DNA of 64,000 nt from Brevundimonas sp. (GTDB lineage: Bacteria; Pseudomonadota; Alphaproteobacteria; Caulobacterales; Caulobacteraceae), in NCBI GenBank assembly GCA_016742215.1, contig JACVCC010000001.1:248001-312000 (forward strand), read 5' to 3'. Under the pieces are notes generated by a model. That model was given only the letters and a program-made list of their open reading frames with translations, did no database searches and was not told the origin of the DNA. The translations under genes and the position numbers were made by a program. Shown here piece by piece: positions 1 through 64,000 of the stretch. Within the stretch, counting starts at the first letter, position 1. Each line of letters opens with the position of its first letter.

Positions 1-179
1 CCGCGCCGTGCGACGATGCGGTCGTAGATCTCGCGCGCCAGCAGCCGAAGCGGCAGGCCGATCATGCCCGAGGCATGACCCAGCATCCGCTCGACCGCCA
101 GATGGGTCTTGCCGGTGTTGGTGGGGCCCAGGATCGCGGTGACGCGCGATGGAGCCAGACCTGTGCCTCGATCACTCAT
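1..179 (-). CDS. SUV3-like DEAD/DEAH-type RNA helicase, N-terminal fragment
   Basis: This is a partial gene. It starts at the ATG at 177-179 and runs off the left edge of the window. The visible 59 residues contain a Walker A motif, GPTNTGKT, followed by a segment reading LPLRLLAREIYDR. That combination is typical of the mitochondrial SUV3 / alphaproteobacterial SUV3-like helicases, which unwind RNA or RNA-DNA duplexes. The family assignment rests on this N-terminus alone because the helicase core lies outside the window. Nothing about its operon can be seen. Confidence 0.75.
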   Translation of the reverse strand, partial: MSDRGTGLAPSRVTAILGPTNTGKTHLAVERMLGHASGMIGLPLRLLAREIYDRIVARR

Positions 180-478
180 GACCGTTCAAAGGTGGCGCGT
201 CCCGATGCGTTCCTCAAGCGGACGTCTCGCCGACGTGACCGCGGTAAACGCAACGCTTGTGGATGGCGGAACAGGCGCGAAACGAATCAGGACCGAATCA
301 GCGACTCGGCCCGATTCGGGATTTGTTCCCTACAAGATATTGTATCTTAAAGGCGATTAACCACAACAGTGAAGCGCTGTTCTCTGAAGCTGGCTGTGAG
401 CTGATGGCGTCGGACGGAAATTCAGCCGCGCGTCCCGCTTCCCACGGCCCGCGCCCTCGGCTAGTTCAGCGCTCACGG
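180..478. other. Intergenic region with a short perfect inverted repeat
   Basis: I see no convincing gene in these 299 bases. Open frames here have no ribosome site and no recognisable protein. At 334-348 there is a perfect 6+6 inverted repeat, AAGATA-TTG-TATCTT, in a locally AT-rich patch. It could be an operator or part of the promoter for the tRNA downstream or for the divergent helicase gene. The function is inference. Confidence 0.4.
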
Positions 479-555
479 GGCCCCGTAGCTCAGCTGCATA
501 GAGCAAGGCTTTCCTAAAGCCGAGGTCGGAGGTTGGAGTCCTCCCGGGGTCGCCA
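479..555 (+). tRNA. tRNA-Arg(CCU), with divergent D and T loops
   Basis: The cloverleaf folds by hand. The acceptor stem (479-485 with 545-551) pairs fully, allowing one G-U. The D stem is GCTC/GAGC and the T stem is GGAGG/CCTCC. The anticodon CCU lies at 513-515 and CCA is encoded at 553-555. Oddities: the T loop reads TTGGAGT, so conserved C56 is G; the D loop reads AGCTGCATA, so conserved G19 is C; the top anticodon-stem pair 27-43 is A-G. The C19/G56 swap keeps the tertiary pair possible, which argues for a functional gene, but a decaying copy is not excluded. Confidence 0.85.
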
Positions 556-660
556 CCTACTCACAAGCGAACCGCAGACTGCCGTCAAAGGTAGCGCTTG
601 ATTTACCGGTGCAGCCATATCATCCCCGTCGTGGGGGGCTCGCATCACCGGAGGTGAGGT

Positions 661-1065
661 ATGGCCCGGGTTCTGATCGCCGACGATGATCCGCTACTCC
701 GTGCGCTTCTGGAGCACAAGCTCGCGGCTGACGGTCATATCGTCATCTCTGCCGAGGATGGTGGAGAGGTGCTGGAACTGGTCAGCGAGCACAGGCCTGA
801 CCTGATCGTCATGGATGCGATGATGCCGGTCATGGATGGCTTCGAGGTCCTGCGCCGACTCAAGGTCGGCGTCGAATATTCGGACATACCGGTCATCATG
901 CTTACCGCCTTGCGCCGCGAGGCCGACATTGTGGGAGCGCTGCAGCTTGGCGCTGCCGACTACCTGGTGAAGCCGTTTATTCCGGACGAACTGCTGCAGC
1001 GCGTTCGTCGGCTGGCAGACTCCCCGAAAGTGCAAACCGATGATCGTGCAAGACGTCCCGGCTGA
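661..1065 (+). CDS. Single-domain response regulator (receiver only)
   Basis: A CheY-like receiver of 134 residues with no output domain. The acidic pocket is at D8-D10, the phospho-acceptor is D52 (in VMDAMMP), the conserved Thr is T82 and the conserved Lys is K104 (LVKPF). The start is supported by a strong site, GGAGGTGAGG, just before the ATG. It is the first gene of a tight operon: its last 26 bases overlap the next gene. No kinase is adjacent. By position it probably controls the polysaccharide machinery encoded by the next three genes, perhaps by protein contact rather than DNA binding. That role is inferred. Confidence 0.85.
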   Translation: MARVLIADDDPLLRALLEHKLAADGHIVISAEDGGEVLELVSEHRPDLIVMDAMMPVMDGFEVLRRLKVGVEYSDIPVIMLTALRREADIVGALQLGAADYLVKPFIPDELLQRVRRLADSPKVQTDDRARRPG

Positions 1066-2101
1066 GGTCCGGGAGGACCCATCGGCGCTTTACGCGGCGG
1101 CCCTGTCGGATCGTCGGGCGGGGCGCGCCGCTGCGGCGGAGGCACGGCTGCGTCGTGTCCTGCAAATCCGACCCGACGACGTCGATGCACGACTGTTACT
1201 CGGGCTCTCGCTGATCGATCTGGAGCGGCTCGACGAGGCCGAGGACGAACTCCTGCGAGTGGTGGAGGCGGCGCCGAACTACGTCGATGCGCAGATCGGC
1301 TTGGCGCGTATCTCGCAGCGCAGGGGAGATCGGCACGGGTTCGCGATGCGTGCGGCAGAGGCCGTGCGATTGGCCCCGGAGCGCGCCGACGTGCGTGACC
1401 TTGTCCAGAGCAAGCGCGACGTCCCGCGCTGGCGCCTTGACGTCGATGTTGAGCGCAGCCGCCTCGGCGCTGGACTGTCCGACTGGAACGAGACGCGCCT
1501 GTCCGCGACCCATCTTGCAAACGCCCCCTGGAGCTTCGCTGCCTCGGTCGAACGCACAGATCGGTTCGACCGGGTCGATATCTTCACAGAGCTGAGGATC
1601 GCGCGCAGCTTCGCAGGCGGGGAAGGCTGGATCGCGGTCGGCGGCGCGGCGGAGGCGGACCATCGTGCTGAACTCTCGCTGCGGGCGGGGGGCGTATGGA
1701 CCGTAGCTCCGGCGATCACAGCCACCCTTGAGGGCTCGATCGCCCGCTTCCCTGCGGGCGAGGTGAAATCGTTGCAGCCCGGCCTTGGCGTTGACCTCTT
1801 CGGTGGCCGCGCCAGTGTCTCCGGACGGTGGATCAATCTCTGGGACGAAAGAGGAGACCGGGTCGACGGGTATGCCGTCTCGGCGCGCTGGGCCGTGAGC
1901 GACCGGTTCCGTCTGCGTCTGGATCACGCCGATGCGCCGGAGACAAGCGAAGGCGTCGTCGCGGATGTTTCGTCCGTCGCACTGTCGGGCGAATGGGATC
2001 TCACGGAACGCCTGTCTTTGCGAGCCGGCCTGGTCGACGAGCAGAGGACTTTCTACGACCGTCAGGCCGTGTCGGTTGGTGTGGGCTGGCGGTTCTGGTG
2101 A
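1040..2101 (+). CDS. TPR protein with C-terminal YaiO-like outer-membrane beta-barrel
   Basis: 353 residues. About residues 15-120 are TPR-like helical repeats (YAAALSDRRAGR, LLLGLSLIDLERLDEAEDEL). From about 130 to the end there are alternating short strands such as LSLRAGGVWTVAPAITATLEG, ending GVGWRFW, a typical beta-barrel C-terminal aromatic signature. TPR followed by a barrel recalls PgaA-type exopolysaccharide export pores, and the barrel resembles YaiO, which in E. coli is encoded near a GT2 enzyme. Odd: no signal peptide is visible, and a TGA at 968-970 closes the upstream frame. The ATG at 1040 overlaps the receiver gene by 26 bases. The export role is inference from architecture and neighbours. 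Confidence 0.7.
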   Translation: MIVQDVPAEVREDPSALYAAALSDRRAGRAAAAEARLRRVLQIRPDDVDARLLLGLSLIDLERLDEAEDELLRVVEAAPNYVDAQIGLARISQRRGDRHGFAMRAAEAVRLAPERADVRDLVQSKRDVPRWRLDVDVERSRLGAGLSDWNETRLSATHLANAPWSFAASVERTDRFDRVDIFTELRIARSFAGGEGWIAVGGAAEADHRAELSLRAGGVWTVAPAITATLEGSIARFPAGEVKSLQPGLGVDLFGGRASVSGRWINLWDERGDRVDGYAVSARWAVSDRFRLRLDHADAPETSEGVVADVSSVALSGEWDLTERLSLRAGLVDEQRTFYDRQAVSVGVGWRFW

Positions 2102-3150
2102 GTCTGCTCGGCCTTCTCTGGTGGGCCTCTCTCGCAATGGGGGCCGCCTCACTGCTCTGGATGACGTGGCTGATCGCCGCGCGGATGGTCCGTGCGAGAG
2201 CAGACCGAAGGCTGGCCAAGGATCAGGCGTTCGTACGGCGCTGCTTTCTCGAGATCATGGAAGGGCGCCGCGAGGCTGCACGGCTGTTGCGCGCTCCTGC
2301 ACGGCGCGCGAGACTGATTGCGGAAGCAATACTGGACATTGCGGGCCTCGTTCGCGGCCAGGAGCGCGATCGGCTGATAGCGGCGCTTTCGGACCTCGGT
2401 GTCGAAAGCCGACTGCAACGTCGTCTCACACGCGGGAGCAGATCGGGTCGGGTCGCTGCGGCCGAGGCGCTGGCCATCTTCGGCGCTCCGCAAGGCGCTG
2501 TCATCCTCAAGCAGGCGATGGCCGCATCCCGTGATCCCGACTTCAGGGTCGCGGCGCTCAACGCCCTGCTGTCGTTCGACGAGGCTCCGACGTTGCGGGA
2601 GCTTCTCTCCGAGGTGGCGGCCGGCGGGCTGCAGCAATCCCTGCTGTACGAGTCCGTTATCAGGACAATTGTCGCCAGAGATCCGGCAGGCGCGATCGAA
2701 TTGTTCGGTGACCCGCAGACTCCCCTCGTCAGCCGGACACTGATCGCGGAGGCCCTCGGGCGCGCCGGCGACTATCGCGCTGTACCTGTCCTGATGCACG
2801 CGGTAGTTGACGCTGATCTGGAACTGAGGATCGCCTGCATTCGCGCCCTGGGCCTACTGGCCCATCCCGTTGGCGCTCCGGCAATCGCAACCGCGCTGGG
2901 CGACGAGGCTTGGGAGGTGCGCGCGGCGGCCGCCGAAGCGGCCGGGCGTATAGGTCTGATTGAACTGGCTCCGAGCCTGGTCGAGGCGCTCGCCGACGAT
3001 GCCTGGTGGGTGCGCTTTCGTGCCGGCGAGGCGCTGGCTGCGTGCGGCGAGAAAGGGATGGCGGTTCTCCGCCTCGCAGCCGGCGTGAACCAGGACGTGG
3101 TTCGCCGAGCGGCCTCTCTCGTCCTCGCAGAGCGGGGCGTCGCACCATGA
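2098..3150 (+). CDS. Membrane-anchored HEAT-repeat protein
   Basis: 350 residues from a GTG start that overlaps the previous stop by 4 bases (GTGA), so it is translationally coupled. A longer frame upstream lies entirely inside the previous gene and was rejected. Residues 3-30 form one or two hydrophobic helices (LLGLLWWASLAMGAASLLWM). The rest is helical HEAT/PBS-type repeats, clear from about residue 215 to the end (ALNALLSF, CIRALGLL, VRAAAAEAAGRIG, VRFRAGEALAACG). No catalytic motif is seen. HEAT repeats are protein-binding scaffolds, so it may link the receiver, the glycosyltransferase and the exporter at the inner membrane. Confidence 0.7.
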   Translation: MSLLGLLWWASLAMGAASLLWMTWLIAARMVRARADRRLAKDQAFVRRCFLEIMEGRREAARLLRAPARRARLIAEAILDIAGLVRGQERDRLIAALSDLGVESRLQRRLTRGSRSGRVAAAEALAIFGAPQGAVILKQAMAASRDPDFRVAALNALLSFDEAPTLRELLSEVAAGGLQQSLLYESVIRTIVARDPAGAIELFGDPQTPLVSRTLIAEALGRAGDYRAVPVLMHAVVDADLELRIACIRALGLLAHPVGAPAIATALGDEAWEVRAAAAEAAGRIGLIELAPSLVEALADDAWWVRFRAGEALAACGEKGMAVLRLAAGVNQDVVRRAASLVLAERGVAP

Positions 3151-4568
3151 CGGACCTGCTGGCCGCCCTTGTCGGATATGCCGAAGCCATCGCGTGGTTT
3201 GTGATCGGCGCAGGCCTCCTCCAGAACCTTCTCTATCTCGTCCAGCTGTGTCTGGCCGGCGTTGCCCTGGCCAGCCGCCCGCCTATCCCGCAGTCGACGG
3301 TGTTATGGCGGCGCTACGCCGACGCCTCTCCGCCCATCGCGCTCCTAGCGCCAGCGTACAACGAGGCCCTGACGATCGTTCAGAGCGTACGGTCGCTGTT
3401 ATCCCTTCGCTATCCGACGTTCGAGGTCATCGTCGTCAACGATGGCTCCAGTGACGCCACCCTCGATGCCCTGGTAAAGGCCTATCGGCTGAAACCCATC
3501 GAACGCAATTTCGACCTCCGTCTCACGCACGAGACGATCCGCGGGATTTACGGGGCCGAACATCAGCCGAAGCTGATCGTCGTCGACAAGGTCAATGGTG
3601 GGAAAGCCGATGCGCTGAACGCGGGCATCAATGTTTCGCGCGCGCCGATCTTCTGTTCGATGGACGCCGACTCACTCCTGGAGCCGGACGCCCTGTTGCG
3701 GGCGGTGCAGCCGTTCGTCGAGGACCCTGAGCGGACGGTCGCCGTCGGAGGCACTGTCCGGATCGCCAATGGCTGTGTGATCCGCGATGGGCAGGTGATC
3801 TCGGTGGGACTGCCGCGTAGCTTCCTCGCCCTGCTTCAAACGGTCGAGTACCTGAGAGCCTTCCTCATGGCGCGCCTCGCCTGGAGCCGCATCAACACCC
3901 TGACGATCATCTCCGGCGCTTTCGGCCTCTTCCGGCGAGCCCGTGTCATTGAGGCGGGAGGCTATACACGCGGTACTGTCGGCGAAGACATGGAGCTGGT
4001 CGTCAAACTGCACCGGCTCATGCGGGACCGACGTCTGCCGTACCGGATCGGCTTCGTGCCCGAACCTGTGTGCTGGACCGAGGCGCCGGAGAGTCTGCGC
4101 GTTCTCGGTCGTCAAAGATCCCGTTGGCATCGAGGCGCACTCGAAACGTTCGAGCGGCATTGGGACGTCATGTTCAAACCGCGATACGGCAGGCTGGGCT
4201 CGCTCGGGTTCACCTACATCTTGCTGGTCGACATCCTCGGACCGGTGATCGAGTTGCTGGGGTATCTTCTTATTCCCGCTTTCTGGGGATTGGGTCTGTT
4301 GTCGGTCGAGTATCTTCTCGCCTTCCTCGCCGTCAGCTTCACCTTTGGCGTCGTTATCTCCGTCGGGGCCTTGGCGCTGGAAGAAACGGAGCTACGTCGG
4401 TTCCCACGGGCCCGTCACCTGATGGTGCTCACCGCCATCGCGATCATCGAGAACTTCGGCTACCGGCAGCTCAACAATCTCTGGAGGCTGCGGGGGCTCT
4501 GGCAACGGATGCGGCGCAGCCAGTCATGGGGAACGATGACGCGCAAAGGCTTCGGGTCCGGGGTCTGA
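3147..4568 (+). CDS. Processive family 2 glycosyltransferase (membrane)
   Basis: 473 residues, starting at an ATG that overlaps the HEAT gene stop by 4 bases. An N-terminal membrane segment (about 12-42) is followed by a GT-A domain with the motifs of processive beta-glycosyltransferases: ND near residue 99, DAD at 173-175, ED at 280-281 and QRSRW at 323-327. Several membrane helices follow from about 350 to 445. This is the layout of PgaC, NodC and cellulose synthase-like enzymes that polymerise a sugar nucleotide and push the chain through the inner membrane. The substrate cannot be read from the sequence. It is the catalytic core of the four-gene operon. Confidence 0.85.
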   Translation: MTDLLAALVGYAEAIAWFVIGAGLLQNLLYLVQLCLAGVALASRPPIPQSTVLWRRYADASPPIALLAPAYNEALTIVQSVRSLLSLRYPTFEVIVVNDGSSDATLDALVKAYRLKPIERNFDLRLTHETIRGIYGAEHQPKLIVVDKVNGGKADALNAGINVSRAPIFCSMDADSLLEPDALLRAVQPFVEDPERTVAVGGTVRIANGCVIRDGQVISVGLPRSFLALLQTVEYLRAFLMARLAWSRINTLTIISGAFGLFRRARVIEAGGYTRGTVGEDMELVVKLHRLMRDRRLPYRIGFVPEPVCWTEAPESLRVLGRQRSRWHRGALETFERHWDVMFKPRYGRLGSLGFTYILLVDILGPVIELLGYLLIPAFWGLGLLSVEYLLAFLAVSFTFGVVISVGALALEETELRRFPRARHLMVLTAIAIIENFGYRQLNNLWRLRGLWQRMRRSQSWGTMTRKGFGSGV

Positions 4569-4711
4569 AACCTCCGAAGACGCGGCCTGCATCGCTTCTG
4601 CATGGTCCCTGATCCAAGGCTCCTTGAAGCACCCAGCGTGAATGGACGTGCGCGGGCGACAACGACCGGTGACCTCGCCACCCCGTTGACCAACGCCCCC
4701 GGAGTCTGAAC

Positions 4712-5422
4712 ATGGCCATCATGCAGCGCACCGTTCTGGTGGTCGACGACGACCCGCATATCCGCGACCTGCTCGTCTTCGCCCTGGGCAAGGCGGGGCT
4801 GGCCACGCGCGAGGCCGCCGATGGCGAGGCCGCGCTGGCGGATCTGGAGGCGCATCCGTCCGATCTGGTGATCCTCGACATCAACATGCCCCGTATGGAC
4901 GGGCTGGAGACCTGCCGCCGCATCCGCAGCCAGGGCGATCTGCCGGTGCTGTTCCTGTCGTCACGCGACGACGAGATCGACCGGGTGCTGGGCATCGAGC
5001 TGGGCGCCGACGACTATGTCGTGAAGCCGTTCAGCCCGCGTGAGGTCGTGGCCCGCGTCGCCGCCATCCTGCGCCGCAGCGCCCGAACGCCCGCACCTCT
5101 GCCGTCCGGCGCGGTGACCCACGGCCGGCTGGCGCTGGACGCCGAGGGCTGGCGCGCCTCGTGGGACGGCGCCGAGGTGCCGCTGACGGTGACCGAGTTC
5201 TCCATCGTCCGCGTGCTGGCCGCCCAGCCGCGCATGGTCTTCACCCGCGACGCCATCATCGACCGCGTCCACGGTCCCGGCTTCGCCATGACCGACCGCA
5301 CCATCGACAGCCACGTCCGCAACCTGCGCGGCAAGTTCGCGGCGGTCGGGGGCGGCGACGTGATCGAGACCCGCGCCGGCCTCGGCTACCAGCTCGGGCC
5401 CTGCCAAGGCATCGCCGGGTGA
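4712..5422 (+). CDS. OmpR-family response regulator, CreB-like
   Basis: 236 residues: receiver (about 6-120, acidic pocket VDDD, phospho-acceptor D56 in ILDINMP, Lys in VVKPFS), then a winged-helix DNA-binding domain (about 130-230) ending in a typical ETRAGLGYQL wing. The ATG at 4712 has a GGAG site 7 bases upstream; an in-frame ATG at 4721 is less well placed. It overlaps the kinase gene by 4 bases. The sequence and partner resemble CreB/CreC, but the signal and targets are unknown. Confidence 0.85.
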   Translation: MAIMQRTVLVVDDDPHIRDLLVFALGKAGLATREAADGEAALADLEAHPSDLVILDINMPRMDGLETCRRIRSQGDLPVLFLSSRDDEIDRVLGIELGADDYVVKPFSPREVVARVAAILRRSARTPAPLPSGAVTHGRLALDAEGWRASWDGAEVPLTVTEFSIVRVLAAQPRMVFTRDAIIDRVHGPGFAMTDRTIDSHVRNLRGKFAAVGGGDVIETRAGLGYQLGPCQGIAG

Positions 5423-7014
5423 GCGAGCGCCCGCCGGGCCGGTTCCGCCTGTTCGTGCGCCGGCATTGGCCGGCGCTGCGGCTGCGCACCATCCTGCTGT
5501 CGGTGCTGATTTTCGCGGGCATCCTGCCGGGGCTCAGCGCGATCTTTCTGCGGGTCTACGAGAACACACTGGTCCGCCAGACCGAGGCCGAACTGGTCGC
5601 CCAGACCGCCGTGCTGGCTGCCGCCGCCGAGACGATGTGGCCGGGCTCGCGGATGCCCTCTGCTCCCCCGCCCGAGACCCGTGACGCGCCCGGCTACTAC
5701 CAGCCCGAGCCGGCGACGATCGATCTGGGCTCCACGCCGGTCCTGCCGGCGCGGCCCGAGGCGCGGCCGACGACCACAGCCGCCGACCCGGACGCCGTCG
5801 CCGTGGCCGCGCGGGTCGAGCCTATCGCGGCGGAGGCTTCGCGCACTACCTTGGCCTCCATCATCCTGCTGGACCGGCAGGGCATCGCCCTGAACGGCTA
5901 TGCCAGGGGCGGGGCCTGGGGCGATCTGCCGGAGGTGCAGACGGCGCTGTCGGGACGGCCGGAGACGGTGCTGAGGCGCAACGCCTCCTACCGCCAGCGC
6001 TATTCGATGGAGTGGGTCAGCCGGGCCTCGGCCCTGCGCATCCATCACGCCCGGCCCATCGTCGTGAACGGACAGGTCGAGGGGGTGGTGCTGACGTCGC
6101 GGTCGCCCCGCGCCCTGTTCCGGGGCATGTATCAGGACCGGATCAAGATCGGTCTGGGCATAGTCGGCACGCTGGGCTTCCTGGCTTTCCTTGCCGTGCT
6201 GGTCTCACGCGGCATCGCCGGGCCGATCGAGGCGCTCAGCCGGGCGACGCGCGAGGTCGCTTCGGGCGGCGGGCGGGTGCCGCTGCCGTCCTCGACGGCG
6301 GCCGTCGAGATCCGCACCCTGTACGAGGACTTCAACCGCATGGCCGAGGCGGTGGATCGCCGCTCGCGCTACCTGCGCGACTTCGCCGCCGCCGTCAGCC
6401 ACGAATTCAAGACGCCGCTGGCCGGCATCCAAGGCGCGGTCGAGCTGCTGCAGGACCACGACGACATGGAGCCGGAACGCCGCCGGCGCTTCCTCGACAA
6501 CATCGCCGCCGACGGACGTCGGCTGTCGGCTCTCGTCACCCGGCTGATGGATCTGGCGCGCGCCGACATGGCGCGGCCCGAGGCCGGGGTCTCGGTCGAT
6601 CTGCGCTCGGCCGTCCTCAAGGCCATCGACGCCCGCTCGCCCTCGCTGGAGGTGACAACGCATTGGGCCGACGCCCTGCCCGCCGTCGCCGTGCCCGAGG
6701 CCACGCTGGAGATGGTCGTCTCGACCTTGCTGGAGAACAGCCGTCAGGCCGGGGCGCAGCGGGTCGTCGCATCTGCTCGTGAGGACGGCGACTGCGTGGT
6801 TCTGAGCCTGTCGGACGACGGACCGGGCATCCCCGAGGCCGACCGCCTGCGCATCTTCGAGCCCTTCTTCACCACGCGTCGCGAGCAGGGAGGGGCCGGG
6901 CTGGGCCTGTCCATCGCCCGCGCCCTTCTGGCCGCCAGCAAGGCGTCACTGGAACTGGGGGCGGCCGAGCGGGGGACGGTATTCGAGATGCGGTTGCCGG
7001 TCGCCGAGGGCTAG
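5419..7014 (+). CDS. Sensor histidine kinase, CreC-like
   Basis: 531 residues from a GTG that overlaps the regulator stop (GTGA). TM1 is about 22-44 and a periplasmic sensor of about 195 residues follows, with a Pro/Ala-rich linker near 80-130. TM2 is about 242-263, then come HAMP, the HisKA box SHEFKTPLAG with H328, and an HATPase with DDGPGIP and GGAGLGLS motifs. The H-box region is close to that of CreC. A much longer frame begins upstream inside the regulator gene and was rejected. It should phosphorylate the regulator encoded just before it. Confidence 0.85.
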   Translation: MSERPPGRFRLFVRRHWPALRLRTILLSVLIFAGILPGLSAIFLRVYENTLVRQTEAELVAQTAVLAAAAETMWPGSRMPSAPPPETRDAPGYYQPEPATIDLGSTPVLPARPEARPTTTAADPDAVAVAARVEPIAAEASRTTLASIILLDRQGIALNGYARGGAWGDLPEVQTALSGRPETVLRRNASYRQRYSMEWVSRASALRIHHARPIVVNGQVEGVVLTSRSPRALFRGMYQDRIKIGLGIVGTLGFLAFLAVLVSRGIAGPIEALSRATREVASGGGRVPLPSSTAAVEIRTLYEDFNRMAEAVDRRSRYLRDFAAAVSHEFKTPLAGIQGAVELLQDHDDMEPERRRRFLDNIAADGRRLSALVTRLMDLARADMARPEAGVSVDLRSAVLKAIDARSPSLEVTTHWADALPAVAVPEATLEMVVSTLLENSRQAGAQRVVASAREDGDCVVLSLSDDGPGIPEADRLRIFEPFFTTRREQGGAGLGLSIARALLAASKASLELGAAERGTVFEMRLPVAEG

Positions 7015-7418
7015 CGCCACTTCGATCCGTCGCCGTGCTTGCCGATGCTCTCCCACTCGGGCGGGGCGGCCTTGTGCACGAATTGCTCCGAAACCAGCCA
7101 GCCTTTCAGGGGACGCAGCACGGCGAGGCAGGCGAGGGTCAGCAGGGGCATGGTCACGACGAAATGCACCCAGACCGGCGGGTGGACGCCGAACTCGAAC
7201 CACATGAACAGGGCCATGCCGACCACGCCGACCAGGCTCATGCCGAAGAAGGCCGGGCCGTCGGCCGGGTCGGCGAAGCCGTAGTCGAGGCCGCATTCCG
7301 GGCAGTTGTCACGGATCTTGAGGAAGCCGCGCAGCAGCGGGCCTTCCCCGCATCGCGGGCAGCGGCAGCGCAGGCCGGTCTTCAGGGTGCTCAGCGGCGG
7401 ATAGACGGGCTCGGTCAT
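7011..7418 (-). CDS. DUF983 family zinc-ribbon membrane protein
   Basis: 135 residues. The N-terminus carries two CxxC pairs (CRCPRCGEG and CPECG), a likely zinc ribbon, followed by two hydrophobic segments (about 58-74 and 82-103). This is the layout of DUF983, a family common in alphaproteobacteria whose function is not established. It converges on the kinase gene with a 4-base overlap at the stops. It has no obvious functional link to either neighbour. Confidence 0.85.
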   Translation of the reverse strand: MTEPVYPPLSTLKTGLRCRCPRCGEGPLLRGFLKIRDNCPECGLDYGFADPADGPAFFGMSLVGVVGMALFMWFEFGVHPPVWVHFVVTMPLLTLACLAVLRPLKGWLVSEQFVHKAAPPEWESIGKHGDGSKWR

Positions 7419-7542
7419 CGAACGTCCATTGGCGAATGATCAGCGGCATGTCGGCCCCGCCGACCCTGACCGCAACTGGACGTTTTGTCCCGCCTGCGAC
7501 AAGGTCACCAACCGTTAACCGCGTTTAAAGGCCGTCGCGCGA

Positions 7543-10437
7543 GTGTGCGCGCGTATGTCCGGGGCCCGCCACAGCAAACGCATCCTCAGAACGACCGTGG
7601 CCGCAGCCGCGGCCGGCGCTGTCGTGCTGGCTCCGATGGCCCCGCTGGCGCAGGAGGGCGCGGGTCCGGTCGATCCGGTCACGATCCGCATCGGCGCCAA
7701 TCCGACCTTCACTCGCGTCGAGTTCGCCGGCGTTATCGGCGCCCGTTCGCAGGTCCGTCGCGCAGGGCAGGACGTCGTCATCCGCATCGGCACGACGGCC
7801 GCGCCGGACGTCTCGCGTCTGCGGGTGGACCCGCCCCCGGGCGTGACCAATGTGGAGACCCGCTCGGTTCGCGGCGGCACCGAACTGGTCCTCACCCTGG
7901 CCGAGGGCGCGGATGCCCAGACCGGGTCGGCGGACGGCGCGGTCTATGTAAATCTCTACGCCCAGGCGCCGAAGGCGGCTGAACCGGCCGCGCCGGCGAT
8001 CACCCAGGCCGTCGCCGTAACCTCTCAGGCGACCAGTGATCGCGTCGCCCTCAGCTTCCGCTGGCCGACCGCCGTGGGGGCCGCGGTCTTCCGGCGCGGC
8101 GAGGCCGTCTGGGTCGTGTTCGACACCAAGGCGCGACTGGACATGTCGGGCGCCACCGCGCTCGGTCCCGCATCGCAGGCGCATTGGACCGCCGGCGCCG
8201 ACCACGTCGCCGTCCGCCTGTCGGCCCCTGAGAACCTGCCGGTCTCGGCGGCCAATGACGGCGCGACCTGGACGGTCACCATTGGTGGGCCGGCCGCCTC
8301 GGCCGGCGGCGTCAGCGTCAATCGCGACGACTCCGGCGAGCCGACGCTCGTCGCCAATATGGCCGGCGCGACCAAGGCGATCTGGCTGACCGATCCGCTG
8401 GCCGGCGACCGGTTCGCGGCCGTCACGGCCCTGGCCCCGGGCAAGGGCTTCGCGGATCGTCGCCAGACGCTGGACATGACGTTGCTGCCGTCGGCGCATG
8501 GGCTGGTCATCGAAACACCCGTCACCGATCTGGCCGTAAAGGCCGACGGCGATCTGGTCACCATTACGCGGCCGGGCGGTCTTCTGCTCTCGCCGCCTTC
8601 GGCCCTTCTGGACGCCGCGCCAGCCGAGACGGGCGCGCCGACCAGGGCGCGCTTCCCGTCCCTGATCCTCGCCAGCTGGGCGGATGTCGGCCATTCGGGC
8701 TTCCCCGCGCGGTATCGCCAGCTTCAGGATGCGGCCGCCGCTGAAGCCGCCGCCGCCACCGGCAATCCGCGCGCGCCGGTCGAGGCGCGCCTTGCCCTGG
8801 CCCGGTTCCTGATCGGCTCGGGTCTGGGCTACGAGGCGGTGGGAGTCCTGAACGCCATCGTCGCGGTGGCTCCGAACATGTCGGGCGAACCCGAGGTACG
8901 CGGCCTGCGCGGTGCGGCGCGCGCCAGCATCGGACGTTTCGACGAGGCCTCCGCAGACCTCGCGTCCGGCGCTCTGGCCGGCGATCCGTCGGCCGCGGTC
9001 TGGCGCGGCTATATCGCGGCGAAGCAGGGGGACTGGGCCGCTGCCCGTCAGGCCTTCTCGGCCGGCGCCGGCGCTGTTGACGACTTCCCGCCCGAATGGC
9101 GCGCCCGCTTCGGCGCCGCTCATGCCGAGGCGGCGCTGGAGAGCGGCGATCCGGCCGCGGCGCGCGCCCTTCTGACCTATGTGTTCAGCCAGAACGCCCC
9201 GGCAGCCGACCAACTGGCGGCGCGCACGGTGCAGGCCAAGCTGTTCGAGATGGACGGCATGAGTGATCGCGCCCTGGCCGTCTATACGGCTGTCGGTCGC
9301 GCGCCTCTGGACGGCGTGGCCGTGCCGGGCCGTCTGGGCGCCATTCGCCTCGCCCTCGCCAAGGGCACGATGAAGCCGGATGCGGCCGCGCAGGAGCTCG
9401 AAGGATTGCGATTCCGCTGGCGGGGAGACAAGACCGAGCTGGCCGTCGTTCGGCAGCTTGCTTCCCTCTACCAGTCGCAGGGCCTGTACCGCGAGGCTCT
9501 GACGGCGCTGGCGGCGTCGGAGAATCTGAACCGTCTTCCGGGCGCTTCGGATCTGGTGGCGGATCGTGACGCCATCTTCCGGATGCTGTTCCTCGAGGGC
9601 GGAGCCGACGGACTGCAGCCGGTGCAGGCGCTGGCCCTGTTCTATGATTTCCGCGAACTGACCCCCATCGGCGCCGACGGCGACGAGATGGTCCGCCGCA
9701 TGTCCCGGCGCCTGGTGGACGTGGACCTGCTGAGCCAGGCGGCCGAACTGCTGAAGTATCAGGTCGACAATCGCCTCGAGGGCGTCGCCAAGGCGCAGAT
9801 CGCGACCGATCTGGCGACGATCTATCTGATGAACCGTCAGCCCGAGCAGGCGCTGCAGGCTCTCTGGAGCTCGCGCAGCACCCTGCTGCCGACCGCCATG
9901 AACGCCGAGCGCCGGGCGCTGGAGGCGCGGGCGCTGATGAACCTCACCCGCTACGATCACGCGCTCGAGGTTCTGGCGAGCGACGCGTCCGCCGACGCCC
10001 GCGAAGTGCGCGCGGAAATCTTCTGGAAGCAGGAGAACTGGGCCAGCGCAGCGCCCCTGTACGAGGGCCTGCTCGGCGACCGCTATCGCAACAGCGCGGC
10101 TCTGTCGGCGGCGGAAGAAGCCAACGTGATCCGCGCGGGCATCGCCTATTCGCTGGCGCGCGACGCGGTCGGACTGGGGCGGATGTCGCGCAACTATCGT
10201 CCGTTCATCGCCAACGCCCGTTCGAGGACGGTCATGTCCATCGCGCTGGACGACGGCACGGGCGGCGCGGCGACGGTTGGCGACTTCGCGGCCCTGTCGG
10301 CTTCGGCGGACACCTTCGCCGGCTGGGTCGGGGCCATGAAGACCGAGTTCAGACAGAAAACGGGCGGGAACCGCCCAGCGGCTCCCGCCCGTCCACAAGC
10401 TCCGGCGGCGGCCCCTGCAGCGAGGCCGGCCGCCTGA
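7543..10437 (+). CDS. Large exported TPR protein with AMIN-like N-terminal region
   Basis: 964 residues. A signal peptide (about 10-38, ending near PMAPLAQ) predicts export. Residues about 45-125 form a beta-rich module (VTIRIGANPTFTRVEFAG...VVIRIGTTA) resembling AMIN-like domains, and a second beta-rich block extends to about 350. From about 405 to 885 there are many TPR-like helix pairs. The C-tail is Pro/Ala-rich. The GTG at 7543 has an AAAGG site 11 bases upstream; an ATG at 7555 is the alternative. I do not recognise a named gene. Its position beside hup and fliP hints at an envelope or motor role but does not prove one. Confidence 0.65.
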   Translation: MCARMSGARHSKRILRTTVAAAAAGAVVLAPMAPLAQEGAGPVDPVTIRIGANPTFTRVEFAGVIGARSQVRRAGQDVVIRIGTTAAPDVSRLRVDPPPGVTNVETRSVRGGTELVLTLAEGADAQTGSADGAVYVNLYAQAPKAAEPAAPAITQAVAVTSQATSDRVALSFRWPTAVGAAVFRRGEAVWVVFDTKARLDMSGATALGPASQAHWTAGADHVAVRLSAPENLPVSAANDGATWTVTIGGPAASAGGVSVNRDDSGEPTLVANMAGATKAIWLTDPLAGDRFAAVTALAPGKGFADRRQTLDMTLLPSAHGLVIETPVTDLAVKADGDLVTITRPGGLLLSPPSALLDAAPAETGAPTRARFPSLILASWADVGHSGFPARYRQLQDAAAAEAAAATGNPRAPVEARLALARFLIGSGLGYEAVGVLNAIVAVAPNMSGEPEVRGLRGAARASIGRFDEASADLASGALAGDPSAAVWRGYIAAKQGDWAAARQAFSAGAGAVDDFPPEWRARFGAAHAEAALESGDPAAARALLTYVFSQNAPAADQLAARTVQAKLFEMDGMSDRALAVYTAVGRAPLDGVAVPGRLGAIRLALAKGTMKPDAAAQELEGLRFRWRGDKTELAVVRQLASLYQSQGLYREALTALAASENLNRLPGASDLVADRDAIFRMLFLEGGADGLQPVQALALFYDFRELTPIGADGDEMVRRMSRRLVDVDLLSQAAELLKYQVDNRLEGVAKAQIATDLATIYLMNRQPEQALQALWSSRSTLLPTAMNAERRALEARALMNLTRYDHALEVLASDASADAREVRAEIFWKQENWASAAPLYEGLLGDRYRNSAALSAAEEANVIRAGIAYSLARDAVGLGRMSRNYRPFIANARSRTVMSIALDDGTGGAATVGDFAALSASADTFAGWVGAMKTEFRQKTGGNRPAAPARPQAPAAAPAARPAA

Positions 10438-10448
10438 TCTTTCAGGGA

Positions 10449-10727
10449 TTAGCCGTTGACGGCGTCCTTGAGCGGCTTCGACACGCGGAAGCGCACGGCC
10501 TTCGAGGCGGCGATCTTGATGGTCGCGCCGGTGGCCGGGTTGCGGCCTTCACGGGCGGCGCGAGCGGCGGTGTCGAACACGCCGAGGTTCGAGATGCGGA
10601 CGTCGCCACCGGCGGTCAGCGACTTGTGGATGTTCTCGACGATCGCGGTCAGAACGCGGCCGGCGTCGGCTTGGCTGACACCCGCGTCCTTGGCGACGGC
10701 GGCGATGAGTTCGGCTTGAGTGGTCAT
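10449..10727 (-). CDS. hup: HU family nucleoid DNA-binding protein
   Basis: 92 residues, the normal size for HU. It has the N-terminal helical dimerisation region (TQAELIAAVAKDAGVSQADAGRVL), the beta-arm with GRNPATGATI, and the C-terminal basic segment. It is a nucleoid protein that binds and bends DNA as a dimer. It is encoded alone and convergent to the large TPR gene (11 bases between stops). Its leader contains a clear stem-loop, listed separately. Confidence 0.95.
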   Translation of the reverse strand: MTTQAELIAAVAKDAGVSQADAGRVLTAIVENIHKSLTAGGDVRISNLGVFDTAARAAREGRNPATGATIKIAASKAVRFRVSKPLKDAVNG

Positions 10728-10752
10728 TGTGGGTCGTTTCCCGATTGAAGTT

Positions 10753-10805
10753 CGCTCCGAGACTCAGGAGCGATGACTTGGGGATCAACGCCGCTTTTTT
10801 TGCGG
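10753..10805 (-). promoter_or_regulatory. hup leader with two inverted repeats
   Basis: Upstream of hup there is a stem at 10753-10772 (CGCTCC...GGAGCG, 8-base loop) about 25 bases before the start codon, probably in the mRNA leader. A second repeat lies at 10791-10805 (CCGC, seven T, GCGG). Either may affect hup expression, or the second may belong to fliP termination. The role is inference. Confidence 0.4.
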
Positions 10806-10814
10806 ATGGCAAGC

Positions 10815-10846
10815 GGCTTTGGCGCTGAAAGCCCCACGGGGTGGGG
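10815..10846 (-). terminator. Probable fliP terminator
   Basis: Immediately after the fliP stop (TAA at 10849-10851, read on the minus strand) is a perfect 6-bp stem CCCCAC-CCC-GTGGGG (10832-10846) followed by CTTT. A second stem, GGCTTT-N7-AAAGCC, lies at 10815-10833. The T run is short, so termination strength is uncertain. Confidence 0.5.
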
Positions 10847-10848
10847 AT

Positions 10849-11670
10849 TTATCCCGTTCCGGAGGCGCGCTGGAAGCTCTCGACGAGGCTTCCCGCGACC
10901 AGTCTCCAGCCGTCCACGAGCACGAAGAAGATGAGTTTGAAGGGCAGGGAAACAACCACCGGGGGAAGCATCATCATGCCCATGGACATGAGCACGCTGG
11001 CGACCACCAGATCGATCACAAGGAACGGAACGAAAAGGAGAAATCCGATTTCAAAGGCCCGCTTCAGCTCGCTGATCATGAAGGCTGGAGTCACCACCCG
11101 CAGGGGCAGGTCGATGGCCTGCTGCGGGGCCTCGATGTTGGACAGGCGAGTGAACAGGGCCAGGTCGTCCTGGTCGACCTGGCCGAGCATGAAAGTCTTC
11201 ACAGGTTCCGACGCCGCATCGAAGGCCTGCGGCAGCTCCATCTGCTGATCCATCAACGGTCGGATGCCCGAATCATAGGCGTCCTGCCACGTCGGAGCCA
11301 TGACGATGGCGCTCAGGAACAGGGCGAGGGACACCAGAACGGCGTTGGGCGGCGACTGCTGCATGCCCAAGGCGGTCCGGAGCAGGGACAGCACCACCAC
11401 GATCCGCACGAAGCTGGTCGTCATGATCACGATCGACGGCGCCAGCGACAGCACGGTCATCAGGCCGACCAGCTGGACGACCCGTTCGGTGAGCCCCGCG
11501 CCGGTGCCCAGATCGATATTGATGGCCGAACCCGCGCCGCCCGCGGCGACTTCCTGCGCCAGGGCCGCGAGCGGCCAGATCAGGCTGAGAGCTGTCACCA
11601 GCAGCGACAGCAAGGCCGCACGCTTCAGCTCGGCGCGCGAGGGCAGGGCGAAGACGCCTTTCAGGCTCAC
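10849..11670 (-). CDS. fliP: Flagellar export gate protein FliP
   Basis: 273 residues. An N-terminal signal-like segment (about 15-40) is followed by the hallmark FliP core, including SIVIMTTSFVRIVVVLSLLR and LGMQQSPPNAVL, with four membrane segments in total. FliP with FliQ and FliR forms the export gate of the flagellar type III apparatus in the inner membrane. Its start overlaps the fliO stop by 4 bases. fliO-fliP is divergent from flgB-flgC-fliE across a CtrA-type control region. Confidence 0.95.
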   Translation of the reverse strand: MSLKGVFALPSRAELKRAALLSLLVTALSLIWPLAALAQEVAAGGAGSAINIDLGTGAGLTERVVQLVGLMTVLSLAPSIVIMTTSFVRIVVVLSLLRTALGMQQSPPNAVLVSLALFLSAIVMAPTWQDAYDSGIRPLMDQQMELPQAFDAASEPVKTFMLGQVDQDDLALFTRLSNIEAPQQAIDLPLRVVTPAFMISELKRAFEIGFLLFVPFLVIDLVVASVLMSMGMMMLPPVVVSLPFKLIFFVLVDGWRLVAGSLVESFQRASGTG

Positions 11671-11942
11671 TTGCCGGCTCCGGGTCCGCGCGGCTCGATC
11701 AGTTCACGGCCCTCGCCGAGGATCAGCAGGCGCTCCTCGTCGTCGATCTTCACCAGAACCAGCCGGCGTGCCGGGTCCAGCACCAGGGTTTCGACCACCT
11801 GCATGCGGCGTTCGCCGCGCTCCGCGCTCAGCTTGGCCAGCAGTTGCGGCGCATAGCGACGCGCAGCCCAGGCGGCCAGGCCGATGATGCCGAGGGTGAA
11901 GGCCAGGGCGAACATCGCCCTGAGCAGGTCGAGGAAATTCAT
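11667..11942 (-). CDS. fliO: Flagellar export protein FliO
   Basis: 91 residues: one N-terminal membrane helix (about 8-26) and a short cytoplasmic domain with LVLVKIDDEERLLILGEG, typical of FliO. FliO helps assemble the FliP complex. It is the first gene of the fliO-fliP pair, with the stop overlapping the fliP start. The start ATG lies about 55 bases downstream of a TCAA-N7-TTAA box on the minus strand. Confidence 0.85.
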   Translation of the reverse strand: MNFLDLLRAMFALAFTLGIIGLAAWAARRYAPQLLAKLSAERGERRMQVVETLVLDPARRLVLVKIDDEERLLILGEGRELIEPRGPGAGK

Positions 11943-11996
11943 GCGCGGGCCCCGCCGGCGGACTGATTCCGGCGGGTCACCCTCGGACGTTCATGG

Positions 11997-12011
11997 TTAA
12001 CGCCGCGTTGA
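11997..12011 (-). promoter_or_regulatory. CtrA-like box facing fliO-fliP
   Basis: Read on the minus strand this is TCAA-CGCGGCG-TTAA, one mismatch from TTAA-N7-TTAA, the CtrA recognition sequence known from Caulobacter. It lies back to back with the flgB box at 12013-12027. The GGCA-N5-TGCC palindrome found at the other flagellar promoters is absent on this side. Confidence 0.55.
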
Positions 12012-12012
12012 G

Positions 12013-12050
12013 ATAACCTCTGATTAACCATGGAGGCGGCATTTTCTGCC
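12013..12050 (+). promoter_or_regulatory. flgB promoter: CtrA-like box plus GGCA-N5-TGCC palindrome
   Basis: ATAA-CCTCTGA-TTAA at 12013-12027 is one mismatch from the CtrA consensus. GGCA-TTTTC-TGCC lies at 12038-12050, starting 14 bases after the start of the second TTAA half. The same arrangement occurs before fliQ and fliF. The palindrome resembles published ftr elements bound by FlbD in Caulobacter. Binding is inference from family knowledge. Confidence 0.7.
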
Positions 12051-12089
12051 CATCGATTTTGGGCGATCCGCGCCCGGAGTATCGGACCC

Positions 12090-12500
12090 GTGGGCTTCAA
12101 CGACCTGCCGCTGCTGGGCCAGATCAAGGGCCGCCTGTCCTGGCTGGACGAACGTCAGCGCGTCATCGCGCAGAACGTGGCCAATGCCGATACGCCCGGC
12201 TACGTCGGTCGCGACCTGAACCAGCCGACCGATTTCGCCGCCGCGCTCCGCGCCGGGTCAGGTGATGTGCGGATGACGCGGACCAGCGCCATGCACATCG
12301 CGCCGACGGGACAGTCGACCGCCCGGTTCGAGACCTCGGCCGCCCCGGATTCGGAAACCACGCTCGACGGCAATGCGGTCGTGGTCGAGGAACAGATGCT
12401 CAAGATGGCCGAGAGCCGCATGGCCTATGACGCCGCCATCGGCTTCTACCAGAAGTCCATGGCCATGCTCCGGCTGGCGGCCAAGGTCCCCGGTCGCTGA
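12090..12500 (+). CDS. flgB: Flagellar proximal rod protein FlgB
   Basis: 136 residues from the GTG at 12090 (VGFNDLPLLGQIKGRL), with a GGAG site 10 bases upstream. An in-frame ATG at 12030 would lie inside the promoter and was rejected. The protein shows the rod-protein N-terminal motif with NVANADTPGYV and a C-terminal heptad region (EEQMLKMAESRMAYDAAI). FlgB is a periplasmic rod component exported by the flagellar apparatus. First gene of flgB-flgC-fliE. Confidence 0.9.
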   Translation: MGFNDLPLLGQIKGRLSWLDERQRVIAQNVANADTPGYVGRDLNQPTDFAAALRAGSGDVRMTRTSAMHIAPTGQSTARFETSAAPDSETTLDGNAVVVEEQMLKMAESRMAYDAAIGFYQKSMAMLRLAAKVPGR

Positions 12501-12519
12501 TCGATGAAGGAAAACGTCG

Positions 12520-12939
12520 ATGCCTGATCCCGTCCCGCCCCGGAACAGCGCCATGGCCGTCGCGGCCAGCGCCCTGAAGGCCCAGCAGTCGCGCATGCGC
12601 GTGATCGCCGAGAACATCGCCAACGCGCAATCCACCGCTGAGGTGGCGGGCGGCGAACCCTATCGCCGCCAGATCCCGGTGTTTCAGGCGCGCGAGATCG
12701 ATGGCGCGACCGGGGTGACCCTGGCGCAGGTGCGCCCTGACGCCTCGCCCTTCCGGTCCGAGTACGATCCGTCCCACCCCGCGGCCAATGCCGAGGGCTA
12801 TGTGATGCGGCCGAACGTGGACACCCTGGTCGAGGCCATGGACATGCGCGAGGCGCAGCGCGCCTACGAGGCCAATCTGAACGTCATCGAGACCGCGCGG
12901 ACCATGGAGACGCGCACCCTCGACCTGCTGAAGCGATAG
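12520..12939 (+). CDS. flgC: Flagellar proximal rod protein FlgC
   Basis: 139 residues, the usual length for FlgC. The N-terminal motif AVAASALKAQQSRMRVIAEN-IANAQ and the C-terminal motif YEANLNVIETARTMETRTLDLL are diagnostic of the rod/hook family. It assembles in the periplasmic rod with FlgB, FlgF and FlgG. It starts 19 bases after flgB with an AAGGAAA site upstream. Confidence 0.95.
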   Translation: MPDPVPPRNSAMAVAASALKAQQSRMRVIAENIANAQSTAEVAGGEPYRRQIPVFQAREIDGATGVTLAQVRPDASPFRSEYDPSHPAANAEGYVMRPNVDTLVEAMDMREAQRAYEANLNVIETARTMETRTLDLLKR

Positions 12940-12949
12940 GGACTGACCG

Positions 12950-13249
12950 ATGAACCCCTTGATGGCGGCCAAGGCCTATGCGGCGACCCAGGGCGTGTCC
13001 CTGCCCACCGCCCCTGCGGCCAGCGTGGGCCAGTCGGGCTTCGCCGAGATGTTGTCCGGCGTCATGAACGACATGACGACCCAGTCGCGCGCCGCCGAAA
13101 CCCAGATGGCCGCCTCGGTGCAGGGGCAGGGCAGCCTGATCGACGTCGTCACCGCCGTGTCGTCCGCCGAGGCCTCGCTGGAAACCGTCATGGCGGTCCG
13201 CGATCAGGTGATCCAGGCCTACCAGGAAATCATGCGGATGCCGATCTGA
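12950..13249 (+). CDS. fliE: Flagellar hook-basal body adaptor FliE
   Basis: 99 residues with the FliE C-terminal region (SLIDVVTAVSSAEASLETVM, then VIQAYQEIMRMPI). FliE joins the MS ring to the rod. It follows flgC by 10 bases and ends the operon. No further flagellar genes follow; the next gene, on the opposite strand, is unrelated. Confidence 0.9.
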   Translation: MNPLMAAKAYAATQGVSLPTAPAASVGQSGFAEMLSGVMNDMTTQSRAAETQMAASVQGQGSLIDVVTAVSSAEASLETVMAVRDQVIQAYQEIMRMPI

Positions 13250-13255
13250 TCGGGA

Positions 13256-14104
13256 TCAGCCCGCCGGCGCCCGGCCCCTGAGCCACTGCGACAGCACCCA
13301 TTTCTCCCCCACCGTCGGCGGCAGTCCGGCGTGGCGCGTGCGCGGATCGACCCCGCCCTGCGGCAGGGTGTTGGCCCACATCAGCGCATCGCCCTTCTTC
13401 CCGCGATGGCGCAGCCCGCCGGCCTCGAACGCGGTCTCGCCGCCCTCGTAGTCGTCGTTCAGATAGACCAGCAGGGTCGCGATCCGCTGGCCGCGGGCCG
13501 CCAGATCGGGGGCATGGCCGGGCTCGTCGGGGTTCAGCCAGTCGACGTGCCAGTCGAAGGTCTGGCCGATGCCGTAGTGCAGGACTTGCGTCCACTCGAG
13601 GCCCGGCACAGGCAGGCCCGCGACCCGCGCGATCCGCTCGCGGACCAGCGCCAGCGTCATTGTCATTCGCTCCAGCCCGATCTGGCTGGCCGAATTGGTG
13701 CGAATGCCGTCGCGCAATCCTTGGCCGGTGTCCGGGTCGTAGACGAGGGCAGGAAGGGTCTCTTCGCGCGCCTGATCGATCAGCCAGTCGCACAGGGCCG
13801 GCGGCAGGAAGTCGGGGACCGCGAGAATGACGGGTCCGGTCATCAGGGATTGGGGCGGGGGCGGCGTCAGCCACTGGCCGAGGTCGGGAAGGGCGGTTAG
13901 CGCGGCGCGATCGTCAGCCGCCGGCCCGTGCCCTTGCGCCGCCGACAGGTCCAGTAGCCGCAGCGCCTCCGGCCAGCTCTGGGCAACCCAGAGCCCCATG
14001 CTGGTCAGCACCGCCAGCCGGTGCGTCGCCGCGCCGTCGCCCCGCGCGGAGGCGTCGCGGAGTGCGGCTGGATCGAAGGTCAGGGCGTCAGTGATCACCG
14101 CCAA
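13256..14104 (-). CDS. 2-oxoglutarate/Fe(II)-dependent oxygenase, prolyl 4-hydroxylase type
   Basis: 282 residues. A SEL1/TPR-like N-terminal part (about 20-75, LLDLSAAQGHGPA) precedes the double-stranded beta-helix domain. The iron triad is H186-x-D188 (in DWHVDWL) and H258 (in RTRHAGLPP), with K268 as the likely 2-oxoglutarate contact. This fits the P4Hc family, which hydroxylates protein prolines or other substrates. The substrate is unknown. It is convergent with fliE (6 bases apart), and the flagellar neighbourhood is probably chance. Confidence 0.8.
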   Translation of the reverse strand: MAVITDALTFDPAALRDASARGDGAATHRLAVLTSMGLWVAQSWPEALRLLDLSAAQGHGPAADDRAALTALPDLGQWLTPPPPQSLMTGPVILAVPDFLPPALCDWLIDQAREETLPALVYDPDTGQGLRDGIRTNSASQIGLERMTMTLALVRERIARVAGLPVPGLEWTQVLHYGIGQTFDWHVDWLNPDEPGHAPDLAARGQRIATLLVYLNDDYEGGETAFEAGGLRHRGKKGDALMWANTLPQGGVDPRTRHAGLPPTVGEKWVLSQWLRGRAPAG

Positions 14105-14216
14105 CTTCTAGGCCCGCGCTGCGGCCCACGCCAAGCTTACGGCGAATTCACGGTTCGGCGAGCATCCGCAGGAGCCATAAGAAGCCTCTGAGCGGAACAG
14201 ATCGTCCGGAGCTCTC

Positions 14217-15539
14217 ATGACATCCCGCCTCGCCACAACCGCCGCCCTCGCCCTGCTGGCCGCGGCCTTGCCGACTCTGGCTGAAGCCCAGGGCGCGCCG
14301 CGGCCCGTCGTGCTGGTTCGCGCCGGAAATCTGTTCGACTCCGAGGCGGGGCGAATGGTCGGCGCGCGCGACATCCTGATCCGGGGCGAGCGCATCGCCG
14401 AGGTGGGCGAGGGGCTGACCGTGCCGGAGGGGGCGACGGTGATCGACCTGAGGCGCTGTTCAGTGATCCCCGGCCTGATCGACGCCCACACCCACCTGCT
14501 GCTGGAGCAGAGGACCGGCGAGGGCCTGTCCGATGTCGCCGCGCGAGATCAGGCGGTGCAGGGCGATGTCTATCGCGCCCTGACAGCGGCGGGGCGCGCG
14601 CAGGAATATCTGGACGCCGGCTTCACCACCGTGCGCGACCTCGGCAACTCGGGCCGGTTCCTCGATCTGATGCTGGAGCGGGCGGTCAACGACGGTCATG
14701 TCGCCGGACCGCGCATCTATGGTTCGGGTCCCGGACTGGCGCCGGCCGGCGGGCAGATGGAGCCGATGCCCGGCGATCCGCACGATCTGGTCAATGGCGA
14801 GTACCGCATCGTCACCGGCGTCGAGGACGCCCGCGCTGCCGTGCGGGAGACGATCGCCCGGGGCGCTGACGTGATCAAGATGTACCCGGAGGCCACGCCC
14901 CAGCGCACCCGCCTGTCGGTCGAGGAAATCGCCGCCATCGTCGGCGAGGCGAAGCGCCACAACATTCCGGTCGCCGCCCACGCCACCAGCGACGCCTCGA
15001 TCCGCGAGGCGGTGGAGGCCGGGGTGACGTCCATCGAACATGCCTACGAGATCTCGGACGAAACGCTGCGCCTGATGGCGCGCAAGGGCGTGTGGCTGGT
15101 CCCGACCGATCCCTCTCTTGAGATGGCGCTGGAGTTCACCCGAAGCTGGCCGCAGCAGCCCCCGCGCGAGGAGGTGGATCGCCATCTTCAAGGCGGGCGC
15201 GACCGTCTGATGCGCGCCCATCGGGCCGGCGTCCGCATCGCCATGGGATCGGACCTCTACTTCCCCTATGGGCCCGGCCGCGGCGCCGGTTCGCGCGGGA
15301 CCATGGACGGCTACGTCGAGGCCGGGCTGACGCCGACCCAGGCGCTGCAGTCCGCGACCTGGGAGGCGGGCCGGATGCTGGGTGACGACGGTCTGGGTGT
15401 CGTCCGCCAGCGCGCCTTCGCCGATCTGGTGGCGGTCGAGGGCGACCCGACCCAGGGCCTGGCGCCGCTGCGGACGCCGCGCACGGTGATCAAGGGCGGG
15501 CGGATCGTGGCCGGCTCGCCGGAGGCGTGCGGGGGCTGA
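14217..15539 (+). CDS. Exported metal-dependent amidohydrolase (Xaa-Pro dipeptidase/imidazolonepropionase-like)
   Basis: 440 residues with a signal peptide (about 1-25, ending LAEAQG). Metal ligands of the amidohydrolase superfamily are in place: H91 and H93 (HTH), K221 (DVIKMYPE), H255, H275 and D346 (GSD). Related periplasmic enzymes act as proline dipeptidases or on cyclic amides, so the substrate stays open. The start ATG follows a weak GGAG. It is a stand-alone gene followed by a VOC gene 53 bases away. Confidence 0.8.
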   Translation: MTSRLATTAALALLAAALPTLAEAQGAPRPVVLVRAGNLFDSEAGRMVGARDILIRGERIAEVGEGLTVPEGATVIDLRRCSVIPGLIDAHTHLLLEQRTGEGLSDVAARDQAVQGDVYRALTAAGRAQEYLDAGFTTVRDLGNSGRFLDLMLERAVNDGHVAGPRIYGSGPGLAPAGGQMEPMPGDPHDLVNGEYRIVTGVEDARAAVRETIARGADVIKMYPEATPQRTRLSVEEIAAIVGEAKRHNIPVAAHATSDASIREAVEAGVTSIEHAYEISDETLRLMARKGVWLVPTDPSLEMALEFTRSWPQQPPREEVDRHLQGGRDRLMRAHRAGVRIAMGSDLYFPYGPGRGAGSRGTMDGYVEAGLTPTQALQSATWEAGRMLGDDGLGVVRQRAFADLVAVEGDPTQGLAPLRTPRTVIKGGRIVAGSPEACGG

Positions 15540-15592
15540 CGGGAACCCGACCGCCCTGCGGCGCGCTGGCTGTCCAACCGAGGGAGATCGCC

Positions 15593-15973
15593 ATGCTGAA
15601 GACCCACAGCTCGTCCGCCATCGTCGCCGTTCGCGACATCGCCCGTGCGCGGAAATTCTACGAGGAGACGCTCGGTCTCGAACTCGCCGACGGCGGTGTC
15701 GACGGCCCCTTGGTGTTCAGGACGGGCGACACCCACCTCGTCGTCTATCCGTCGGAGTTTGCCGGGACCAATCAGGCCAACGCGGTCGTCTGGGCGGTCG
15801 GTGACGAGATCGAGAGCATCGCCGCCGAACTGAAGGGCAGGGGCGTGACCTTCGAGCGATACGACATGGATGGCGCGACCTTCGCCGACGGCGTCCATCG
15901 CATGGGCGACTTCCGGATGGTCTGGTTCAGGGATCCGGACGGCAACATCCTGCACCTGAACAGCGACGGCTAG
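15593..15973 (+). CDS. VOC family (glyoxalase/bleomycin-resistance fold) protein
   Basis: 126 residues from the ATG at 15593, which has an AGGGAG site. A longer in-frame upstream start lacks homology to the family. It has one beta-alpha-beta-beta-beta pair: SSAIVAVRDIARARKFYEE at the start and VWFRDPDGNILHL at the end, typical of glyoxalase I/dioxygenase superfamily proteins. The reaction cannot be assigned. Its stop overlaps the stop of the convergent acyltransferase by 4 bases. Confidence 0.85.
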   Translation: MLKTHSSSAIVAVRDIARARKFYEETLGLELADGGVDGPLVFRTGDTHLVVYPSEFAGTNQANAVVWAVGDEIESIAAELKGRGVTFERYDMDGATFADGVHRMGDFRMVWFRDPDGNILHLNSDG

Positions 15974-17142
15974 CCTTCCAGCGACACCACCGGCTGACGC
16001 ACCTCGAGCCGGCGACCGCGCCGCGACTTCAGCCAGTCGCGAATGCGGTTCTGGATCGGCGTGTCGATGATGTGGTGAAACAGCCAGGCGAAGACGAAGG
16101 CCGCCGCCACGCCTGCGAACCAGAGCGCCCATTGCACGGGTGATGGCAAGGCGAACCTGGCGATCAGCACATTCACCACGCCGAACCAGGCGATGCGCAC
16201 GACCTCGTTGGAGATGAACATCGAGAACGAGACCTGCGCGGCCTTCTCGACCCACCTGGACGGGCGCGGCGTCGGCGTCGCGCCGGCGGCCAGAATGATG
16301 GTCGAGATGCAGATCAGCGAGATCAGGGCGTGCTTGTCGAAATATTGCACGAAGGCCAGCAGCAGGGCGGCGCCGATACCGGCCCAGCCGGCGAGGCGCG
16401 GCGAGATCCAGACCTTCTGGGCGAACCAGGCCAGCGCCATGCCCAGGAAGAACAGCGGCAGGGCGCGGAAGAAGCCGAAGCCCATCGGCATCTGATAGAC
16501 GGGATAGCCCAGCAGGCCCCAGGTCAGTTGGTTGGCCAGCAGGTAGACGCCGACGCCCAGCGCCAGCACGGTCCACGGGCCCAGACGGATCAGGCCGCGC
16601 AGGATCCACGGGAACGCAAGGTAGCAGCCGATCAGGGCCGAGATCGACCAGCTCGGCGCGTTCCAGCCATAGCCGCCGGGAATGCCGAAGGCCTGTGTCA
16701 GCGAGATCTGGGCCCAGAACTGATCCCAGGCGAACCACTCCGGCGCGCGGGGTGCAAAGCCCAGCATCCCGCCGCCGACGACCAGCGCCACCAGTGACAG
16801 GCCCATGATCAGGTGCGCCGGCACGACCCGCAGATAGCGCTTGAGGAAGAAGTCTCCGGCCGACATCCGTCCGCCCGCGACCGACGCGCCATAGACGCGC
16901 ATCAGGACGTAGCCGCTGTCGATCAGGAAGAAGTTGGTCAGAAGGAAGCCGCCGCGCTCGAACACCGGGTGCAGGCCTTCGGCCAGCGGCACGGGCGCCG
17001 ACATCTGGAAGTGATGCAGGATGATCAGCCCGGCCACGATGAAACGCAGCGCGTCGAGCCAGCCGCCGCGGACGATGGGAAGTGTCTCGTTTCGGGTCGA
17101 AATTGCAGTCCAGGCCACGGCGAAGGCTCCTTTCGGGGCCAT
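15970..17142 (-). CDS. Membrane acyltransferase, AT3 (OafA/YrhL) family
   Basis: 390 residues, about ten membrane helices. The N-terminal LDALRFIVAGLIILHHF matches the AT3 motif with the conserved His in the first helix, and a conserved Arg-containing loop follows. AT3 enzymes transfer acetyl or other acyl groups to surface sugars or peptidoglycan. No polysaccharide locus is adjacent; the GT2 operon is 11 kb away, so a link is only speculative. Confidence 0.85.
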   Translation of the reverse strand: MAPKGAFAVAWTAISTRNETLPIVRGGWLDALRFIVAGLIILHHFQMSAPVPLAEGLHPVFERGGFLLTNFFLIDSGYVLMRVYGASVAGGRMSAGDFFLKRYLRVVPAHLIMGLSLVALVVGGGMLGFAPRAPEWFAWDQFWAQISLTQAFGIPGGYGWNAPSWSISALIGCYLAFPWILRGLIRLGPWTVLALGVGVYLLANQLTWGLLGYPVYQMPMGFGFFRALPLFFLGMALAWFAQKVWISPRLAGWAGIGAALLLAFVQYFDKHALISLICISTIILAAGATPTPRPSRWVEKAAQVSFSMFISNEVVRIAWFGVVNVLIARFALPSPVQWALWFAGVAAAFVFAWLFHHIIDTPIQNRIRDWLKSRRGRRLEVRQPVVSLEG

Positions 17143-17170
17143 CGCCGCAAGGAGTGGGCCGTTGAGAGCC

Positions 17171-17557
17171 TCAGATCACGACAGCATTCGTTTCTGCGCT
17201 GCCGGTGCGTAGCAATCGGGCAACCCGCAGGAGCAACTGATTGTCCTTGAACGGCTTGGACAGGAAATCCCGTGCTCCCAGCGAAATAGCTCTTTGCACA
17301 TCCTGGGTCTGGTTTCGCGCCGTCAGGACAAGGACCGGCCAACGCGACGTGTTAAGCTGCTCAAGAACGCCGAAACCGTCGAGACGGGGCATGTTGATAT
17401 CGAGGATGAGGGCCTGAGGGCGGCATTCATGCACCCGGCGAAGCGCCTCAAGTCCATCGCGAGCCGTCGAGACCGCATACCCGGCCAGTTCCAGCCGCGT
17501 GACAAGCAGCTCAAGCATCATCGGGTCGTCATCGACGACCAGCAAGCGCGGCTTCAT
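17171..17557 (-). CDS. Single-domain response regulator
   Basis: 128 residues, receiver only: acidic pocket VVDDD, phospho-acceptor D53 (ILDINMP), Lys in LSKPFK. It overlaps the stop of the hybrid kinase by 4 bases (ATGA), so the two are co-translated. It probably takes phosphate from the hybrid kinase or a relay. No output domain is present, so an unlinked partner is expected. Confidence 0.85.
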   Translation of the reverse strand: MKPRLLVVDDDPMMLELLVTRLELAGYAVSTARDGLEALRRVHECRPQALILDINMPRLDGFGVLEQLNTSRWPVLVLTARNQTQDVQRAISLGARDFLSKPFKDNQLLLRVARLLRTGSAETNAVVI

Positions 17558-19956
17558 TTCCCGCCTCCCACGCTGCGAATGCTGCTGGCTGGATATCCGT
17601 CGGCGATGACGCCGTGAAGAACAGCTACCAGTTCGGTGGCGTTGACCGGTTTCGAGACCGAGCCATCGAAATCCGGAGAAGGCCGCGCACCGGCCGAGAT
17701 GTCCGCGGAGAATGCCAGTACGGGAATGGCCTGGTTCGGCCCGGGCGTCGCCCGGATCAGTCTCGCGACGTCTACGCCGCCCATGTCGGGCATCCGCAGA
17801 TCCAGAAGCACCACGTCGTAGGGAGCCAAGGAGGACAGGTCCAGCAACGCCGCGCCCGAAGACGCTGTCGTGACTTCGATATCGAGCGGGGCCAGCAGTG
17901 CCTGGATGATTTCGAGGTTGGCCGCATGATCATCCGCCACCAGAACGCGCAGACCGGCGAGCCCGTCACCCAACTCCTGTGTGATGGTTCGGGCGGCAGC
18001 GGCGACACTCTCGACCGGCGGGGCATGGACCCGGAAACTGAACACCGAGCCCTTCCCGAGCGTCGAACTCACCCCCACGTCACCGCCCATTGCCTCGGTC
18101 AGGCCCTTGCAGATGGCCAGCCCCAGGCCCGTCCCGCCATGACGCCGCGTCGAGGTGCTGTCCACCTGTGAAAACCGCTGGAACAACCTGCTGCACTGAT
18201 CCGGGTCCATGCCCGGTCCGGTGTCCGAAATCCGGACATCAAGCATGGCGCTGGCCGGATCATACCCGACCGATACGGTGACCGATCCGGCGCTTGTGAA
18301 TTTGACCGCATTGCCGATGAGGTTGAGCAGGACCTGTCGAAGCTTGTTCGGATCCAGCGATACGTGAGCGGGCAAATCCGAGTCCTGGAGGAACTCCAGG
18401 GAGATCCCTTTGGTCTGCGCGGCCGGCGAGAACATCAGCAAGGCTTCATGGCAGATGTGGATCGCATCGGAAGGCTCGGGGACCACTTCGTAACGACCGG
18501 CCTCGATCTTCGAGAAGTCGAGAACGTCATTGACGATACTGAGCAGCGTCTCGCTCGCCGCACGAATGCGGCCGAGGTGAGCCAAGGCGCTCTCCGGCAA
18601 GTCCGCCCGTGCGTTCAGCAGGGTCGAGAAGCCGAGGATCGCGGTCAACGGTGTCCGGATTTCATGGCTCATGTTCGCCAGGAATTCGGTCTTCGCGTCG
18701 GTCGCGGCTTCCGCCTCCTCCCGCGCGCGCTTGAGCTCTGCCTCGATGGCCTTTGCAGACGAGATGTCCCGAACGAGGTCCTGGATTTCGACGACATGAC
18801 CGTTGTGGTCGAGCAGGGCGCGGGGATGAGCTTCCAGCCACCTTATCTCGCCGGACTTCGCACGGGCGCGATAGGCGATGCGTGGCGGGCCCGCGTCTGC
18901 TCCTCCGGAAAGGTAGGATGAGAAAGCGGCCCACGTCGGCTCGATATCGTCCGGATGGATGATCCGGTTGACGGATTGTCCGACCAGTTCTTCCGGGCGG
19001 TAGCCAAGCGCCTGCTCTACGGCCGGTGAGACGTAGGTGAAGATTCCGTCCAGACCGTAGGTCGCGATGATGTCCGAGGCGTTCTCCGCCATGAGACGGT
19101 AGCGGGCCTCGCTTGCGGCGAGGCGCCGGGCTGCGAGGTCTTCCTCGGTCACGTCCTGGAAGACGCCGAAGAGCACCTCCGGCACGCCATCGGCACCGAG
19201 AAGGCACTGGCCGCTGGATCGGGTCAGGCGCACCGCTCCGTCCGGGCGTTCGATGCGAAGGTGGCAATCATATCCTTCGCCGGTCAGTCGTGCGGTTTCG
19301 ACCAGACGCAGGATCTGGTCCCGGTCTTCAGGATGGTATGCCGCCAGCGCGTTGTCGAGATTGGGATCGAACTTCAGCGGGTCCAGTCCGTGGATGCGGT
19401 ACACCTGATCGGACCAGGTAATCTCGCCGGTCCCGAAGTCGAGGCGCCAGTGGCCCAGACCCCTGACGGACTCTGCCAGGCGCAGCAGTTCGGCACGCTC
19501 GCTCTGGATTCTTGCCAGTTGCATCTGGTGAACGACAGATGCGACCTGTCGGGCGAGCATCTGGAGCAGTCCAAGTGCACGGGCCGACGGCGTCTCACGC
19601 GGCACGGTGTCGAGGACGCAGAGCGACCCCAAGGTTTCGCCGGATTCTGTGACAACCCGGACGGCGGCGTAGAACCGGCATCTGGCCGGGCCCGTAACAA
19701 ACGGGTTTTGCGCCGTATGAGGGTCGGCGCTCAGGTCCGTCACGACAGCGACCCCTGATTCATCGAACGCGACCGTTACGTCCTCGCAATCGTCTGCGCG
19801 CTCGGTGACAATTCCATTCGATTTGGACCGGCAGATGCGGATCGGCCCCGCGGTTACCGAGACTGCAGCGATCGGCGCGTCAAGTAGCGCGGCGGCCATG
19901 GCCATGATCCGGTCTATCGGGTCTTTCTCTACGAGCGGGCGTGACTCTCGAAGCAT
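17554..19956 (-). CDS. Hybrid sensor histidine kinase (GAF-PAS-PAS-HisKA-HATPase-REC)
   Basis: 800 residues, no membrane helix, so cytoplasmic. GAF about 10-150 (GSLCVLD), PAS1 about 165-275, PAS2 about 285-405 (YVSPAVEQALGYRPEELVGQ), HisKA with H431 (ANMSHEIRTPL), HATPase about 535-655 (DTGPGMD, GTGLGLAICKGL), receiver about 669-785 with phospho-acceptor D719. A GAF domain plus two PAS domains suggests a soluble ligand, redox or light input, but no cofactor cysteine or haem motif could be assigned. Co-expressed with the downstream receiver. Confidence 0.9.
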   Translation of the reverse strand: MLRESRPLVEKDPIDRIMAMAAALLDAPIAAVSVTAGPIRICRSKSNGIVTERADDCEDVTVAFDESGVAVVTDLSADPHTAQNPFVTGPARCRFYAAVRVVTESGETLGSLCVLDTVPRETPSARALGLLQMLARQVASVVHQMQLARIQSERAELLRLAESVRGLGHWRLDFGTGEITWSDQVYRIHGLDPLKFDPNLDNALAAYHPEDRDQILRLVETARLTGEGYDCHLRIERPDGAVRLTRSSGQCLLGADGVPEVLFGVFQDVTEEDLAARRLAASEARYRLMAENASDIIATYGLDGIFTYVSPAVEQALGYRPEELVGQSVNRIIHPDDIEPTWAAFSSYLSGGADAGPPRIAYRARAKSGEIRWLEAHPRALLDHNGHVVEIQDLVRDISSAKAIEAELKRAREEAEAATDAKTEFLANMSHEIRTPLTAILGFSTLLNARADLPESALAHLGRIRAASETLLSIVNDVLDFSKIEAGRYEVVPEPSDAIHICHEALLMFSPAAQTKGISLEFLQDSDLPAHVSLDPNKLRQVLLNLIGNAVKFTSAGSVTVSVGYDPASAMLDVRISDTGPGMDPDQCSRLFQRFSQVDSTSTRRHGGTGLGLAICKGLTEAMGGDVGVSSTLGKGSVFSFRVHAPPVESVAAAARTITQELGDGLAGLRVLVADDHAANLEIIQALLAPLDIEVTTASSGAALLDLSSLAPYDVVLLDLRMPDMGGVDVARLIRATPGPNQAIPVLAFSADISAGARPSPDFDGSVSKPVNATELVAVLHGVIADGYPASSIRSVGGGK

Positions 19957-20112
19957 GTCGTCGATCTAGAACACGGAGTTCCCAAGAAAACTTTACCGTT
20001 AACGGAGGTCGCGCAGGACCCCGCTTCTGCGGAGACCTTGGCGGGATCGGTCGTTTCAATGGTTAACGGACGCCATTAGGCTGGCTGCAGCCCTCCTGCG
20101 TCGCGATTCGCC

Positions 20113-20526
20113 ATGCCTCAGCCGATCCTTCTCGTTGATGACGAACCGGATGTCCGGGAGCTGTTCAGCTTGGTGCTGTCTGGCGCGGGATACGAGGTGA
20201 CGACGGCGCCGGATGGCGTCGCGGCCCTGACGCGCCTGGCCTACGCGCCGCCGTCGCTGGTAATCCTCGACCTCGCTATGCCGAACGTCGGCGGCATCCG
20301 GGTGCTGGAGGAGATCAAGTCCGTGCCGGCGTGGGCCGATGTGCCCGTACTGATGCTGACGGCCTCGGGTGCCGGCGACAATCTGGTCAAGGTGCGCCGG
20401 CTGGGCGCGCGCGGCTATCTGCTCAAGCCGATCACCCCGGCGAGGCTCATCGAGCAGGTGGCCCTGATCCTGAACGACCCGACCCTGATCTGGCTCGATG
20501 ACATGACCCGCTCGCGCGCGGGCTGA
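20113..20526 (+). CDS. Single-domain response regulator
   Basis: 137 residues. Receiver with acidic pocket LVDDEPD, phospho-acceptor D53 (ILDLAMP) and Lys in LLKPIT. It is transcribed away from the hybrid kinase across a 156-base region containing two TTAAC patches (at 19996-20000 and 20063-20067). The shared control region suggests it is a second partner of that kinase. Its stop abuts the stop of folE. Confidence 0.8.
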   Translation: MPQPILLVDDEPDVRELFSLVLSGAGYEVTTAPDGVAALTRLAYAPPSLVILDLAMPNVGGIRVLEEIKSVPAWADVPVLMLTASGAGDNLVKVRRLGARGYLLKPITPARLIEQVALILNDPTLIWLDDMTRSRAG

Positions 20527-21102
20527 TCAGCGTCGCGTCAGGCGCAGGAACTCTTCGCGTGTCCGCGGATCGTCGCGGATCACGCCGCTCAGGTGGCTGG
20601 TCGTCAGACTGGCGCCCGGCGCATTGACGCCGCGCAGGGTCATGCAGCTGTGCTCGGCCTCGATCACCACGCCCACGCCCTGTGGGCGCAGAACCTCCTC
20701 GATCGCCAGGGCGATCTCGGACGTCATCTTCTCCTGGATCTGCAGGCGGCGGGCGAAGCCGCGCACCACTCGGGCCAGCTTGGAAATGCCGACGACCCGG
20801 TCGGTCGGCAGGTAACCGACGTGGGCCACGCCCACGACCGGCAGCATGTGGTGCTCGCAGGCGCTGACGAAGCGGATGTCCTTCAGCACGACCATCTGGT
20901 TGTAGCCGCCGACCTCCTCGAAGGTCTTTTCCAGATACTGGCGCGGATCGACCTCATAGCCTTCGTAGAGTTCGCGATAGCTGCGCGCCACGCGCGCCGG
21001 CGTCTCCAGCAGGCCCTCGCGATCGGGGTTGTCGCCCGCCCATTCGATCAGGGTGCGGACAGCGGCCTCGGCGTCGGCCTGGGTGATGCTCGGCTTGGTC
21101 AT
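20527..21102 (-). CDS. folE: GTP cyclohydrolase I
   Basis: 191 residues, normal length. Family motifs are clear: ACEHHMLPVVG (zinc ligands Cys and His), GISKLARVV, QIQEKMTSEIA and the second zinc Cys in CMTLRGV. It converts GTP to dihydroneopterin triphosphate, the first step of folate synthesis. It is a stand-alone gene convergent with the receiver gene and divergent from fliQ. Confidence 0.95.
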   Translation of the reverse strand: MTKPSITQADAEAAVRTLIEWAGDNPDREGLLETPARVARSYRELYEGYEVDPRQYLEKTFEEVGGYNQMVVLKDIRFVSACEHHMLPVVGVAHVGYLPTDRVVGISKLARVVRGFARRLQIQEKMTSEIALAIEEVLRPQGVGVVIEAEHSCMTLRGVNAPGASLTTSHLSGVIRDDPRTREEFLRLTRR

Positions 21103-21165
21103 GGCCCCCCTCTAACCCGTCAGACCGGGAAAAGGGAACAGTCACGCCCGGTCGTGCGATCATCA

Positions 21166-21203
21166 CTAACGCCCTGTTAACCACACCCCCGGCATTTCTT
21201 GCC
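21166..21203 (+). promoter_or_regulatory. fliQ promoter: CtrA-like box plus GGCA-N5-TGCC palindrome
   Basis: CTAA-CGCCCTG-TTAA at 21166-21180 is one mismatch from the CtrA consensus. GGCA-TTTCT-TGCC lies at 21191-21203, starting 14 bases after the second half-site begins, as before flgB and fliF. The distance from the palindrome to the fliQ start is about 20 bases. Confidence 0.7.
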
Positions 21204-21224
21204 CAGTATCCCGGGAGCGTATGG

Positions 21225-21488
21225 ATGAACGGCACGGAAGTTCTGGATGTGGGTCGCGACGCCCTGTGGCTGACGATCCAGTTGTGCGCTCCTGTGCTGC
21301 TGGTCGGGCTGGTGGTCGGCGTGGTCATCGGCCTGTTTCAGGCCCTGACCCAGATCCAGGAGCAGAGCCTGGTCTATGCGCCCAAGATCATCGCCATCTT
21401 CGTGTCGCTGCTGCTGTTCCTGCCCCTGATGGGCGCACTGCTGGGCGGGTTCATGAGGACCATCGCGGCCCGCATCGCCGGCATGTAG
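21225..21488 (+). CDS. fliQ: Flagellar export gate protein FliQ
   Basis: 87 residues with two membrane helices (about 17-38 and 52-72) and the FliQ signature GLFQALTQIQEQSLVYAPKI. It is part of the FliP-FliQ-FliR export gate. First gene of fliQ-fliR-flhB; fliR begins 4 bases after its stop. Confidence 0.95.
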   Translation: MNGTEVLDVGRDALWLTIQLCAPVLLVGLVVGVVIGLFQALTQIQEQSLVYAPKIIAIFVSLLLFLPLMGALLGGFMRTIAARIAGM

Positions 21489-21492
21489 GCGC

Positions 21493-22263
21493 GTGGAGGC
21501 TTACGCCACATCAGACCAGATCTGGCAGGGCGCGCTGATCTTCGCACGGATCGGCGCGGTACTGCTGATGCTGCCCGGCGTCGGCGAAAGCTATGTCCCG
21601 CCGCGCATCCGCCTGTCGCTGGCGCTGGTGGTGTCGCTCGCCCTGTGGCCGGTGGTCGCCGGCGGCCTGCCGGCCCTGCCGGAGAGCCTCGGCTTGATGG
21701 TGGGCTGGATCATCCGCGAGGTGATCGTCGGCCTGATGATCGGCGCCCTGCTGCGCAGCTTCCTGACCGCCCTGTCGACGGCCGGCGAGATCGTCTCGCT
21801 GCAGACCACGCTCGGTTTCGCCCAGACCGCCAACCCGATGCAGGCCCAACCAGGTACGACGATCTCGGCCTTCCTGATGCTGCTGGGCACGACCCTGATC
21901 TTCGCCACCAACACCCATCACCTGTTCATCGCCGGATTGGTGGGATCGTACGAACTGATCGCACCGGCGCGTCCGCTGGTGACGGGTGACTTCACGGCCA
22001 TGGCTGTGAAGACCCTCGGCGACAGCTTCATGCTGGGCGTGCAACTGTCGGCGCCGGTGCTGGTCTTCGCCCTGATCTTCAACCTCGCTTCGGGACTGGT
22101 CGGCAGGGTCATGCCGTCGTTCCAGATCTTCTTCGCCGCCGCCCCGCTCAGCGTGATCCTGGGGCTGTCGGTCTTTGCTCTCAGCCTCGGCGTGCTGGGT
22201 ACGGTCTTCATCGACCGCTACCGCGCCCTGGCCCAGGTCTTCGCGGGAGGCGCCGGTGGCTGA
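21493..22263 (+). CDS. fliR: Flagellar export gate protein FliR
   Basis: 256 residues, six or so membrane helices, with family landmarks FARIGAVLLMLPGVGESYVPPRIRL and the central LQTTLGFAQTANPMQAQPGT. The start is a GTG 4 bases after fliQ, and no ATG fits. The 3' end overlaps flhB by 8 bases. It is the third component of the export gate. Confidence 0.95.
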   Translation: MEAYATSDQIWQGALIFARIGAVLLMLPGVGESYVPPRIRLSLALVVSLALWPVVAGGLPALPESLGLMVGWIIREVIVGLMIGALLRSFLTALSTAGEIVSLQTTLGFAQTANPMQAQPGTTISAFLMLLGTTLIFATNTHHLFIAGLVGSYELIAPARPLVTGDFTAMAVKTLGDSFMLGVQLSAPVLVFALIFNLASGLVGRVMPSFQIFFAAAPLSVILGLSVFALSLGVLGTVFIDRYRALAQVFAGGAGG

Positions 22264-23326
22264 AGGCGCCGATCCCGAGTCGAAGACAGAAGAAGCCACC
22301 CCGCGAAAATTAGAGGACGCGCGGAAAAAGGGTGATGTCGCCAAGTCCATGGATGTCGGCTCGGCCGCGTCCCTGATGGGGGCGGCGGCCGTGGTGCTGG
22401 GCGGCGGCGGCTTCTTCGCCACCTCGATGGCCGAACAGCTTCTGCCCTTCATCGCCGCCCCCCACACCATGCTGGGAGGTCTGGAGGCCGGCGCAGGCGT
22501 CGAGATCGGGGCCCAGGCCATCTGGACCGTGGCTCCCTTTCTGGGCGCCGTCGCGCTGGCGACCATCATCGGCGGGGCGGGGGGCAACCTTGCCCAGTCG
22601 GGCCTGATGTTCACACCCGACAAGCTGAAGCCTCAGTGGGAGCGCGTCAGCCCGATGGCGGGCTTCAAGCGCATCTTCGGCCCGGACGGCCTGTTCCAGT
22701 TCGGCAAGACCTTCCTGAAGCTGATCGCCGTCGGCGTGATTTGCTGGTTCGTTCTGAAGCCTCACACCCGCGAGTTCGAGAACCTCGTCGCCATGTCGCC
22801 GGCGTCGATCCTGCCGTTCTCGCGCGACCTCGCCATCGCCCTGATGAGTGCGGCCATCATCTTCCTGGGGTTCACCGCCGGCGCGGATTTCATCTGGCAG
22901 AAGATGCGCTTCGCCAAGCGGATGCGGATGACCAAGGAAGAGGTCAAGGAGGACTACAAGCAGTCCGAAGGCGATCCGCACGTAAAGGCCAAACTGAAGC
23001 AGATCCGGGCCCAGCGCAGCCGCAAACGGATGATGCAGGCGGTTCCGACGGCCACCGTGATCGTCACCAACCCGACCCACTATTCGGTCGCCCTGCGCTA
23101 CGAGAAGGACGATCCTGCGCCGGTCTGCGTGGCCAAGGGCGTCGACGTCCTCGCCCTTAAGATCCGGGAGGTCGCACGCGAGCATTCGGTGCCGATCGTC
23201 GAGAACGTCCCGCTGGCGCGGGCACTCTATGCCACCGTCGAGATCGACGACGTGATCCCTCGCGAACATTTCGAGGCCGCCGCCAAGGTGATCGGCTTCG
23301 TCATGCAAAGTCGCAAGAAACGCTGA
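22256..23326 (+). CDS. flhB: Flagellar export switch protein FlhB
   Basis: 356 residues from the GTG at 22256 (MAEGADPESKTEEATPRK), the usual FlhB start; a longer frame upstream is inside fliR. Four membrane helices lie in the first 210 residues. The cytoplasmic domain contains the self-cleaving NPTH motif (VTNPTHYSVAL), which switches export from rod/hook to filament substrates. Last gene of the operon. Confidence 0.95.
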   Translation: MAEGADPESKTEEATPRKLEDARKKGDVAKSMDVGSAASLMGAAAVVLGGGGFFATSMAEQLLPFIAAPHTMLGGLEAGAGVEIGAQAIWTVAPFLGAVALATIIGGAGGNLAQSGLMFTPDKLKPQWERVSPMAGFKRIFGPDGLFQFGKTFLKLIAVGVICWFVLKPHTREFENLVAMSPASILPFSRDLAIALMSAAIIFLGFTAGADFIWQKMRFAKRMRMTKEEVKEDYKQSEGDPHVKAKLKQIRAQRSRKRMMQAVPTATVIVTNPTHYSVALRYEKDDPAPVCVAKGVDVLALKIREVAREHSVPIVENVPLARALYATVEIDDVIPREHFEAAAKVIGFVMQSRKKR

Positions 23327-23339
23327 TCTTCCAAGCCCC

Positions 23340-23377
23340 TTAACGGGTCGTTTACCACGCGCCCGGCATTTTCTGCC
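23340..23377 (+). promoter_or_regulatory. fliF promoter: CtrA-like box plus GGCA-N5-TGCC palindrome
   Basis: TTAA-CGGGTCG-TTTA at 23340-23354 is one mismatch from the CtrA consensus. GGCA-TTTTC-TGCC lies at 23365-23377, again starting 14 bases after the second half-site begins. In Caulobacter the fliF operon is CtrA-activated and FlbD-repressed through an ftr element. This palindrome is a natural candidate for that site, and flbD is encoded in the operon. Confidence 0.75.
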
Positions 23378-23421
23378 CAGCGGGCCCTTGTCAGTTCCCG
23401 CATGTATCAGGGCGGGGACGC

Positions 23422-25059
23422 GTGGGCGGCTTCACGGCGGCGTTGCAGAGGTTCGGGATCGGTCGGCTGACCGTGGTGCTGGGCGTTGCCGCCGGCGTCG
23501 CGGCCGTGCTGGTCGCGGTCATGCTGCGTATCGGCCAGGCGCCCGACGCCCTGCTGTATTCCAACCTCGACCTGCGCGAAGCCTCTGAAGTCACCACCGC
23601 GCTGGACAGCGCCGGGATCAAATACAGCTCGCGCGGCGACGGCTCGACGATCTTCGTCAGCCGCGACCAGGTGGGCGAGGCCCGTATGCTGGTCGCCGGC
23701 AAGGGGCTCGTGACCTCGGGCAGCGTCGGCTACGAGATCTTCGACAACCAGTCGGTGCTGGGTCAGACCGAGTTCCAGCAGAACCTGAACGAGAAGCGTG
23801 CGCTCGAGGGCGAGCTGGCGCGCACCATCCAGACCATGCGCGGCATCCAGTCGGCACGCGTGATGATCGCCCTGCCGCGGCGCGAGCTGTTCCAGTCCCA
23901 GGCCGCCGAGCCGACCGCCTCGGTCGTCGTCGGCGTCACTGGCGGCCAGCTGACCGGCGCCCAGGTGCAGGCGATCCGCAACGTCGTCGCTTCCTCGGTG
24001 CCGAACCTGAAGCCCGAGAAGGTCACCCTGACCGACACCTCGAACCGCACCCTGGCGGCCGGCACGGACGGCGAGGGCTTCAGCGCCGCCTCGGCCGAGG
24101 AGGCGCGCGGTCAGACCGAGGCCCAGCTGCGGGCTCGTATCACCGACATCGTCGAGGGTGTCGTCGGCGTCGGCGGCGCGCGGGTTCAGGTCACAGCCGA
24201 GATCGACCATGCCCGCTCAACCACCCAGGAGCAGCGCTTCGATCCGGACGGCCAGGTCGTTCGCTCGACCTCCACCAACGGCTCGGAAAGCTCGGACACC
24301 TCGGCGATCCCGGACGGCGGCGCGACGGCGACCAACAACATTCCGGGCGGCCAGGCGCCGGGTGCTGCGGCCCAGGGTTCGCGCGACACCCAGAACACCG
24401 AGACCACCAACTACGAGATCTCGAACACGACCACGACGACGGTGAAGGAAGCCGGTGAGGTCAAGAAGCTGGCGGTGTCGGTCGCGGTCGACGGCCGCTG
24501 GACGCCGGGCGCCAACGGCGGCGAGCCGACTTATGCGGCCCGCACGCCGGAGGAGATCGCCCAGATCAAGTCGCTGGTCGAGGCCGCCGTCGGCATCAAC
24601 GCCGAGCGCGGCGACCGCATCGAGGTGCTGAACGTCCGCTTCAATCGTGACGTCACCGCGGTGGGCGGGGAAGAGGCCGGCAACTCGCTGTTCAACTTCA
24701 CCAAGAACGACATCATGCGCGGGGTCGAGTTGCTGGTGCTGCTGATCACCGGCGTGCTGCTGATCTTCTTCGTGCTGCGTCCGCTGCTGAAGACGGCGGC
24801 CGGCGGCGGCGCGGCGGGCCAACCCCAGCTGGCCGGCGCGGGCGGCGTTCCGGTCACTGCGCTGCAGACCACCGTGGTCGGCGGCGCGCCCGGCGCCATG
24901 GCCCAGCTGGCCGGTCCGTCGGAGATGGATCAGCGCCTGGACATCGCCCGCATCGAGGGTCAGGTGAAGGCGTCGTCGGTCAAGAAGGTCGCCGACTTCG
25001 TCGAGAAGCACCCGGAGGAGTCGACCTCGATCCTCCGCAGCTGGGTGCATGAAGGCTGA
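23422..25059 (+). CDS. fliF: Flagellar MS-ring protein FliF
   Basis: 545 residues from a GTG. N-terminal membrane helix (about 15-37), ring-building motif domains ([38 protein letters not shown]), a Gly/Thr/Asn-rich periplasmic loop (about 285-345), a second membrane helix (about 435-455) and the C-terminal FliG-binding tail. It forms the MS ring in the inner membrane. First gene of a long operon through flhA. The stop overlaps the fliG start by one base. Confidence 0.95.
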
Positions 25060-26096
25060 TGGCCAGCCGGATCATCAACAAGAAGCCCGCGGTCGAGGAT
25101 GCCCGGAAGCTGACCGGGCCCGAGAAGGCGGCCGTGATCCTGCTGTCGCTCGGTGAGGAACACACCCGCCTGTGGCAGGGCCTGGACGACGACGAGGTCA
25201 AGGAAATCTCGCAGGCCATGGCCAGCCTGGGCACGGTCAGCTCGTCGGTGGTCGAGGAACTGCTGGTCGAGTTCGTCTCGGGTATGAGCGGCTCGGGCGC
25301 GGTGATGGGCAGCTTCGAGCAGACCCAGCGCCTGCTGTCCTCCTTCATGCCCGCCGACCGCGTCGATGGTCTGATGGAGGAAATCCGCGGCCCCGCCGGC
25401 CGGACCATGTGGGACAAGCTGGGGAATGTGAACGAGGCCGTTCTCGCCAACTATCTGAAGAACGAATACCCGCAGACCGTCGCCGTCGTCCTGTCCAAGG
25501 TGAAGCCGGATCACGCCGCCCGCGTGCTGACGTCCCTGCCCGAGGACTTCGCCCTGGAGTGCGTGCAGCGGATGCTGCGCATGGAGCCGGTGCAGCGCGA
25601 CATTCTCGACAAGATCGAACAGACCCTGCGCACCGAGTTCATGTCGAACCTGGCCCGCACCTCCAAGCGCGACAGCCACGAGCTGATGGCCGACATCTTC
25701 AACAGCTTCGACCGCCAGACCGAAGCCCGCTTCATCGGCGCGCTGGAAGAGCGCAACCGCGAGGCGGCCGAGCGCATCCGCGCCCTGATGTTCGTCTTCG
25801 AGGACCTGTCCAAGCTGGATCCGGGCGGCATACAGACCCTGCTGCGCGCGGTCGAGAAGGACTCCCTCGGTCTGGCGCTCAAGGGCGCGTCCGAGAGCCT
25901 GCGCGAGATGTTCTTCTCCAACATGTCCGAGCGCGCCGCCAAGATCATGCGCGAGGACATGGAGTCGATGGGCCCCGTGCGTCTCAAGGACGTCGATCAG
26001 GCCCAGATGGCCATGGTCCAGGTCGCCAAGGATCTCGCCGCCAAGGGCGAGATCATGCTGGTCGGCCAAGGCGGCGATGACGAGCTGATCTACTGA
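25059..26096 (+). CDS. fliG: Flagellar motor switch protein FliG
   Basis: 345 residues with typical FliG domains: N-terminal [19 protein letters not shown], the middle domain with [20 protein letters not shown], and the C-terminal torque helix region ([18 protein letters not shown], then [19 protein letters not shown]). It transmits torque between stator and MS ring. It overlaps both neighbours by one base (TGATG), implying coupled translation. Confidence 0.97.
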
Positions 26097-26749
26097 TGAC
26101 CAGCGCCGCTCCCTCCCGACCCTTCGCCTTCGACACCGAGTTCGACTCGGACGGCGTCGTCGTGCAGGCCTCGGCCTGGCGTCCGGCGAAGAGGTCGTAC
26201 AGCCCCGACGAGGTCGAGTTGCTGGTCGCCCAGGCCCGCGCCGAGACCCGCGAACAGACCCTGGCCGAGCTCGCCGGCATCCAGAGCATGGCCTTGTCGA
26301 CCATCGGTCAGGCCCTGAACGCCGCCGCGCCGGCCTTGACGCAGGTCGCCCAGCAACACCGCGAACAATCGGTCGAACTGGCGCTCGCTGCGGCCCGGGT
26401 CGTCTCCGCCGCTTCGCTGGACCGGTTCCCGCACGGCCCGCTGCAGGCGGCGCTGGAAGCTCTTGGGCAGGAAATCGACGCGTCGCCGCGACTGGTCATC
26501 CGCACGGGCGAACTGACCGACGAGACGCGCGTGCAGCTGGAACAGCTGTGCGCCGACGCTGGCTTCTCAGGCGTGGTCGCCTTCCGGGACGACCCAGGCC
26601 TGCCGACCGCCGCCTTCCGGCTGGAATGGGCTGACGGCCGCGCCGACTTCGATCCCGACAATGCCTTCGCCCGAATGGCCGAGGCGCTGAACTCCGCCCT
26701 GGCCGCCGAGGCCGGGCATGCTGAACACCTCATCGAGGGGAGGCCCTGA
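26096..26749 (+). CDS. fliH: Flagellar assembly protein FliH (FlbE-type)
   Basis: 217 residues. An N-terminal disordered part precedes a heptad-rich helix (VELLVAQARAETREQTLAELAG) and a C-terminal FliH/V-ATPase-E-like domain (LGQEIDASPRLVIRTGEL). FliH regulates the export ATPase FliI. In Caulobacter the gene at this position is called flbE. fliI and fliJ are not in the window. One-base overlaps with fliG and fliN. Confidence 0.85.
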   Translation: MTSAAPSRPFAFDTEFDSDGVVVQASAWRPAKRSYSPDEVELLVAQARAETREQTLAELAGIQSMALSTIGQALNAAAPALTQVAQQHREQSVELALAAARVVSAASLDRFPHGPLQAALEALGQEIDASPRLVIRTGELTDETRVQLEQLCADAGFSGVVAFRDDPGLPTAAFRLEWADGRADFDPDNAFARMAEALNSALAAEAGHAEHLIEGRP

Positions 26750-27081
26750 TGGCGTCCGATACCATGGCTCTGGAAGAGTTCTCCGAGAACGGCGGTCTCG
26801 CCGCGCCGGACGAGCACACCGAGAAGAACGCGCACGATCTGGCGCCCGTCTTCGACGTGCCGGTCAACATCTCCGCCGTGCTGGGCAAGGCCCACATGTC
26901 CGTGGCCCAGCTGCTGAAGCTGAACCGCGGCAGCGTGCTGGAGCTGGACCGCAAGGTCGGCGAGGCGATCGACATCTTCGTCAACAACCGCTTGGTCGCC
27001 CGCGGCGAGGTGGTGGTCGTGGAAGACCGCCTTGGCGTGACCATGACGGAAATCATCAAGACGGAAGACAGCGGCGCCTGA
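26749..27081 (+). CDS. fliN: Flagellar motor switch protein FliN
   Basis: 110 residues. The SpoA domain fills the C-terminal two thirds: VFDVPVNISAVLGKAHMSVA, LNRGSVLELDRKVGEAIDIF and VNNRLVARGEVVVVEDRLGV. FliN makes up most of the cytoplasmic C ring with FliM, which is not in this window. The gene is co-translated with fliH. Confidence 0.95.
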   Translation: MASDTMALEEFSENGGLAAPDEHTEKNAHDLAPVFDVPVNISAVLGKAHMSVAQLLKLNRGSVLELDRKVGEAIDIFVNNRLVARGEVVVVEDRLGVTMTEIIKTEDSGA

Positions 27082-27118
27082 TCGGCGACGCGTCAGTAGG
27101 GATTAGAGGAGAAGACCC

Positions 27119-28510
27119 ATGCGGCTTCTGGTGGTTGGCAGGCTCAGCGGACAGCTGGCGACGGCGGTGAAGATGGCCATGGCGCACGGTGCCAAGGTCC
27201 AGCACGTCGAGCGCGGCGATCAGGCGACCGAGCAGCTTCGACGGGGGCAGGGCGCCGACCTGCTGATGGTCGACTATCGCGTCGACATCGCGGCCCTGAT
27301 CTCGGCCAACGAGAACGAGCGCATCCATGTGCCGGTGGTGGCTTGCGGCGTGGACGCCGACGCCCGCGACGCGGCCGACGCCATCCGCGCCGGCGCCAAG
27401 GAGTTCATCCCGCTGCCGCCGGAAGCGGACCTGATCGCCGCCGTCCTGTCGGCTGTGGCCGACGACGAACGCCCGATGATCTCGGCCGACCCGTCGATGA
27501 AGCACGTCATCCAGCTGGCCGACCAGGTCGCCCGCTCGGAAGCCTCGATCCTGATCACCGGCGAGAGCGGCGTCGGCAAGGAAGTCATGGCGCGCTACCT
27601 GCACGCCGGCTCCAAGCGTTCGGAGCGGCCGTTCATCAGCGTCAACTGTGCGGCCATCCCGGACAACCTGCTGGAATCCGAGCTGTTCGGGCACGAGAAG
27701 GGCGCCTTCACTGGCGCCATGGCTCGCCGCATCGGCAAGTTCGAGGAAGCCGACGGCGGCACCCTGCTGCTGGACGAAATCTCCGAGATGGACGTCCGCC
27801 TGCAGGCCAAGCTGCTGCGCGCCATTCAGGAGCGGGTCATCGACCGGGTGGGCGGCAACAAGCCGGTGCCGGTCAACATCCGCATCATCGCCACCTCGAA
27901 CCGCGACCTGGCCAAGTCGGTCGCCGAGGGCAGCTTCCGCGAGGATCTGCTGTACCGCCTGAACGTCGTGAACCTGCGTCTGCCGGCCCTGCGCGAGCGT
28001 CCGGGCGACATCGGGGTTCTGGCCGATCACTTCGTCAAGAAATACGCCGCCGCCAACGGCGTGCCGGTCCGTCCGATCTCGGCCGAGGCCCGCCGCGCCC
28101 TGACGACCCACCGCTGGGCTGGCAACGTGCGCGAGCTGGAAAACGCCATGCACCGGGCGGTGCTGCTGGCGATCGGTCCGGAGATCGACGTCGACGCCAT
28201 CCGCCTGCCAGACGGCCAGCCCCTGACCGCCGGCGGTGGAGCTCCGGCCTATGACGCCGGCCCGGCCGGTCGAGCCGCCCATGTGGCCGACGTCGTCACC
28301 CGCTCGCACGTCGGCCAGACCGTCGCACAGATGGAAAAGGCGCTGATCCTCGACACCCTGTCGCACTGCCTGGGCAACCGCACCCACGCGGCCAACATCC
28401 TGGGCATCTCGATCCGCACCCTGCGCAACAAGCTGAACGAATACGCCGACGAGGGCGCGGCCATCCCGGCTCCGCAATCGGGCATCGCCGCGTCCGGCTA
28501 CGCGGCCTGA
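27119..28510 (+). CDS. flbD: Sigma54-dependent flagellar transcription regulator FlbD
   Basis: 463 residues with an AGAGGAGAAG ribosome site. The N-terminal receiver-like domain (1-115) is degenerate: D52 (VDYRV) remains, but the acidic pair is replaced (VVGRLSG) and the usual Lys is lost (EFIPLPPE). The AAA+ domain has Walker A GESGVGKE (148-155) and the sigma54 contact loop GAFTGA (195-200). A FIS-type helix-turn-helix ends the protein. In Caulobacter FlbD is controlled by FliX rather than by phosphorylation, activates late flagellar promoters and represses fliF. The degenerate receiver fits that. Confidence 0.93.
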   Translation: MRLLVVGRLSGQLATAVKMAMAHGAKVQHVERGDQATEQLRRGQGADLLMVDYRVDIAALISANENERIHVPVVACGVDADARDAADAIRAGAKEFIPLPPEADLIAAVLSAVADDERPMISADPSMKHVIQLADQVARSEASILITGESGVGKEVMARYLHAGSKRSERPFISVNCAAIPDNLLESELFGHEKGAFTGAMARRIGKFEEADGGTLLLDEISEMDVRLQAKLLRAIQERVIDRVGGNKPVPVNIRIIATSNRDLAKSVAEGSFREDLLYRLNVVNLRLPALRERPGDIGVLADHFVKKYAAANGVPVRPISAEARRALTTHRWAGNVRELENAMHRAVLLAIGPEIDVDAIRLPDGQPLTAGGGAPAYDAGPAGRAAHVADVVTRSHVGQTVAQMEKALILDTLSHCLGNRTHAANILGISIRTLRNKLNEYADEGAAIPAPQSGIAASGYAA

Positions 28511-28512
28511 GC

Positions 28513-29433
28513 ATGAGCCTGCCGATGGACCGCAGAAGCGTCCTGACCGGCCTTGGCGCGATCGGCGTCATGGGCTGCTCGCCGCAAGCCGCCACGCCGC
28601 CGGCGGAACAGCCGTCGCGTCCTTCCGCCGTCGCCGCGGTTCGTCCGCTCGACCTGTCCGCGCTCGAGGCCCGCCACGGCGGCCGCATCGGCCTTGCGGT
28701 GCTGGACACCGCCGACGCTGCCGCGCTGGGCTGGAGGGAGCAGGAGCGGTTCGTCTATTGCTCGACCTTCAAGATGTACCTCGCCGCGGCCACCTTCCTG
28801 CGAGTGCAGGCAGGGCAGGAGCGGCTGGATCGCGCCATCCCGATCACCCGCGCGGACATGATCAATCACGCGCCGACAACTGAGCCTGCGATCGGCTCGA
28901 CCCTGACCATCGAACAGCTGATGGAGGGCACCGTCGGGCTCAGCGACAATCCGGCGGCCAACATTCTGATCCGCGAGATGGGCGGCATCGACGCCCTGCG
29001 CGCCTTCTATCGCGGCATCGGCGACGACAGCACGCGCGTGGACCGCCTGGAGCCGGAGATGAACCGGCTGGACGGCGACAAGGACACCATCCTGCCGCTG
29101 CAATCGGTGCGGAACATGGAGCGCCTGCTGGTCTCGGGCGACACCCCGCTGAGCGCGGATTCGAAGGCCCTGCTGACCCGCTGGATGATCGAGACCCCGA
29201 CCGGTCCGGGCCGCATCAAGGCCGGCGTTCCAGCCGGCTGGACCGTGGCCCACAAGACCGGCACTGGCGGCTATGGCCCCGTCAACGACATCGGCGTCCT
29301 GACGCCGCCGTCGGGGAAGCCGGTGGTGCTGGCGATCTACTATCACGCCACCCGGGACTCGGCGCCTGATGCGCGTGAGGCGGTGATCGCCGAGGCGACC
29401 CGCATCGCCTTGGGGGCGCTCGGCCATGACTGA
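28513..29433 (+). CDS. Class A serine beta-lactamase, probable Tat lipoprotein, inside the flagellar operon
   Basis: 306 residues with all class A catalytic motifs: STFK at 84-87 (Ser70 in standard numbering), SDN at 144-146, EPEMN at 180-184 (Glu166) and KTG at 248-250. The N-terminus has a twin-arginine-like DRRSV and a lipobox-like VMGC with Cys22. Cys83 precedes the active Ser, but its usual disulfide partner after KTG is Gly. The gene starts 2 bases after the flbD stop and overlaps flhA by 8 bases, so it must share the flagellar transcript. Spectrum cannot be predicted. Confidence 0.92.
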   Translation: MSLPMDRRSVLTGLGAIGVMGCSPQAATPPAEQPSRPSAVAAVRPLDLSALEARHGGRIGLAVLDTADAAALGWREQERFVYCSTFKMYLAAATFLRVQAGQERLDRAIPITRADMINHAPTTEPAIGSTLTIEQLMEGTVGLSDNPAANILIREMGGIDALRAFYRGIGDDSTRVDRLEPEMNRLDGDKDTILPLQSVRNMERLLVSGDTPLSADSKALLTRWMIETPTGPGRIKAGVPAGWTVAHKTGTGGYGPVNDIGVLTPPSGKPVVLAIYYHATRDSAPDAREAVIAEATRIALGALGHD

Positions 29434-31540
29434 CGCTCCGGTCTCCTCGCCGCTGATGAAGGACGGCCTGGCCCGTCCGACCGGCTCGGACATGCGCGGC
29501 TGGCTGATGCGCGGCGAAGTCGGCATGGCCATGGGCGTGATCGGCATCATCATGCTGCTGATCGTGCCGATCCCCAGCATGCTGCTGGATCTGCTGCTGG
29601 CCATCTCGATCGTCGGCTCGGTCCTGATCCTGATGACCGCCCTGATGATGAAGAAGCCGCTGGACTTCGCCATCTTCCCGACGGTTCTGCTGGTCGCCAC
29701 CCTGTATCGCCTCGGTCTGAACCTGGCGACGACCCGACTGGTGCTGAGCCACGGCCACGAGGGCCATGACGCCGCCGGTCAGGTCATTCAGGCTTTCGGC
29801 AACCTGATGATGGGCGGCAGCTTCATTATCGGCATCATCATCTTCGCCATCCTGCTGGTCGTGAACTTCGTGGTCGTGACCAAGGGTTCGACCCGTATCG
29901 CTGAAGTGTCCGCCCGCTTCACCCTGGACTCCATGCCGGGCAAGCAGATGGCCATCGACGCCGACCTGTCGGCCGGCCTGATCGACGAGGACACCGCCAA
30001 GCTGCGCCGCAAGGAGCTGGAGCAGGAATCGACCTTCTTCGGCGCCATGGACGGCGCGTCCAAATTCGTGCGTGGCGACGCCGTGGCCGGCCTGATCATC
30101 ACCTTCATCAATGTGATCGGCGGCATTCTGATTGGCGTCATCCAGCACGGCCTGCCGGTCGGCGAGGCCGCCAACACCTATGTCCTGCTGACGGTCGGCG
30201 ACGGCCTGGTCACCCAGGTCCCGGCCCTGATCGTCTCGATCGCCGCCGGCTTCCTGGTGTCGAAGGCGGGCGTCGAGGGCACCGCCGACAAGGCCCTGGT
30301 CTCGCAACTGGCCACCAATCCGGTCAGCCTGGGCGTCGTCTCGGGCGCCGCCGGCCTGATCGGCCTGATCCCCGGAATGCCCCTGATCCCGTTCGCGGCG
30401 CTGGCGCTCGGCGCCGGCTTCATGGCCTGGAGGCTGGGTCGCCAACGGCTGAAGCCCAAGCCTGTAGACGCCGAGGCCGTCGTGGCCGGGCCGAAGGAGG
30501 ACGTCGAGGAGCCGATCGGCACCGCCCTGACCATCGACGAGGTCAAGATCGAGCTGGGATACTCCCTGCTGTCGTTGATCAACGATCTGGAGGGCCGCCG
30601 CCTGACCGATCAGGTCCGCGCCCTGCGCCGCTCGCTGGCGCAGGAGTACGGCTTCGTCATGCCGTCGGTGCGCATCCTCGACAACATGCGCCTGCCGACC
30701 CAGGGCTATGCCATCCGCATCAAGGAGATGGAGGCGGGTCTGGGCGAGGTGCGCCTCGGCTCGCTGATGGCCATGGACCCCGCCGGTCGGCAGGTCGAGC
30801 TGCCAGGCGAGCACACCCGCGAGCCGGCCTTCGGGCTCCCGGCCACCTGGATCGACGAAAGCCTGCGCGAGGAGGCGACCTTCCGCGGCTACACCATCGT
30901 CGATCCGTCGACGGTGCTGACGACCCACCTGACCGAGATCCTGAAGGAGAACATGGCGGACCTGCTCTCCTACGCCGAGGTGCAGAAGCTGCTGAAGGAA
31001 CTGGGCGCCGAAGAGAAGAAGCTGGTCGACGAGCTGATCCCCTCGGTGGTCACCGTCACCACCCTGCAGCGGGTGCTGCAGTCCCTGCTGCGCGAGAAGG
31101 TGTCGATCCGCGATCTGGCCGCCATCCTCGAAGGCCTCGCCGAGGCCGCGCCGCATACCAGCTCGGTCACCACCCTGGTCGAGCATGTCCGCGCGCGTCT
31201 GGCCCGCCAGCTGTGCTGGCAACACAAGGGCGAGGACGGCGCCCTGCCGATCGTCACCCTGTCGCCCGAGTGGGAAGCGGCCTTCGCCGAAAGCCTCATC
31301 GGTCAGGGCGAGGACAAGCAGCTGGCCATGGCGCCCTCGCGCCTGCAGGACTTCATCCGTGCCGTCCGCGACGTGTTCGAGCGCGCGGCCATGGCCGGCG
31401 AGACGGCGGTCCTGCTGACCGGCCCCCAGGTGAGGCCCTATGTCCGTTCGATCATCGAACGCTTCCGCGGTCAGACGGTGGTCATGAGCCAGAACGAGGT
31501 CCACCCCCGCGCCCGCCTGCGGACTATCGGCTCGGTCTGA
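29426..31540 (+). CDS. flhA: Flagellar export gate protein FlhA
   Basis: 704 residues. About eight membrane helices in the first 340 residues, with the conserved FHIPEP-type cytoplasmic loop (GSTRIAEVSARFTLDSMPGK, then MDGASKFVRGDAVAG). The cytoplasmic export-receptor domain follows, ending in VMSQNEVHPRARLRTIGSV. It is the central export gate and chaperone docking protein. Its start lies within the 3' end of the beta-lactamase gene. Last gene of the fliF operon. Confidence 0.97.
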   Translation: MTDAPVSSPLMKDGLARPTGSDMRGWLMRGEVGMAMGVIGIIMLLIVPIPSMLLDLLLAISIVGSVLILMTALMMKKPLDFAIFPTVLLVATLYRLGLNLATTRLVLSHGHEGHDAAGQVIQAFGNLMMGGSFIIGIIIFAILLVVNFVVVTKGSTRIAEVSARFTLDSMPGKQMAIDADLSAGLIDEDTAKLRRKELEQESTFFGAMDGASKFVRGDAVAGLIITFINVIGGILIGVIQHGLPVGEAANTYVLLTVGDGLVTQVPALIVSIAAGFLVSKAGVEGTADKALVSQLATNPVSLGVVSGAAGLIGLIPGMPLIPFAALALGAGFMAWRLGRQRLKPKPVDAEAVVAGPKEDVEEPIGTALTIDEVKIELGYSLLSLINDLEGRRLTDQVRALRRSLAQEYGFVMPSVRILDNMRLPTQGYAIRIKEMEAGLGEVRLGSLMAMDPAGRQVELPGEHTREPAFGLPATWIDESLREEATFRGYTIVDPSTVLTTHLTEILKENMADLLSYAEVQKLLKELGAEEKKLVDELIPSVVTVTTLQRVLQSLLREKVSIRDLAAILEGLAEAAPHTSSVTTLVEHVRARLARQLCWQHKGEDGALPIVTLSPEWEAAFAESLIGQGEDKQLAMAPSRLQDFIRAVRDVFERAAMAGETAVLLTGPQVRPYVRSIIERFRGQTVVMSQNEVHPRARLRTIGSV

Positions 31541-31541
31541 T

Positions 31542-32246
31542 CTAGCGGGCGACCTGCCATCCGCCCGACGACGCATTGCGTGCGGCGTCGTTGGCGGGGC
31601 GGGCGATCAGGCCCGACTGGGTGATCCAGACCTCGTACCGGGCACCGTCCGCCATCGGCATATAGGCGGCGCCGCCATACAGGGTGTCGACCGCGTCGAC
31701 GTAGCGACGATAGCGCCGCGCCGCGTCCCAGGTGCTGATCCGCCACGGCAGGGCGTAGTCGTCGCCGCCGGTCAGCGGGTGCACGCTGCGTTCGGCGTTG
31801 ATCTCCTGATCCGTCGACTGATAGCGACCCGACAGACGGTCCAGCCGATACTGGGTGTGGAGGCCCAGCATGTTGGCCCACGGCTTCCACTTCAGCACCT
31901 GCGCCTCGATGCGCCATTCGTCGCCGTGCACAGGATAGAGGTCGGCCGCCGCCGGCATGTCCTCGCCGCGGCCGGGCTGGATCAACGTGACCTCATAGTA
32001 TTGCGGGCCCAGCTGGCGGGTCTGCACCTGCGCCACGGGACGCTCATAGGTCAGGCGGGCCCAGGTCTGGACATCCAGGGCGATCAGGGTCGCGATCGCG
32101 GCGGCCGCCAGAAAGCCGGCCCCGCCGACTCCAACCAGAAGACCGCTGAACAGGCGTCCCCGGAACAGGGCGCCAAGGCCCTTGAAGAACAGCACCAACC
32201 CAATCAGCGCCGCCGCTGCGGGCGCGATCCACCACCACCAAACCAT
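31542..32246 (-). CDS. Conserved membrane protein of unknown function
   Basis: 234 residues. The first 70 residues hold two or three membrane helices (MVWWWWIAPAAAALIGLVLF, LLVGVGGAGFLAAAAIATLI). The rest is a soluble beta-rich domain with conserved-looking Trp/Tyr (VLKWKPWANMLGLHTQYRLDR). I do not recognise a characterised family; similar proteins are often loosely labelled as efflux-pump related, which the sequence does not support. Convergent with flhA, one base between stops. Confidence 0.7.
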   Translation of the reverse strand: MVWWWWIAPAAAALIGLVLFFKGLGALFRGRLFSGLLVGVGGAGFLAAAAIATLIALDVQTWARLTYERPVAQVQTRQLGPQYYEVTLIQPGRGEDMPAAADLYPVHGDEWRIEAQVLKWKPWANMLGLHTQYRLDRLSGRYQSTDQEINAERSVHPLTGGDDYALPWRISTWDAARRYRRYVDAVDTLYGGAAYMPMADGARYEVWITQSGLIARPANDAARNASSGGWQVAR

Positions 32247-32367
32247 CTGCCGTCAGTCCCTTTTCCCGGTCCCCTGAGCGATCTTTACCCTAAATCCCGA
32301 AGATCGAGAGGGTTTCTCCCCTCGGGCGACTGGACAGCGGCAATGACGTCGCTAATGCTCCCGCTCG

Positions 32368-33894
32368 ATGATTTCGGCGCTCCGCCCCATTCTGGAAGGC
32401 TTCGTCCAGTTCCTGCGGACGCCGACGCTGGGGCGCCGCGTCGCCGGCCTGCTCATCGTCGCCCTCGTTCTGCTTCTGACGACGAACATCGCGACGTTCG
32501 TGATGATGCAGCGGACGGCCGACTTCAACGACGACGTTGAGGAAACCCAGTTGCTTCGCCGCGCGATCCGGACTGTGTTCATCGACCTCATCGAGGCTGA
32601 AACCGGCCAGCGCGGCTTCCTGCTGACGGGCAATCCGGAACACCTCCAGGTCTACAACGACGCGATCAATCGACTTCCCACATCGCTACAGGGCATGTCT
32701 GAACAGGCCGAGGGAGATCTGGATGTCGGCGATCGCGCTGTGCATGTGCGCGAGCTCGCCGAGGAGAAGGTCGGCGAACTGCAGCGCACGATCGACCTGG
32801 CGCGGACGGGCAGGGTTGGCGAGGCCCTCGGCCTCGTGCGGTCCAACCGGGGCAAGGTGGCGATGGACCAGATCCGGTCCGAGACCCTAGCGATGGACGA
32901 GGTGCTGCAGACCCGCCTGCAGTTCCGCACCCGCCAATCGGAGTGGGCCGGGGCCGTCACCGTCATCGCCAATGCGTTCGGCGCCGTCCTGATCCTGGTC
33001 CTCGGCGCGGTGAGCGCCTGGCTGATCCATCGCTACATTGTCGAGATCCAGTCCGCGCGCGGCGCACTGGATCGTCTGAATGCCGGGCTCGAGGAGCAGG
33101 TTCGCGACCGCACCGCCGACCTGACCCGCGCCAACGAGGAGATCCAGCGCTTCGCCTATATCGTCAGCCACGACCTGCGCGCGCCGCTGGTCAACGTCAT
33201 GGGCTACACCTCCGAGCTGGAGCAGGCAGGCAAGATCGTCGACGCGGCGATCACCGACGCGGAAAAGAAGCGCAAGATCGATCCCGAGGTCGTCATGGCG
33301 GTTCGCGAGGAGATGCCGGAGGCCATCGGCTTCATCCGCGCCTCGACCGAGAAGATGGACCGCCTGATCAACGCGATCCTGAAGCTTTCGCGCGAAGGCC
33401 GTCGCCATCTGGTCCCCGAACGCATCGACATGTCGGCCATGGCGCAGCACATCGCCGACAGTGTCCGCCATCAGACCGAGGCCGCCGACGCCGAGATCCG
33501 TGTCGCCGTCCTGCCGGCCATCGAGAGCGACCGCCTGTCGATGGAACAGATCCTCGGCAATCTGATCGACAACGCCGTGAAATACCTCGACCCCACGCGC
33601 CCGGGCCTGATCGAGGTCACGGGACAGGCGGCCGGGGACGGCTGGGCCACCTATCACATCACCGACAACGGCCGCGGCATTTCGGACCGCGATCACGAGC
33701 GGATCTTCGAGCTGTTCCGCCGCTCCGGACGTCAGGATCGGCCGGGCGAGGGCCTCGGCCTCGCCTTCGTGCGCAACAGCGTTCGCCGCCTCGGCGGAGA
33801 GATCAGTGTGCAGTCAGAACTCGGAAAGGGCTCGACATTCACACTCAAATTCCCCACACGCCTCATCCTTGCTGACGTCGGAGATTTCGCATGA
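32368..33894 (+). CDS. CHASE3-domain sensor histidine kinase
   Basis: 508 residues. TM1 about 25-47, a periplasmic CHASE3 domain about 50-190 (IEAETGQRGFLLTGNPEHL), TM2 about 194-220, a coiled linker, HisKA with H268 (YIVSHDLRAPL), and an HATPase with ITDNGRGIS and GEGLGLAFVRNSVRR. The kinase core is of the type seen in phytochrome-like and osmosensing kinases that pair with small receivers. It overlaps the next receiver gene by 4 bases. Confidence 0.9.
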   Translation: MISALRPILEGFVQFLRTPTLGRRVAGLLIVALVLLLTTNIATFVMMQRTADFNDDVEETQLLRRAIRTVFIDLIEAETGQRGFLLTGNPEHLQVYNDAINRLPTSLQGMSEQAEGDLDVGDRAVHVRELAEEKVGELQRTIDLARTGRVGEALGLVRSNRGKVAMDQIRSETLAMDEVLQTRLQFRTRQSEWAGAVTVIANAFGAVLILVLGAVSAWLIHRYIVEIQSARGALDRLNAGLEEQVRDRTADLTRANEEIQRFAYIVSHDLRAPLVNVMGYTSELEQAGKIVDAAITDAEKKRKIDPEVVMAVREEMPEAIGFIRASTEKMDRLINAILKLSREGRRHLVPERIDMSAMAQHIADSVRHQTEAADAEIRVAVLPAIESDRLSMEQILGNLIDNAVKYLDPTRPGLIEVTGQAAGDGWATYHITDNGRGISDRDHERIFELFRRSGRQDRPGEGLGLAFVRNSVRRLGGEISVQSELGKGSTFTLKFPTRLILADVGDFA

Positions 33895-34316
33895 GCACGT
33901 CCGTGAAGATCGTGATGGTCGAGGACGATCACGGCCACGCCCGATTGATCGAGAAAAACATCCGTCGCGCGAACATCGCCAACGACATCGCCCATTTCGC
34001 TGATGGCGGCTCGGCGCTGGATTATCTGTTCTCGGATGAAGTGCGCGCCAACGGCCCGCTGCTGATCCTGCTGGACCTGAACCTGCCGGACATGTCGGGC
34101 ACCGACATCCTCGAGCGCGTGAAGGGCGATGAGCGCCTGCGCCGCGCGCCGGTCGTGGTCCTGACGACCACCGACGACAAGGTCGAGATCCAGCGCTGCT
34201 ACGACCTGGGCTGCAACGTCTACATCACCAAGCCGGTGGACTATGAGAGCTTCGCCGGCGCCATCCGCCAGCTGGGCCTGTTCCTGTCCGTCATGCAGGC
34301 TCCGGAGATCGAGTGA
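33891..34316 (+). CDS. Single-domain response regulator, Rcp1-like
   Basis: 141 residues. Receiver with MVEDDHGHARL acidic pocket, phospho-acceptor D62 (LLDLNLPDMSG) and Lys in ITKPVD. The VEDDxxxARL start and the large insertion after helix 2 are typical of Rcp1-type regulators that pair with phytochrome-like kinases. It overlaps both neighbours by 4 bases, so the three genes form one translational unit. Confidence 0.9.
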   Translation: MSTSVKIVMVEDDHGHARLIEKNIRRANIANDIAHFADGGSALDYLFSDEVRANGPLLILLDLNLPDMSGTDILERVKGDERLRRAPVVVLTTTDDKVEIQRCYDLGCNVYITKPVDYESFAGAIRQLGLFLSVMQAPEIE

Positions 34317-35359
34317 GCACCACGGGGGAGCCCATCCGCCTGCTCTACATCGACGACGACCGCGGCCTGTCGCGGCTGGTCGAGAAGGAGCTGGGCCGCC
34401 ACGGCTATGTGGTTACCTGCGCGCTCGACGGCGACGCGGGGCTGGATGTGCTCACCGAACGCGCCGCCGACTTCGACGTCGTCGCGCTGGATCACTACAT
34501 GCCGGGCCGCGAGGGTCTGGACGTCCTGCCGGACATCATCGCCCTGAACGATCCTCCTCCGGTGGTCTATGTGACCGGGGCGCAGGAAGGCCGCATCGCT
34601 GTGGCGGCGCTGCGGGCCGGGGCCGCCGACTACGTCATCAAGGACGTGTCCGAAGACTTCACGACCTTGCTGCGTAACGCTCTCGAGGACGCGCTCCAGC
34701 GCCGCCGCCTGCACCGCGCCCACGAAGAGGCGCAGGAGGAGGTCCGCCTCGCTCGCGACCGCGCCGAGGCCATGCTGCGTGAGGTCAATCACCGGGTCGG
34801 CAACTCGCTCCAGCTGGTGTCCAGCTTCATGTCGCTGCAGCAGCGACACCTGTCCGACGAAGGCGCCCGCGTGGCGCTGAAGGAGGCGCAGGCCCGTATC
34901 GAGGCCGTCGCCCACGTGCATCGCCGGCTCTACACTTCGGGCGACATGTCCACGGTCGCGATGGATGAGTACCTCGACGGGCTGATCCAGGAGCTGGCCA
35001 AGTCGGTCGGTCCCGGCAAGGACTCGCCGGCCATTACGCTGCAGGCCGAGCCCATGGTCGTCTCGACCGATCAGGCCGTATCCCTCGGCGTCGTCGTGAC
35101 CGAGCTGGTCACCAATGCCGTGAAATACGCCTATGCGCCCGGTCAGGGCGGCGAGATCCGTGTCATCCTCGCCCCCGGCGAGAACGGCCGCGCCCTGCTG
35201 ACCGTCGAGGATGACGGCCCGGGCATGGGCGACGGCGGGGTCAAGGGCACGGGGCTGGGCGGCAAGATCATCTCGGCCATGGCGTCCGGCCTGCGCTCGG
35301 CGGTCGAGTTCGACCACGGCCACAAGGGCGTGCGCGCCCGGCTTGCTTTCGACCTCTAG
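34313..35359 (+). CDS. Receiver-HisKA_2 histidine kinase
   Basis: 348 residues from a GTG overlapping the previous stop. Receiver 8-125 with D60; then a HisKA_2-type H-box, REVNHRVGNSLQLVSSF, with H160 and N164, and an HATPase (VVTELVTNAVKYAY, GTGLGGKIISAM). In alphaproteobacteria HisKA_2 and HWE kinases often feed the PhyR/EcfG general stress response. The order kinase, receiver, receiver-kinase suggests a relay in which the last protein is both target and kinase. The link to stress is inference. Confidence 0.88.
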   Translation: MSTTGEPIRLLYIDDDRGLSRLVEKELGRHGYVVTCALDGDAGLDVLTERAADFDVVALDHYMPGREGLDVLPDIIALNDPPPVVYVTGAQEGRIAVAALRAGAADYVIKDVSEDFTTLLRNALEDALQRRRLHRAHEEAQEEVRLARDRAEAMLREVNHRVGNSLQLVSSFMSLQQRHLSDEGARVALKEAQARIEAVAHVHRRLYTSGDMSTVAMDEYLDGLIQELAKSVGPGKDSPAITLQAEPMVVSTDQAVSLGVVVTELVTNAVKYAYAPGQGGEIRVILAPGENGRALLTVEDDGPGMGDGGVKGTGLGGKIISAMASGLRSAVEFDHGHKGVRARLAFDL

Positions 35360-35384
35360 TCCGCTCTCGCGCATTATCGTCCGC

Positions 35385-35822
35385 ATGCTGCAGTTCGGCG
35401 CCCCCGACCCCGCTCTCGACTATCGGTTCCGCCCGACGGCCTTCGGCCTGGTGCTGCGCGACGGCCTGCTGGCCTGCGTTCGCGTGGATCGCGGCGAAGG
35501 CAGCTATTTCGACCTGCCCGGCGGCGCCATTGACGGCGACGAGATCGAGGAAGAGGCGCTGGTTCGTGAGTTCATCGAGGAGACCGGCCTGACCGTTCGC
35601 CCTCTCGAACGGATCACCGAGGCGGCCCAGTATTTCCGCAAATCCACCGGCGAGCCGCTGAACAACTCGGGCGGCTTCTGGACGGCTGAATTGGTGTCGC
35701 AGGACCCTGCCGCAAAGGTGGAATCCGACCATGAGCTGGTCTGGCTGGAGCCCGCCGCGGCGCTCGCGGCTCTCCGTCACGACGCTCACGCCTGGGCGGT
35801 CGCGACGCTGTTGCGCAGATGA
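35385..35822 (+). CDS. Nudix hydrolase
   Basis: 145 residues from the ATG at 35385; the longer frame overlaps the kinase gene and was rejected. The Nudix box is intact: GGAIDGDEIEEEALVREFIE followed by ETGL, giving the G-x5-E-x7-RE-x2-EE-x-G pattern. Nudix enzymes cleave nucleoside diphosphates linked to another moiety; the substrate is unknown. It starts 25 bases after the kinase and overlaps the next gene by 4 bases. Confidence 0.88.
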   Translation: MLQFGAPDPALDYRFRPTAFGLVLRDGLLACVRVDRGEGSYFDLPGGAIDGDEIEEEALVREFIEETGLTVRPLERITEAAQYFRKSTGEPLNNSGGFWTAELVSQDPAAKVESDHELVWLEPAAALAALRHDAHAWAVATLLRR

Positions 35823-36343
35823 GCCTGCCGACAAAGGTCATTCGGACCTCGCTGGTGAAAACGGGGCTGCTGTTCATCGCCGGGATCGCGATTGTTGCAG
35901 CGCTCGCGGGTATCCCGGTCGAAGGCGGCCGCATTCTTCCGCTGCCTTGGGCGATTGCGCTCGTCACGCTCGTCACACTGATCTGCGCGATGAACGCCCT
36001 TCGGCCGAACAAGGTGACCTTTACTCCCGACTACTTCGAGGTTCAGGGCGTTTGGGGAAAGCCGGCCAGGACGCTCTGGCTTGACATCGAGACGATCGCG
36101 ATCTGGCGAAATCCCGCGCCCAGATCGTTCCAGAAGCTCGTCGCATGGAGGATGTATCCCGCCCGTGAAGCGGCCTCGAACCCCTCGGCTCTGACGATGG
36201 CCGCCCGCTCGATCCTCCGGGTGTCGGGAACATTGCCGCCCTATCTGACGGTTTCGATAGCCGAGCTTGAGACGCTGATGCGCACCTATCTGGATGCGGC
36301 GAGAAAGCATCGGGCTGACACGCCGGATCAGCCGGCCAGCTAG
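35819..36343 (+). CDS. Two-helix membrane protein with PH-like domain
   Basis: 174 residues. Two hydrophobic helices (about 13-31 and 42-60) are followed by a soluble domain starting NKVTFTPDYFEVQGVWGK and running through LDIETIAIW, a pattern seen in bacterial PH-like domain proteins (DUF-type, anchored by a TM hairpin). No function is known. The start overlaps the Nudix stop (ATGA). Confidence 0.6.
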   Translation: MSLPTKVIRTSLVKTGLLFIAGIAIVAALAGIPVEGGRILPLPWAIALVTLVTLICAMNALRPNKVTFTPDYFEVQGVWGKPARTLWLDIETIAIWRNPAPRSFQKLVAWRMYPAREAASNPSALTMAARSILRVSGTLPPYLTVSIAELETLMRTYLDAARKHRADTPDQPAS

Positions 36344-36344
36344 T

Positions 36345-36369
36345 GGAACGATCGCTACTCCGGAAGGTT
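36345..36369 (+). promoter_or_regulatory. EcfG (general stress sigma factor)-like promoter of csbD
   Basis: GGAAC at 36345-36349, then exactly 16 bases, then GGTT at 36366-36369. The alphaproteobacterial EcfG/SigT consensus is GGAAC-N16/17-CGTT, so there is one mismatch in the -10 element. It lies 50 bases upstream of the csbD start, starting just after the previous stop codon. The target, a CsbD protein, is a typical stress-regulon member. Confidence 0.6.
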
Positions 36370-36419
36370 GTCCTCCCGAAGCGGCGCCATCCCGGCGACG
36401 CCACCCGCAGGAGCACATC

Positions 36420-36605
36420 ATGCCCGACCAGGATCGTATCGAAGGCGCCGCCAAGAACATGGGCGGCAAGATCAAGGAAGCCGCCGGCAAGGTCACCGGC
36501 GATGAAAAGCTGAAAGCCGAAGGCAAGGCCGATCAGGTCGAGGGCAAGGTCCAGAACGCTGTCGGCGGCCTGAAAGACACCTTGCGCGGCGACAAGCGCA
36601 ACTAG
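36420..36605 (+). CDS. CsbD family stress protein
   Basis: 61 residues, nearly all charged and small, with the repeating CsbD pattern (RIEGAAKNMGGKIKEAAGKV, GDEKLKAEGKADQVEGKVQN). These small hydrophilic proteins are induced by general stress; their biochemistry is unknown. The ATG at 36420 has an AGGAG site (36410-36414). A longer upstream frame is not CsbD-like and overlaps the promoter. The stop overlaps the stop of the convergent gene. Confidence 0.9.
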   Translation: MPDQDRIEGAAKNMGGKIKEAAGKVTGDEKLKAEGKADQVEGKVQNAVGGLKDTLRGDKRN

Positions 36606-37243
36606 TCCAGGAGGGCGTCCAGCGCGTCACGGGCCCGGTCGCGGTTCTCACGGGACCCGCACACCAGGGTCCAGCGCACGCCCTGATCGGTCGGCTCGGG
36701 CCGCCGGATGCAGTCGCGTTCGGCGGCCTGTTGCTGTGCGGCGTCTCGCGCCCGCATCTCCTCCAGCAGGCGCGGCCCCTCCGGTTCGCCATCGCCGCAG
36801 ACCCGGCTGAAGGATCCGCCGAAGCCGCTCTCGGCGCGCTGGAAGACGTTGCGGCAGCGAGGCTGGGCGGGCGCCGGATTGGTCGCGGGCGCACGCGCAG
36901 GCTCCGCCGCCGCCAACTCGATGTCGAAGAGGTCCCCCGGCTCATCCCACTGCTCCGAGTAGGCCTCGGCTTCGAGCCTTGCGGCCTCCGCCCTTCGAGC
37001 CCTCGCTGCGGCTTCGGCCGGTGTCTCGGACGGCCCCATTCTCCGGAACCGCATGATGCAGCCGCCTTCACTCTCTCCCTCGGCCCGGTTCGCGGGATTG
37101 GCGCAGTCGGCCTCGGCATACAGGGGCGGCGCGTTTGTGGGCTGCCCGGCCGCCCAGCGAGCCGCGTCCGGCCCCGGCTGGGCGCGCAGTCGATCCTGTC
37201 CTCCGACAAGCAGCGTCATCACTGCAATCGTGGTCACGAGCAT
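36602..37243 (-). CDS. Hypothetical exported protein
   Basis: 213 residues. A short hydrophobic N-terminus (MLVTTIAVMTLLVGGQDRLRAQ) suggests export. The middle is Ala/Glu/Arg-rich and helical (about 70-100). Six Cys residues are spread along the chain (for example ADCANPANR, GGCIMRF, RVCGDGE, RDCIRRP), consistent with disulfides. A GGGGAGGA ribosome site sits 7 bases before the ATG. It resembles the next gene in style, so the two may be distant paralogues. No function recognised. Confidence 0.65.
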   Translation of the reverse strand: MLVTTIAVMTLLVGGQDRLRAQPGPDAARWAAGQPTNAPPLYAEADCANPANRAEGESEGGCIMRFRRMGPSETPAEAAARARRAEAARLEAEAYSEQWDEPGDLFDIELAAAEPARAPATNPAPAQPRCRNVFQRAESGFGGSFSRVCGDGEPEGPRLLEEMRARDAAQQQAAERDCIRRPEPTDQGVRWTLVCGSRENRDRARDALDALLD

Positions 37244-37316
37244 GTCCGTATCCTCCCCAGCCTGCGCAGGCTGGAGGAGATGTCGGCCGGCGTCGCCTTA
37301 CGGCTTCTGACGCGGC

Positions 37317-37829
37317 TCAGTCGCGGCCGCCCAGCCGGATGCGCAGACCCTCGCCCTCACTGTCGGATTGGGCACCGGTGGGGCGACAGTCCTGCTGCCA
37401 GGCGATGCCGCCCTGCGCGCGGGCCTGCGGTCGGGTTTCGCACGACCGCTCCTGCAGAACGGGTCCGGTCGGCGCAGTCCGCGATGGCGCGCCGCACTGC
37501 ATGGCGTAACGGTCGCCGGCGGCTTCCTGCCGGCACTGGTCGGCGGCGTTCGCCGGCATCAGTCCGCGAGGCAGGGCGTCGCCGAGGTTGGCTGCCAGAA
37601 CGGTGCGCACACGGGCCTGACAGGCCTCCATCGTCTCCTCGGCCTTGCGGATCAGAGGGCTGCATTCGGAGCGCTCATAGCCGAACGGGTCGGCACGCGC
37701 CCAGTCGGGAATGGGCGTGGCGGCGACGGCCGGCGTTTCCGGCTGGGCTGGCGCGGGAGCGTTCCAGACGACCTGCCCGGCGGCGGCCTGCTGCATCATC
37801 AGAACCGAGGCGAAGACGGCGGCGAGCAT
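37317..37829 (-). CDS. Hypothetical exported protein
   Basis: 170 residues from the ATG at 37829, which has a strong GGGAGGGA site; an in-frame ATG at 37850 is less likely. The signal peptide is MLAAVFASVLMMQQAAAGQ. The mature part is Pro-rich, then Cys-containing (SECSPLIRKAEETMEACQAR; ADQCRQEAAG; CETRPQ). The C-terminus is Gly/Arg-rich. It is followed on the same strand by the Cys-rich gene at 36602-37243. No function recognised. Confidence 0.65.
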   Translation of the reverse strand: MLAAVFASVLMMQQAAAGQVVWNAPAPAQPETPAVAATPIPDWARADPFGYERSECSPLIRKAEETMEACQARVRTVLAANLGDALPRGLMPANAADQCRQEAAGDRYAMQCGAPSRTAPTGPVLQERSCETRPQARAQGGIAWQQDCRPTGAQSDSEGEGLRIRLGGRD

Positions 37830-37862
37830 GGCGTTCCCTCCCGAATGCAACGCCAGCGTAAT

Positions 37863-39041
37863 CTATTTCGCCAGCGCCCGCATCGCCTTCTCAAGCCCCT
37901 CCAGCGTCAGCGGATACATCCGCTCGTCCATCAGTTCGCGGATCAGGCCGACAGAGGCGGAATAGCCCCAGTATCTCTCGGGCGAGGGGTTCAGCCAGGC
38001 GACCTTGTCCCACTGCTGCGTGGCGCGCTTCACCCAGACAGCGCCGGCTTCTTCGTTCCAGTGCTCGACCGAACCGCCCGGCATGGTGATCTCATAGGGG
38101 CTCATGGTGGCATCGCCCACGAAGATGGCCCGCCAGTCGCCGGGGTATTTGTTCAACACCTCCCAGGTGTCGATCTTCTCGGTGCGCCGACGCCGGTTGT
38201 CCTTCCAGACGCCCTCGTAGAGGCAGTTGTGGAAGTAGAAGAATTCCAGGTGTTTGAACTCGGTCTTCGCGGCCGAGAACAGCTCCTCGCACATCTTCAC
38301 ATGGGCATCCATCGAGCCGCCGATGTCGAGGAACAGCAGCACCTTGATGGTGTTGCGCCGCTCGGGCCGCATGTGGATGTCCAGCCAGCCCTGACGCGCG
38401 GTGCCGTCGATGGTGGCGTCCATGTCCAGCTCGTCCGGGGCGCCCTGCCGGGCGAAGCGGCGCAGACGGCGCAGGGCCACCTTGATGTTGCGTGTGCCCA
38501 GCTCGACCTGGTCGTCCAGGTTCCGGTACTCGCGCTTCTCCCAGACCTTCACGGCCCGGCCGTGCCTGCCCTGACCGCCGATGCGCACGCCCTCGGGATT
38601 GTAGCCGCCGTTGCCGAACGGGCTGGTCCCGCCGGTGCCGATCCACTTGTTCCCGCCCTGATGGCGGTCGTGCTGCTCCTCCAGACGCTGCTTCAGCGTC
38701 TCCATCAGCTTGTCGAAGCCACCGAGCGCCTCGATCTGGGCCTTCTCCTCCTCGGACAGGTATTTCTCGTTCAGCAGCCGTAGCCAGTCCTCGGGAATGT
38801 CGGTGGTCAGGTCCTCGCCCGCGCCGACCGTCTCGATCCCCTTGAACACCTTGCCGAAGACCAGATCGAACCGGTCGTAGTGCTTCTCGTCCTTGACCAG
38901 AACCGCCCGCGACAGGTGGTAGAAGTCCTCGACCTTCCCGGCGGCCACGCCCTTGTCCATGGCTTCCATCAGATGGAGCCATTCCTTCATCGAGACAGGG
39001 ACCTTCGCGTCGCGAAGGGCGGTGAAGAAGGGGAGGAGCAT
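37863..39041 (-). CDS. CoxE-like VWA-domain protein
   Basis: 392 residues. The C-terminal half is a von Willebrand A domain with the MIDAS start DIGGSMDAHV (Asp-x-Gly-x-Ser). The N-terminal half is helical with an Arg/Gly-rich linker (about 125-165). CoxE-like proteins usually work with a MoxR AAA+ ATPase to insert metal or activate complexes. No MoxR gene is adjacent here: upstream is a GNAT gene and downstream are the Cys-rich proteins. Confidence 0.85.
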   Translation of the reverse strand: MLLPFFTALRDAKVPVSMKEWLHLMEAMDKGVAAGKVEDFYHLSRAVLVKDEKHYDRFDLVFGKVFKGIETVGAGEDLTTDIPEDWLRLLNEKYLSEEEKAQIEALGGFDKLMETLKQRLEEQHDRHQGGNKWIGTGGTSPFGNGGYNPEGVRIGGQGRHGRAVKVWEKREYRNLDDQVELGTRNIKVALRRLRRFARQGAPDELDMDATIDGTARQGWLDIHMRPERRNTIKVLLFLDIGGSMDAHVKMCEELFSAAKTEFKHLEFFYFHNCLYEGVWKDNRRRRTEKIDTWEVLNKYPGDWRAIFVGDATMSPYEITMPGGSVEHWNEEAGAVWVKRATQQWDKVAWLNPSPERYWGYSASVGLIRELMDERMYPLTLEGLEKAMRALAK

Positions 39042-39062
39042 GGCGTTCAGACTGATCCTCGA

Positions 39063-39590
39063 TCAGCCCCGCCGCAAGATGAACTCGTCGTCCATCCAGC
39101 TGCCGACCGGGTACTGATACTCGCCGGCCTTTTCGAAGCCGTAGGCGGCGTACAGCTTCTGGGCCTTCAGATTGCCGCTCCAGACGCCAATCCACAGCGG
39201 GCCGTCGGTGTTGGCCTCCATCCACTCCAGCGACACGGCCAGCAGCTTCGTTCCGAGGCCCAGCCCCTGCGCGGCTTTCGATACATACAGACGACGCAGC
39301 TCCGCATGTCCGGGGCGGCCGTCGGGGTGGGGCAGGGTGTTGGGTCCTGTGTTGGCGAAGGCCAGCAGTTCGCCGTCCCGCTCGGCCACCCACCAGGCGG
39401 CGCCCGGCTCCTGAAGTTTGGTCCGGATGGCGTCGGCGTTGAAGCTGGCGTCGAGGAAGGCGGTCAGGTCGGCTTCCGGATAGGGAATGCCGAAGCCGGT
39501 GACGAAGGTGTCGATGAAGGTCTCGCGTCCGATCTCCGCCAGGGCGGCGGCGTCGTCGAGGCGGGCGGGGCGGATCGCGGCGTCGGTCAT
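39063..39590 (-). CDS. GNAT family N-acetyltransferase
   Basis: 175 residues. GNAT fold with the acetyl-CoA loop AAQGLGLGTKLLAVSLEW, preceded by AELRRLYVSKA, and the C-terminal GFEKAGEYQYPVGSWMDDEF, which resembles spermidine or amino-acid acetyltransferase ends. The substrate is unknown. It lies 21 bases upstream of the VWA gene on the same strand, so the two may be co-transcribed. Confidence 0.85.
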   Translation of the reverse strand: MTDAAIRPARLDDAAALAEIGRETFIDTFVTGFGIPYPEADLTAFLDASFNADAIRTKLQEPGAAWWVAERDGELLAFANTGPNTLPHPDGRPGHAELRRLYVSKAAQGLGLGTKLLAVSLEWMEANTDGPLWIGVWSGNLKAQKLYAAYGFEKAGEYQYPVGSWMDDEFILRRG

Positions 39591-39653
39591 GCCTCGCGCT
39601 TACGACCCCGATCAGGGCGCGACAAGGCCGGAACGGACGCCTAGTCTCGCCGA

Positions 39654-40574
39654 ATGAGCGTGACCCTGTTCACCCACCCGGACATGCTGGCCCACCAGCC
39701 CGGCGTCGGACACCCCGAACGACCCGAACGCCTGCAGGCGGTGCTGGACGCCCTTTCCGACGCCGGGCTGGGCCGCGACCGCCATGCGGCGACCGAGGCG
39801 ACTGTCGCCGATCTGGAGCGGCTGCATCCGGCAGAGTACGTCGCCCGCCTGCTGGCCGCGTCGCCGCAGAGCGGCGTCAACCAGCTGGACGCCGACACCA
39901 TCCTGTCGCCCGGCAGCGTCCGCGCCGCCCGGCTGTCGGCCGGAGCGGTCATCGACGCGGTGCGCGCCGTCGCACGCGGCGAGACCGCCCGCGCCTTCGC
40001 CGCCGTCCGCCCGCCGGGCCACCACGCCGAGCCGGCGAAGGCCATGGGCTTCTGCCTGTTCTCCAACGTCGCCGTGGCCGCCCGTGTGGCCCAGGCCGAG
40101 GGCATGGCCCGCGTCGCCGTCATCGACTTCGATGTCCACCACGGCAACGGCACCCAGGCGGCCTTCGAGAACGACGACAGCCTGTTCCTCGGCTCCATCC
40201 ACCAGATGCCCCTCTATCCCGGCACGGGCGCAGCGTCGGAGACGGGCGTCGGGAACATCGTGAACGTCCCCGTCGAGCCCCACGCCGCCCGCGAGGCGTG
40301 GCGCGCGACCTTCGCCGGCGGCCTGATGCCCGCGCTCCAGTCCTTCCGACCGGACCTGATCCTCATTTCCGCAGGCTTCGACGCCCATCGTCGCGACCCG
40401 CTGGCGCATCAAAGTCTGGAGGCGGAAGATTTCGCCTGGGCGACTCGCGCCGTCGTGGAAGTCGCGAGAACGTGCTGTTCAGGCAAGGTTGTTTCCTCGC
40501 TCGAGGGCGGCTACGACCTAGAAGGGCTCGGCCGCTCCGCGGCTGCCCATGTCCAGGCTCTGGGGGAGGACTAA
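39654..40574 (+). CDS. Histone deacetylase family protein (AcuC/acetylpolyamine amidohydrolase type)
   Basis: 306 residues. Zinc and catalytic motifs of the arginase-deacetylase fold are present: HPERPERL near the start, PPGHHAEPAKAMGFC (paired His), DFDVHHGNGTQ (zinc Asp/His) and SAGFDAHRRDPL (second zinc Asp). Bacterial members deacetylate polyamines or proteins; the substrate is not readable. Divergent from the GNAT gene, 63 bases apart, so an acetylation/deacetylation pair is possible but unproven. Confidence 0.9.
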   Translation: MSVTLFTHPDMLAHQPGVGHPERPERLQAVLDALSDAGLGRDRHAATEATVADLERLHPAEYVARLLAASPQSGVNQLDADTILSPGSVRAARLSAGAVIDAVRAVARGETARAFAAVRPPGHHAEPAKAMGFCLFSNVAVAARVAQAEGMARVAVIDFDVHHGNGTQAAFENDDSLFLGSIHQMPLYPGTGAASETGVGNIVNVPVEPHAAREAWRATFAGGLMPALQSFRPDLILISAGFDAHRRDPLAHQSLEAEDFAWATRAVVEVARTCCSGKVVSSLEGGYDLEGLGRSAAAHVQALGED

Positions 40575-40609
40575 AGGCCGGATCGTTCAGAACTTTCCGC
40601 CTGTAATTC

Positions 40610-41263
40610 ATGTCAGCCCCCGCCCGCGAACCCGAGCTCGATTCCATCGATCCCGCGCCGATTCCCCGGCCCGCGGCCCTCGTTGCCGTCCGCTCCGGCG
40701 CCATCATCCTGACCCGTCACGGCGAACCGGCCCTGTCGCGCAAATGCATGCTGACGTCCGACGAGTACCGGGCGTGGTGGGCGAAGTACGAGGTCGGCGG
40801 CCTGCGCGCCGGCCAGACCCCGCCGCCCGAGCTGCTGGCCACTGCCGAGGGCGCGGCCGTCATCTATTCCTCGACCCGTCCCCGCGCGCTTGAAACAGCT
40901 GCGGCCGCCGCCGGTGGAAAGGACGTCACCGTCGACGCCCTGTTCATCGAGGCGCCCCTGCCGCCGCCGCACTTCCCGAGCTGGTTCAAGCTGCCGCCGA
41001 AATACTGGGGCGGCGTCGCCCGCTTCTGGTGGCACGCCTTCAATCACCATGAGGGGCAGGAGACCCGTCGTGAGGCCGAGGTCCGCGCCGAACAGGCCGC
41101 GCAGACCCTGATCGCCAAGGCGGAGTCCGGTCAGGACGTGCTGGTCTTCGCCCATGGCTACTTCAATCACATGGTCGGCAAGCGCCTGAAGGCCGCCGGC
41201 TGGAAGCTCGTCCACAACCAGGGCTTTCGCTACTGGTCCCAGCGCCGGTACGAGAAGGCCTGA
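40610..41263 (+). CDS. Histidine phosphatase superfamily protein
   Basis: 217 residues. The RHG motif is IILTRHGEPAL, and the second catalytic His is in VLVFAHGYFNHMVG. Substrate not assignable. The stop overlaps the next start by one base (TGATG), so it is co-translated with the cyclophilin. The ATG at 40610 lacks a strong ribosome site. Confidence 0.85.
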   Translation: MSAPAREPELDSIDPAPIPRPAALVAVRSGAIILTRHGEPALSRKCMLTSDEYRAWWAKYEVGGLRAGQTPPPELLATAEGAAVIYSSTRPRALETAAAAAGGKDVTVDALFIEAPLPPPHFPSWFKLPPKYWGGVARFWWHAFNHHEGQETRREAEVRAEQAAQTLIAKAESGQDVLVFAHGYFNHMVGKRLKAAGWKLVHNQGFRYWSQRRYEKA

Positions 41264-41871
41264 TGCGCGCCCTGCTGGCCGGGCTGCTCTGCCTCGCCGC
41301 CGCGGCCCTGCCGCTGTCCGCCGTCGCGCAGGACGCCCCCGTCCGTGTCGAGATCCGCACCTCCGAGGGCGTCATCCTCGCCGAGACCGACCCGCGGGCG
41401 CCGATCACCTCGGCCAATTTCCTGCGCTATGTCGATGCCGGCCGCCTCGACGGCATGACCTTCTATCGCGGGCTTGAACTCGCGCCCGGCCACGGCCTGA
41501 TCCAGGGCGGCACGCGAAACCTCAGCGATCGCACCTTCCCACCGATCGCCCACGAGCCGACCAGCGAGACGGGCCTGACCCACACCGACGGCGCCCTGTC
41601 GATGGCGCGCTTCGCCCCCGGCACGGCCACCGGCGATTTCTTCATCATCGTCGGCGACGTGACCTCCCTCGATGCCGGCAAGGTCCGGCCCGACGATCCC
41701 GGATTCGCTGTCTTCGGCCGGGTGATCGAGGGCATGGATGTCGCTCGCCGCATCCTTGCCGCGCCCAGGTCGGCTACGGAGGGGGAGGGCGACATGCGCG
41801 GCCAGATGCTGGAGCCGCGGGTGCAGATCCTGTCCGCCACCAGGGTGATAAGCTCGTCCACCCCGGAATGA
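41263..41871 (+). CDS. Periplasmic cyclophilin-type peptidyl-prolyl isomerase
   Basis: 202 residues with a signal peptide (about 1-24, ending SAVAQD). Cyclophilin landmarks: TSEGVILAETDPRAPITSAN, MTFYRGL, LIQGGTRN and a core reading FIIVGDVTSLDAG with FAVFGRVIEGMDVARRI. It should isomerise Xaa-Pro bonds in periplasmic proteins. Some residues of the canonical catalytic set (for example the FHR segment) are altered to FYR, so activity may be modest. Confidence 0.88.
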   Translation: MRALLAGLLCLAAAALPLSAVAQDAPVRVEIRTSEGVILAETDPRAPITSANFLRYVDAGRLDGMTFYRGLELAPGHGLIQGGTRNLSDRTFPPIAHEPTSETGLTHTDGALSMARFAPGTATGDFFIIVGDVTSLDAGKVRPDDPGFAVFGRVIEGMDVARRILAAPRSATEGEGDMRGQMLEPRVQILSATRVISSSTPE

Positions 41872-41929
41872 CGTCGCACCCCCGGTGTGTGCTTGAGGCG
41901 CGCGCCGGCCGCCTCTAGGGTCCCCGGCC

Positions 41930-42178
41930 ATGACTGAAGCCGCCTCCATTCCCGCCGACCTCAGCTTCGAGGACGCCCTGCAGCGCCTCGAACAGATCGT
42001 CCAGAAGCTCGAATCCGGCCAGGCCCCGCTGGAGGAGTCGATCGCGCTCTATGAGGAAGGCGCGCGCCTGAAGGCCCATTGCGAGGCCCGGTTGAAGGCC
42101 GCCCAGCTGCGCGTGGAGAAGATCGTGGTCGGCCCCGACGGCCAGGCCCGCGGCGCCGAGTCGGCGTCGTTCGACTGA
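41930..42178 (+). CDS. xseB: Exodeoxyribonuclease VII small subunit
   Basis: 82 residues, the normal size, with SFEDALQRLEQIVQKLESGQ and LEESIALYEEGARLKAHCEA, the XseB signature. It binds several-fold to XseA, which is not in the window. In many alphaproteobacteria it precedes ispA and dxs as here. The stop overlaps the csaA start by one base. Confidence 0.95.
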   Translation: MTEAASIPADLSFEDALQRLEQIVQKLESGQAPLEESIALYEEGARLKAHCEARLKAAQLRVEKIVVGPDGQARGAESASFD

Positions 42179-42528
42179 TGTCCGCGCCTGCCGAAACCAT
42201 CGGCTTCGACGACTTCATGAAGGTCGACATCCGTGTCGGTCAGGTCGTGAAGGCCGAGCCTTTTCCCGAGGCCCGCAAGCCCGCCTATAAGCTGACCATC
42301 GACTTCGGCCCGGACATCGGGGTGAAGAAGTCCTCGGCCCAGATCACCGTCCACTACACGCTGGAACAGCTGGAAGGCCGCAAGGTCGCCGCCGTGGTCA
42401 ACTTCCCGCCGCGCCAGATCGGCCCGGTCATGTCCGAGGTCCTGACCCTCGGCTTCCCCGACGAGGACGGCGAAGTCGTGCTGGTCGGCGTTGATCGCGA
42501 GATCCCCGTCGGCGGGAGGCTGTTTTGA
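42178..42528 (+). CDS. csaA: CsaA-type tRNA-binding/chaperone protein
   Basis: 116 residues. One OB-fold tRNA-binding domain: [28 protein letters not shown], and [15 protein letters not shown]. CsaA binds tRNA and has been described as a secretion-linked chaperone. It starts at an ATG overlapping xseB; a longer frame lies inside xseB. Its stop overlaps the ispA TTG start by 3 bases (TTGA). Confidence 0.93.
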
Positions 42529-43436
42529 CCTTGCCGCACGCCGCCAATTCGCCCGAGCAGGGCGTCATCGACCGCGTCGCCGAGATCGCCGATCTGGTCA
42601 CCGTGGCGCTGGACGAGCTGCTGCCCCGGGCCGACGGCCCCGAGTCCCGCCTGACCGAGGCCATGCGCTATGCGGCGCTCGGCCCCGGCAAGCGCCTGCG
42701 CCCCTTCTTCGCGCTGGAAGCGGCGACCCTGTTTGACATCGAGGAACGCCCCGTCCTGCGCGCCGCCTGCGCGCTGGAGTGCGTCCACGCCTACAGCCTG
42801 GTCCACGACGACCTGCCGGCGATGGACAACGACGACATGCGTCGCGGCCGCCCAACCCTGCACCGGGCCTATGACGAGGCCACCGCTATCCTCGCCGGCG
42901 ACGCCCTGCAGACCGCCGCCTTCGACATCGTCCTGCACGAGGACACTCACGAGGACCCGGCCGTCCGCTGCGAGCTGGCGGCCCGTCTGTCGCTGGCGTC
43001 CGGCGCGCGCGGCATGGCCGGCGGCCAGATGATCGACCTGCTGGGCGTTCGCGACGACCTCGGCGGCGTCGCCCGCATGCAGCGGCTCAAGACCGGCGCC
43101 CTGTTCACCTACGCCTTCGAGATCCCGCTGATTATCGCCGGCGCGCGTGAGATGCACCGTCAGGCCCTCACGAGCTTCGCCCACGACATCGGCCTGGCCT
43201 ACCAGATCGTCGACGACCTGCTCGACGCCGAGGGTGATCAGGACATTCTGGGCAAGGCGGCCGGCAAGGATGCGGCCCAGGGCAAGACCAATTTCGTCAC
43301 CCTGCTGGGCGTCGATGCGGCGCGACAGAGGGTCGCGCACCTGTCCGACCAGGCCCGCGCTCATCTGGACGTCTTCGGCCCCGACGCGGATATCCTCAAG
43401 GCCAGCGTGGACTTTGTGCTTCAGCGGCGGAGCTGA
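42525..43436 (+). CDS. ispA: Farnesyl diphosphate synthase (polyprenyl synthetase family)
   Basis: 303 residues from a TTG start that overlaps csaA. First Asp-rich motif in [19 protein letters not shown], second in [13 protein letters not shown], and [12 protein letters not shown] for substrate binding. It condenses isopentenyl diphosphate with dimethylallyl and geranyl diphosphate. Product length is inferred from family and size. It sits with dxs, which feeds the same pathway. Confidence 0.93.
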
Positions 43437-43440
43437 CCCC

Positions 43441-43995
43441 TTGGCCCTGAACGTCACCATCCCGGCCCGAATCCTGAGGGTCAATCATGGTGGCGAGCAC
43501 GGCGCGATCAGCATCTACAGCGTCCAGATTTTCGTCGCCCGCCTGCGAGCACCCGATCTCCTGCCCTTTCTGCAGGAGGCTCTGGAGCACGAATGCAGCC
43601 ATAGACGCCGTTTCCGCGAGTTGATGCCTGACCGGGCCTCGAAGCCCTGCCGGATGATGTGGATCTGGGGCATGGGCGGGGCGGTCCTCGGACTGGTCAC
43701 CGGTGTTCTCGGTCGGGAAGCCATTCTCGCCTGCACGGAGGCGGTCGAAACGACTGTGCATCACCATCTGGATGATCAGATCCGCTGGGCGGCCGGTCGC
43801 GACGCCGAGATGCACAGGGTGATTTCCGATATTCAGCGTGAGGAAGTCGCGCACATCGACTGGGCGGCGGGCCATCGTCGTGGCCGTGGATTCCGCTGGC
43901 TCGAGCGTCTGATCGGCGCGGCGACGGAAGGTCTGATCTGGTTGTCCACGCGGGGAGATTCCGTCCGTCTGGCGCGCGAACTTGCCGTCGCGTGA
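43441..43995 (+). CDS. Coq7-like demethoxyubiquinone hydroxylase
   Basis: 184 residues from a TTG at 43441 preceded by GGCGGAG; no ATG is available and the upstream frame lies in ispA. The di-iron ligands of the Coq7 family are in RVNHGGEHGAISIYS, EHECSHRRRF, VHHHLDDQ and REEVAHIDWA. It probably performs the penultimate hydroxylation of ubiquinone synthesis. Placement between ispA and dxs joins the prenyl tail and quinone head pathways. Symbol left blank because coq7 and ubiF naming varies. Confidence 0.88.
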   Translation: MALNVTIPARILRVNHGGEHGAISIYSVQIFVARLRAPDLLPFLQEALEHECSHRRRFRELMPDRASKPCRMMWIWGMGGAVLGLVTGVLGREAILACTEAVETTVHHHLDDQIRWAAGRDAEMHRVISDIQREEVAHIDWAAGHRRGRGFRWLERLIGAATEGLIWLSTRGDSVRLARELAVA

Positions 43996-44148
43996 GGCTC
44001 GCAGTGACAACATGGGCTCTCGCCGCAGAGCCCTTCGCACGCTAGATGCACGGTTCCTGCACTGATTTTTCAGGCAGCATCGACCCGCCACGCAGCGAAA
44101 TGCTCTAATGCGGGTTGGAATACCAAAGGCCCAGGTAGCACTTCCCGA

Positions 44149-46059
44149 ATGCCCGACACCCCACTTCTCGATCAGGTGAAGATCCCCGCCGACATGCGGG
44201 ACTTCGACATCGCCCAGCTGAAGCAGCTGGCGGACGAAGTTCGCACCGAGACCATCGACGCCGTCTCCGTGACCGGCGGGCACCTCGGCGCCGGTCTGGG
44301 CGTGGTCGAGCTGACCGTGGCGCTGCACCATGTCTTCGAGACGCCGAAAGACATCCTGATCTGGGACGTCGGGCACCAGTGCTATCCGCACAAGATCCTG
44401 ACCGGGCGCCGCGACCGCATCCGCACCCTTCGCATGGGCGGAGGGCTATCGGGCTTCACCAAGCGGGCCGAGAGCGAGTACGACCCGTTCGGCGCGGCCC
44501 ACGCCTCGACCTCCATCAGCGCCGCCCTCGGCTTCGCCGCCGCCCGCGACCAGAAGGGCGAGAGCAATCGCGTCGTGGCCGTGATCGGCGACGGCTCGAT
44601 CTCGGCCGGCATGGCCTATGAGGCGATGAACAACGCCGCCGAGGCCACCAATGGCCAGCTGATGGTCATCCTGAACGACAACGACATGTCGATCGCCCCG
44701 CCGGTGGGTGGCATGAGCGCCTATCTGGCCCGTCAGGTCTCGGGCGGCGCCTATCGTCAGGTCCGCAACATCGGCAAGAAGTTCGTCGAACACCTGCCGC
44801 GCCCGTTCAAAAATGCCGCTCGCAAGGCCGAGGAATACGCTCGCGGCATGGTCGTCGGCGGCACCTTCTTCGAGGAACTCGGCTTCTACTACGTCGGCCC
44901 AATCGACGGGCACGACATGGACAACCTGGTCCCCATCCTGAAGAACGCCGCGGCCATCACCGATCGCCCGGTGCTGGTCCATGTCGTCACGCAGAAGGGC
45001 AAGGGCTACGCCCCGGCCGAGAGCAGCGCCGACAAGCTGCACGCCGTGGTCAAGTTCGACGTCGTCTCGGGCAAGCAGTCCAAGCCGGTGTCCAACGCTC
45101 CCAGCTACACCAAGGTCTTCGGGACCGAGCTGATCAAACGGGCCGAGCGCGATCCGTCCATCGTCGCCATCACCGCCGCCATGCCGTCCGGCACCGGTCT
45201 GGACCTGTTCGGCGCCGCCTTCCCGGATCGCACCTACGACGTCGGCATCGCCGAGCAGCACGCCGTCACCTTCGCCGCCGGCCTCGCCGCCGATGGCATG
45301 AAGCCGGTCTGCGCCATCTATTCGACCTTCCTGCAGCGCGGCTACGACCAGGTCGTCCACGACGTGGCGATCCAGAGCCTTCCCGTGCGCTTCGCCATGG
45401 ATCGCGCCGGTCTGGTCGGGGCCGACGGCTCGACCCACGCCGGCAGTTTCGACATCGGCTTCATGGGCGCCCTGCCGGGCATGGTGCTGATGGCCGCCTC
45501 GGACGAGGCCGAACTGGCCGCCATGATCGCCACCAGCCTCGAGATCGACGACCGCCCGTCCGCCTTCCGCTATCCGCGTGGCGACGGCGTCGGCGTGGAC
45601 ATTCCCGAGCTGTCGGCTCCGCTGGAGATCGGCAAGGGCCGGGTGGTGCGCGAGGGCACGGCCGTCGCCCTGCTGTCGTTCGGCACTCGCCTTCAGGAAA
45701 CGCTCAAGGCCGCCGATGCGCTGGCGGCCAAGGGCGTGTCGGCCACCGTCGTCGACGCCCGCTTCGCCAAGCCGCTGGACGAGGAACTGATCCTGCGTCT
45801 GGCCCGCGAGCACGAGGCACTGATCACCATCGAGGAAGGCGCCATGGGCGGCTTCGGCGGCTTCGTGCTGCAGATGCTGGCGTCGAAGGGCGCGCTGGAT
45901 TCGGGTCTGAAGATCCGCACCCTGCATCTGCCGGACGTCTTCCAGGATCAGGACTCGCCGGTGGCCCAATACGCCGCCGCCGGTCTGAACGCGGAACACA
46001 TCGCCGCCGCCGCCCTTCAGGCTCTGGGCGTCGAGGCCAGCCGCGCCGTCCGCGCGTAG
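44149..46059 (+). CDS. dxs: 1-deoxy-D-xylulose-5-phosphate synthase
   Basis: 636 residues, full length. Thiamine diphosphate motif [17 protein letters not shown], catalytic-region signature [20 protein letters not shown], and [13 protein letters not shown] in the transketolase-like pyrimidine domain. It joins pyruvate and glyceraldehyde 3-phosphate, the first step of the MEP isoprenoid pathway. The 153-base gap before it holds no gene and likely holds its promoter. Confidence 0.97.
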
Positions 46060-46072
46060 GACGCCACGCAAC

Positions 46073-46118
46073 CCGAACCCCCCGGCGGCCGTTTCCTGAC
46101 GGTCCGGGGGCGGTTCGG
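46073..46118 (+). other. Long GC-rich stem-loop between dxs and the next gene
   Basis: CCGAACCC-CCCGG pairs with CCGGGGGCGGTTCGG (one bulge), with a smaller inner stem CCGT/ACGG. It sits 13 bases after the dxs stop. There is no T run, and the ribosome site of the next gene (GGAGAG) touches the 3' arm. It could be an attenuator, mRNA stabiliser or translational block. Confidence 0.5.
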
Positions 46119-46127
46119 AGAGTAGTT

Positions 46128-46547
46128 GTGAAATCCATCCCTTACGCCCTCGGCCTCGCGCTGCTGGTCGCCGCGCCTTCCGCGCTGGCGCAGGACAATG
46201 CGCCGCCCGAGCTACAGGTCTTTCGGACCAGTGATTCTGCGATGACCTGTGTCCAGATCGCGGATGAGGCCGCCGAACTCAGCCAGACCTTCGGCAGCGA
46301 CCGCCCCAACGTCTTCGGCCGTTTCATGGGAGTCGCCCGCACCGGCGTCGCCATGGTCGTGCCGGGAGCGGGGCTGGCGATGGCGGGCGCCGACGCCCTC
46401 ACCGCCGAGGAGCGCGAACGCAAGGCGGCCCGCGAAGCCGCCGTCGAACAGCGCTGGTATTACCTCAACGGCCTCTACACCGGCCAACGCTGTGAGCAGC
46501 AGGCGGAGGCGGCCGAAGTGCCCGCAGTCGCGGTGACGCCGCAGTAG
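46128..46547 (+). CDS. Hypothetical exported protein
   Basis: 139 residues from a GTG. Signal peptide 1-21 ending in ALAQ. The mature protein has two Cys residues likely to pair ([19 protein letters not shown] and GQRCEQQAE), a Gly/Ala-rich segment (about 66-88) that may be a weak membrane segment, and a charged helix. Some alphaproteobacterial proteins of this layout are annotated only as hypothetical. Function unknown. Confidence 0.7.
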
Positions 46548-46563
46548 GAGGCGCGCGCGTTCG

Positions 46564-46733
46564 CCTCTCCATTCCCCCAGGAATGGAGAGGACAGATCGG
46601 CGCGCAGCGACGATCAGGTGAGGGCAATGCCGGCCGTAGTTGTCGGAGCTCCGATCCCGTCTTCCACCGCCGCCCTCACCTGACCGCTGCGCGGTCTGTC
46701 CTCTCCATCGCCTTGAAGGGGGCGATGGAGAGG
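46564..46733. repeat. Long inverted-repeat element (CCTCTCC family), likely dispersed
   Basis: The two arms (46564-46624 and 46673-46733) are imperfect inverted copies. Each arm starts with its own hairpin (CCTCTCCATT...AATGGAGAGG on the left; CCTCTCCATCGCC...GGCGATGGAGAGG on the right), then ACAGA, then CAGCG and CAGGTGAGGGC. About 50 bases separate the arms. It looks like a non-coding palindromic element of a dispersed family. It occupies the otherwise empty 397-base stretch between 46548 and 46944; the rest holds no gene and probably the atp promoter. Confidence 0.75.
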
Positions 46734-46944
46734 TGAACCTCATAATCCAGGAAGGGCGAAATCTCCCGAATCCGCCGCCAGGCCAGCGACCGTTCGCCAC
46801 GTCCACCAGACGGCGAAACAAACGTGCGCATTTTCAACGTGATAGCGCAATCCTGCGCCGCCTTGACCAACCGGGGTCGCGTCTATAGGTTCCGCGCCGA
46901 ATTCAGACCCCCTCCGGCGTTCGCGTCGGAGCGCTGAGGCCGCC

Positions 46945-47310
46945 ATGTCCCTGCCAAAGGAATCGCGCGAAGAGGCGATCGCTCGTCTCAACAAGAGCGC
47001 ATCCGAACTGGAGGCGCGCCACGCCCCGCCGACCCCGCAAGAGGTCGCAGGCATGGCGGCGGCCAATCAGGCCTGGAAGATCATCGCCGACCTGCTCGGT
47101 GGCGTTCTTGTGGGCCTGGCGCTGGGCTACGGCGTGGACAGGCTGTTCGCGACGAACCCCTGGGGGCTGATCGGCGGGGTCCTTCTGGGCTTCGCCCTGT
47201 CGATTTACATGGCGCGCCGCACGGCCAACCGGCTGATGGCGCAGGCGAAGGCGGACGGGGTCGAACCGAAATCGATTCCGTTCGACGACCCGGAAGACGA
47301 GGAGCGATAG
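46945..47310 (+). CDS. atpI: F0F1 ATP synthase assembly protein AtpI
   Basis: 121 residues. Two membrane helices (about 47-64 and 75-95: LLGGVLVGLALGYGVDRLF; GLIGGVLLGFALSIYMARR). The N-terminal charged helix is typical. AtpI helps assemble the c-ring. First gene of the F0 operon, 4 bases before atpB. Confidence 0.9.
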   Translation: MSLPKESREEAIARLNKSASELEARHAPPTPQEVAGMAAANQAWKIIADLLGGVLVGLALGYGVDRLFATNPWGLIGGVLLGFALSIYMARRTANRLMAQAKADGVEPKSIPFDDPEDEER

Positions 47311-47314
47311 GCCC

Positions 47315-48109
47315 GTGGCCGATCCGATCGAACAGTTCGAGATCCACCCCCTCCCGGGCCTGGACTTCGGTGAAGTGGTGCTGCCGGTCGTCGGCAAGGT
47401 GCACCTCGCCGTGACCAATTCGCATGTCGCCATGACGATCGCCTTCGCGCTGGTCGTCCTGTTCCTGACGCTGGTCACCTCGAACGCCAAGGTCGTTCCG
47501 GGCCGTCTGCAGGCCGCAGGCGAGCAGCTGTTCGGCATGATCAACGGGGTCACCGACTCGATCATCGGTCACGAGGGCCGGAAGTATTTCCCCTTCGTCT
47601 TCACCCTGTTCTCGCTGATCCTGGCCATGAACCTGCTCGGCATGTTCCTGACCTTCACCGCCACCTCGCAACTGGCCGTGACCATCACCTTCGCCGCGCT
47701 GACCATCCTGCTGGTCATCGGCATCGGCTTCGCCAAGCATGGCCTGAAGTTCTTCGGCCTGTTCTGGCCGACCGCCGCACCGCTGGTCCTGCGCCCCGTC
47801 GTCGGCGCCATCGAGTTCCTGTCGTTCCTCCTGCGTCCGGTGACCCTCGCCCTTCGTCTGTTCGGCAACATGCTGGGCGGTCACGTGGCGCTGAAGATCT
47901 TCGCCGGCTTTGTGGTCACCCTGGGCGCCTCGGCCTTCGCCGCTGACGGCATGGGCCTGTTCGCCCTGCCGATCGCCGGTCTCTCGATGGCCATGGTCGT
48001 CGCCCTGACCGCCCTGGAGTTCCTCGTGGCCTTCCTGCAGGCCTTCGTCTTCGCCGTTCTGGCCAGCATCTATCTCAATGATGTGGTCAACCTGGGCCAT
48101 GGCCACTAA
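47315..48109 (+). CDS. atpB: ATP synthase F0 subunit a
   Basis: 264 residues from a GTG. About five or six membrane helices. The conserved proton-channel Arg is in LALRLFGNMLGGHV, and the following helix reads FLVAFLQAFVFAVLASIYL. It forms the proton half-channels facing the c-ring. The F1 genes are not in this window, the usual alphaproteobacterial split. Confidence 0.95.
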   Translation: MADPIEQFEIHPLPGLDFGEVVLPVVGKVHLAVTNSHVAMTIAFALVVLFLTLVTSNAKVVPGRLQAAGEQLFGMINGVTDSIIGHEGRKYFPFVFTLFSLILAMNLLGMFLTFTATSQLAVTITFAALTILLVIGIGFAKHGLKFFGLFWPTAAPLVLRPVVGAIEFLSFLLRPVTLALRLFGNMLGGHVALKIFAGFVVTLGASAFAADGMGLFALPIAGLSMAMVVALTALEFLVAFLQAFVFAVLASIYLNDVVNLGHGH

Positions 48110-48164
48110 GGCTTCGGACCAGTTTCTAACCTCAACCCTGACTTCAAACTAAGGATACACAGCA

Positions 48165-48389
48165 ATGGAAGCTGAAGCCGCCAAATACATCGGCGCCGGC
48201 CTGGCCACCCTCGGCATGATCGGTTCGGCCATCGGCGTGGGCAACATCTTCGCCAACTTCCTGAACGGCGCCCTGCGCAACCCGTCGGCCGCCGGCTCGC
48301 AAGTCGGTAACCTGTTCGTGGGCGCCGCTCTGGCCGAAGCCCTGGGCATCCTGGCCTTCGTTCTGGGCATCCTGATCCTGAACGCCTAA
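48165..48389 (+). CDS. atpE: ATP synthase F0 subunit c
   Basis: 74 residues: two membrane helices with the polar loop [11 protein letters not shown] and the proton-carrying Glu in [11 protein letters not shown]. No Na+ ion-binding motif is seen, so protons are expected. It follows atpB by 55 bases with an AAGGAT ribosome site. Confidence 0.97.
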
Positions 48390-48466
48390 GACCGCGTACC
48401 CGACGGCGGCGTCCTCCCCATCGGAGGACGCCGCTGTTCTGCTAATTTCTCCGTAGAACGGACGCT

Positions 48467-49030
48467 ATGGCCGCTCCCACTCCCATCGATCCGCACACCG
48501 ACGCTCACGCGACGACCGAGGCCGCCGGCCACGGCGGTGAGAGCGGCGGCCTGCCGCAGTTCGAGACCCAGCACTGGTTCGGGCAGATCGCCTACCTGCT
48601 GGTCCTGTTCTTCGTCCTGTACCTGCTGATCAGCAAGGTCTTCGCGCCGCGCATCCGCCGCGTGATGGACGAACGCGCAGACACCATTTCCGCCGCCGTC
48701 ACGACCGCCCGTCAGGTGCAGGCCGAGGCCGCCGGCCAGGCTGAAGCCGCCAAGGCAGAAGTCGCCGCTGCCCGTTCCAGCGCCCGCGCCACGGCCACGG
48801 CCGCTGCGACCCGCATCGCCGAAGAGGCCGCCGCCCGCAAGGCCGCTGACGAAGCCGCCGTCTCGGCCCGTATCGCCGAGGCCGAAGCCGCCATCGGCAA
48901 GACCCGTGACGCGGCCATGGCCAACGTCGGCGCCATCGCCGGCGACGCCACCGCCGCCATCGTCGAGCGCCTGACCGGCAAGGCGCCGACCGCCGCCGAA
49001 GTCGCCGCCGCCGTCAAGGGAGCCGCGTAA
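48467..49030 (+). CDS. ATP synthase F0 subunit b'
   Basis: 187 residues. A short N-terminal disordered tail, one membrane helix (about 46-63, IAYLLVLFFVLYLLISKVFA), then a long Ala/Glu/Arg coiled coil. Having two b-type genes, with this one first, is the b' plus b arrangement of alphaproteobacteria and cyanobacteria. It makes half of the peripheral stalk. The stop overlaps the next start by one base. Names atpX, atpG and atpF' are all in use, so the symbol is left blank. Confidence 0.88.
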   Translation: MAAPTPIDPHTDAHATTEAAGHGGESGGLPQFETQHWFGQIAYLLVLFFVLYLLISKVFAPRIRRVMDERADTISAAVTTARQVQAEAAGQAEAAKAEVAAARSSARATATAAATRIAEEAAARKAADEAAVSARIAEAEAAIGKTRDAAMANVGAIAGDATAAIVERLTGKAPTAAEVAAAVKGAA

Positions 49031-49545
49031 TGCCCCACTTCCTCGACCCGCACATGTACAGCCTCGACAACCCGGAGCTCTGGGTTCTCGTCGGTCTGAT
49101 CATCTTCTTCGCTATTGTGATCATGGCCGGTGTTCCGAAACTGGTCGCCGGCAAGCTCGACGAGCAGGCCGCCAAGATCCAGTCGGAGCTGGATGAGGCC
49201 GCCCGCCTGCGCACCGAAGCCGAAGCCCTGCTGGCCCAGATCCGCGCCGAGAAGGCCGAGGCCGAAGCCCAGGCCGCCGAGATGCTCCGCGCCGCCGAGG
49301 CCGACGCCCGTCGCCTCGAGGCCGAAGCCAAGGTGAAGTTGGAAGAGTCGATGGCTCGCCGTCAGGCTCTGGCCGAGCGTCGTATCGAACAGGCCGAGGC
49401 TCAGGCCATGGCCGAGGTGAAGGCCTCCGCCACCGATCTGGCCGCCAAGGCTGCGGAGCAGATCCTCGCCGAGCGTCTGGCCGGCCAGAAGTCGGATCCG
49501 CTGCTCGAGTCCGCCATCGCCCAGCTGAGCACGCGCCTGAACTAG
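49030..49545 (+). CDS. atpF: ATP synthase F0 subunit b
   Basis: 171 residues. One membrane helix (about 17-37, LWVLVGLIIFFAIVIMAGVP) and a long heptad-rich Ala/Glu helix (QSELDEAARLRTEAEALLAQ and onward). It forms the peripheral stalk with b'. It ends the operon, followed by a strong terminator at 49571. Confidence 0.92.
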   Translation: MPHFLDPHMYSLDNPELWVLVGLIIFFAIVIMAGVPKLVAGKLDEQAAKIQSELDEAARLRTEAEALLAQIRAEKAEAEAQAAEMLRAAEADARRLEAEAKVKLEESMARRQALAERRIEQAEAQAMAEVKASATDLAAKAAEQILAERLAGQKSDPLLESAIAQLSTRLN

Positions 49546-49570
49546 GCCGCGGTAGCGACTGAACGATCAA

Positions 49571-49598
49571 GGCCCGCCGGTCCGCCGGCGGGCCTTTT
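49571..49598 (+). terminator. Rho-independent terminator of the F0 operon
   Basis: A 10-bp perfect GC stem, GGCCCGCCGG / CCGGCGGGCC, with a TCCG loop, followed by TTTT. It is 25 bases after the atpF stop. Confidence 0.9.
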
Positions 49599-49711
49599 CG
49601 TTTCTCCCGCACCTGCGAAGCACAGCAACGTGAACCCGGTCTCGCCCAACAGGCGTATGCTTCCCTTGCGTTATCAGAACCAGAAGAAGGCGTTGGGAGG
49701 CGCTATCGGTC

Positions 49712-50182
49712 ATGATGTCACGCGTACAGAAGGGTTTGGTCGCCGGTTTCGCGGCCACTCTGGCGGTCTCGATTATTGAAGCCGCCAACATGATGTTCGG
49801 CCACTGGGCCGTCGCCTTTCCACAGTTGCTCGCCTATGTCGTCCAGATGCCCGGCAATCACGTCGTCGGCTGGGTGGCGCACTTCGCCGCCGGCACACTG
49901 GTGCTGGGGCCGCTGTTCGCCATCCTGTGTCCACGGCTGCCTACGGACACGCCCGAGACCAAGGGCATCCTCTTCGCCGTGGCCGCCTTCGTAGTCATGG
50001 GCCTGACCGTGGCTCCGGCCGCGGGCGTTGGCATGTTCTTCATGCGCGCCGGCTTCGGCACCCTGGCCTGGATGATCGTCAGCCACGCCATCTTCGGCAT
50101 CGTGCTGGGCAACGTCTATGCCCGGCTGGTCGCCCGCGAGAAGCGTCTGGGCTCCATGGTCGGCGCAGCGCCGGCCCACTGA
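49712..50182 (+). CDS. DUF6789-like four-helix membrane protein
   Basis: 156 residues with four membrane helices (about 8-26, 52-70, 84-106, 116-137). It has small-residue patterns such as GLVAGFAATLAVSIIEAAN and MIVSHAIFGIVLGNVYARL. This resembles a family of uncharacterised membrane proteins found in many proteobacteria. No function is proposed. Stand-alone gene facing gcvPB, sharing the terminator at 50194. Confidence 0.65.
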   Translation: MMSRVQKGLVAGFAATLAVSIIEAANMMFGHWAVAFPQLLAYVVQMPGNHVVGWVAHFAAGTLVLGPLFAILCPRLPTDTPETKGILFAVAAFVVMGLTVAPAAGVGMFFMRAGFGTLAWMIVSHAIFGIVLGNVYARLVAREKRLGSMVGAAPAH

Positions 50183-50193
50183 GGAAAGCAAAA

Positions 50194-50217
50194 GGCCCGC
50201 CGGTGAACCGGCGGGCC
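50194..50217. terminator. Bidirectional terminator between the membrane protein and gcvPB
   Basis: A perfect 10-bp stem GGCCCGCCGG / CCGGCGGGCC, loop TGAA. On the minus strand it is followed by TTTTGC, so it should end gcvPB transcripts. On the plus strand TGATTTTAG follows. The same stem arms occur at 49571, so this is a reused terminator sequence. Confidence 0.85.
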
Positions 50218-50241
50218 TGATTTTAGGTCCGGATCGCGGGC

Positions 50242-51813
<1,572 letters not shown>

Positions 51814-51827
51814 CGTTCGATCTTCCG

Positions 51828-53180
51828 TCAGGCGGCCAGGACCTTGCCGAGCGAGGCGGCAAGCAGCTTGATGTCGGCGTCCAGGGTGGTCTCGGTGGCG
51901 GCGACCAGCAGGACATCATCCATGCCGGCATCCGGGGCCAGACGGCTGTAGGGCACGCCCGCGAGGATGTGGTGGGCAGCGAGGGTGTCGACCACCTCGG
52001 CGGCGCTCTTGCCCTTCGGCAGTTTGATCGCGAACTCGTTGAAGAAACGCGGGGTCAGGATCTCGACGCCCGGAACGGCGGCGAGGGCGTCACGCGTCGC
52101 CACGGCCTTCTCGTGGTTCAGCAGCGCGAGCTTCCGCAGACCCGTCTCGCCCAGCAGGCTCATGTGGATCGTGAAGGCGAGGGTGCACAGGCCCGAGTTG
52201 GTGCAGATGTTCGAGGTCGCCTTGTCGCGACGGATGTGCTGCTCGCGGGTGGACAGGGTCAGCACGAAGCCGCGCTGGCCGTCGGCGTCGACGGTCTCGC
52301 CGGTCAGGCGGCCGGGCATCTGGCGGATCAGCTTGTCGCGGGTGGCGAACAGGCCGACGTACGGCCCGCCGAAGTTCAGGGCGTTGCCGATCGACTGGCC
52401 CTCGGCAGCGACGATGTCCGCGCCCATCTCGCCGGGCGACTTCAGCAGGCCCATGGATACGGCCTCGGTGACCACGACGATCAGCAGGGCGCCGGCGGCC
52501 TGGGCGGCCTCGGCGATCTTCGTCACGTCGGTGGCGGTGCCGAAGACGTTCGGGGTCTGGACGACGACGCAGGCGGTGTCCGGCCCGATCTTCGCGATGA
52601 CGTCGGCCTCGGCGTCGACCGCGGCCGGCAGGACCTCGGTCTCGACGCCGACGGCGTGGACGACGGTCTCGGTGGCGCGGACATAGTGCGGGTGCACGCC
52701 GCCCGAGATCACCGCCTTGTTGCGGCGCGTGGCGCGGGTCGCCATCAGCACGCCCTCGGCCATCGCGGTCGAACCGTCATACAGCGAGGCGTTGGCCACC
52801 GGCATGCCGGTCAGGTTCGCGACCTGGGTCTGGAACTCGTACAGATACTGCAGCGTGCCCTGCGCGATTTCCGGCTGGTAGGGCGTGTAGCTGGTCAGGA
52901 ACTCCGACCGCTGGATGATGTGGTCCACGGTGGCCGGCACGTGGTGCTTGTAGGCCCCGGCGCCGCAGAAGAAGGGCACGGAGCCGGCCGAGGCGTTCTT
53001 GGCCGCCATGGCGCCGAGCGCCCTCTCGACTTCCAGCTCACCCGCCACCCGGGGCAGGTCCACGAAGCCGTCGCGGCGCGCGGGCTGCGGCACGTCAACG
53101 AACAGGTCGTCGACGGACTTGGCGCCGATCGCGGCGAGCATCGCCGAACGGTCGTCGGGCGTGAGGGGGAGGTAGCGCAT
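51828..53180 (-). CDS. gcvPA: Glycine decarboxylase subunit 1 (P protein alpha)
   Basis: 450 residues from the ATG at 53180 ([15 protein letters not shown]), the usual family start; a GTG 12 bases upstream is an alternative. Landmarks include [38 protein letters not shown] and [17 protein letters not shown]. It forms the glycine decarboxylase with gcvPB. It is separated from gcvH by a 213-base gap holding an inverted-repeat element. Confidence 0.93.
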
Positions 53181-53196
53181 GGCGTTGATCACCTTG

Positions 53197-53387
53197 TCAT
53201 CCCGGCCAAGCGAAGCGCTGAGCCGGGACGGAGCGGTCGGATTTCAGTTCGTCCCGGTCGGCCCGAAGGGCTGAACCGGGACACGGGCGAGGACTTCGGC
53301 ATTGCCCCGGATGAGCTGTGCTCTCCGGGGCGGAATCTTCAAACTGGCGTCACGTCCCGGCTCACAGCTGCGCTTCGGCCGGGATGA
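53197..53387. repeat. Palindromic extragenic element (TCATCCCGGCC family) between gcvH and gcvPA
   Basis: The ends are inverted copies: TCATCCCGGCC-AAGCG...GAGCCGGGACG on the left (53197 on) and its near-exact complement on the right, ending ...GGCCGGGATGA at 53387. A second inverted pair, GTCCCGGT...ACCGGGAC, lies in the middle. It looks like a member of a dispersed palindromic family. It lies within the transcribed operon, so the RNA would fold into a large structure. Confidence 0.75.
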
Positions 53388-53393
53388 CAAAAG

Positions 53394-53759
53394 TCACTGC
53401 GTCGCGAGGTAGGCGTCGTAGGCGGCGCGATCCATCAGTGCGTCGAGCTGCGAGGCGTCCGAGACCTTGATCTTCGCGAACCATCCGTCGCCTTCCGGAT
53501 CGGCGTTGACAGTTTCCGGCGCACCGGCGAGGGCGGCATTGCCTTCGACGACTTCGCCCGAGACCGGGGCGTAGACGTCCGACGCGGCCTTGACCGATTC
53601 CACGACGGCGAAGCTGTCGCCCTGGCTGACCGACTTGCCGGCCTCCGGGGTTTCGACGAACACCACGTCGCCCAGGGCGTCAGCGGCGTGCTTGGAGATG
53701 CCGACGGTGGCGACGTCGCCGTCGAGGCGAACCCACTCGTGATCCTTGGTGAACTTCAT
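53394..53759 (-). CDS. gcvH: Glycine cleavage H protein (lipoyl carrier)
   Basis: 121 residues. The lipoyl-lysine is in [20 protein letters not shown]. The N-terminal [20 protein letters not shown] is standard. It shuttles the aminomethyl group between GcvPA/GcvPB, GcvT and the L protein. It starts 24 bases after gcvT. Confidence 0.96.
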
Positions 53760-53783
53760 GACTGATCCCTCTCAGGCCCCAAA

Positions 53784-54899
53784 TCAGGCTTTAGGTTTGC
53801 GGTAGTAGCGTTGCGCCACGAACGGCATGGCGATGACTTCAGCGGCCGCGGCCTTGCCGCGCACGATCACTTTCAGGTCCGTGCCCAGGTCGGCGAAAGC
53901 CGGCGGCACATAGCCCATGGCGATGTTGCGGCCGAGCGTCGGCGACGGGCCGCCCGAGGTGATCTTGCCGATGACGTTGCCGTCGGCGTCAGCGATCTCG
54001 GCGCCCTCGCGGGCCGGGGCGCCTTCCTTGACGCTCAGACCGACGCGAACGCGCGACGGGCCGTCGGCCAGTTGTTTGAGGATACGGTCGGCGCCGTTGA
54101 AGTCGGCGCGCTCCTTGCGCGACTTCGACAGGGCGAAGGTCAGGGCGCCCTCGACCGGGCTGGTCGCCGGATCGATGTCGTGGCCGTGCAGGGGCAGGCC
54201 CGCCTCAAGGCGCAGGCTGTCGCGGGCGCCCAGGCCGATCGGCTTGACGCGGGCGTCCTTCAGGATCTCGTTCCAGACGCGCTCGGCCTGATCAGCCGGC
54301 ACCGAGATCTCGTAGCCATCCTCGCCGGTGTAGCCCGACCGGGAGACGTAGCAGTCGACGCCGAACACCATCAGGCGGGCGCAGTCCATGAAGCCCATCT
54401 CGGCCAGAACCGGCTCGTGGGCTTCCATGACGGCCGCGGCCTCGGGGCCCTGGATCGCGATCAGGGCGCGATCATCCAGAATCTGCAGGGTCGCGTCACC
54501 CTCGAGGTTGGCCGACCAGAAGGCGAAGTCCTCGTCCTTGTTGCCGGCATTGACGACGACGAACAGGCCGTCGTGGTCGGGCTTGCCGGCCATCAGGTCG
54601 TCGATAATGCCGCCGTCCTTGTTCAGCAGCAGCGAGTACTTCTGCTTGCCGGCCTTCAGGATTGCATAGTCGCCGGGCACGAAGCGCTCGAACTGGGCGA
54701 TGGCGTCGGCGCCGGTGATCTTGCACTGGCCCATGTGGGAGACGTCGAACAGGCCGGCGTGTTCGCGGGTCCAGCGGTGCTCGGCCAGCACGCCTTCGTA
54801 CTGGACCGGCATGTCGTAGCCGCCGAAGCCGACCATGCGGGCGCCGGCCGCGCGGTGCGCGGCGTTCAGCGGGGTGACCTTCAGGGTTTCGTCGCTCAT
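53784..54899 (-). CDS. gcvT: Glycine cleavage T protein (aminomethyltransferase)
   Basis: 371 residues. Tetrahydrofolate-binding landmarks: GLFDVSHMGQCKITG, SRSGYTGEDGYEISVPAD and LGARDSLRLEAGLPLHGHD. It releases ammonia and forms methylene-THF from the H-protein intermediate. First gene of the operon, 53 bases after a tandem glycine riboswitch. Confidence 0.95.
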   Translation of the reverse strand: MSDETLKVTPLNAAHRAAGARMVGFGGYDMPVQYEGVLAEHRWTREHAGLFDVSHMGQCKITGADAIAQFERFVPGDYAILKAGKQKYSLLLNKDGGIIDDLMAGKPDHDGLFVVVNAGNKDEDFAFWSANLEGDATLQILDDRALIAIQGPEAAAVMEAHEPVLAEMGFMDCARLMVFGVDCYVSRSGYTGEDGYEISVPADQAERVWNEILKDARVKPIGLGARDSLRLEAGLPLHGHDIDPATSPVEGALTFALSKSRKERADFNGADRILKQLADGPSRVRVGLSVKEGAPAREGAEIADADGNVIGKITSGGPSPTLGRNIAMGYVPPAFADLGTDLKVIVRGKAAAAEVIAMPFVAQRYYRKPKA

Positions 54900-54952
54900 T
54901 CAGACTCTCGCGGTCGCGTGTTGTGGCGGAAGCTCCGCCGTCCTCGCGCCCC

Positions 54953-55136
54953 CGCTGTCCTGAAGCCTGAGAGATTCCGGCGTCCTCATGAGGCGCCTTG
55001 CTCCGTCGGCGAGGCCATAGGCCTGCTTTCCAGCGTCCTTGCGCCCTCGCGGTCCTTTTGCCTGAGCGTTTCCGGGGCGGTTGCGCCTTCGGCTCCGGGC
55101 CCGCCTGAACGGTCCCGATCTCTCCCGCGAGAGCGC
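54953..55136 (-). promoter_or_regulatory. Tandem glycine riboswitch of the gcv operon
   Basis: Two glycine aptamers read on the minus strand. The first (55136-55041) closes with a 12-bp P1 (GCGCTCTCGCGG with CCGCGAGGGCGC, one G-U) and contains CCGAAGGCGCAA and CTCAGGCAAAAGGACC. The second (55035-54953) closes with CGCTG/CAGCG and contains GGAAAGCAGGCC, CCGACGGAGCAAG and TCTCAGGCTTCAGGAC. A hairpin at 54925-54939 (GGCGGA/TCCGCC) lies between it and gcvT and may be part of the expression platform. Glycine binding is expected to turn the operon on. Confidence 0.93.
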
Positions 55137-55210
55137 CGCGACCTAGGCCCCGACTCCGGTGTGAAGTCAAGCGAGGCGGCGCGTGGACGGCCTGTCCAGC
55201 GCACAATTTG

Positions 55211-55241
55211 AAAGGGCCTCCCGGACGAGACCGGGAGGCCC
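55211..55241 (-). terminator. Rho-independent terminator of the 55266-55727 gene
   Basis: A perfect 11-bp stem GGGCCTCCCGG / CCGGGAGGCCC, 6-base loop, followed on the minus strand by TTT and an AT-rich run. It follows the stop of the exported-protein gene by about 25 bases and lies upstream of the riboswitch. Confidence 0.85.
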
Positions 55242-55265
55242 TCCCATTCGGAGAGGCGTTTCGCC

Positions 55266-55727
55266 CTACGGCGTCTCGGTGATCAGCAGCTGCGCCCGTC
55301 CGGGCGTCGAGCCATAGGTGCCGACCCAGACGTCATAGACGCCGCTCTGCGGGTTGTTGAAACGGACCTCTGCGTCGCCGTCGCCGTAGCTGTCGTCGTC
55401 ACAGCGCCACGAGCCGTTCGGGCCGTTGATGACCAGGGTCGTGTCTTCACCCGAGCGGGTGCGGAAAACGAGCGGCAGGCCGCCGGCGGTGTAGGTGACC
55501 TGATAGTCGGGCGCGTTGCTGATCTTTCCCACGCAGCCGTTGCCCAGACGCGAGGCGTCGATGGTGCCGCCGGCCACCATGGTCACCGCATGCGGATCCG
55601 GCGTGAAACCGGCCGAAAGGCGAACTTCCCCGAAATTGGCCGTCTGGCTGGCGTCCTGCGCAAGGGCAGGCGCGGCGACAGCGGTCAGGACGCAGGCGAG
55701 CGCCAGCGCATTCAGGCGATTGATCAT
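55266..55727 (-). CDS. Small exported beta-rich protein (PPC-like)
   Basis: 153 residues. Signal peptide 1-23 ending in ALAQ. The mature protein is beta-rich, with DTTLVINGPNGSWRCDDDS and NPQSGVYDVWVGTYGS near the C-terminus, which resembles bacterial pre-peptidase C-terminal (PPC) type modules standing alone. Two Cys residues may pair. Function unknown. A strong terminator follows it. Confidence 0.7.
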   Translation of the reverse strand: MINRLNALALACVLTAVAAPALAQDASQTANFGEVRLSAGFTPDPHAVTMVAGGTIDASRLGNGCVGKISNAPDYQVTYTAGGLPLVFRTRSGEDTTLVINGPNGSWRCDDDSYGDGDAEVRFNNPQSGVYDVWVGTYGSTPGRAQLLITETP

Positions 55728-55844
55728 TTCAGTACCCCCAACAAGAGCGCGACGACGTCGCGGCGCAAACCCGGAACAGCCCGGTGACGGGGCCAGTTCT
55801 GCGGGTCGAACGTGAACCGGTCATGAATGGTCAAGCTTGGTGCG

Positions 55845-56852
55845 TCAGCCCGCCGCGTAGGCCCTCACTTCCGCGATCCGGGCGGCCTTGTCTGCATCCG
55901 GGAGGAAGCTCCCCTCGAAGCTGTTGATCGCCATCTGCGTCACCTGCTCCCGGGTCAGGTCGACGGCGCGGGCGAGCTGGCTGTAGTTCTCGTTCACATA
56001 GCCGCCGAAGTAGGCCGGGTCGTCCGAGTTCAGGGTCACGTGCAGGCCGCGGCGGAGCATCTCGGGGACCGGATGGTCCTTGAGGTCGTGAACCACGCAG
56101 AGCTTCAGGTTCGACAGAGGGCAGACCGTCAGGGTCATCTGTTCGGCGGCCAGGCGCTCGATCAGGGCCTCGTCCTCCATCGAACGGTTGCCGTGGTCCA
56201 TGCGGTCGATGTGCAGCAGGTCCAGAGCCTCATGGACATAGGCCGGCGGTCCTTCCTCTCCGGCATGGGCGCACAGCTTCAGGCCCAGTTCGCGCGAGGC
56301 GGCGAAGACGCGCTCGAACTTCGACGGCGGGTGTCCGACCTCGGAGGAATCGAGCCCGACGCCGATAAAATGGTGCAGATACGGCTTCGCCATCTCCAGT
56401 GTGGCGAAGGCCTCGTCCTCGGTCAGATGGCGCAGGAAGCTGAGGATCAGGCCGGAGGTGACGCCCAGTTCGGCCTTCGCCCGGTCCATGCCGGCGCTCA
56501 GCCCCTCGACGACCACGCCGAAGGGCACGCCCCGGTCGGTGTGGGTCTGCGGATCGAAGAAGATTTCGGCGTGACGCACATTGTCGGCTGCCGCACGCCG
56601 GAAATAGGCGAAGGCGAGGTCCTCGAAATCCTGTCGCGTCAGCAGAACCTTGGCCCCCGCGTAATAGATGTCGAGGAAGTCCTGCAGGTTCGAGAAGTCA
56701 TAGGCCGCGCGCACGGCCTCGACGCTGTCGAACGGGATGGAAATGCCGTTGCGCTGCGCCAGCGCGAACATCAGCTCGGGCTCCAGCGAGCCCTCGATGT
56801 GCAGGTGCAGTTCGGCCTTGGGCAGGCCGGCGATATAGGCGTCGAGCGACAT
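55845..56852 (-). CDS. Adenine deaminase (adenosine deaminase-like family)
   Basis: 335 residues. Zinc and catalytic motifs: HLHIEGSL (H16, H18), HAGEEG and TLNSDDPAYFGGYVNENY. The SDDPAYFGGY segment is characteristic of the fungal/bacterial adenine deaminase branch, whereas true adenosine deaminases usually have a different loop here. So adenine to hypoxanthine is more likely than adenosine to inosine. Generic databases may call it add. Its start is 28 bases after the argS stop. Confidence 0.88.
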   Translation of the reverse strand: MSLDAYIAGLPKAELHLHIEGSLEPELMFALAQRNGISIPFDSVEAVRAAYDFSNLQDFLDIYYAGAKVLLTRQDFEDLAFAYFRRAAADNVRHAEIFFDPQTHTDRGVPFGVVVEGLSAGMDRAKAELGVTSGLILSFLRHLTEDEAFATLEMAKPYLHHFIGVGLDSSEVGHPPSKFERVFAASRELGLKLCAHAGEEGPPAYVHEALDLLHIDRMDHGNRSMEDEALIERLAAEQMTLTVCPLSNLKLCVVHDLKDHPVPEMLRRGLHVTLNSDDPAYFGGYVNENYSQLARAVDLTREQVTQMAINSFEGSFLPDADKAARIAEVRAYAAG

Positions 56853-56880
56853 GGGCTTCTCCTTGCCGGGGAAGCTTAGC

Positions 56881-58683
56881 CTACATCCTCTCCGGCGTGT
56901 CGATTCCCAGAAGGTTCAGCGCCTTCTCGAGCTGGTCGAGCGCGGCTTTCGACAGCGCCAGGCGCGAGCCCCTGGTCGCCTCGTCCGGCGCGATCAGCAC
57001 CGGGCAGGCCGCGTAGAATTTCGAGAACGACTGGGCCAGCCGGTAGGCGTGCTCGGCGATGACGTGCGGCATCCGCTTGTCGTAGGCCTCGACCGTCGCC
57101 TGCGAGAAGGCGTCCAGCGTCAGGGCCAGATCGCGTTCCGCCGGCTCGACGACGGCGATGGGGCCCGGCTTCGCGCCCTGGTCCGCCGCCTTGCGCAGCA
57201 GGGATTTGATGCGGACGGCCTGGTACAGCAGGTACGGCCCGGTCTTGCCCTCGAAGCTCATGAAGCGGTCGAGGTCGAAGACGTAGCTGGTGGTCCGACT
57301 GTTCGACAGATCGGCGAACTTCAGCGCCGCGACGGCGACCTTGTGCGCGATGTCCTCGAACTCGGTCTCGGGCAGATCATCGCCCAGCTTCGCTTCCTTC
57401 AGACGCTCGCGCGCCTTGTCGGTGGCCTGGGTGATCAGGTCGTGCAGTTTCAGGACGCCGCCCGCGCGGGTCTTGAAGGGCTTGCCATCCGGCCCGTTCA
57501 TCGTGCCGAAGCCGAGGTGGTTCAGTTGGCCCTCGACGGCATAGCCAGCGAGACAGGCGCCGCGGAACACCTGCTCGAAATGCTCGGCCTGACGTTCGTC
57601 GACGACGTAGAGGACCAGATCGAAGTCCTGATCCCGGCGACGCTGCTTGATCGTGGCCAGGTCGGTCGTGCCGTACATGGCCGAGCCTTCCGAGGAGACG
57701 ACCAGCAGGGGCGGAGGGCTAGGCGCCTCGATCACACTGCCGTCGGCCAGCTTCTTCTTGCGGGTCTCGCCGGGACGGGCGACGTGCACCACCTGGGCGC
57801 CGTCGTCCTCGACCAGCAGGCCCTTCTGGCGCAGTTCGTCGACCATGCCGGGGATCAGCGGATCCGCATCGGACTCGCCGTTCCACAGGTCGAAGGTGAC
57901 GCCCAGAGCCGAGAACTCGCGCTGCAGGGCCGCCATCGAGACGTCGTGCATGTGCTTCCACAGGGCGCGGTAGCCGGCGCGGCCGCCCTGCAGTTCCGCC
58001 GTCGCCTTGCGGGCGCGGTCGCGGAAGGCCGGGTCTTCTTTCGCCTTGGCCGCGGCCTGCGGATACAGCCGCTCGAGATCCTCCAGCGTGACCGGGCTCT
58101 CGGCCGGGAAGGGGCCTTCGCCATCGGCCATAAAGGCGTCGACCTTGCCCTCGTCGCTCGTGGCGACAATCAGCAGGCCCATCTGGAAGCCCCAGTCGCC
58201 GAAGTGGGCGTCGCCCCAGACGGTGTCGCCCCGGAAGCGGTACAGGCGCTTCAGGCTCTCGCCGATGATCGACGAGCGCAGGTGGCCGACGTGCATCGGC
58301 TTGGCCACGTTCGGGCCGGCGTAGTCTATGACGACCTTGCGCGGCTCGGCGACGAGGGCGGCGCCGGAATGATCGGCGTCGGCGGCGACCTCGGCCGCGC
58401 GCTTCGCCAGCGCCGCGTCGGAGAGCTTCAGGTTGATGAAGCCCGGCCCGGCGATCTCGATGGAGGACAGGCGTGCATCGCCTTCCAGATGGGCGGCGAC
58501 CTTCGCGGCCAGCTCACGCGGGTTGGCCTTCAACGCCTTGGCGGCGGCCAGCGCCCCGTTGGACTGGAAGTCGGCCAGGTCGGGACGGTCGGATGCGGTG
58601 ACGCGGGCCAGCGCCGTGTCCACGCCTTCGGCGGCGAAGGCGGCTGCGACCGCTTCGCCCAGCTCAGTCCTGAGGTCGGTCAT
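56881..58683 (-). CDS. argS: Arginyl-tRNA synthetase
   Basis: 600 residues, full length class I synthetase. HIGH-type motif in [20 protein letters not shown], the KMSK-like region is degenerate as often in ArgRS ([15 protein letters not shown]), and the C-terminal anticodon domain is intact. It charges tRNA-Arg; a tRNA-Arg(CCU) gene lies at 479. The start overlaps the stop of the exported-protein gene by one base (TAATG). Confidence 0.96.
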
Positions 58684-59363
58684 TACTGTTCCGTGGTCGG
58701 TGCGGCTGGAGCCGTGCCCGCGTTCACGCGGAAGCGGCTGCCCGAGCGGTTGAACTCGGCCATCTCCGGGGTGACGTCGAAGCCGACGAGGATCTCGAAG
58801 TTGCTACCGCTTGTCTCGATCGAGGCTCGCGGGATGACGATGGTGTTGTCCTGGGTGATCTCGGTGCGGTTCGAGCCAGGCTCGAAGGTGACCGGAAGGT
58901 CGAAGTAGACCTTGTCCAGAACAGCGCGGTTCCGCTCGGTCACTGCGATCCAGTAGCGGTAGGTGCGACCATTGCCCTCGGCCTGCGGACCGCGGCCGAG
59001 GCTGAACAGCACGCGGGTCTGCACCTCGATCGGTTCGTCGGCCTGATAGGCGCAGTCCGAAACCAGACCTTCGATCTCGCCGGTGTAGCCGATGTTGGAG
59101 GCGCTCACGCGACCGCCCGGCATTTCGACATAGCGAGCGGCGTCGTAGAGAATCTTCACATAGGGGCAGGGGCCCGCGGCGGCGCGCCGCTGCAGCGGCG
59201 CAATGCGGGGCGCGCGGGTGCTGCGCTGGGGTTGCTCGCCGGCCTGTTGTCCGCTGCCGCCCGGTCGCTGGGACTGGGCCTCGGCAATGGAGGGGGCCAT
59301 GCCGACCGAGAGGGTGGCGGCGGCCATCAGCGAGGCCAGGGAAACCTTCAGGACGCGACGCAT
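58683..59363 (-). CDS. Conserved exported protein of unknown function
   Basis: 226 residues from the ATG at 59363, which has a GGAAGAG site. The signal peptide is about 1-31, ending SIAEAQ. A Gln/Pro/Arg-rich linker follows, then a beta-rich domain with two Cys ([30 protein letters not shown]). It is co-translated with argS by a one-base overlap. I do not recognise a named family. Confidence 0.7.
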
Positions 59364-59510
59364 CAATGCTCTTCCAGAAACGAGGAGGCGGCGACAGCCC
59401 GACGCCGACCGCACGCTTGCCGCTGATAGCGGCTAAAGCGAGGCGCGGCAAACCCGCGCGAGCGGAAAGGGCGGTGGCGAACCGGGCAGCGAGAGACTAG
59501 GTTCCGCGCC

Positions 59511-60482
59511 ATGACCGTGCACCAGCCGATCCATCCGGCCGAAAAGCGTCCCCTCACCGTCCGCCTCGCCACGCCGAGAGGCTTCTGCGCGGGCGTTGAC
59601 CGGGCCATCCAGATCGTCGAACGCGCCATCGAGAAGTATGGCGCGCCGGTCTATGTGCGGCACGAGATCGTCCATAACCGCCATGTCGTCGAGCGCCTGA
59701 AAGCGATGGGCGCGGTCTTCGTCAAGGAACTGGACGACTGCCCCGACGACCGGCCGGTGGTCTTCTCCGCCCACGGCGTGCCCAAGTCGGTGCCGGAGAC
59801 GGCGAGGAAGCGCGAGATGCTCTATCTCGACGCCACCTGTCCGCTGGTGTCCAAGGTCCACGTCGAGGCCGAGCGGCATTTCGCGGCGGGGCGCCACATC
59901 ATCCTGATCGGCCACGCCGGCCACCCAGAGGTCGTCGGCACCATGGGGCAGCTTCCGGCGGGCGCCATCAGCCTGATCGAGACGGTCGAGGACGCCGAGG
60001 CCTTCGAGCGCCCCGGCGATCAGCCTCTTGCCTATGCCACCCAGACGACGCTGTCGGTGGACGACACCGCCGAGATTCTCGCCGCGCTCAAGCGCCGGTT
60101 CCCGGAGTTGCCGGACCCTCACAAGGAAGACATCTGCTACGCCACCACCAATCGTCAGGAGGCCGTGAAGCGGCTGGGCGAGGGTTGCGAGCTGGTGCTG
60201 GTCGTGGGCTCCAAGAACTCGTCCAACTCGGTCCGTCTGGTCGAGGTGGCCATGAAGGCTGGCGCTCGTGACGCCCGGCTGGTCGATGACGCCAGTCATG
60301 TCGACTGGCGCTGGCTGGACGGGGTCTCCACCCTTGGCATCACAGCCGGGGCTTCCGCACCCGAGAAGCTGATCGTCGAGCTGATCGAGGCGGTGGGCGA
60401 ACGCTTCGCCGCCGAGGTCATCGAGGACAACGGCGCACGCGAGACCGTCACCTTCAAGCTGCCGCGGGTCCTGACCGCCTGA
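59511..60482 (+). CDS. ispH: 4-hydroxy-3-methylbut-2-enyl diphosphate reductase
   Basis: 323 residues. The three iron-sulfur Cys are in [24 protein letters not shown] and [14 protein letters not shown]. It makes isopentenyl and dimethylallyl diphosphate, the last MEP step, feeding ispA. Stand-alone gene 147 bases from the divergent exported-protein gene. Confidence 0.97.
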
Positions 60483-60550
60483 TCGGAAGGCAAGCGGAGC
60501 CTTTGCTGTTTCCTCGCGTTAACGCCGTTGTCCGAAACCGGGAACCGTCC

Positions 60551-61474
60551 ATGCGCCGTCTGACTCCTACCATTGCCGCCGTCTCCGCCCTGGCCCTGAC
60601 CGTGGCTGCCTGCTCGCAGGAGGCGGCCGAGCCGCCCGCGCCGGTCACGCCCTCGCCGACGGCGACGACACCGGCCGCGCCTCCGGTCAGCTATGCCTGC
60701 GAGAGCGGCCAGTCGGTTACGGTCGCCTATCCGGATACCTCGACGGCCCAGCTGACCTATCAGGGCCAGACCTACACTCTGCGCACGGTGCAGGCGGCCT
60801 CGGGCGCCCGGTACACCGGCTCGGGCATTGAATGGTGGACGGCCACGCGTGACGGGACCGAGAGCGCGACCCTCAGCCGCCTCGGCCCGAACGAGGAGGT
60901 CGGTTCGGCGGTACTGGAGCGCTGCAGCCGGCCTTCATCCGGGCCGATCGCGCCGCGGCCGCAGCCGACGCCGCAACCTGCGCCCGGCGGGGTCCTGCCG
61001 ACGGCGACTGCCCAGCCCTGCCGCGGACCCCAGCTGAAGCTCTCCAGCGAAGGCGGAGACGCCGGCGCGGGCAATCGTGTCATCAACATCGGCGTTCAGA
61101 ATATCGGCAGCGCCGCCTGCACCCTGACCGGCTATCCGGGCGTGGTGCTGCAGGACCGTCAGGGCCGCAACCTGACCGCCATCCGCAGCGAGCAGAGCCC
61201 GGGCAGCTACTTCACACAGGGGCAGGCGCCCGCGCCAGTCACCCTCGCTCCCCAGGCCAAGGCGGCGTTCGAACTGGCCTGGTCGGTGGTGCCGAACGAG
61301 GGCGCGGGCGAGCGCAACTGTCCGGCCGCGACCCGCATTCGGGTGACCGCGCCGGGCGATACGGCGGCGGTGTCGCTGGACACGCCGATCACGCCCTGTG
61401 GCGGCCGTATCCGCGTCAGCCCGATCCGCTCGCTGACCGGCGCGCCGCACCCCGCGCCCGAGCCGACTGCTTAA
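60551..61474 (+). CDS. Lipoprotein with MliC-like and DUF4232 domains
   Basis: 307 residues from the ATG at 60551. Lipobox LTVAAC with Cys near 20. Residues about 45-125 match the MliC pattern (YACESGQSVTVAY, ASGARYTGSGIEWW), the family of membrane-bound c-type lysozyme inhibitors. After a Pro-rich linker, residues about 155-295 match DUF4232 (CRGPQLKLSS, NIGSAACTLTGYPGVVLQD, with paired Cys). DUF4232 is best known from actinobacteria. An envelope-protection role is inferred from MliC. Confidence 0.8.
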   Translation: MRRLTPTIAAVSALALTVAACSQEAAEPPAPVTPSPTATTPAAPPVSYACESGQSVTVAYPDTSTAQLTYQGQTYTLRTVQAASGARYTGSGIEWWTATRDGTESATLSRLGPNEEVGSAVLERCSRPSSGPIAPRPQPTPQPAPGGVLPTATAQPCRGPQLKLSSEGGDAGAGNRVINIGVQNIGSAACTLTGYPGVVLQDRQGRNLTAIRSEQSPGSYFTQGQAPAPVTLAPQAKAAFELAWSVVPNEGAGERNCPAATRIRVTAPGDTAAVSLDTPITPCGGRIRVSPIRSLTGAPHPAPEPTA

Positions 61475-61482
61475 GGGGGTTC

Positions 61483-61497
61483 AATCCGTCACGGATT
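61483..61497. promoter_or_regulatory. Perfect palindrome upstream of kbl-tdh
   Basis: AATCCGT-C-ACGGATT, 7+7 with a single central base, 17 bases before the kbl start. It could be an operator or an mRNA hairpin that hides the ribosome site. No other copy was noticed in the intergenic regions I read closely. Confidence 0.4.
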
Positions 61498-61514
61498 CGG
61501 CGTAGCGAGCGCGC

Positions 61515-62705
61515 ATGACAGCGACCTTCCATGACCGCGTCTCCGCGGAACTCGCCGATATCGACGCGCAGGGCCTGACCAAGCCCGAGCGGGTCATCGC
61601 CTCGCGCCAGGGGCCCGTCATCAAGGTGGGCGGGCGCGATGTGCTGAACTTCTGCGCCAACAACTACCTCGGTCTCGCCGGCGACGAACGGGTCACCCAG
61701 GCGGGAATCAGGGCGCAGGAACAGTGGGGCGCCGGCACCGCCTCGGTCCGCTTCATCTGCGGCACGCTTGAGATCCACAAGGAGCTGGAGCGGGCGATCG
61801 CCGACTACCTCGGCTTCGAGGACACGATCCTGTTCGCCGCGGCCTTCGACGCCAACGGCGGCATCTTCGAGCCCCTGTTCACCGACGCCGACGCCATCGT
61901 GTCGGATAGCCTGAACCACGCCTCGATCATCGACGGCGTGCGGCTGTGCAAGGCGAAGCGCTACCGCTTCGCCACGTCGGACATGGACGATCTGGAAGCC
62001 CAGCTGAAGCAGGCCCGCGCCGATGGCGCCCGCGAGATCGTCATCGCGACCGACGGCGCCTTCTCGATGGACGGCTATATCGCGAAGCTGAAGGACATCC
62101 GGGCGCTGGCCGACAAATACAACGCCCTGATCATGGTCGACGACTGCCACGCCACGGGCTTCCTTGGCCCTCAGGGCCGCGGCTCCTATGCACACCACGG
62201 CGTCGAGGTCGACTTCGTCACCGGCACCTTCGGCAAGGCGCTGGGCGGGGCCATGGGCGGCTTCATCTGCGCCAAGGCGAACGTCGTCGCCCTGCTGAAG
62301 CAGCGCGCTCGCCCCTACCTGTTCTCGAACGCCCTCTCGCCGGCCGTCTGCGGCTCGTCGCTGGAGGCCATCCGCATCGCCGCCGGCAGCGAGGGCGACG
62401 CCCTGCGCACCCAGCTGTTCTCCAACGCCGCCCGCTATCGCGCGGCGATGACCGAGACCGGCTTCAACCTGCTGCCGGGCGAGCACCCGATCATCCCGGT
62501 GATGCTGGGCGACGCCAAGCTGGCGCAGGAGATGGCGGCCCGCATGCTGGAGCTGGGCGTCTACGTCATCGGCTTCAGCTTCCCGGTGGTTCCGCGCGGC
62601 CAGGCCCGCATCCGCACGCAGATGTCGGCCGCGCACACCTTTGAACAGATTGATCAAACGGTCGCGGCATTCACGACGGCCGGCAAGGAACTGGGAGTGA
62701 TCTGA
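61515..62705 (+). CDS. kbl: Glycine C-acetyltransferase (2-amino-3-ketobutyrate CoA ligase)
   Basis: 396 residues. Alpha-oxoamine synthase family with the pyridoxal phosphate Lys in FVTGTFGKALGGAMGGFI and landmarks CANNYLGLAGD and DDCHATGFLGP. It splits 2-amino-3-ketobutyrate into glycine and acetyl-CoA. The stop overlaps the tdh start by one base (TGATG family), so the pair is co-translated. Confidence 0.96.
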   Translation: MTATFHDRVSAELADIDAQGLTKPERVIASRQGPVIKVGGRDVLNFCANNYLGLAGDERVTQAGIRAQEQWGAGTASVRFICGTLEIHKELERAIADYLGFEDTILFAAAFDANGGIFEPLFTDADAIVSDSLNHASIIDGVRLCKAKRYRFATSDMDDLEAQLKQARADGAREIVIATDGAFSMDGYIAKLKDIRALADKYNALIMVDDCHATGFLGPQGRGSYAHHGVEVDFVTGTFGKALGGAMGGFICAKANVVALLKQRARPYLFSNALSPAVCGSSLEAIRIAAGSEGDALRTQLFSNAARYRAAMTETGFNLLPGEHPIIPVMLGDAKLAQEMAARMLELGVYVIGFSFPVVPRGQARIRTQMSAAHTFEQIDQTVAAFTTAGKELGVI

Positions 62706-63757
62706 TGACCGACACCATGAAGGCCCTCGCCAAGACAAAACCCGAGGTCGGCCTTGAGTTGATCGACGCCCCGATCCCGACGCCGGGCGACGAGGACGTG
62801 CTGATCAAGGTCAAGCGCACCGCTGTCTGCGGCACCGATATCCACATCTGGAACTGGGACGAGTGGTCCCAGAAGAACGTCCCGGTGCCGATGATCACCG
62901 GCCACGAATTCTCGGGCGAGATCGTCGCCATCGGCAAGGACGTCGACCGTCGGCTGAAGCTGGGCCAGCGCGTGTCGGCCGAGGGGCATGTCATCGACCT
63001 GAACTCGGAAGCCGCCCGCGCCGGCCACTTCCATCTGGATCCGGACACCCGCGGCATCGGCGTGAACCGCCAGGGCGCCTTCGCCGAGTACGTTGTGGCG
63101 CCGGCCTTCAACGTCATCGAGCTGCCGGACGACGTGCCCTATGAGATCGGTTCGATCCTCGATCCGTTCGGCAACGCCGTGCACACCGCACAGCAGTTCG
63201 ACCTGCTGGGCGAGGATGTCATCGTCACCGGCGCCGGACCGATCGGCATGATGGCCGCCGCGGTCGCGCGCCACGCCGGCGCGCGGACGGTGGTCCTGAC
63301 CGACATCAACGACTTCCGCCTCGAGTTGGCCCAGAAGGTCGCCCCGGGCGTGCGCACGGTGAACACCACCAAGGAAGACCTGCGCGACGTCATGCACGAG
63401 CTGGGCCTCAAGGTCGGCTTCGACGTGGCGCTGGAGATGTCCGGCTCGCCCATCGCGTTCAAACAGTGCGTCGACACCCTGATCATGGGCGGCGGCATGG
63501 CCTTGCTGGGCATCCCGTCCAAGCCGATGGAAACCGACTGGGGCCAGATCATCCTCAAGGCGCTGACCATCAAGGGCGTCTACGGCCGCGAGATGTTCAC
63601 CACCTGGCGCAAGATGCTGGGCCTGCTGAAGGCCGGTCTGGACCTGCAGCCGCTGATCACCCACCAGATGGGCTACGAACAGTACCGCGAGGGCTTCGAG
63701 GCCATGCGGTCGGGCCAGTCGGGCAAGGTCGTGCTCAACTGGGACAAGGCGGCCTGA
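62705..63757 (+). CDS. tdh: L-threonine 3-dehydrogenase
   Basis: 350 residues. Zinc-dependent medium-chain dehydrogenase: catalytic Cys in AVCGTDIHIWNWDEW, GHEFSGEIVAIGKDV, and the NAD loop VTGAGPIGMMAAAVARHAGA. It oxidises threonine to 2-amino-3-ketobutyrate, the kbl substrate. Together kbl and tdh convert threonine to glycine and acetyl-CoA. Confidence 0.97.
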   Translation: MTDTMKALAKTKPEVGLELIDAPIPTPGDEDVLIKVKRTAVCGTDIHIWNWDEWSQKNVPVPMITGHEFSGEIVAIGKDVDRRLKLGQRVSAEGHVIDLNSEAARAGHFHLDPDTRGIGVNRQGAFAEYVVAPAFNVIELPDDVPYEIGSILDPFGNAVHTAQQFDLLGEDVIVTGAGPIGMMAAAVARHAGARTVVLTDINDFRLELAQKVAPGVRTVNTTKEDLRDVMHELGLKVGFDVALEMSGSPIAFKQCVDTLIMGGGMALLGIPSKPMETDWGQIILKALTIKGVYGREMFTTWRKMLGLLKAGLDLQPLITHQMGYEQYREGFEAMRSGQSGKVVLNWDKAA

Positions 63758-63770
63758 CAGGAACACACTG

Positions 63771-64000
63771 ATGGTGGCGTCAGGGGAAGCGGTCCTCGCC
63801 TTTCTGCAAGGTGTGGGAGCGGACGCACGGGGGCGGACGCTGTTCGACGTGTTGGGCTTCAGCGATGACACGCTGGAGCGCACCCACGACTACATCCAGT
63901 GGCTGTTCCCGCTGACGGAGCCGTCGCAGGCTGTGCCGGATGCCCCGGTGCTGACCGCGGCGGACGTCGAGGCGATCCAAAGGTCGAGCATGGCCATGGT
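63771..64000 (+). CDS. OGFr-domain protein, N-terminal fragment
   Basis: Partial gene, 76 residues visible, running off the right edge. The segment LFDVLGFSDDTLERTHDYIQ, followed by WLFPLTEPS, matches the conserved region named after the eukaryotic opioid growth factor receptor, which also occurs in many bacteria with no known function. It starts 13 bases after tdh and could be co-transcribed with it. Confidence 0.8.
   Translation, partial: MVASGEAVLAFLQGVGADARGRTLFDVLGFSDDTLERTHDYIQWLFPLTEPSQAVPDAPVLTAADVEAIQRSSMAM

Follow-up and report, generated by a model that had tools for sequence, protein, structure and literature searches.

The four overlapping genes at the start of the window, the stretch of 64,000 nucleotides from a Brevundimonas sp. 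contig that was analysed here, contain a conserved pair in which a gene for a HEAT-repeat protein is directly followed by one for a membrane glycosyltransferase of the GT2 family, and this pair recurs far outside the close relatives, often together with a receiver gene (Table 1). We consider it an even call that the operon encodes a synthase-dependent polysaccharide system in which the GT2 enzyme is switched by the receiver via the HEAT solenoid, and not by c-di-GMP. The GT2 enzyme would polymerise a sugar, possibly an amino sugar, and pass the polymer through its own membrane channel, and the HEAT solenoid, lying on the cytoplasmic face beside it, would be the platform for the receiver. When phosphorylated, the receiver would switch the synthase through the HEAT protein, in parallel to the action of c-di-GMP on BcsA, PgaCD and NfrB, and in diderm bacteria the TPR-barrel protein would take the polymer across the outer membrane. 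Polymer production, gating by the receiver and exit through the barrel are all three steps that we infer. The polysaccharide-system reading draws on the pairing of HEAT and GT2 genes, the distribution of the barrel, the intact receiver residues and the synthase-fold matches of the GT2 enzyme, and further on the receiver-HEAT-GT2 sets of haloarchaea, the kinase and Hpt genes adjoining some operons and the sugar genes of Halosolutus. In most of the well-studied synthase-dependent polysaccharide systems c-di-GMP is the switch, and the operon offers a defined gene set for testing direct phosphorelay control of polymer synthesis in Gram-negative, Gram-positive and archaeal hosts. The four reading frames and their overlaps of 26, 4 and 4 bases are as given in a preliminary description made from the sequence alone, which says nothing of the upstream tRNA-Arg gene or of the lack of a signal peptide in the barrel protein.

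Table 1. The operon and its upstream tRNA gene, in window coordinates.
Feature	Positions	Strand	Basis
tRNA-Arg (CCT), flanking the variable site occupied by the operon	479..555	+	ARAGORN
Stand-alone receiver, 134 aa, phosphorylation residues intact	661..1065	+	ORF, Pfam, alignment
TPR and YaiO-type 14-strand barrel protein (P0002), 353 aa, without recognisable signal peptide	1040..2101	+	Pfam, TIGR04390, AlphaFold2
HEAT-repeat protein, 350 aa, GTG start, one N-terminal membrane anchor	2098..3150	+	Pfam, hydropathy
Membrane GT2 (P0004), 473 aa, hyaluronan/cellulose-synthase-like fold, four motifs	3147..4568	+	Pfam, motifs, model

Conservation of the HEAT-GT2 pair

The GT2 protein was the sole query in a search of one genome per species, the best 80 of 374 relatives were kept, and neighbouring genes were labelled by profiles grown from the four proteins. 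The HEAT gene lies directly upstream of the GT2 gene in 77 of these best 80 loci, the three remaining ones being two GT2 genes at a contig end (L067 and L088) and a degraded copy (L073). The identical profile detected a HEAT gene at none of 20 other GT2 loci, controls that were drawn from the same family only and of which two stretches were shortened by contig ends, and a chance neighbourhood is excluded by this difference. The YaiO protein precedes the HEAT protein in 50 of the 80 loci, and the full order of receiver, YaiO, HEAT and GT2 is found in only 39 of them, which counts against the polysaccharide-system reading.

The pair occurs in haloarchaea and in seven named phyla of bacteria, of which four are represented by single loci and several by metagenome bins; its hosts include Bacillota, Fidelibacterota, Deinococcus and Bacteroides. 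Pfam HEAT_2 was confirmed in the scanned proteins of Clostridium, Fidelibacterota, Salinirubellus and Bacteroides; the protein of about 700 aa that precedes HEAT in Clostridium (L114), like its Planococcus counterpart, matched no Pfam family. Related GT2 genes are also carried on plasmids, and in all 11 records read out of 14 either annotation or a profile places the HEAT gene directly upstream, one of these matches, that of Emticicia, being weak (31 bits). The plasmid-borne pairs include those of Mesorhizobium, Deinococcus, Planococcus, Bacteroides and three haloarchaea. The distribution is patchy, with matches at E 1e-30 in 28 of 199 genomes at the family level, five of them weak (31-34% identity), and in 4 of 190 genomes at the class level, the own genome being counted in both. 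The preliminary description had proposed an undescribed four-gene system and had tied it both to conserved co-occurrence beyond close relatives and to a barrel in the second protein. The gene order is indeed kept far outside close relatives and the barrel is modelled, and to that extent the proposal stands, but what is conserved at the core is the pair of HEAT and GT2, frequently accompanied by the receiver, and not the set of four. A search of open-licence PMC papers found none that links HEAT repeats to YaiO or to the operon of a GT2 synthase.

A predicted processive synthase beside a membrane-anchored HEAT protein

The complete set of GT2 motifs that had been noted from the sequence was recovered as NDGS, DADS, GEDMEL and QRSRW, and the catalytic positions are invariant across 36 aligned relatives. 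Its model (pLDDT 90.7) matches the mannosyltransferase PcManGT best by Z (32.1, 333 aligned), and is aligned over greater lengths with the Chlorella virus hyaluronan synthase (Z 28.5, 390 aligned) and with BcsA (Z 25.3, 376 aligned). D, DxD, ED and QxxRW are thus found together with a synthase fold, the combination that marks membrane-integrated processive GT2 enzymes, and on motifs and model P0004 is predicted to be such a synthase, which would form a polymer. The best NCBIfam model is PgaC_IcaA, scoring far under its cut-off, and the nearest of the E. coli enzymes compared is PgaC, with 28% identity over 299 columns; in the GT2 tree, made by a quick method, very long branches lead to the E. 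coli references, and a number of long branches converge. In one case, Halosolutus, a sugar-phosphate nucleotidyltransferase gene and glmS lie next to the operon genes.

The third protein matches HEAT_2 with 93.5 bits and has an N-terminal hydrophobic segment, which bears out its earlier description as a membrane-anchored HEAT protein. By a hydropathy rule 73 of 82 HEAT family proteins have an N-terminal transmembrane segment, and K and R are more numerous after this segment than before it in 76 of 82. The HEAT part is probably cytoplasmic.

The receiver and its possible inputs

The first gene encodes a lone receiver as described before (PF00072, 105.9 bits, no output domain), with D8-D10, D52, T82 and K104 all present, and of 60 operon receivers 58 retain the acceptor Asp and 59 the Lys. 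Haloarchaea have the receiver, HEAT and GT2 genes without a barrel. Kinase, Hpt or extra receiver genes adjoin the operons of some relatives, Mesorhizobium among them. A receiver on the opposite strand is found in 15 of the 80 loci, and in 11 of these a large receiver-bearing ORF is next; the two of these ORFs that were scanned are both CHASE3-PAS hybrid kinases, and one scanned Fidelibacterota locus encodes a hybrid kinase together with an Hpt-GGDEF-receiver protein. No kinase partner was identified in the window, which counts against the proposed switching, and the two-component pair downstream of the operon is also found in genomes without the operon. Fusions among receiver, HEAT and GT2, which would prove contact, were not found in the ORFs searched. 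The earlier statement that no c-di-GMP protein is present holds for the four proteins, whose Pfam matches include no c-di-GMP-binding domain, but the cluster of two scanned relatives does encode GGDEF-receiver proteins, so that c-di-GMP may matter there.

The predicted barrel and its distribution

P0002 matches TPR (PF14559) in the Pfam scan and the YaiO barrel domain TIGR04390 with 65.6 bits, above the curated cut-off of 32. It is named YaiO-type here because of this TIGR04390 match and not of a direct match to E. coli YaiO, to which neither BLASTP nor the family profile gave one; Pfam PF19413 (YaiO) did not match at E 0.1 either. The AlphaFold2 model, run with 36 sequences, consists of seven TPR helices and a closed barrel of 14 strands with a mean pLDDT of 94.1, so that the barrel on which the preliminary description depended is confidently modelled. 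In Foldseek OmpG came first and BcsC and PelBC had ranks 8 and 9, and in VIA-align TodX, FadL-type channels and OmpG were on top with Z 22 to 19, BcsC and PelBC not being among the 50 entries listed. A C-terminal aromatic residue, the usual end signal of a barrel, is present in 32 of 36 aligned barrel proteins.

A profile restricted to the barrel finds the YaiO barrel close to the GT2 gene in 52 of 56 pseudomonadotal loci, with contig ends or the degraded copy accounting for the other four, and also at the single loci of Nitrospirota and of Verrucomicrobiota. None of 14 Bacillota and neither of two haloarchaeal loci has it, and this retention in Pseudomonadota with absence in Bacillota and archaea is as expected of an outer-membrane part. 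HEAT and GT2, in some cases with the receiver, occur where there is neither barrel nor outer membrane, and no other result speaks more strongly for an outer-membrane role of the barrel and for a core made up of the synthase pair; to judge from Bacillota and haloarchaea, the core appears to be a regulated synthase that has elsewhere acquired a barrel as its exit. Against the polysaccharide-system reading, the barrel profile also fails in several lineages taken to possess an outer membrane, with counts of 0/1 in Deinococcus, 0/1 in Bacteroidota and 2/11 in Fidelibacterota; two unplaced loci gave 0/2. When a wider profile is used, six of the 11 Fidelibacterota loci show a downstream TPR-YaiO-like gene, Pfam confirms YaiO at L106, and the record of Emticicia (Bacteroidota) annotates a downstream YaiO gene despite the miss by the barrel profile.

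The missing signal peptide

The window barrel protein begins with MIVQDVPAEV, and neither a hydropathy rule nor inspection, the two means by which all signal peptides were called, recognised a Sec signal peptide in it. Among 51 YaiO proteins scored, leaving out rows off the tree (such as L065, L092, L105 and L138) and the ambiguous L063, L081 and L089, 34 have a recognisable signal peptide and 17 do not. The signal-less groups are Brevundimonas, Caulobacter, and Hyphomonas with a Halieaceae bin, and at least three changes of state are required on the GT2 tree. The same type of start recurs in many separate assemblies, which excludes a sequencing error, and clear ribosome-binding sites stand before the signal-less start in the Brevundimonas relatives L056, L058, L059 and L061; before the barrel ORF of the window and of Caulobacter none is obvious. 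That a further YaiO with a signal peptide is encoded elsewhere in the genome was also rejected, since each of 10 genomes searched, of which one (G000) is only 70% complete, gave one TIGR04390 match and this was the operon's own. The export step in this organism is truly hard to reconcile with the absent signal peptide, which either weighs against export through the barrel there or else points to an unusual export route. A barrel without signal peptide is a separate and easily tested puzzle on the export of outer-membrane proteins.

Alternative explanations

The HEAT protein could serve the synthase as a constitutive structural partner, in the way of PgaD and BcsB in their systems, with the receiver regulating something else or only gene expression. 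This we regard as possible but doubtful. The near-constant HEAT gene speaks for it when set against the short receiver, which is upstream of the GT2 gene in 53 of the 80 loci and downstream in 3, and so do the Bacillota, in which a receiver nearby was counted in only 4 of 14 loci; yet the receivers keep their phosphorylation residues and remain in the operon even in haloarchaea, and that of the window has no output domain. An enzyme that adds single sugars to an envelope lipid or protein, so that the system decorates the surface, would fit the first place of PcManGT among the structural matches. We hold it to be distinctly improbable in view of QxxRW and the longer matches to hyaluronan, cellulose and chitin synthases, of PgaC_IcaA as the best NCBIfam model even if far under its cut-off, and of the TPR-barrel partner, which is typical of polymer export.

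It is unlikely, though less so than single-sugar transfer, that in the signal-less lineages, the window included, the barrel no longer works in the outer membrane and the system is changing function or decaying. The number of signal-less YaiO proteins and their repeated origin on the tree would agree with this, as would the degraded GT2 copy, which belongs to Brevundimonas lutea, but purifying selection acts on the signal-less barrel genes (median dN/dS 0.13 in Caulobacter and 0.31 in Brevundimonas, synonymous sites being near or beyond saturation in Brevundimonas, Hyphomonas and sphingomonads), and the signal-less rows of the alignment all end in F or W. The polysaccharide-system reading, switched by the receiver, may be extended to a double claim: that the bacterial and archaeal receiver-HEAT-GT2 core is an undescribed class of phosphorelay-switched synthase, acting via the HEAT platform and with exchangeable exit parts, and that, in three lineages or more, the barrel gets to the envelope with no classical Sec signal peptide. 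Both together are a long shot; if true, the signal-less barrel of these lineages would mean an as yet unknown export route for a beta-barrel protein.

Comparison with known systems

The pattern of an inner-membrane GT2 synthase with an outer-membrane TPR-barrel protein is predicted for the operon from sequence and models, and it may work like the synthase-dependent systems Nfr, Pga and Bcs but belongs to none of these. Membership was excluded by curated cut-offs or absent domains, in agreement with the earlier view that this is not a standard pathway. The Pga system resembles it in the TPR-barrel exporter and in PgaC as the nearest E. coli GT2, but the operon is without the PgaB deacetylase and PgaD; the PgaC model gave 134.2 bits against a cut-off of 422.3, and no deacetylase or PgaD-like gene is among the four. 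BcsABC is alike in its synthase fold and in the TPR and barrel exporter BcsC, whereas the operon has no BcsB and, in the Pfam scan, no PilZ, and the CelA model gave 48.7 bits against a cut-off of 699.1. The E. coli YaiO/YaiP/YaiS locus shares the YaiO domain model TIGR04390 and a GT2 gene nearby, but has no HEAT or receiver gene annotated, and its yaiS is a putative deacetylase gene, of which the window operon has none.

The E. coli NfrA/NfrB system, which makes the NGR glycan, is described as an inner-membrane GT2 enzyme with an outer-membrane TPR-and-barrel protein; an MshEN-like domain that binds c-di-GMP is part of NfrB itself, and 16 strands are given for the barrel of NfrA (PMC8669472). 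The GT2 and TPR-barrel proteins are common to both, whereas the operon barrel has 14 strands and HEAT and receiver proteins stand in place of the MshEN-like domain; P0004 has no MshEN-like Pfam match, and BLASTP to NfrB gave E 0.18. Clostridial CcsZABHI, a Gram-positive cellulose synthase operon, has no outer-membrane part, in which it resembles the barrel-less Gram-positive loci found here. Its CcsA has PilZ and is accompanied by a GH5 hydrolase, by CcsB and by O-acetylation proteins, and the sections seen name no HEAT repeat protein (PMC7710045).

Genomic setting of the operon

The operon occupies a variable site and seems to have arrived there by horizontal transfer. It starts about 105 bases after the tRNA-Arg gene, and a genome of the same genus (G073) is syntenic with the window up to base 554, at the tRNA-Arg 3′ end, and again from 4682, the gap at the operon site holding a different, membrane-protein-like gene. 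The tRNA 3′ part has no repeat copy in the window, repeats of 9-14 bases are lacking at the far operon end, and there is no integrase within the four-gene stretch. In Brevundimonas sp. Root1279 the operon comes after a tRNA-Ser gene; adjacency to a tRNA gene was rejected as a general rule, being found at only 7 of 107 loci, some of them one genome counted twice. The source assembly comprises 2.0 Mb and is 70% complete, and the closest GT2 relative found is that of Brevundimonas fluminis, with 90% identity.

Site of the operon and its relatives

The operon occupies a variable site bounded by tRNA-Arg and a PhoB-like two-component pair, and at this same site a different gene is found in the same-genus genome G073 instead of the operon. 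In Brevundimonas sp. Root1279 the operon is preceded by tRNA-Ser. The stretch 5′ of the receiver gene, a candidate promoter judged by eye to be promoter-like, is common to the window and the related locus L053 (TTGATT ... TATCATC). Brevundimonas lutea harbours a degraded copy in which the GT2 match starts only at residue 97, and no HEAT, YaiO or receiver gene was found beside it.

A recognisable signal peptide is present in the YaiO barrel proteins of most relatives but absent from those of three lineages (Brevundimonas; Caulobacter; Hyphomonas with a Halieaceae bin). In Clostridia a membrane-anchored protein of about 700 aa is encoded upstream of HEAT, and a Pfam search with that of L114 gave no match. 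On the Planococcus plasmid, genes for CotH kinase, a polyphosphate polymerase domain and DUF4956 line up with HEAT-GT2, and on that of Erythrobacter aureus the operon is enclosed by a flagellar gene cluster and lies close to a PilZ gene.

Coordinates of the features (L numbers, loci of relatives)
Feature	Position
Variable site	window 479-4682; L157:8208-9991; L033:5468-5584
Candidate promoter	window 595-650
Degraded copy, B. lutea	L073:8001-9122
YaiO without recognisable signal peptide	window 1040-1080; L053-L062, L066, L068, L094, L095, L098-L100
Anchored ~700-aa protein, Clostridia	L114:4263-6416; L110:3151-5298; L117:3817-5937; L130:4490-6676
Planococcus plasmid	L141:819-8254
E. aureus plasmid	L139:1-15278
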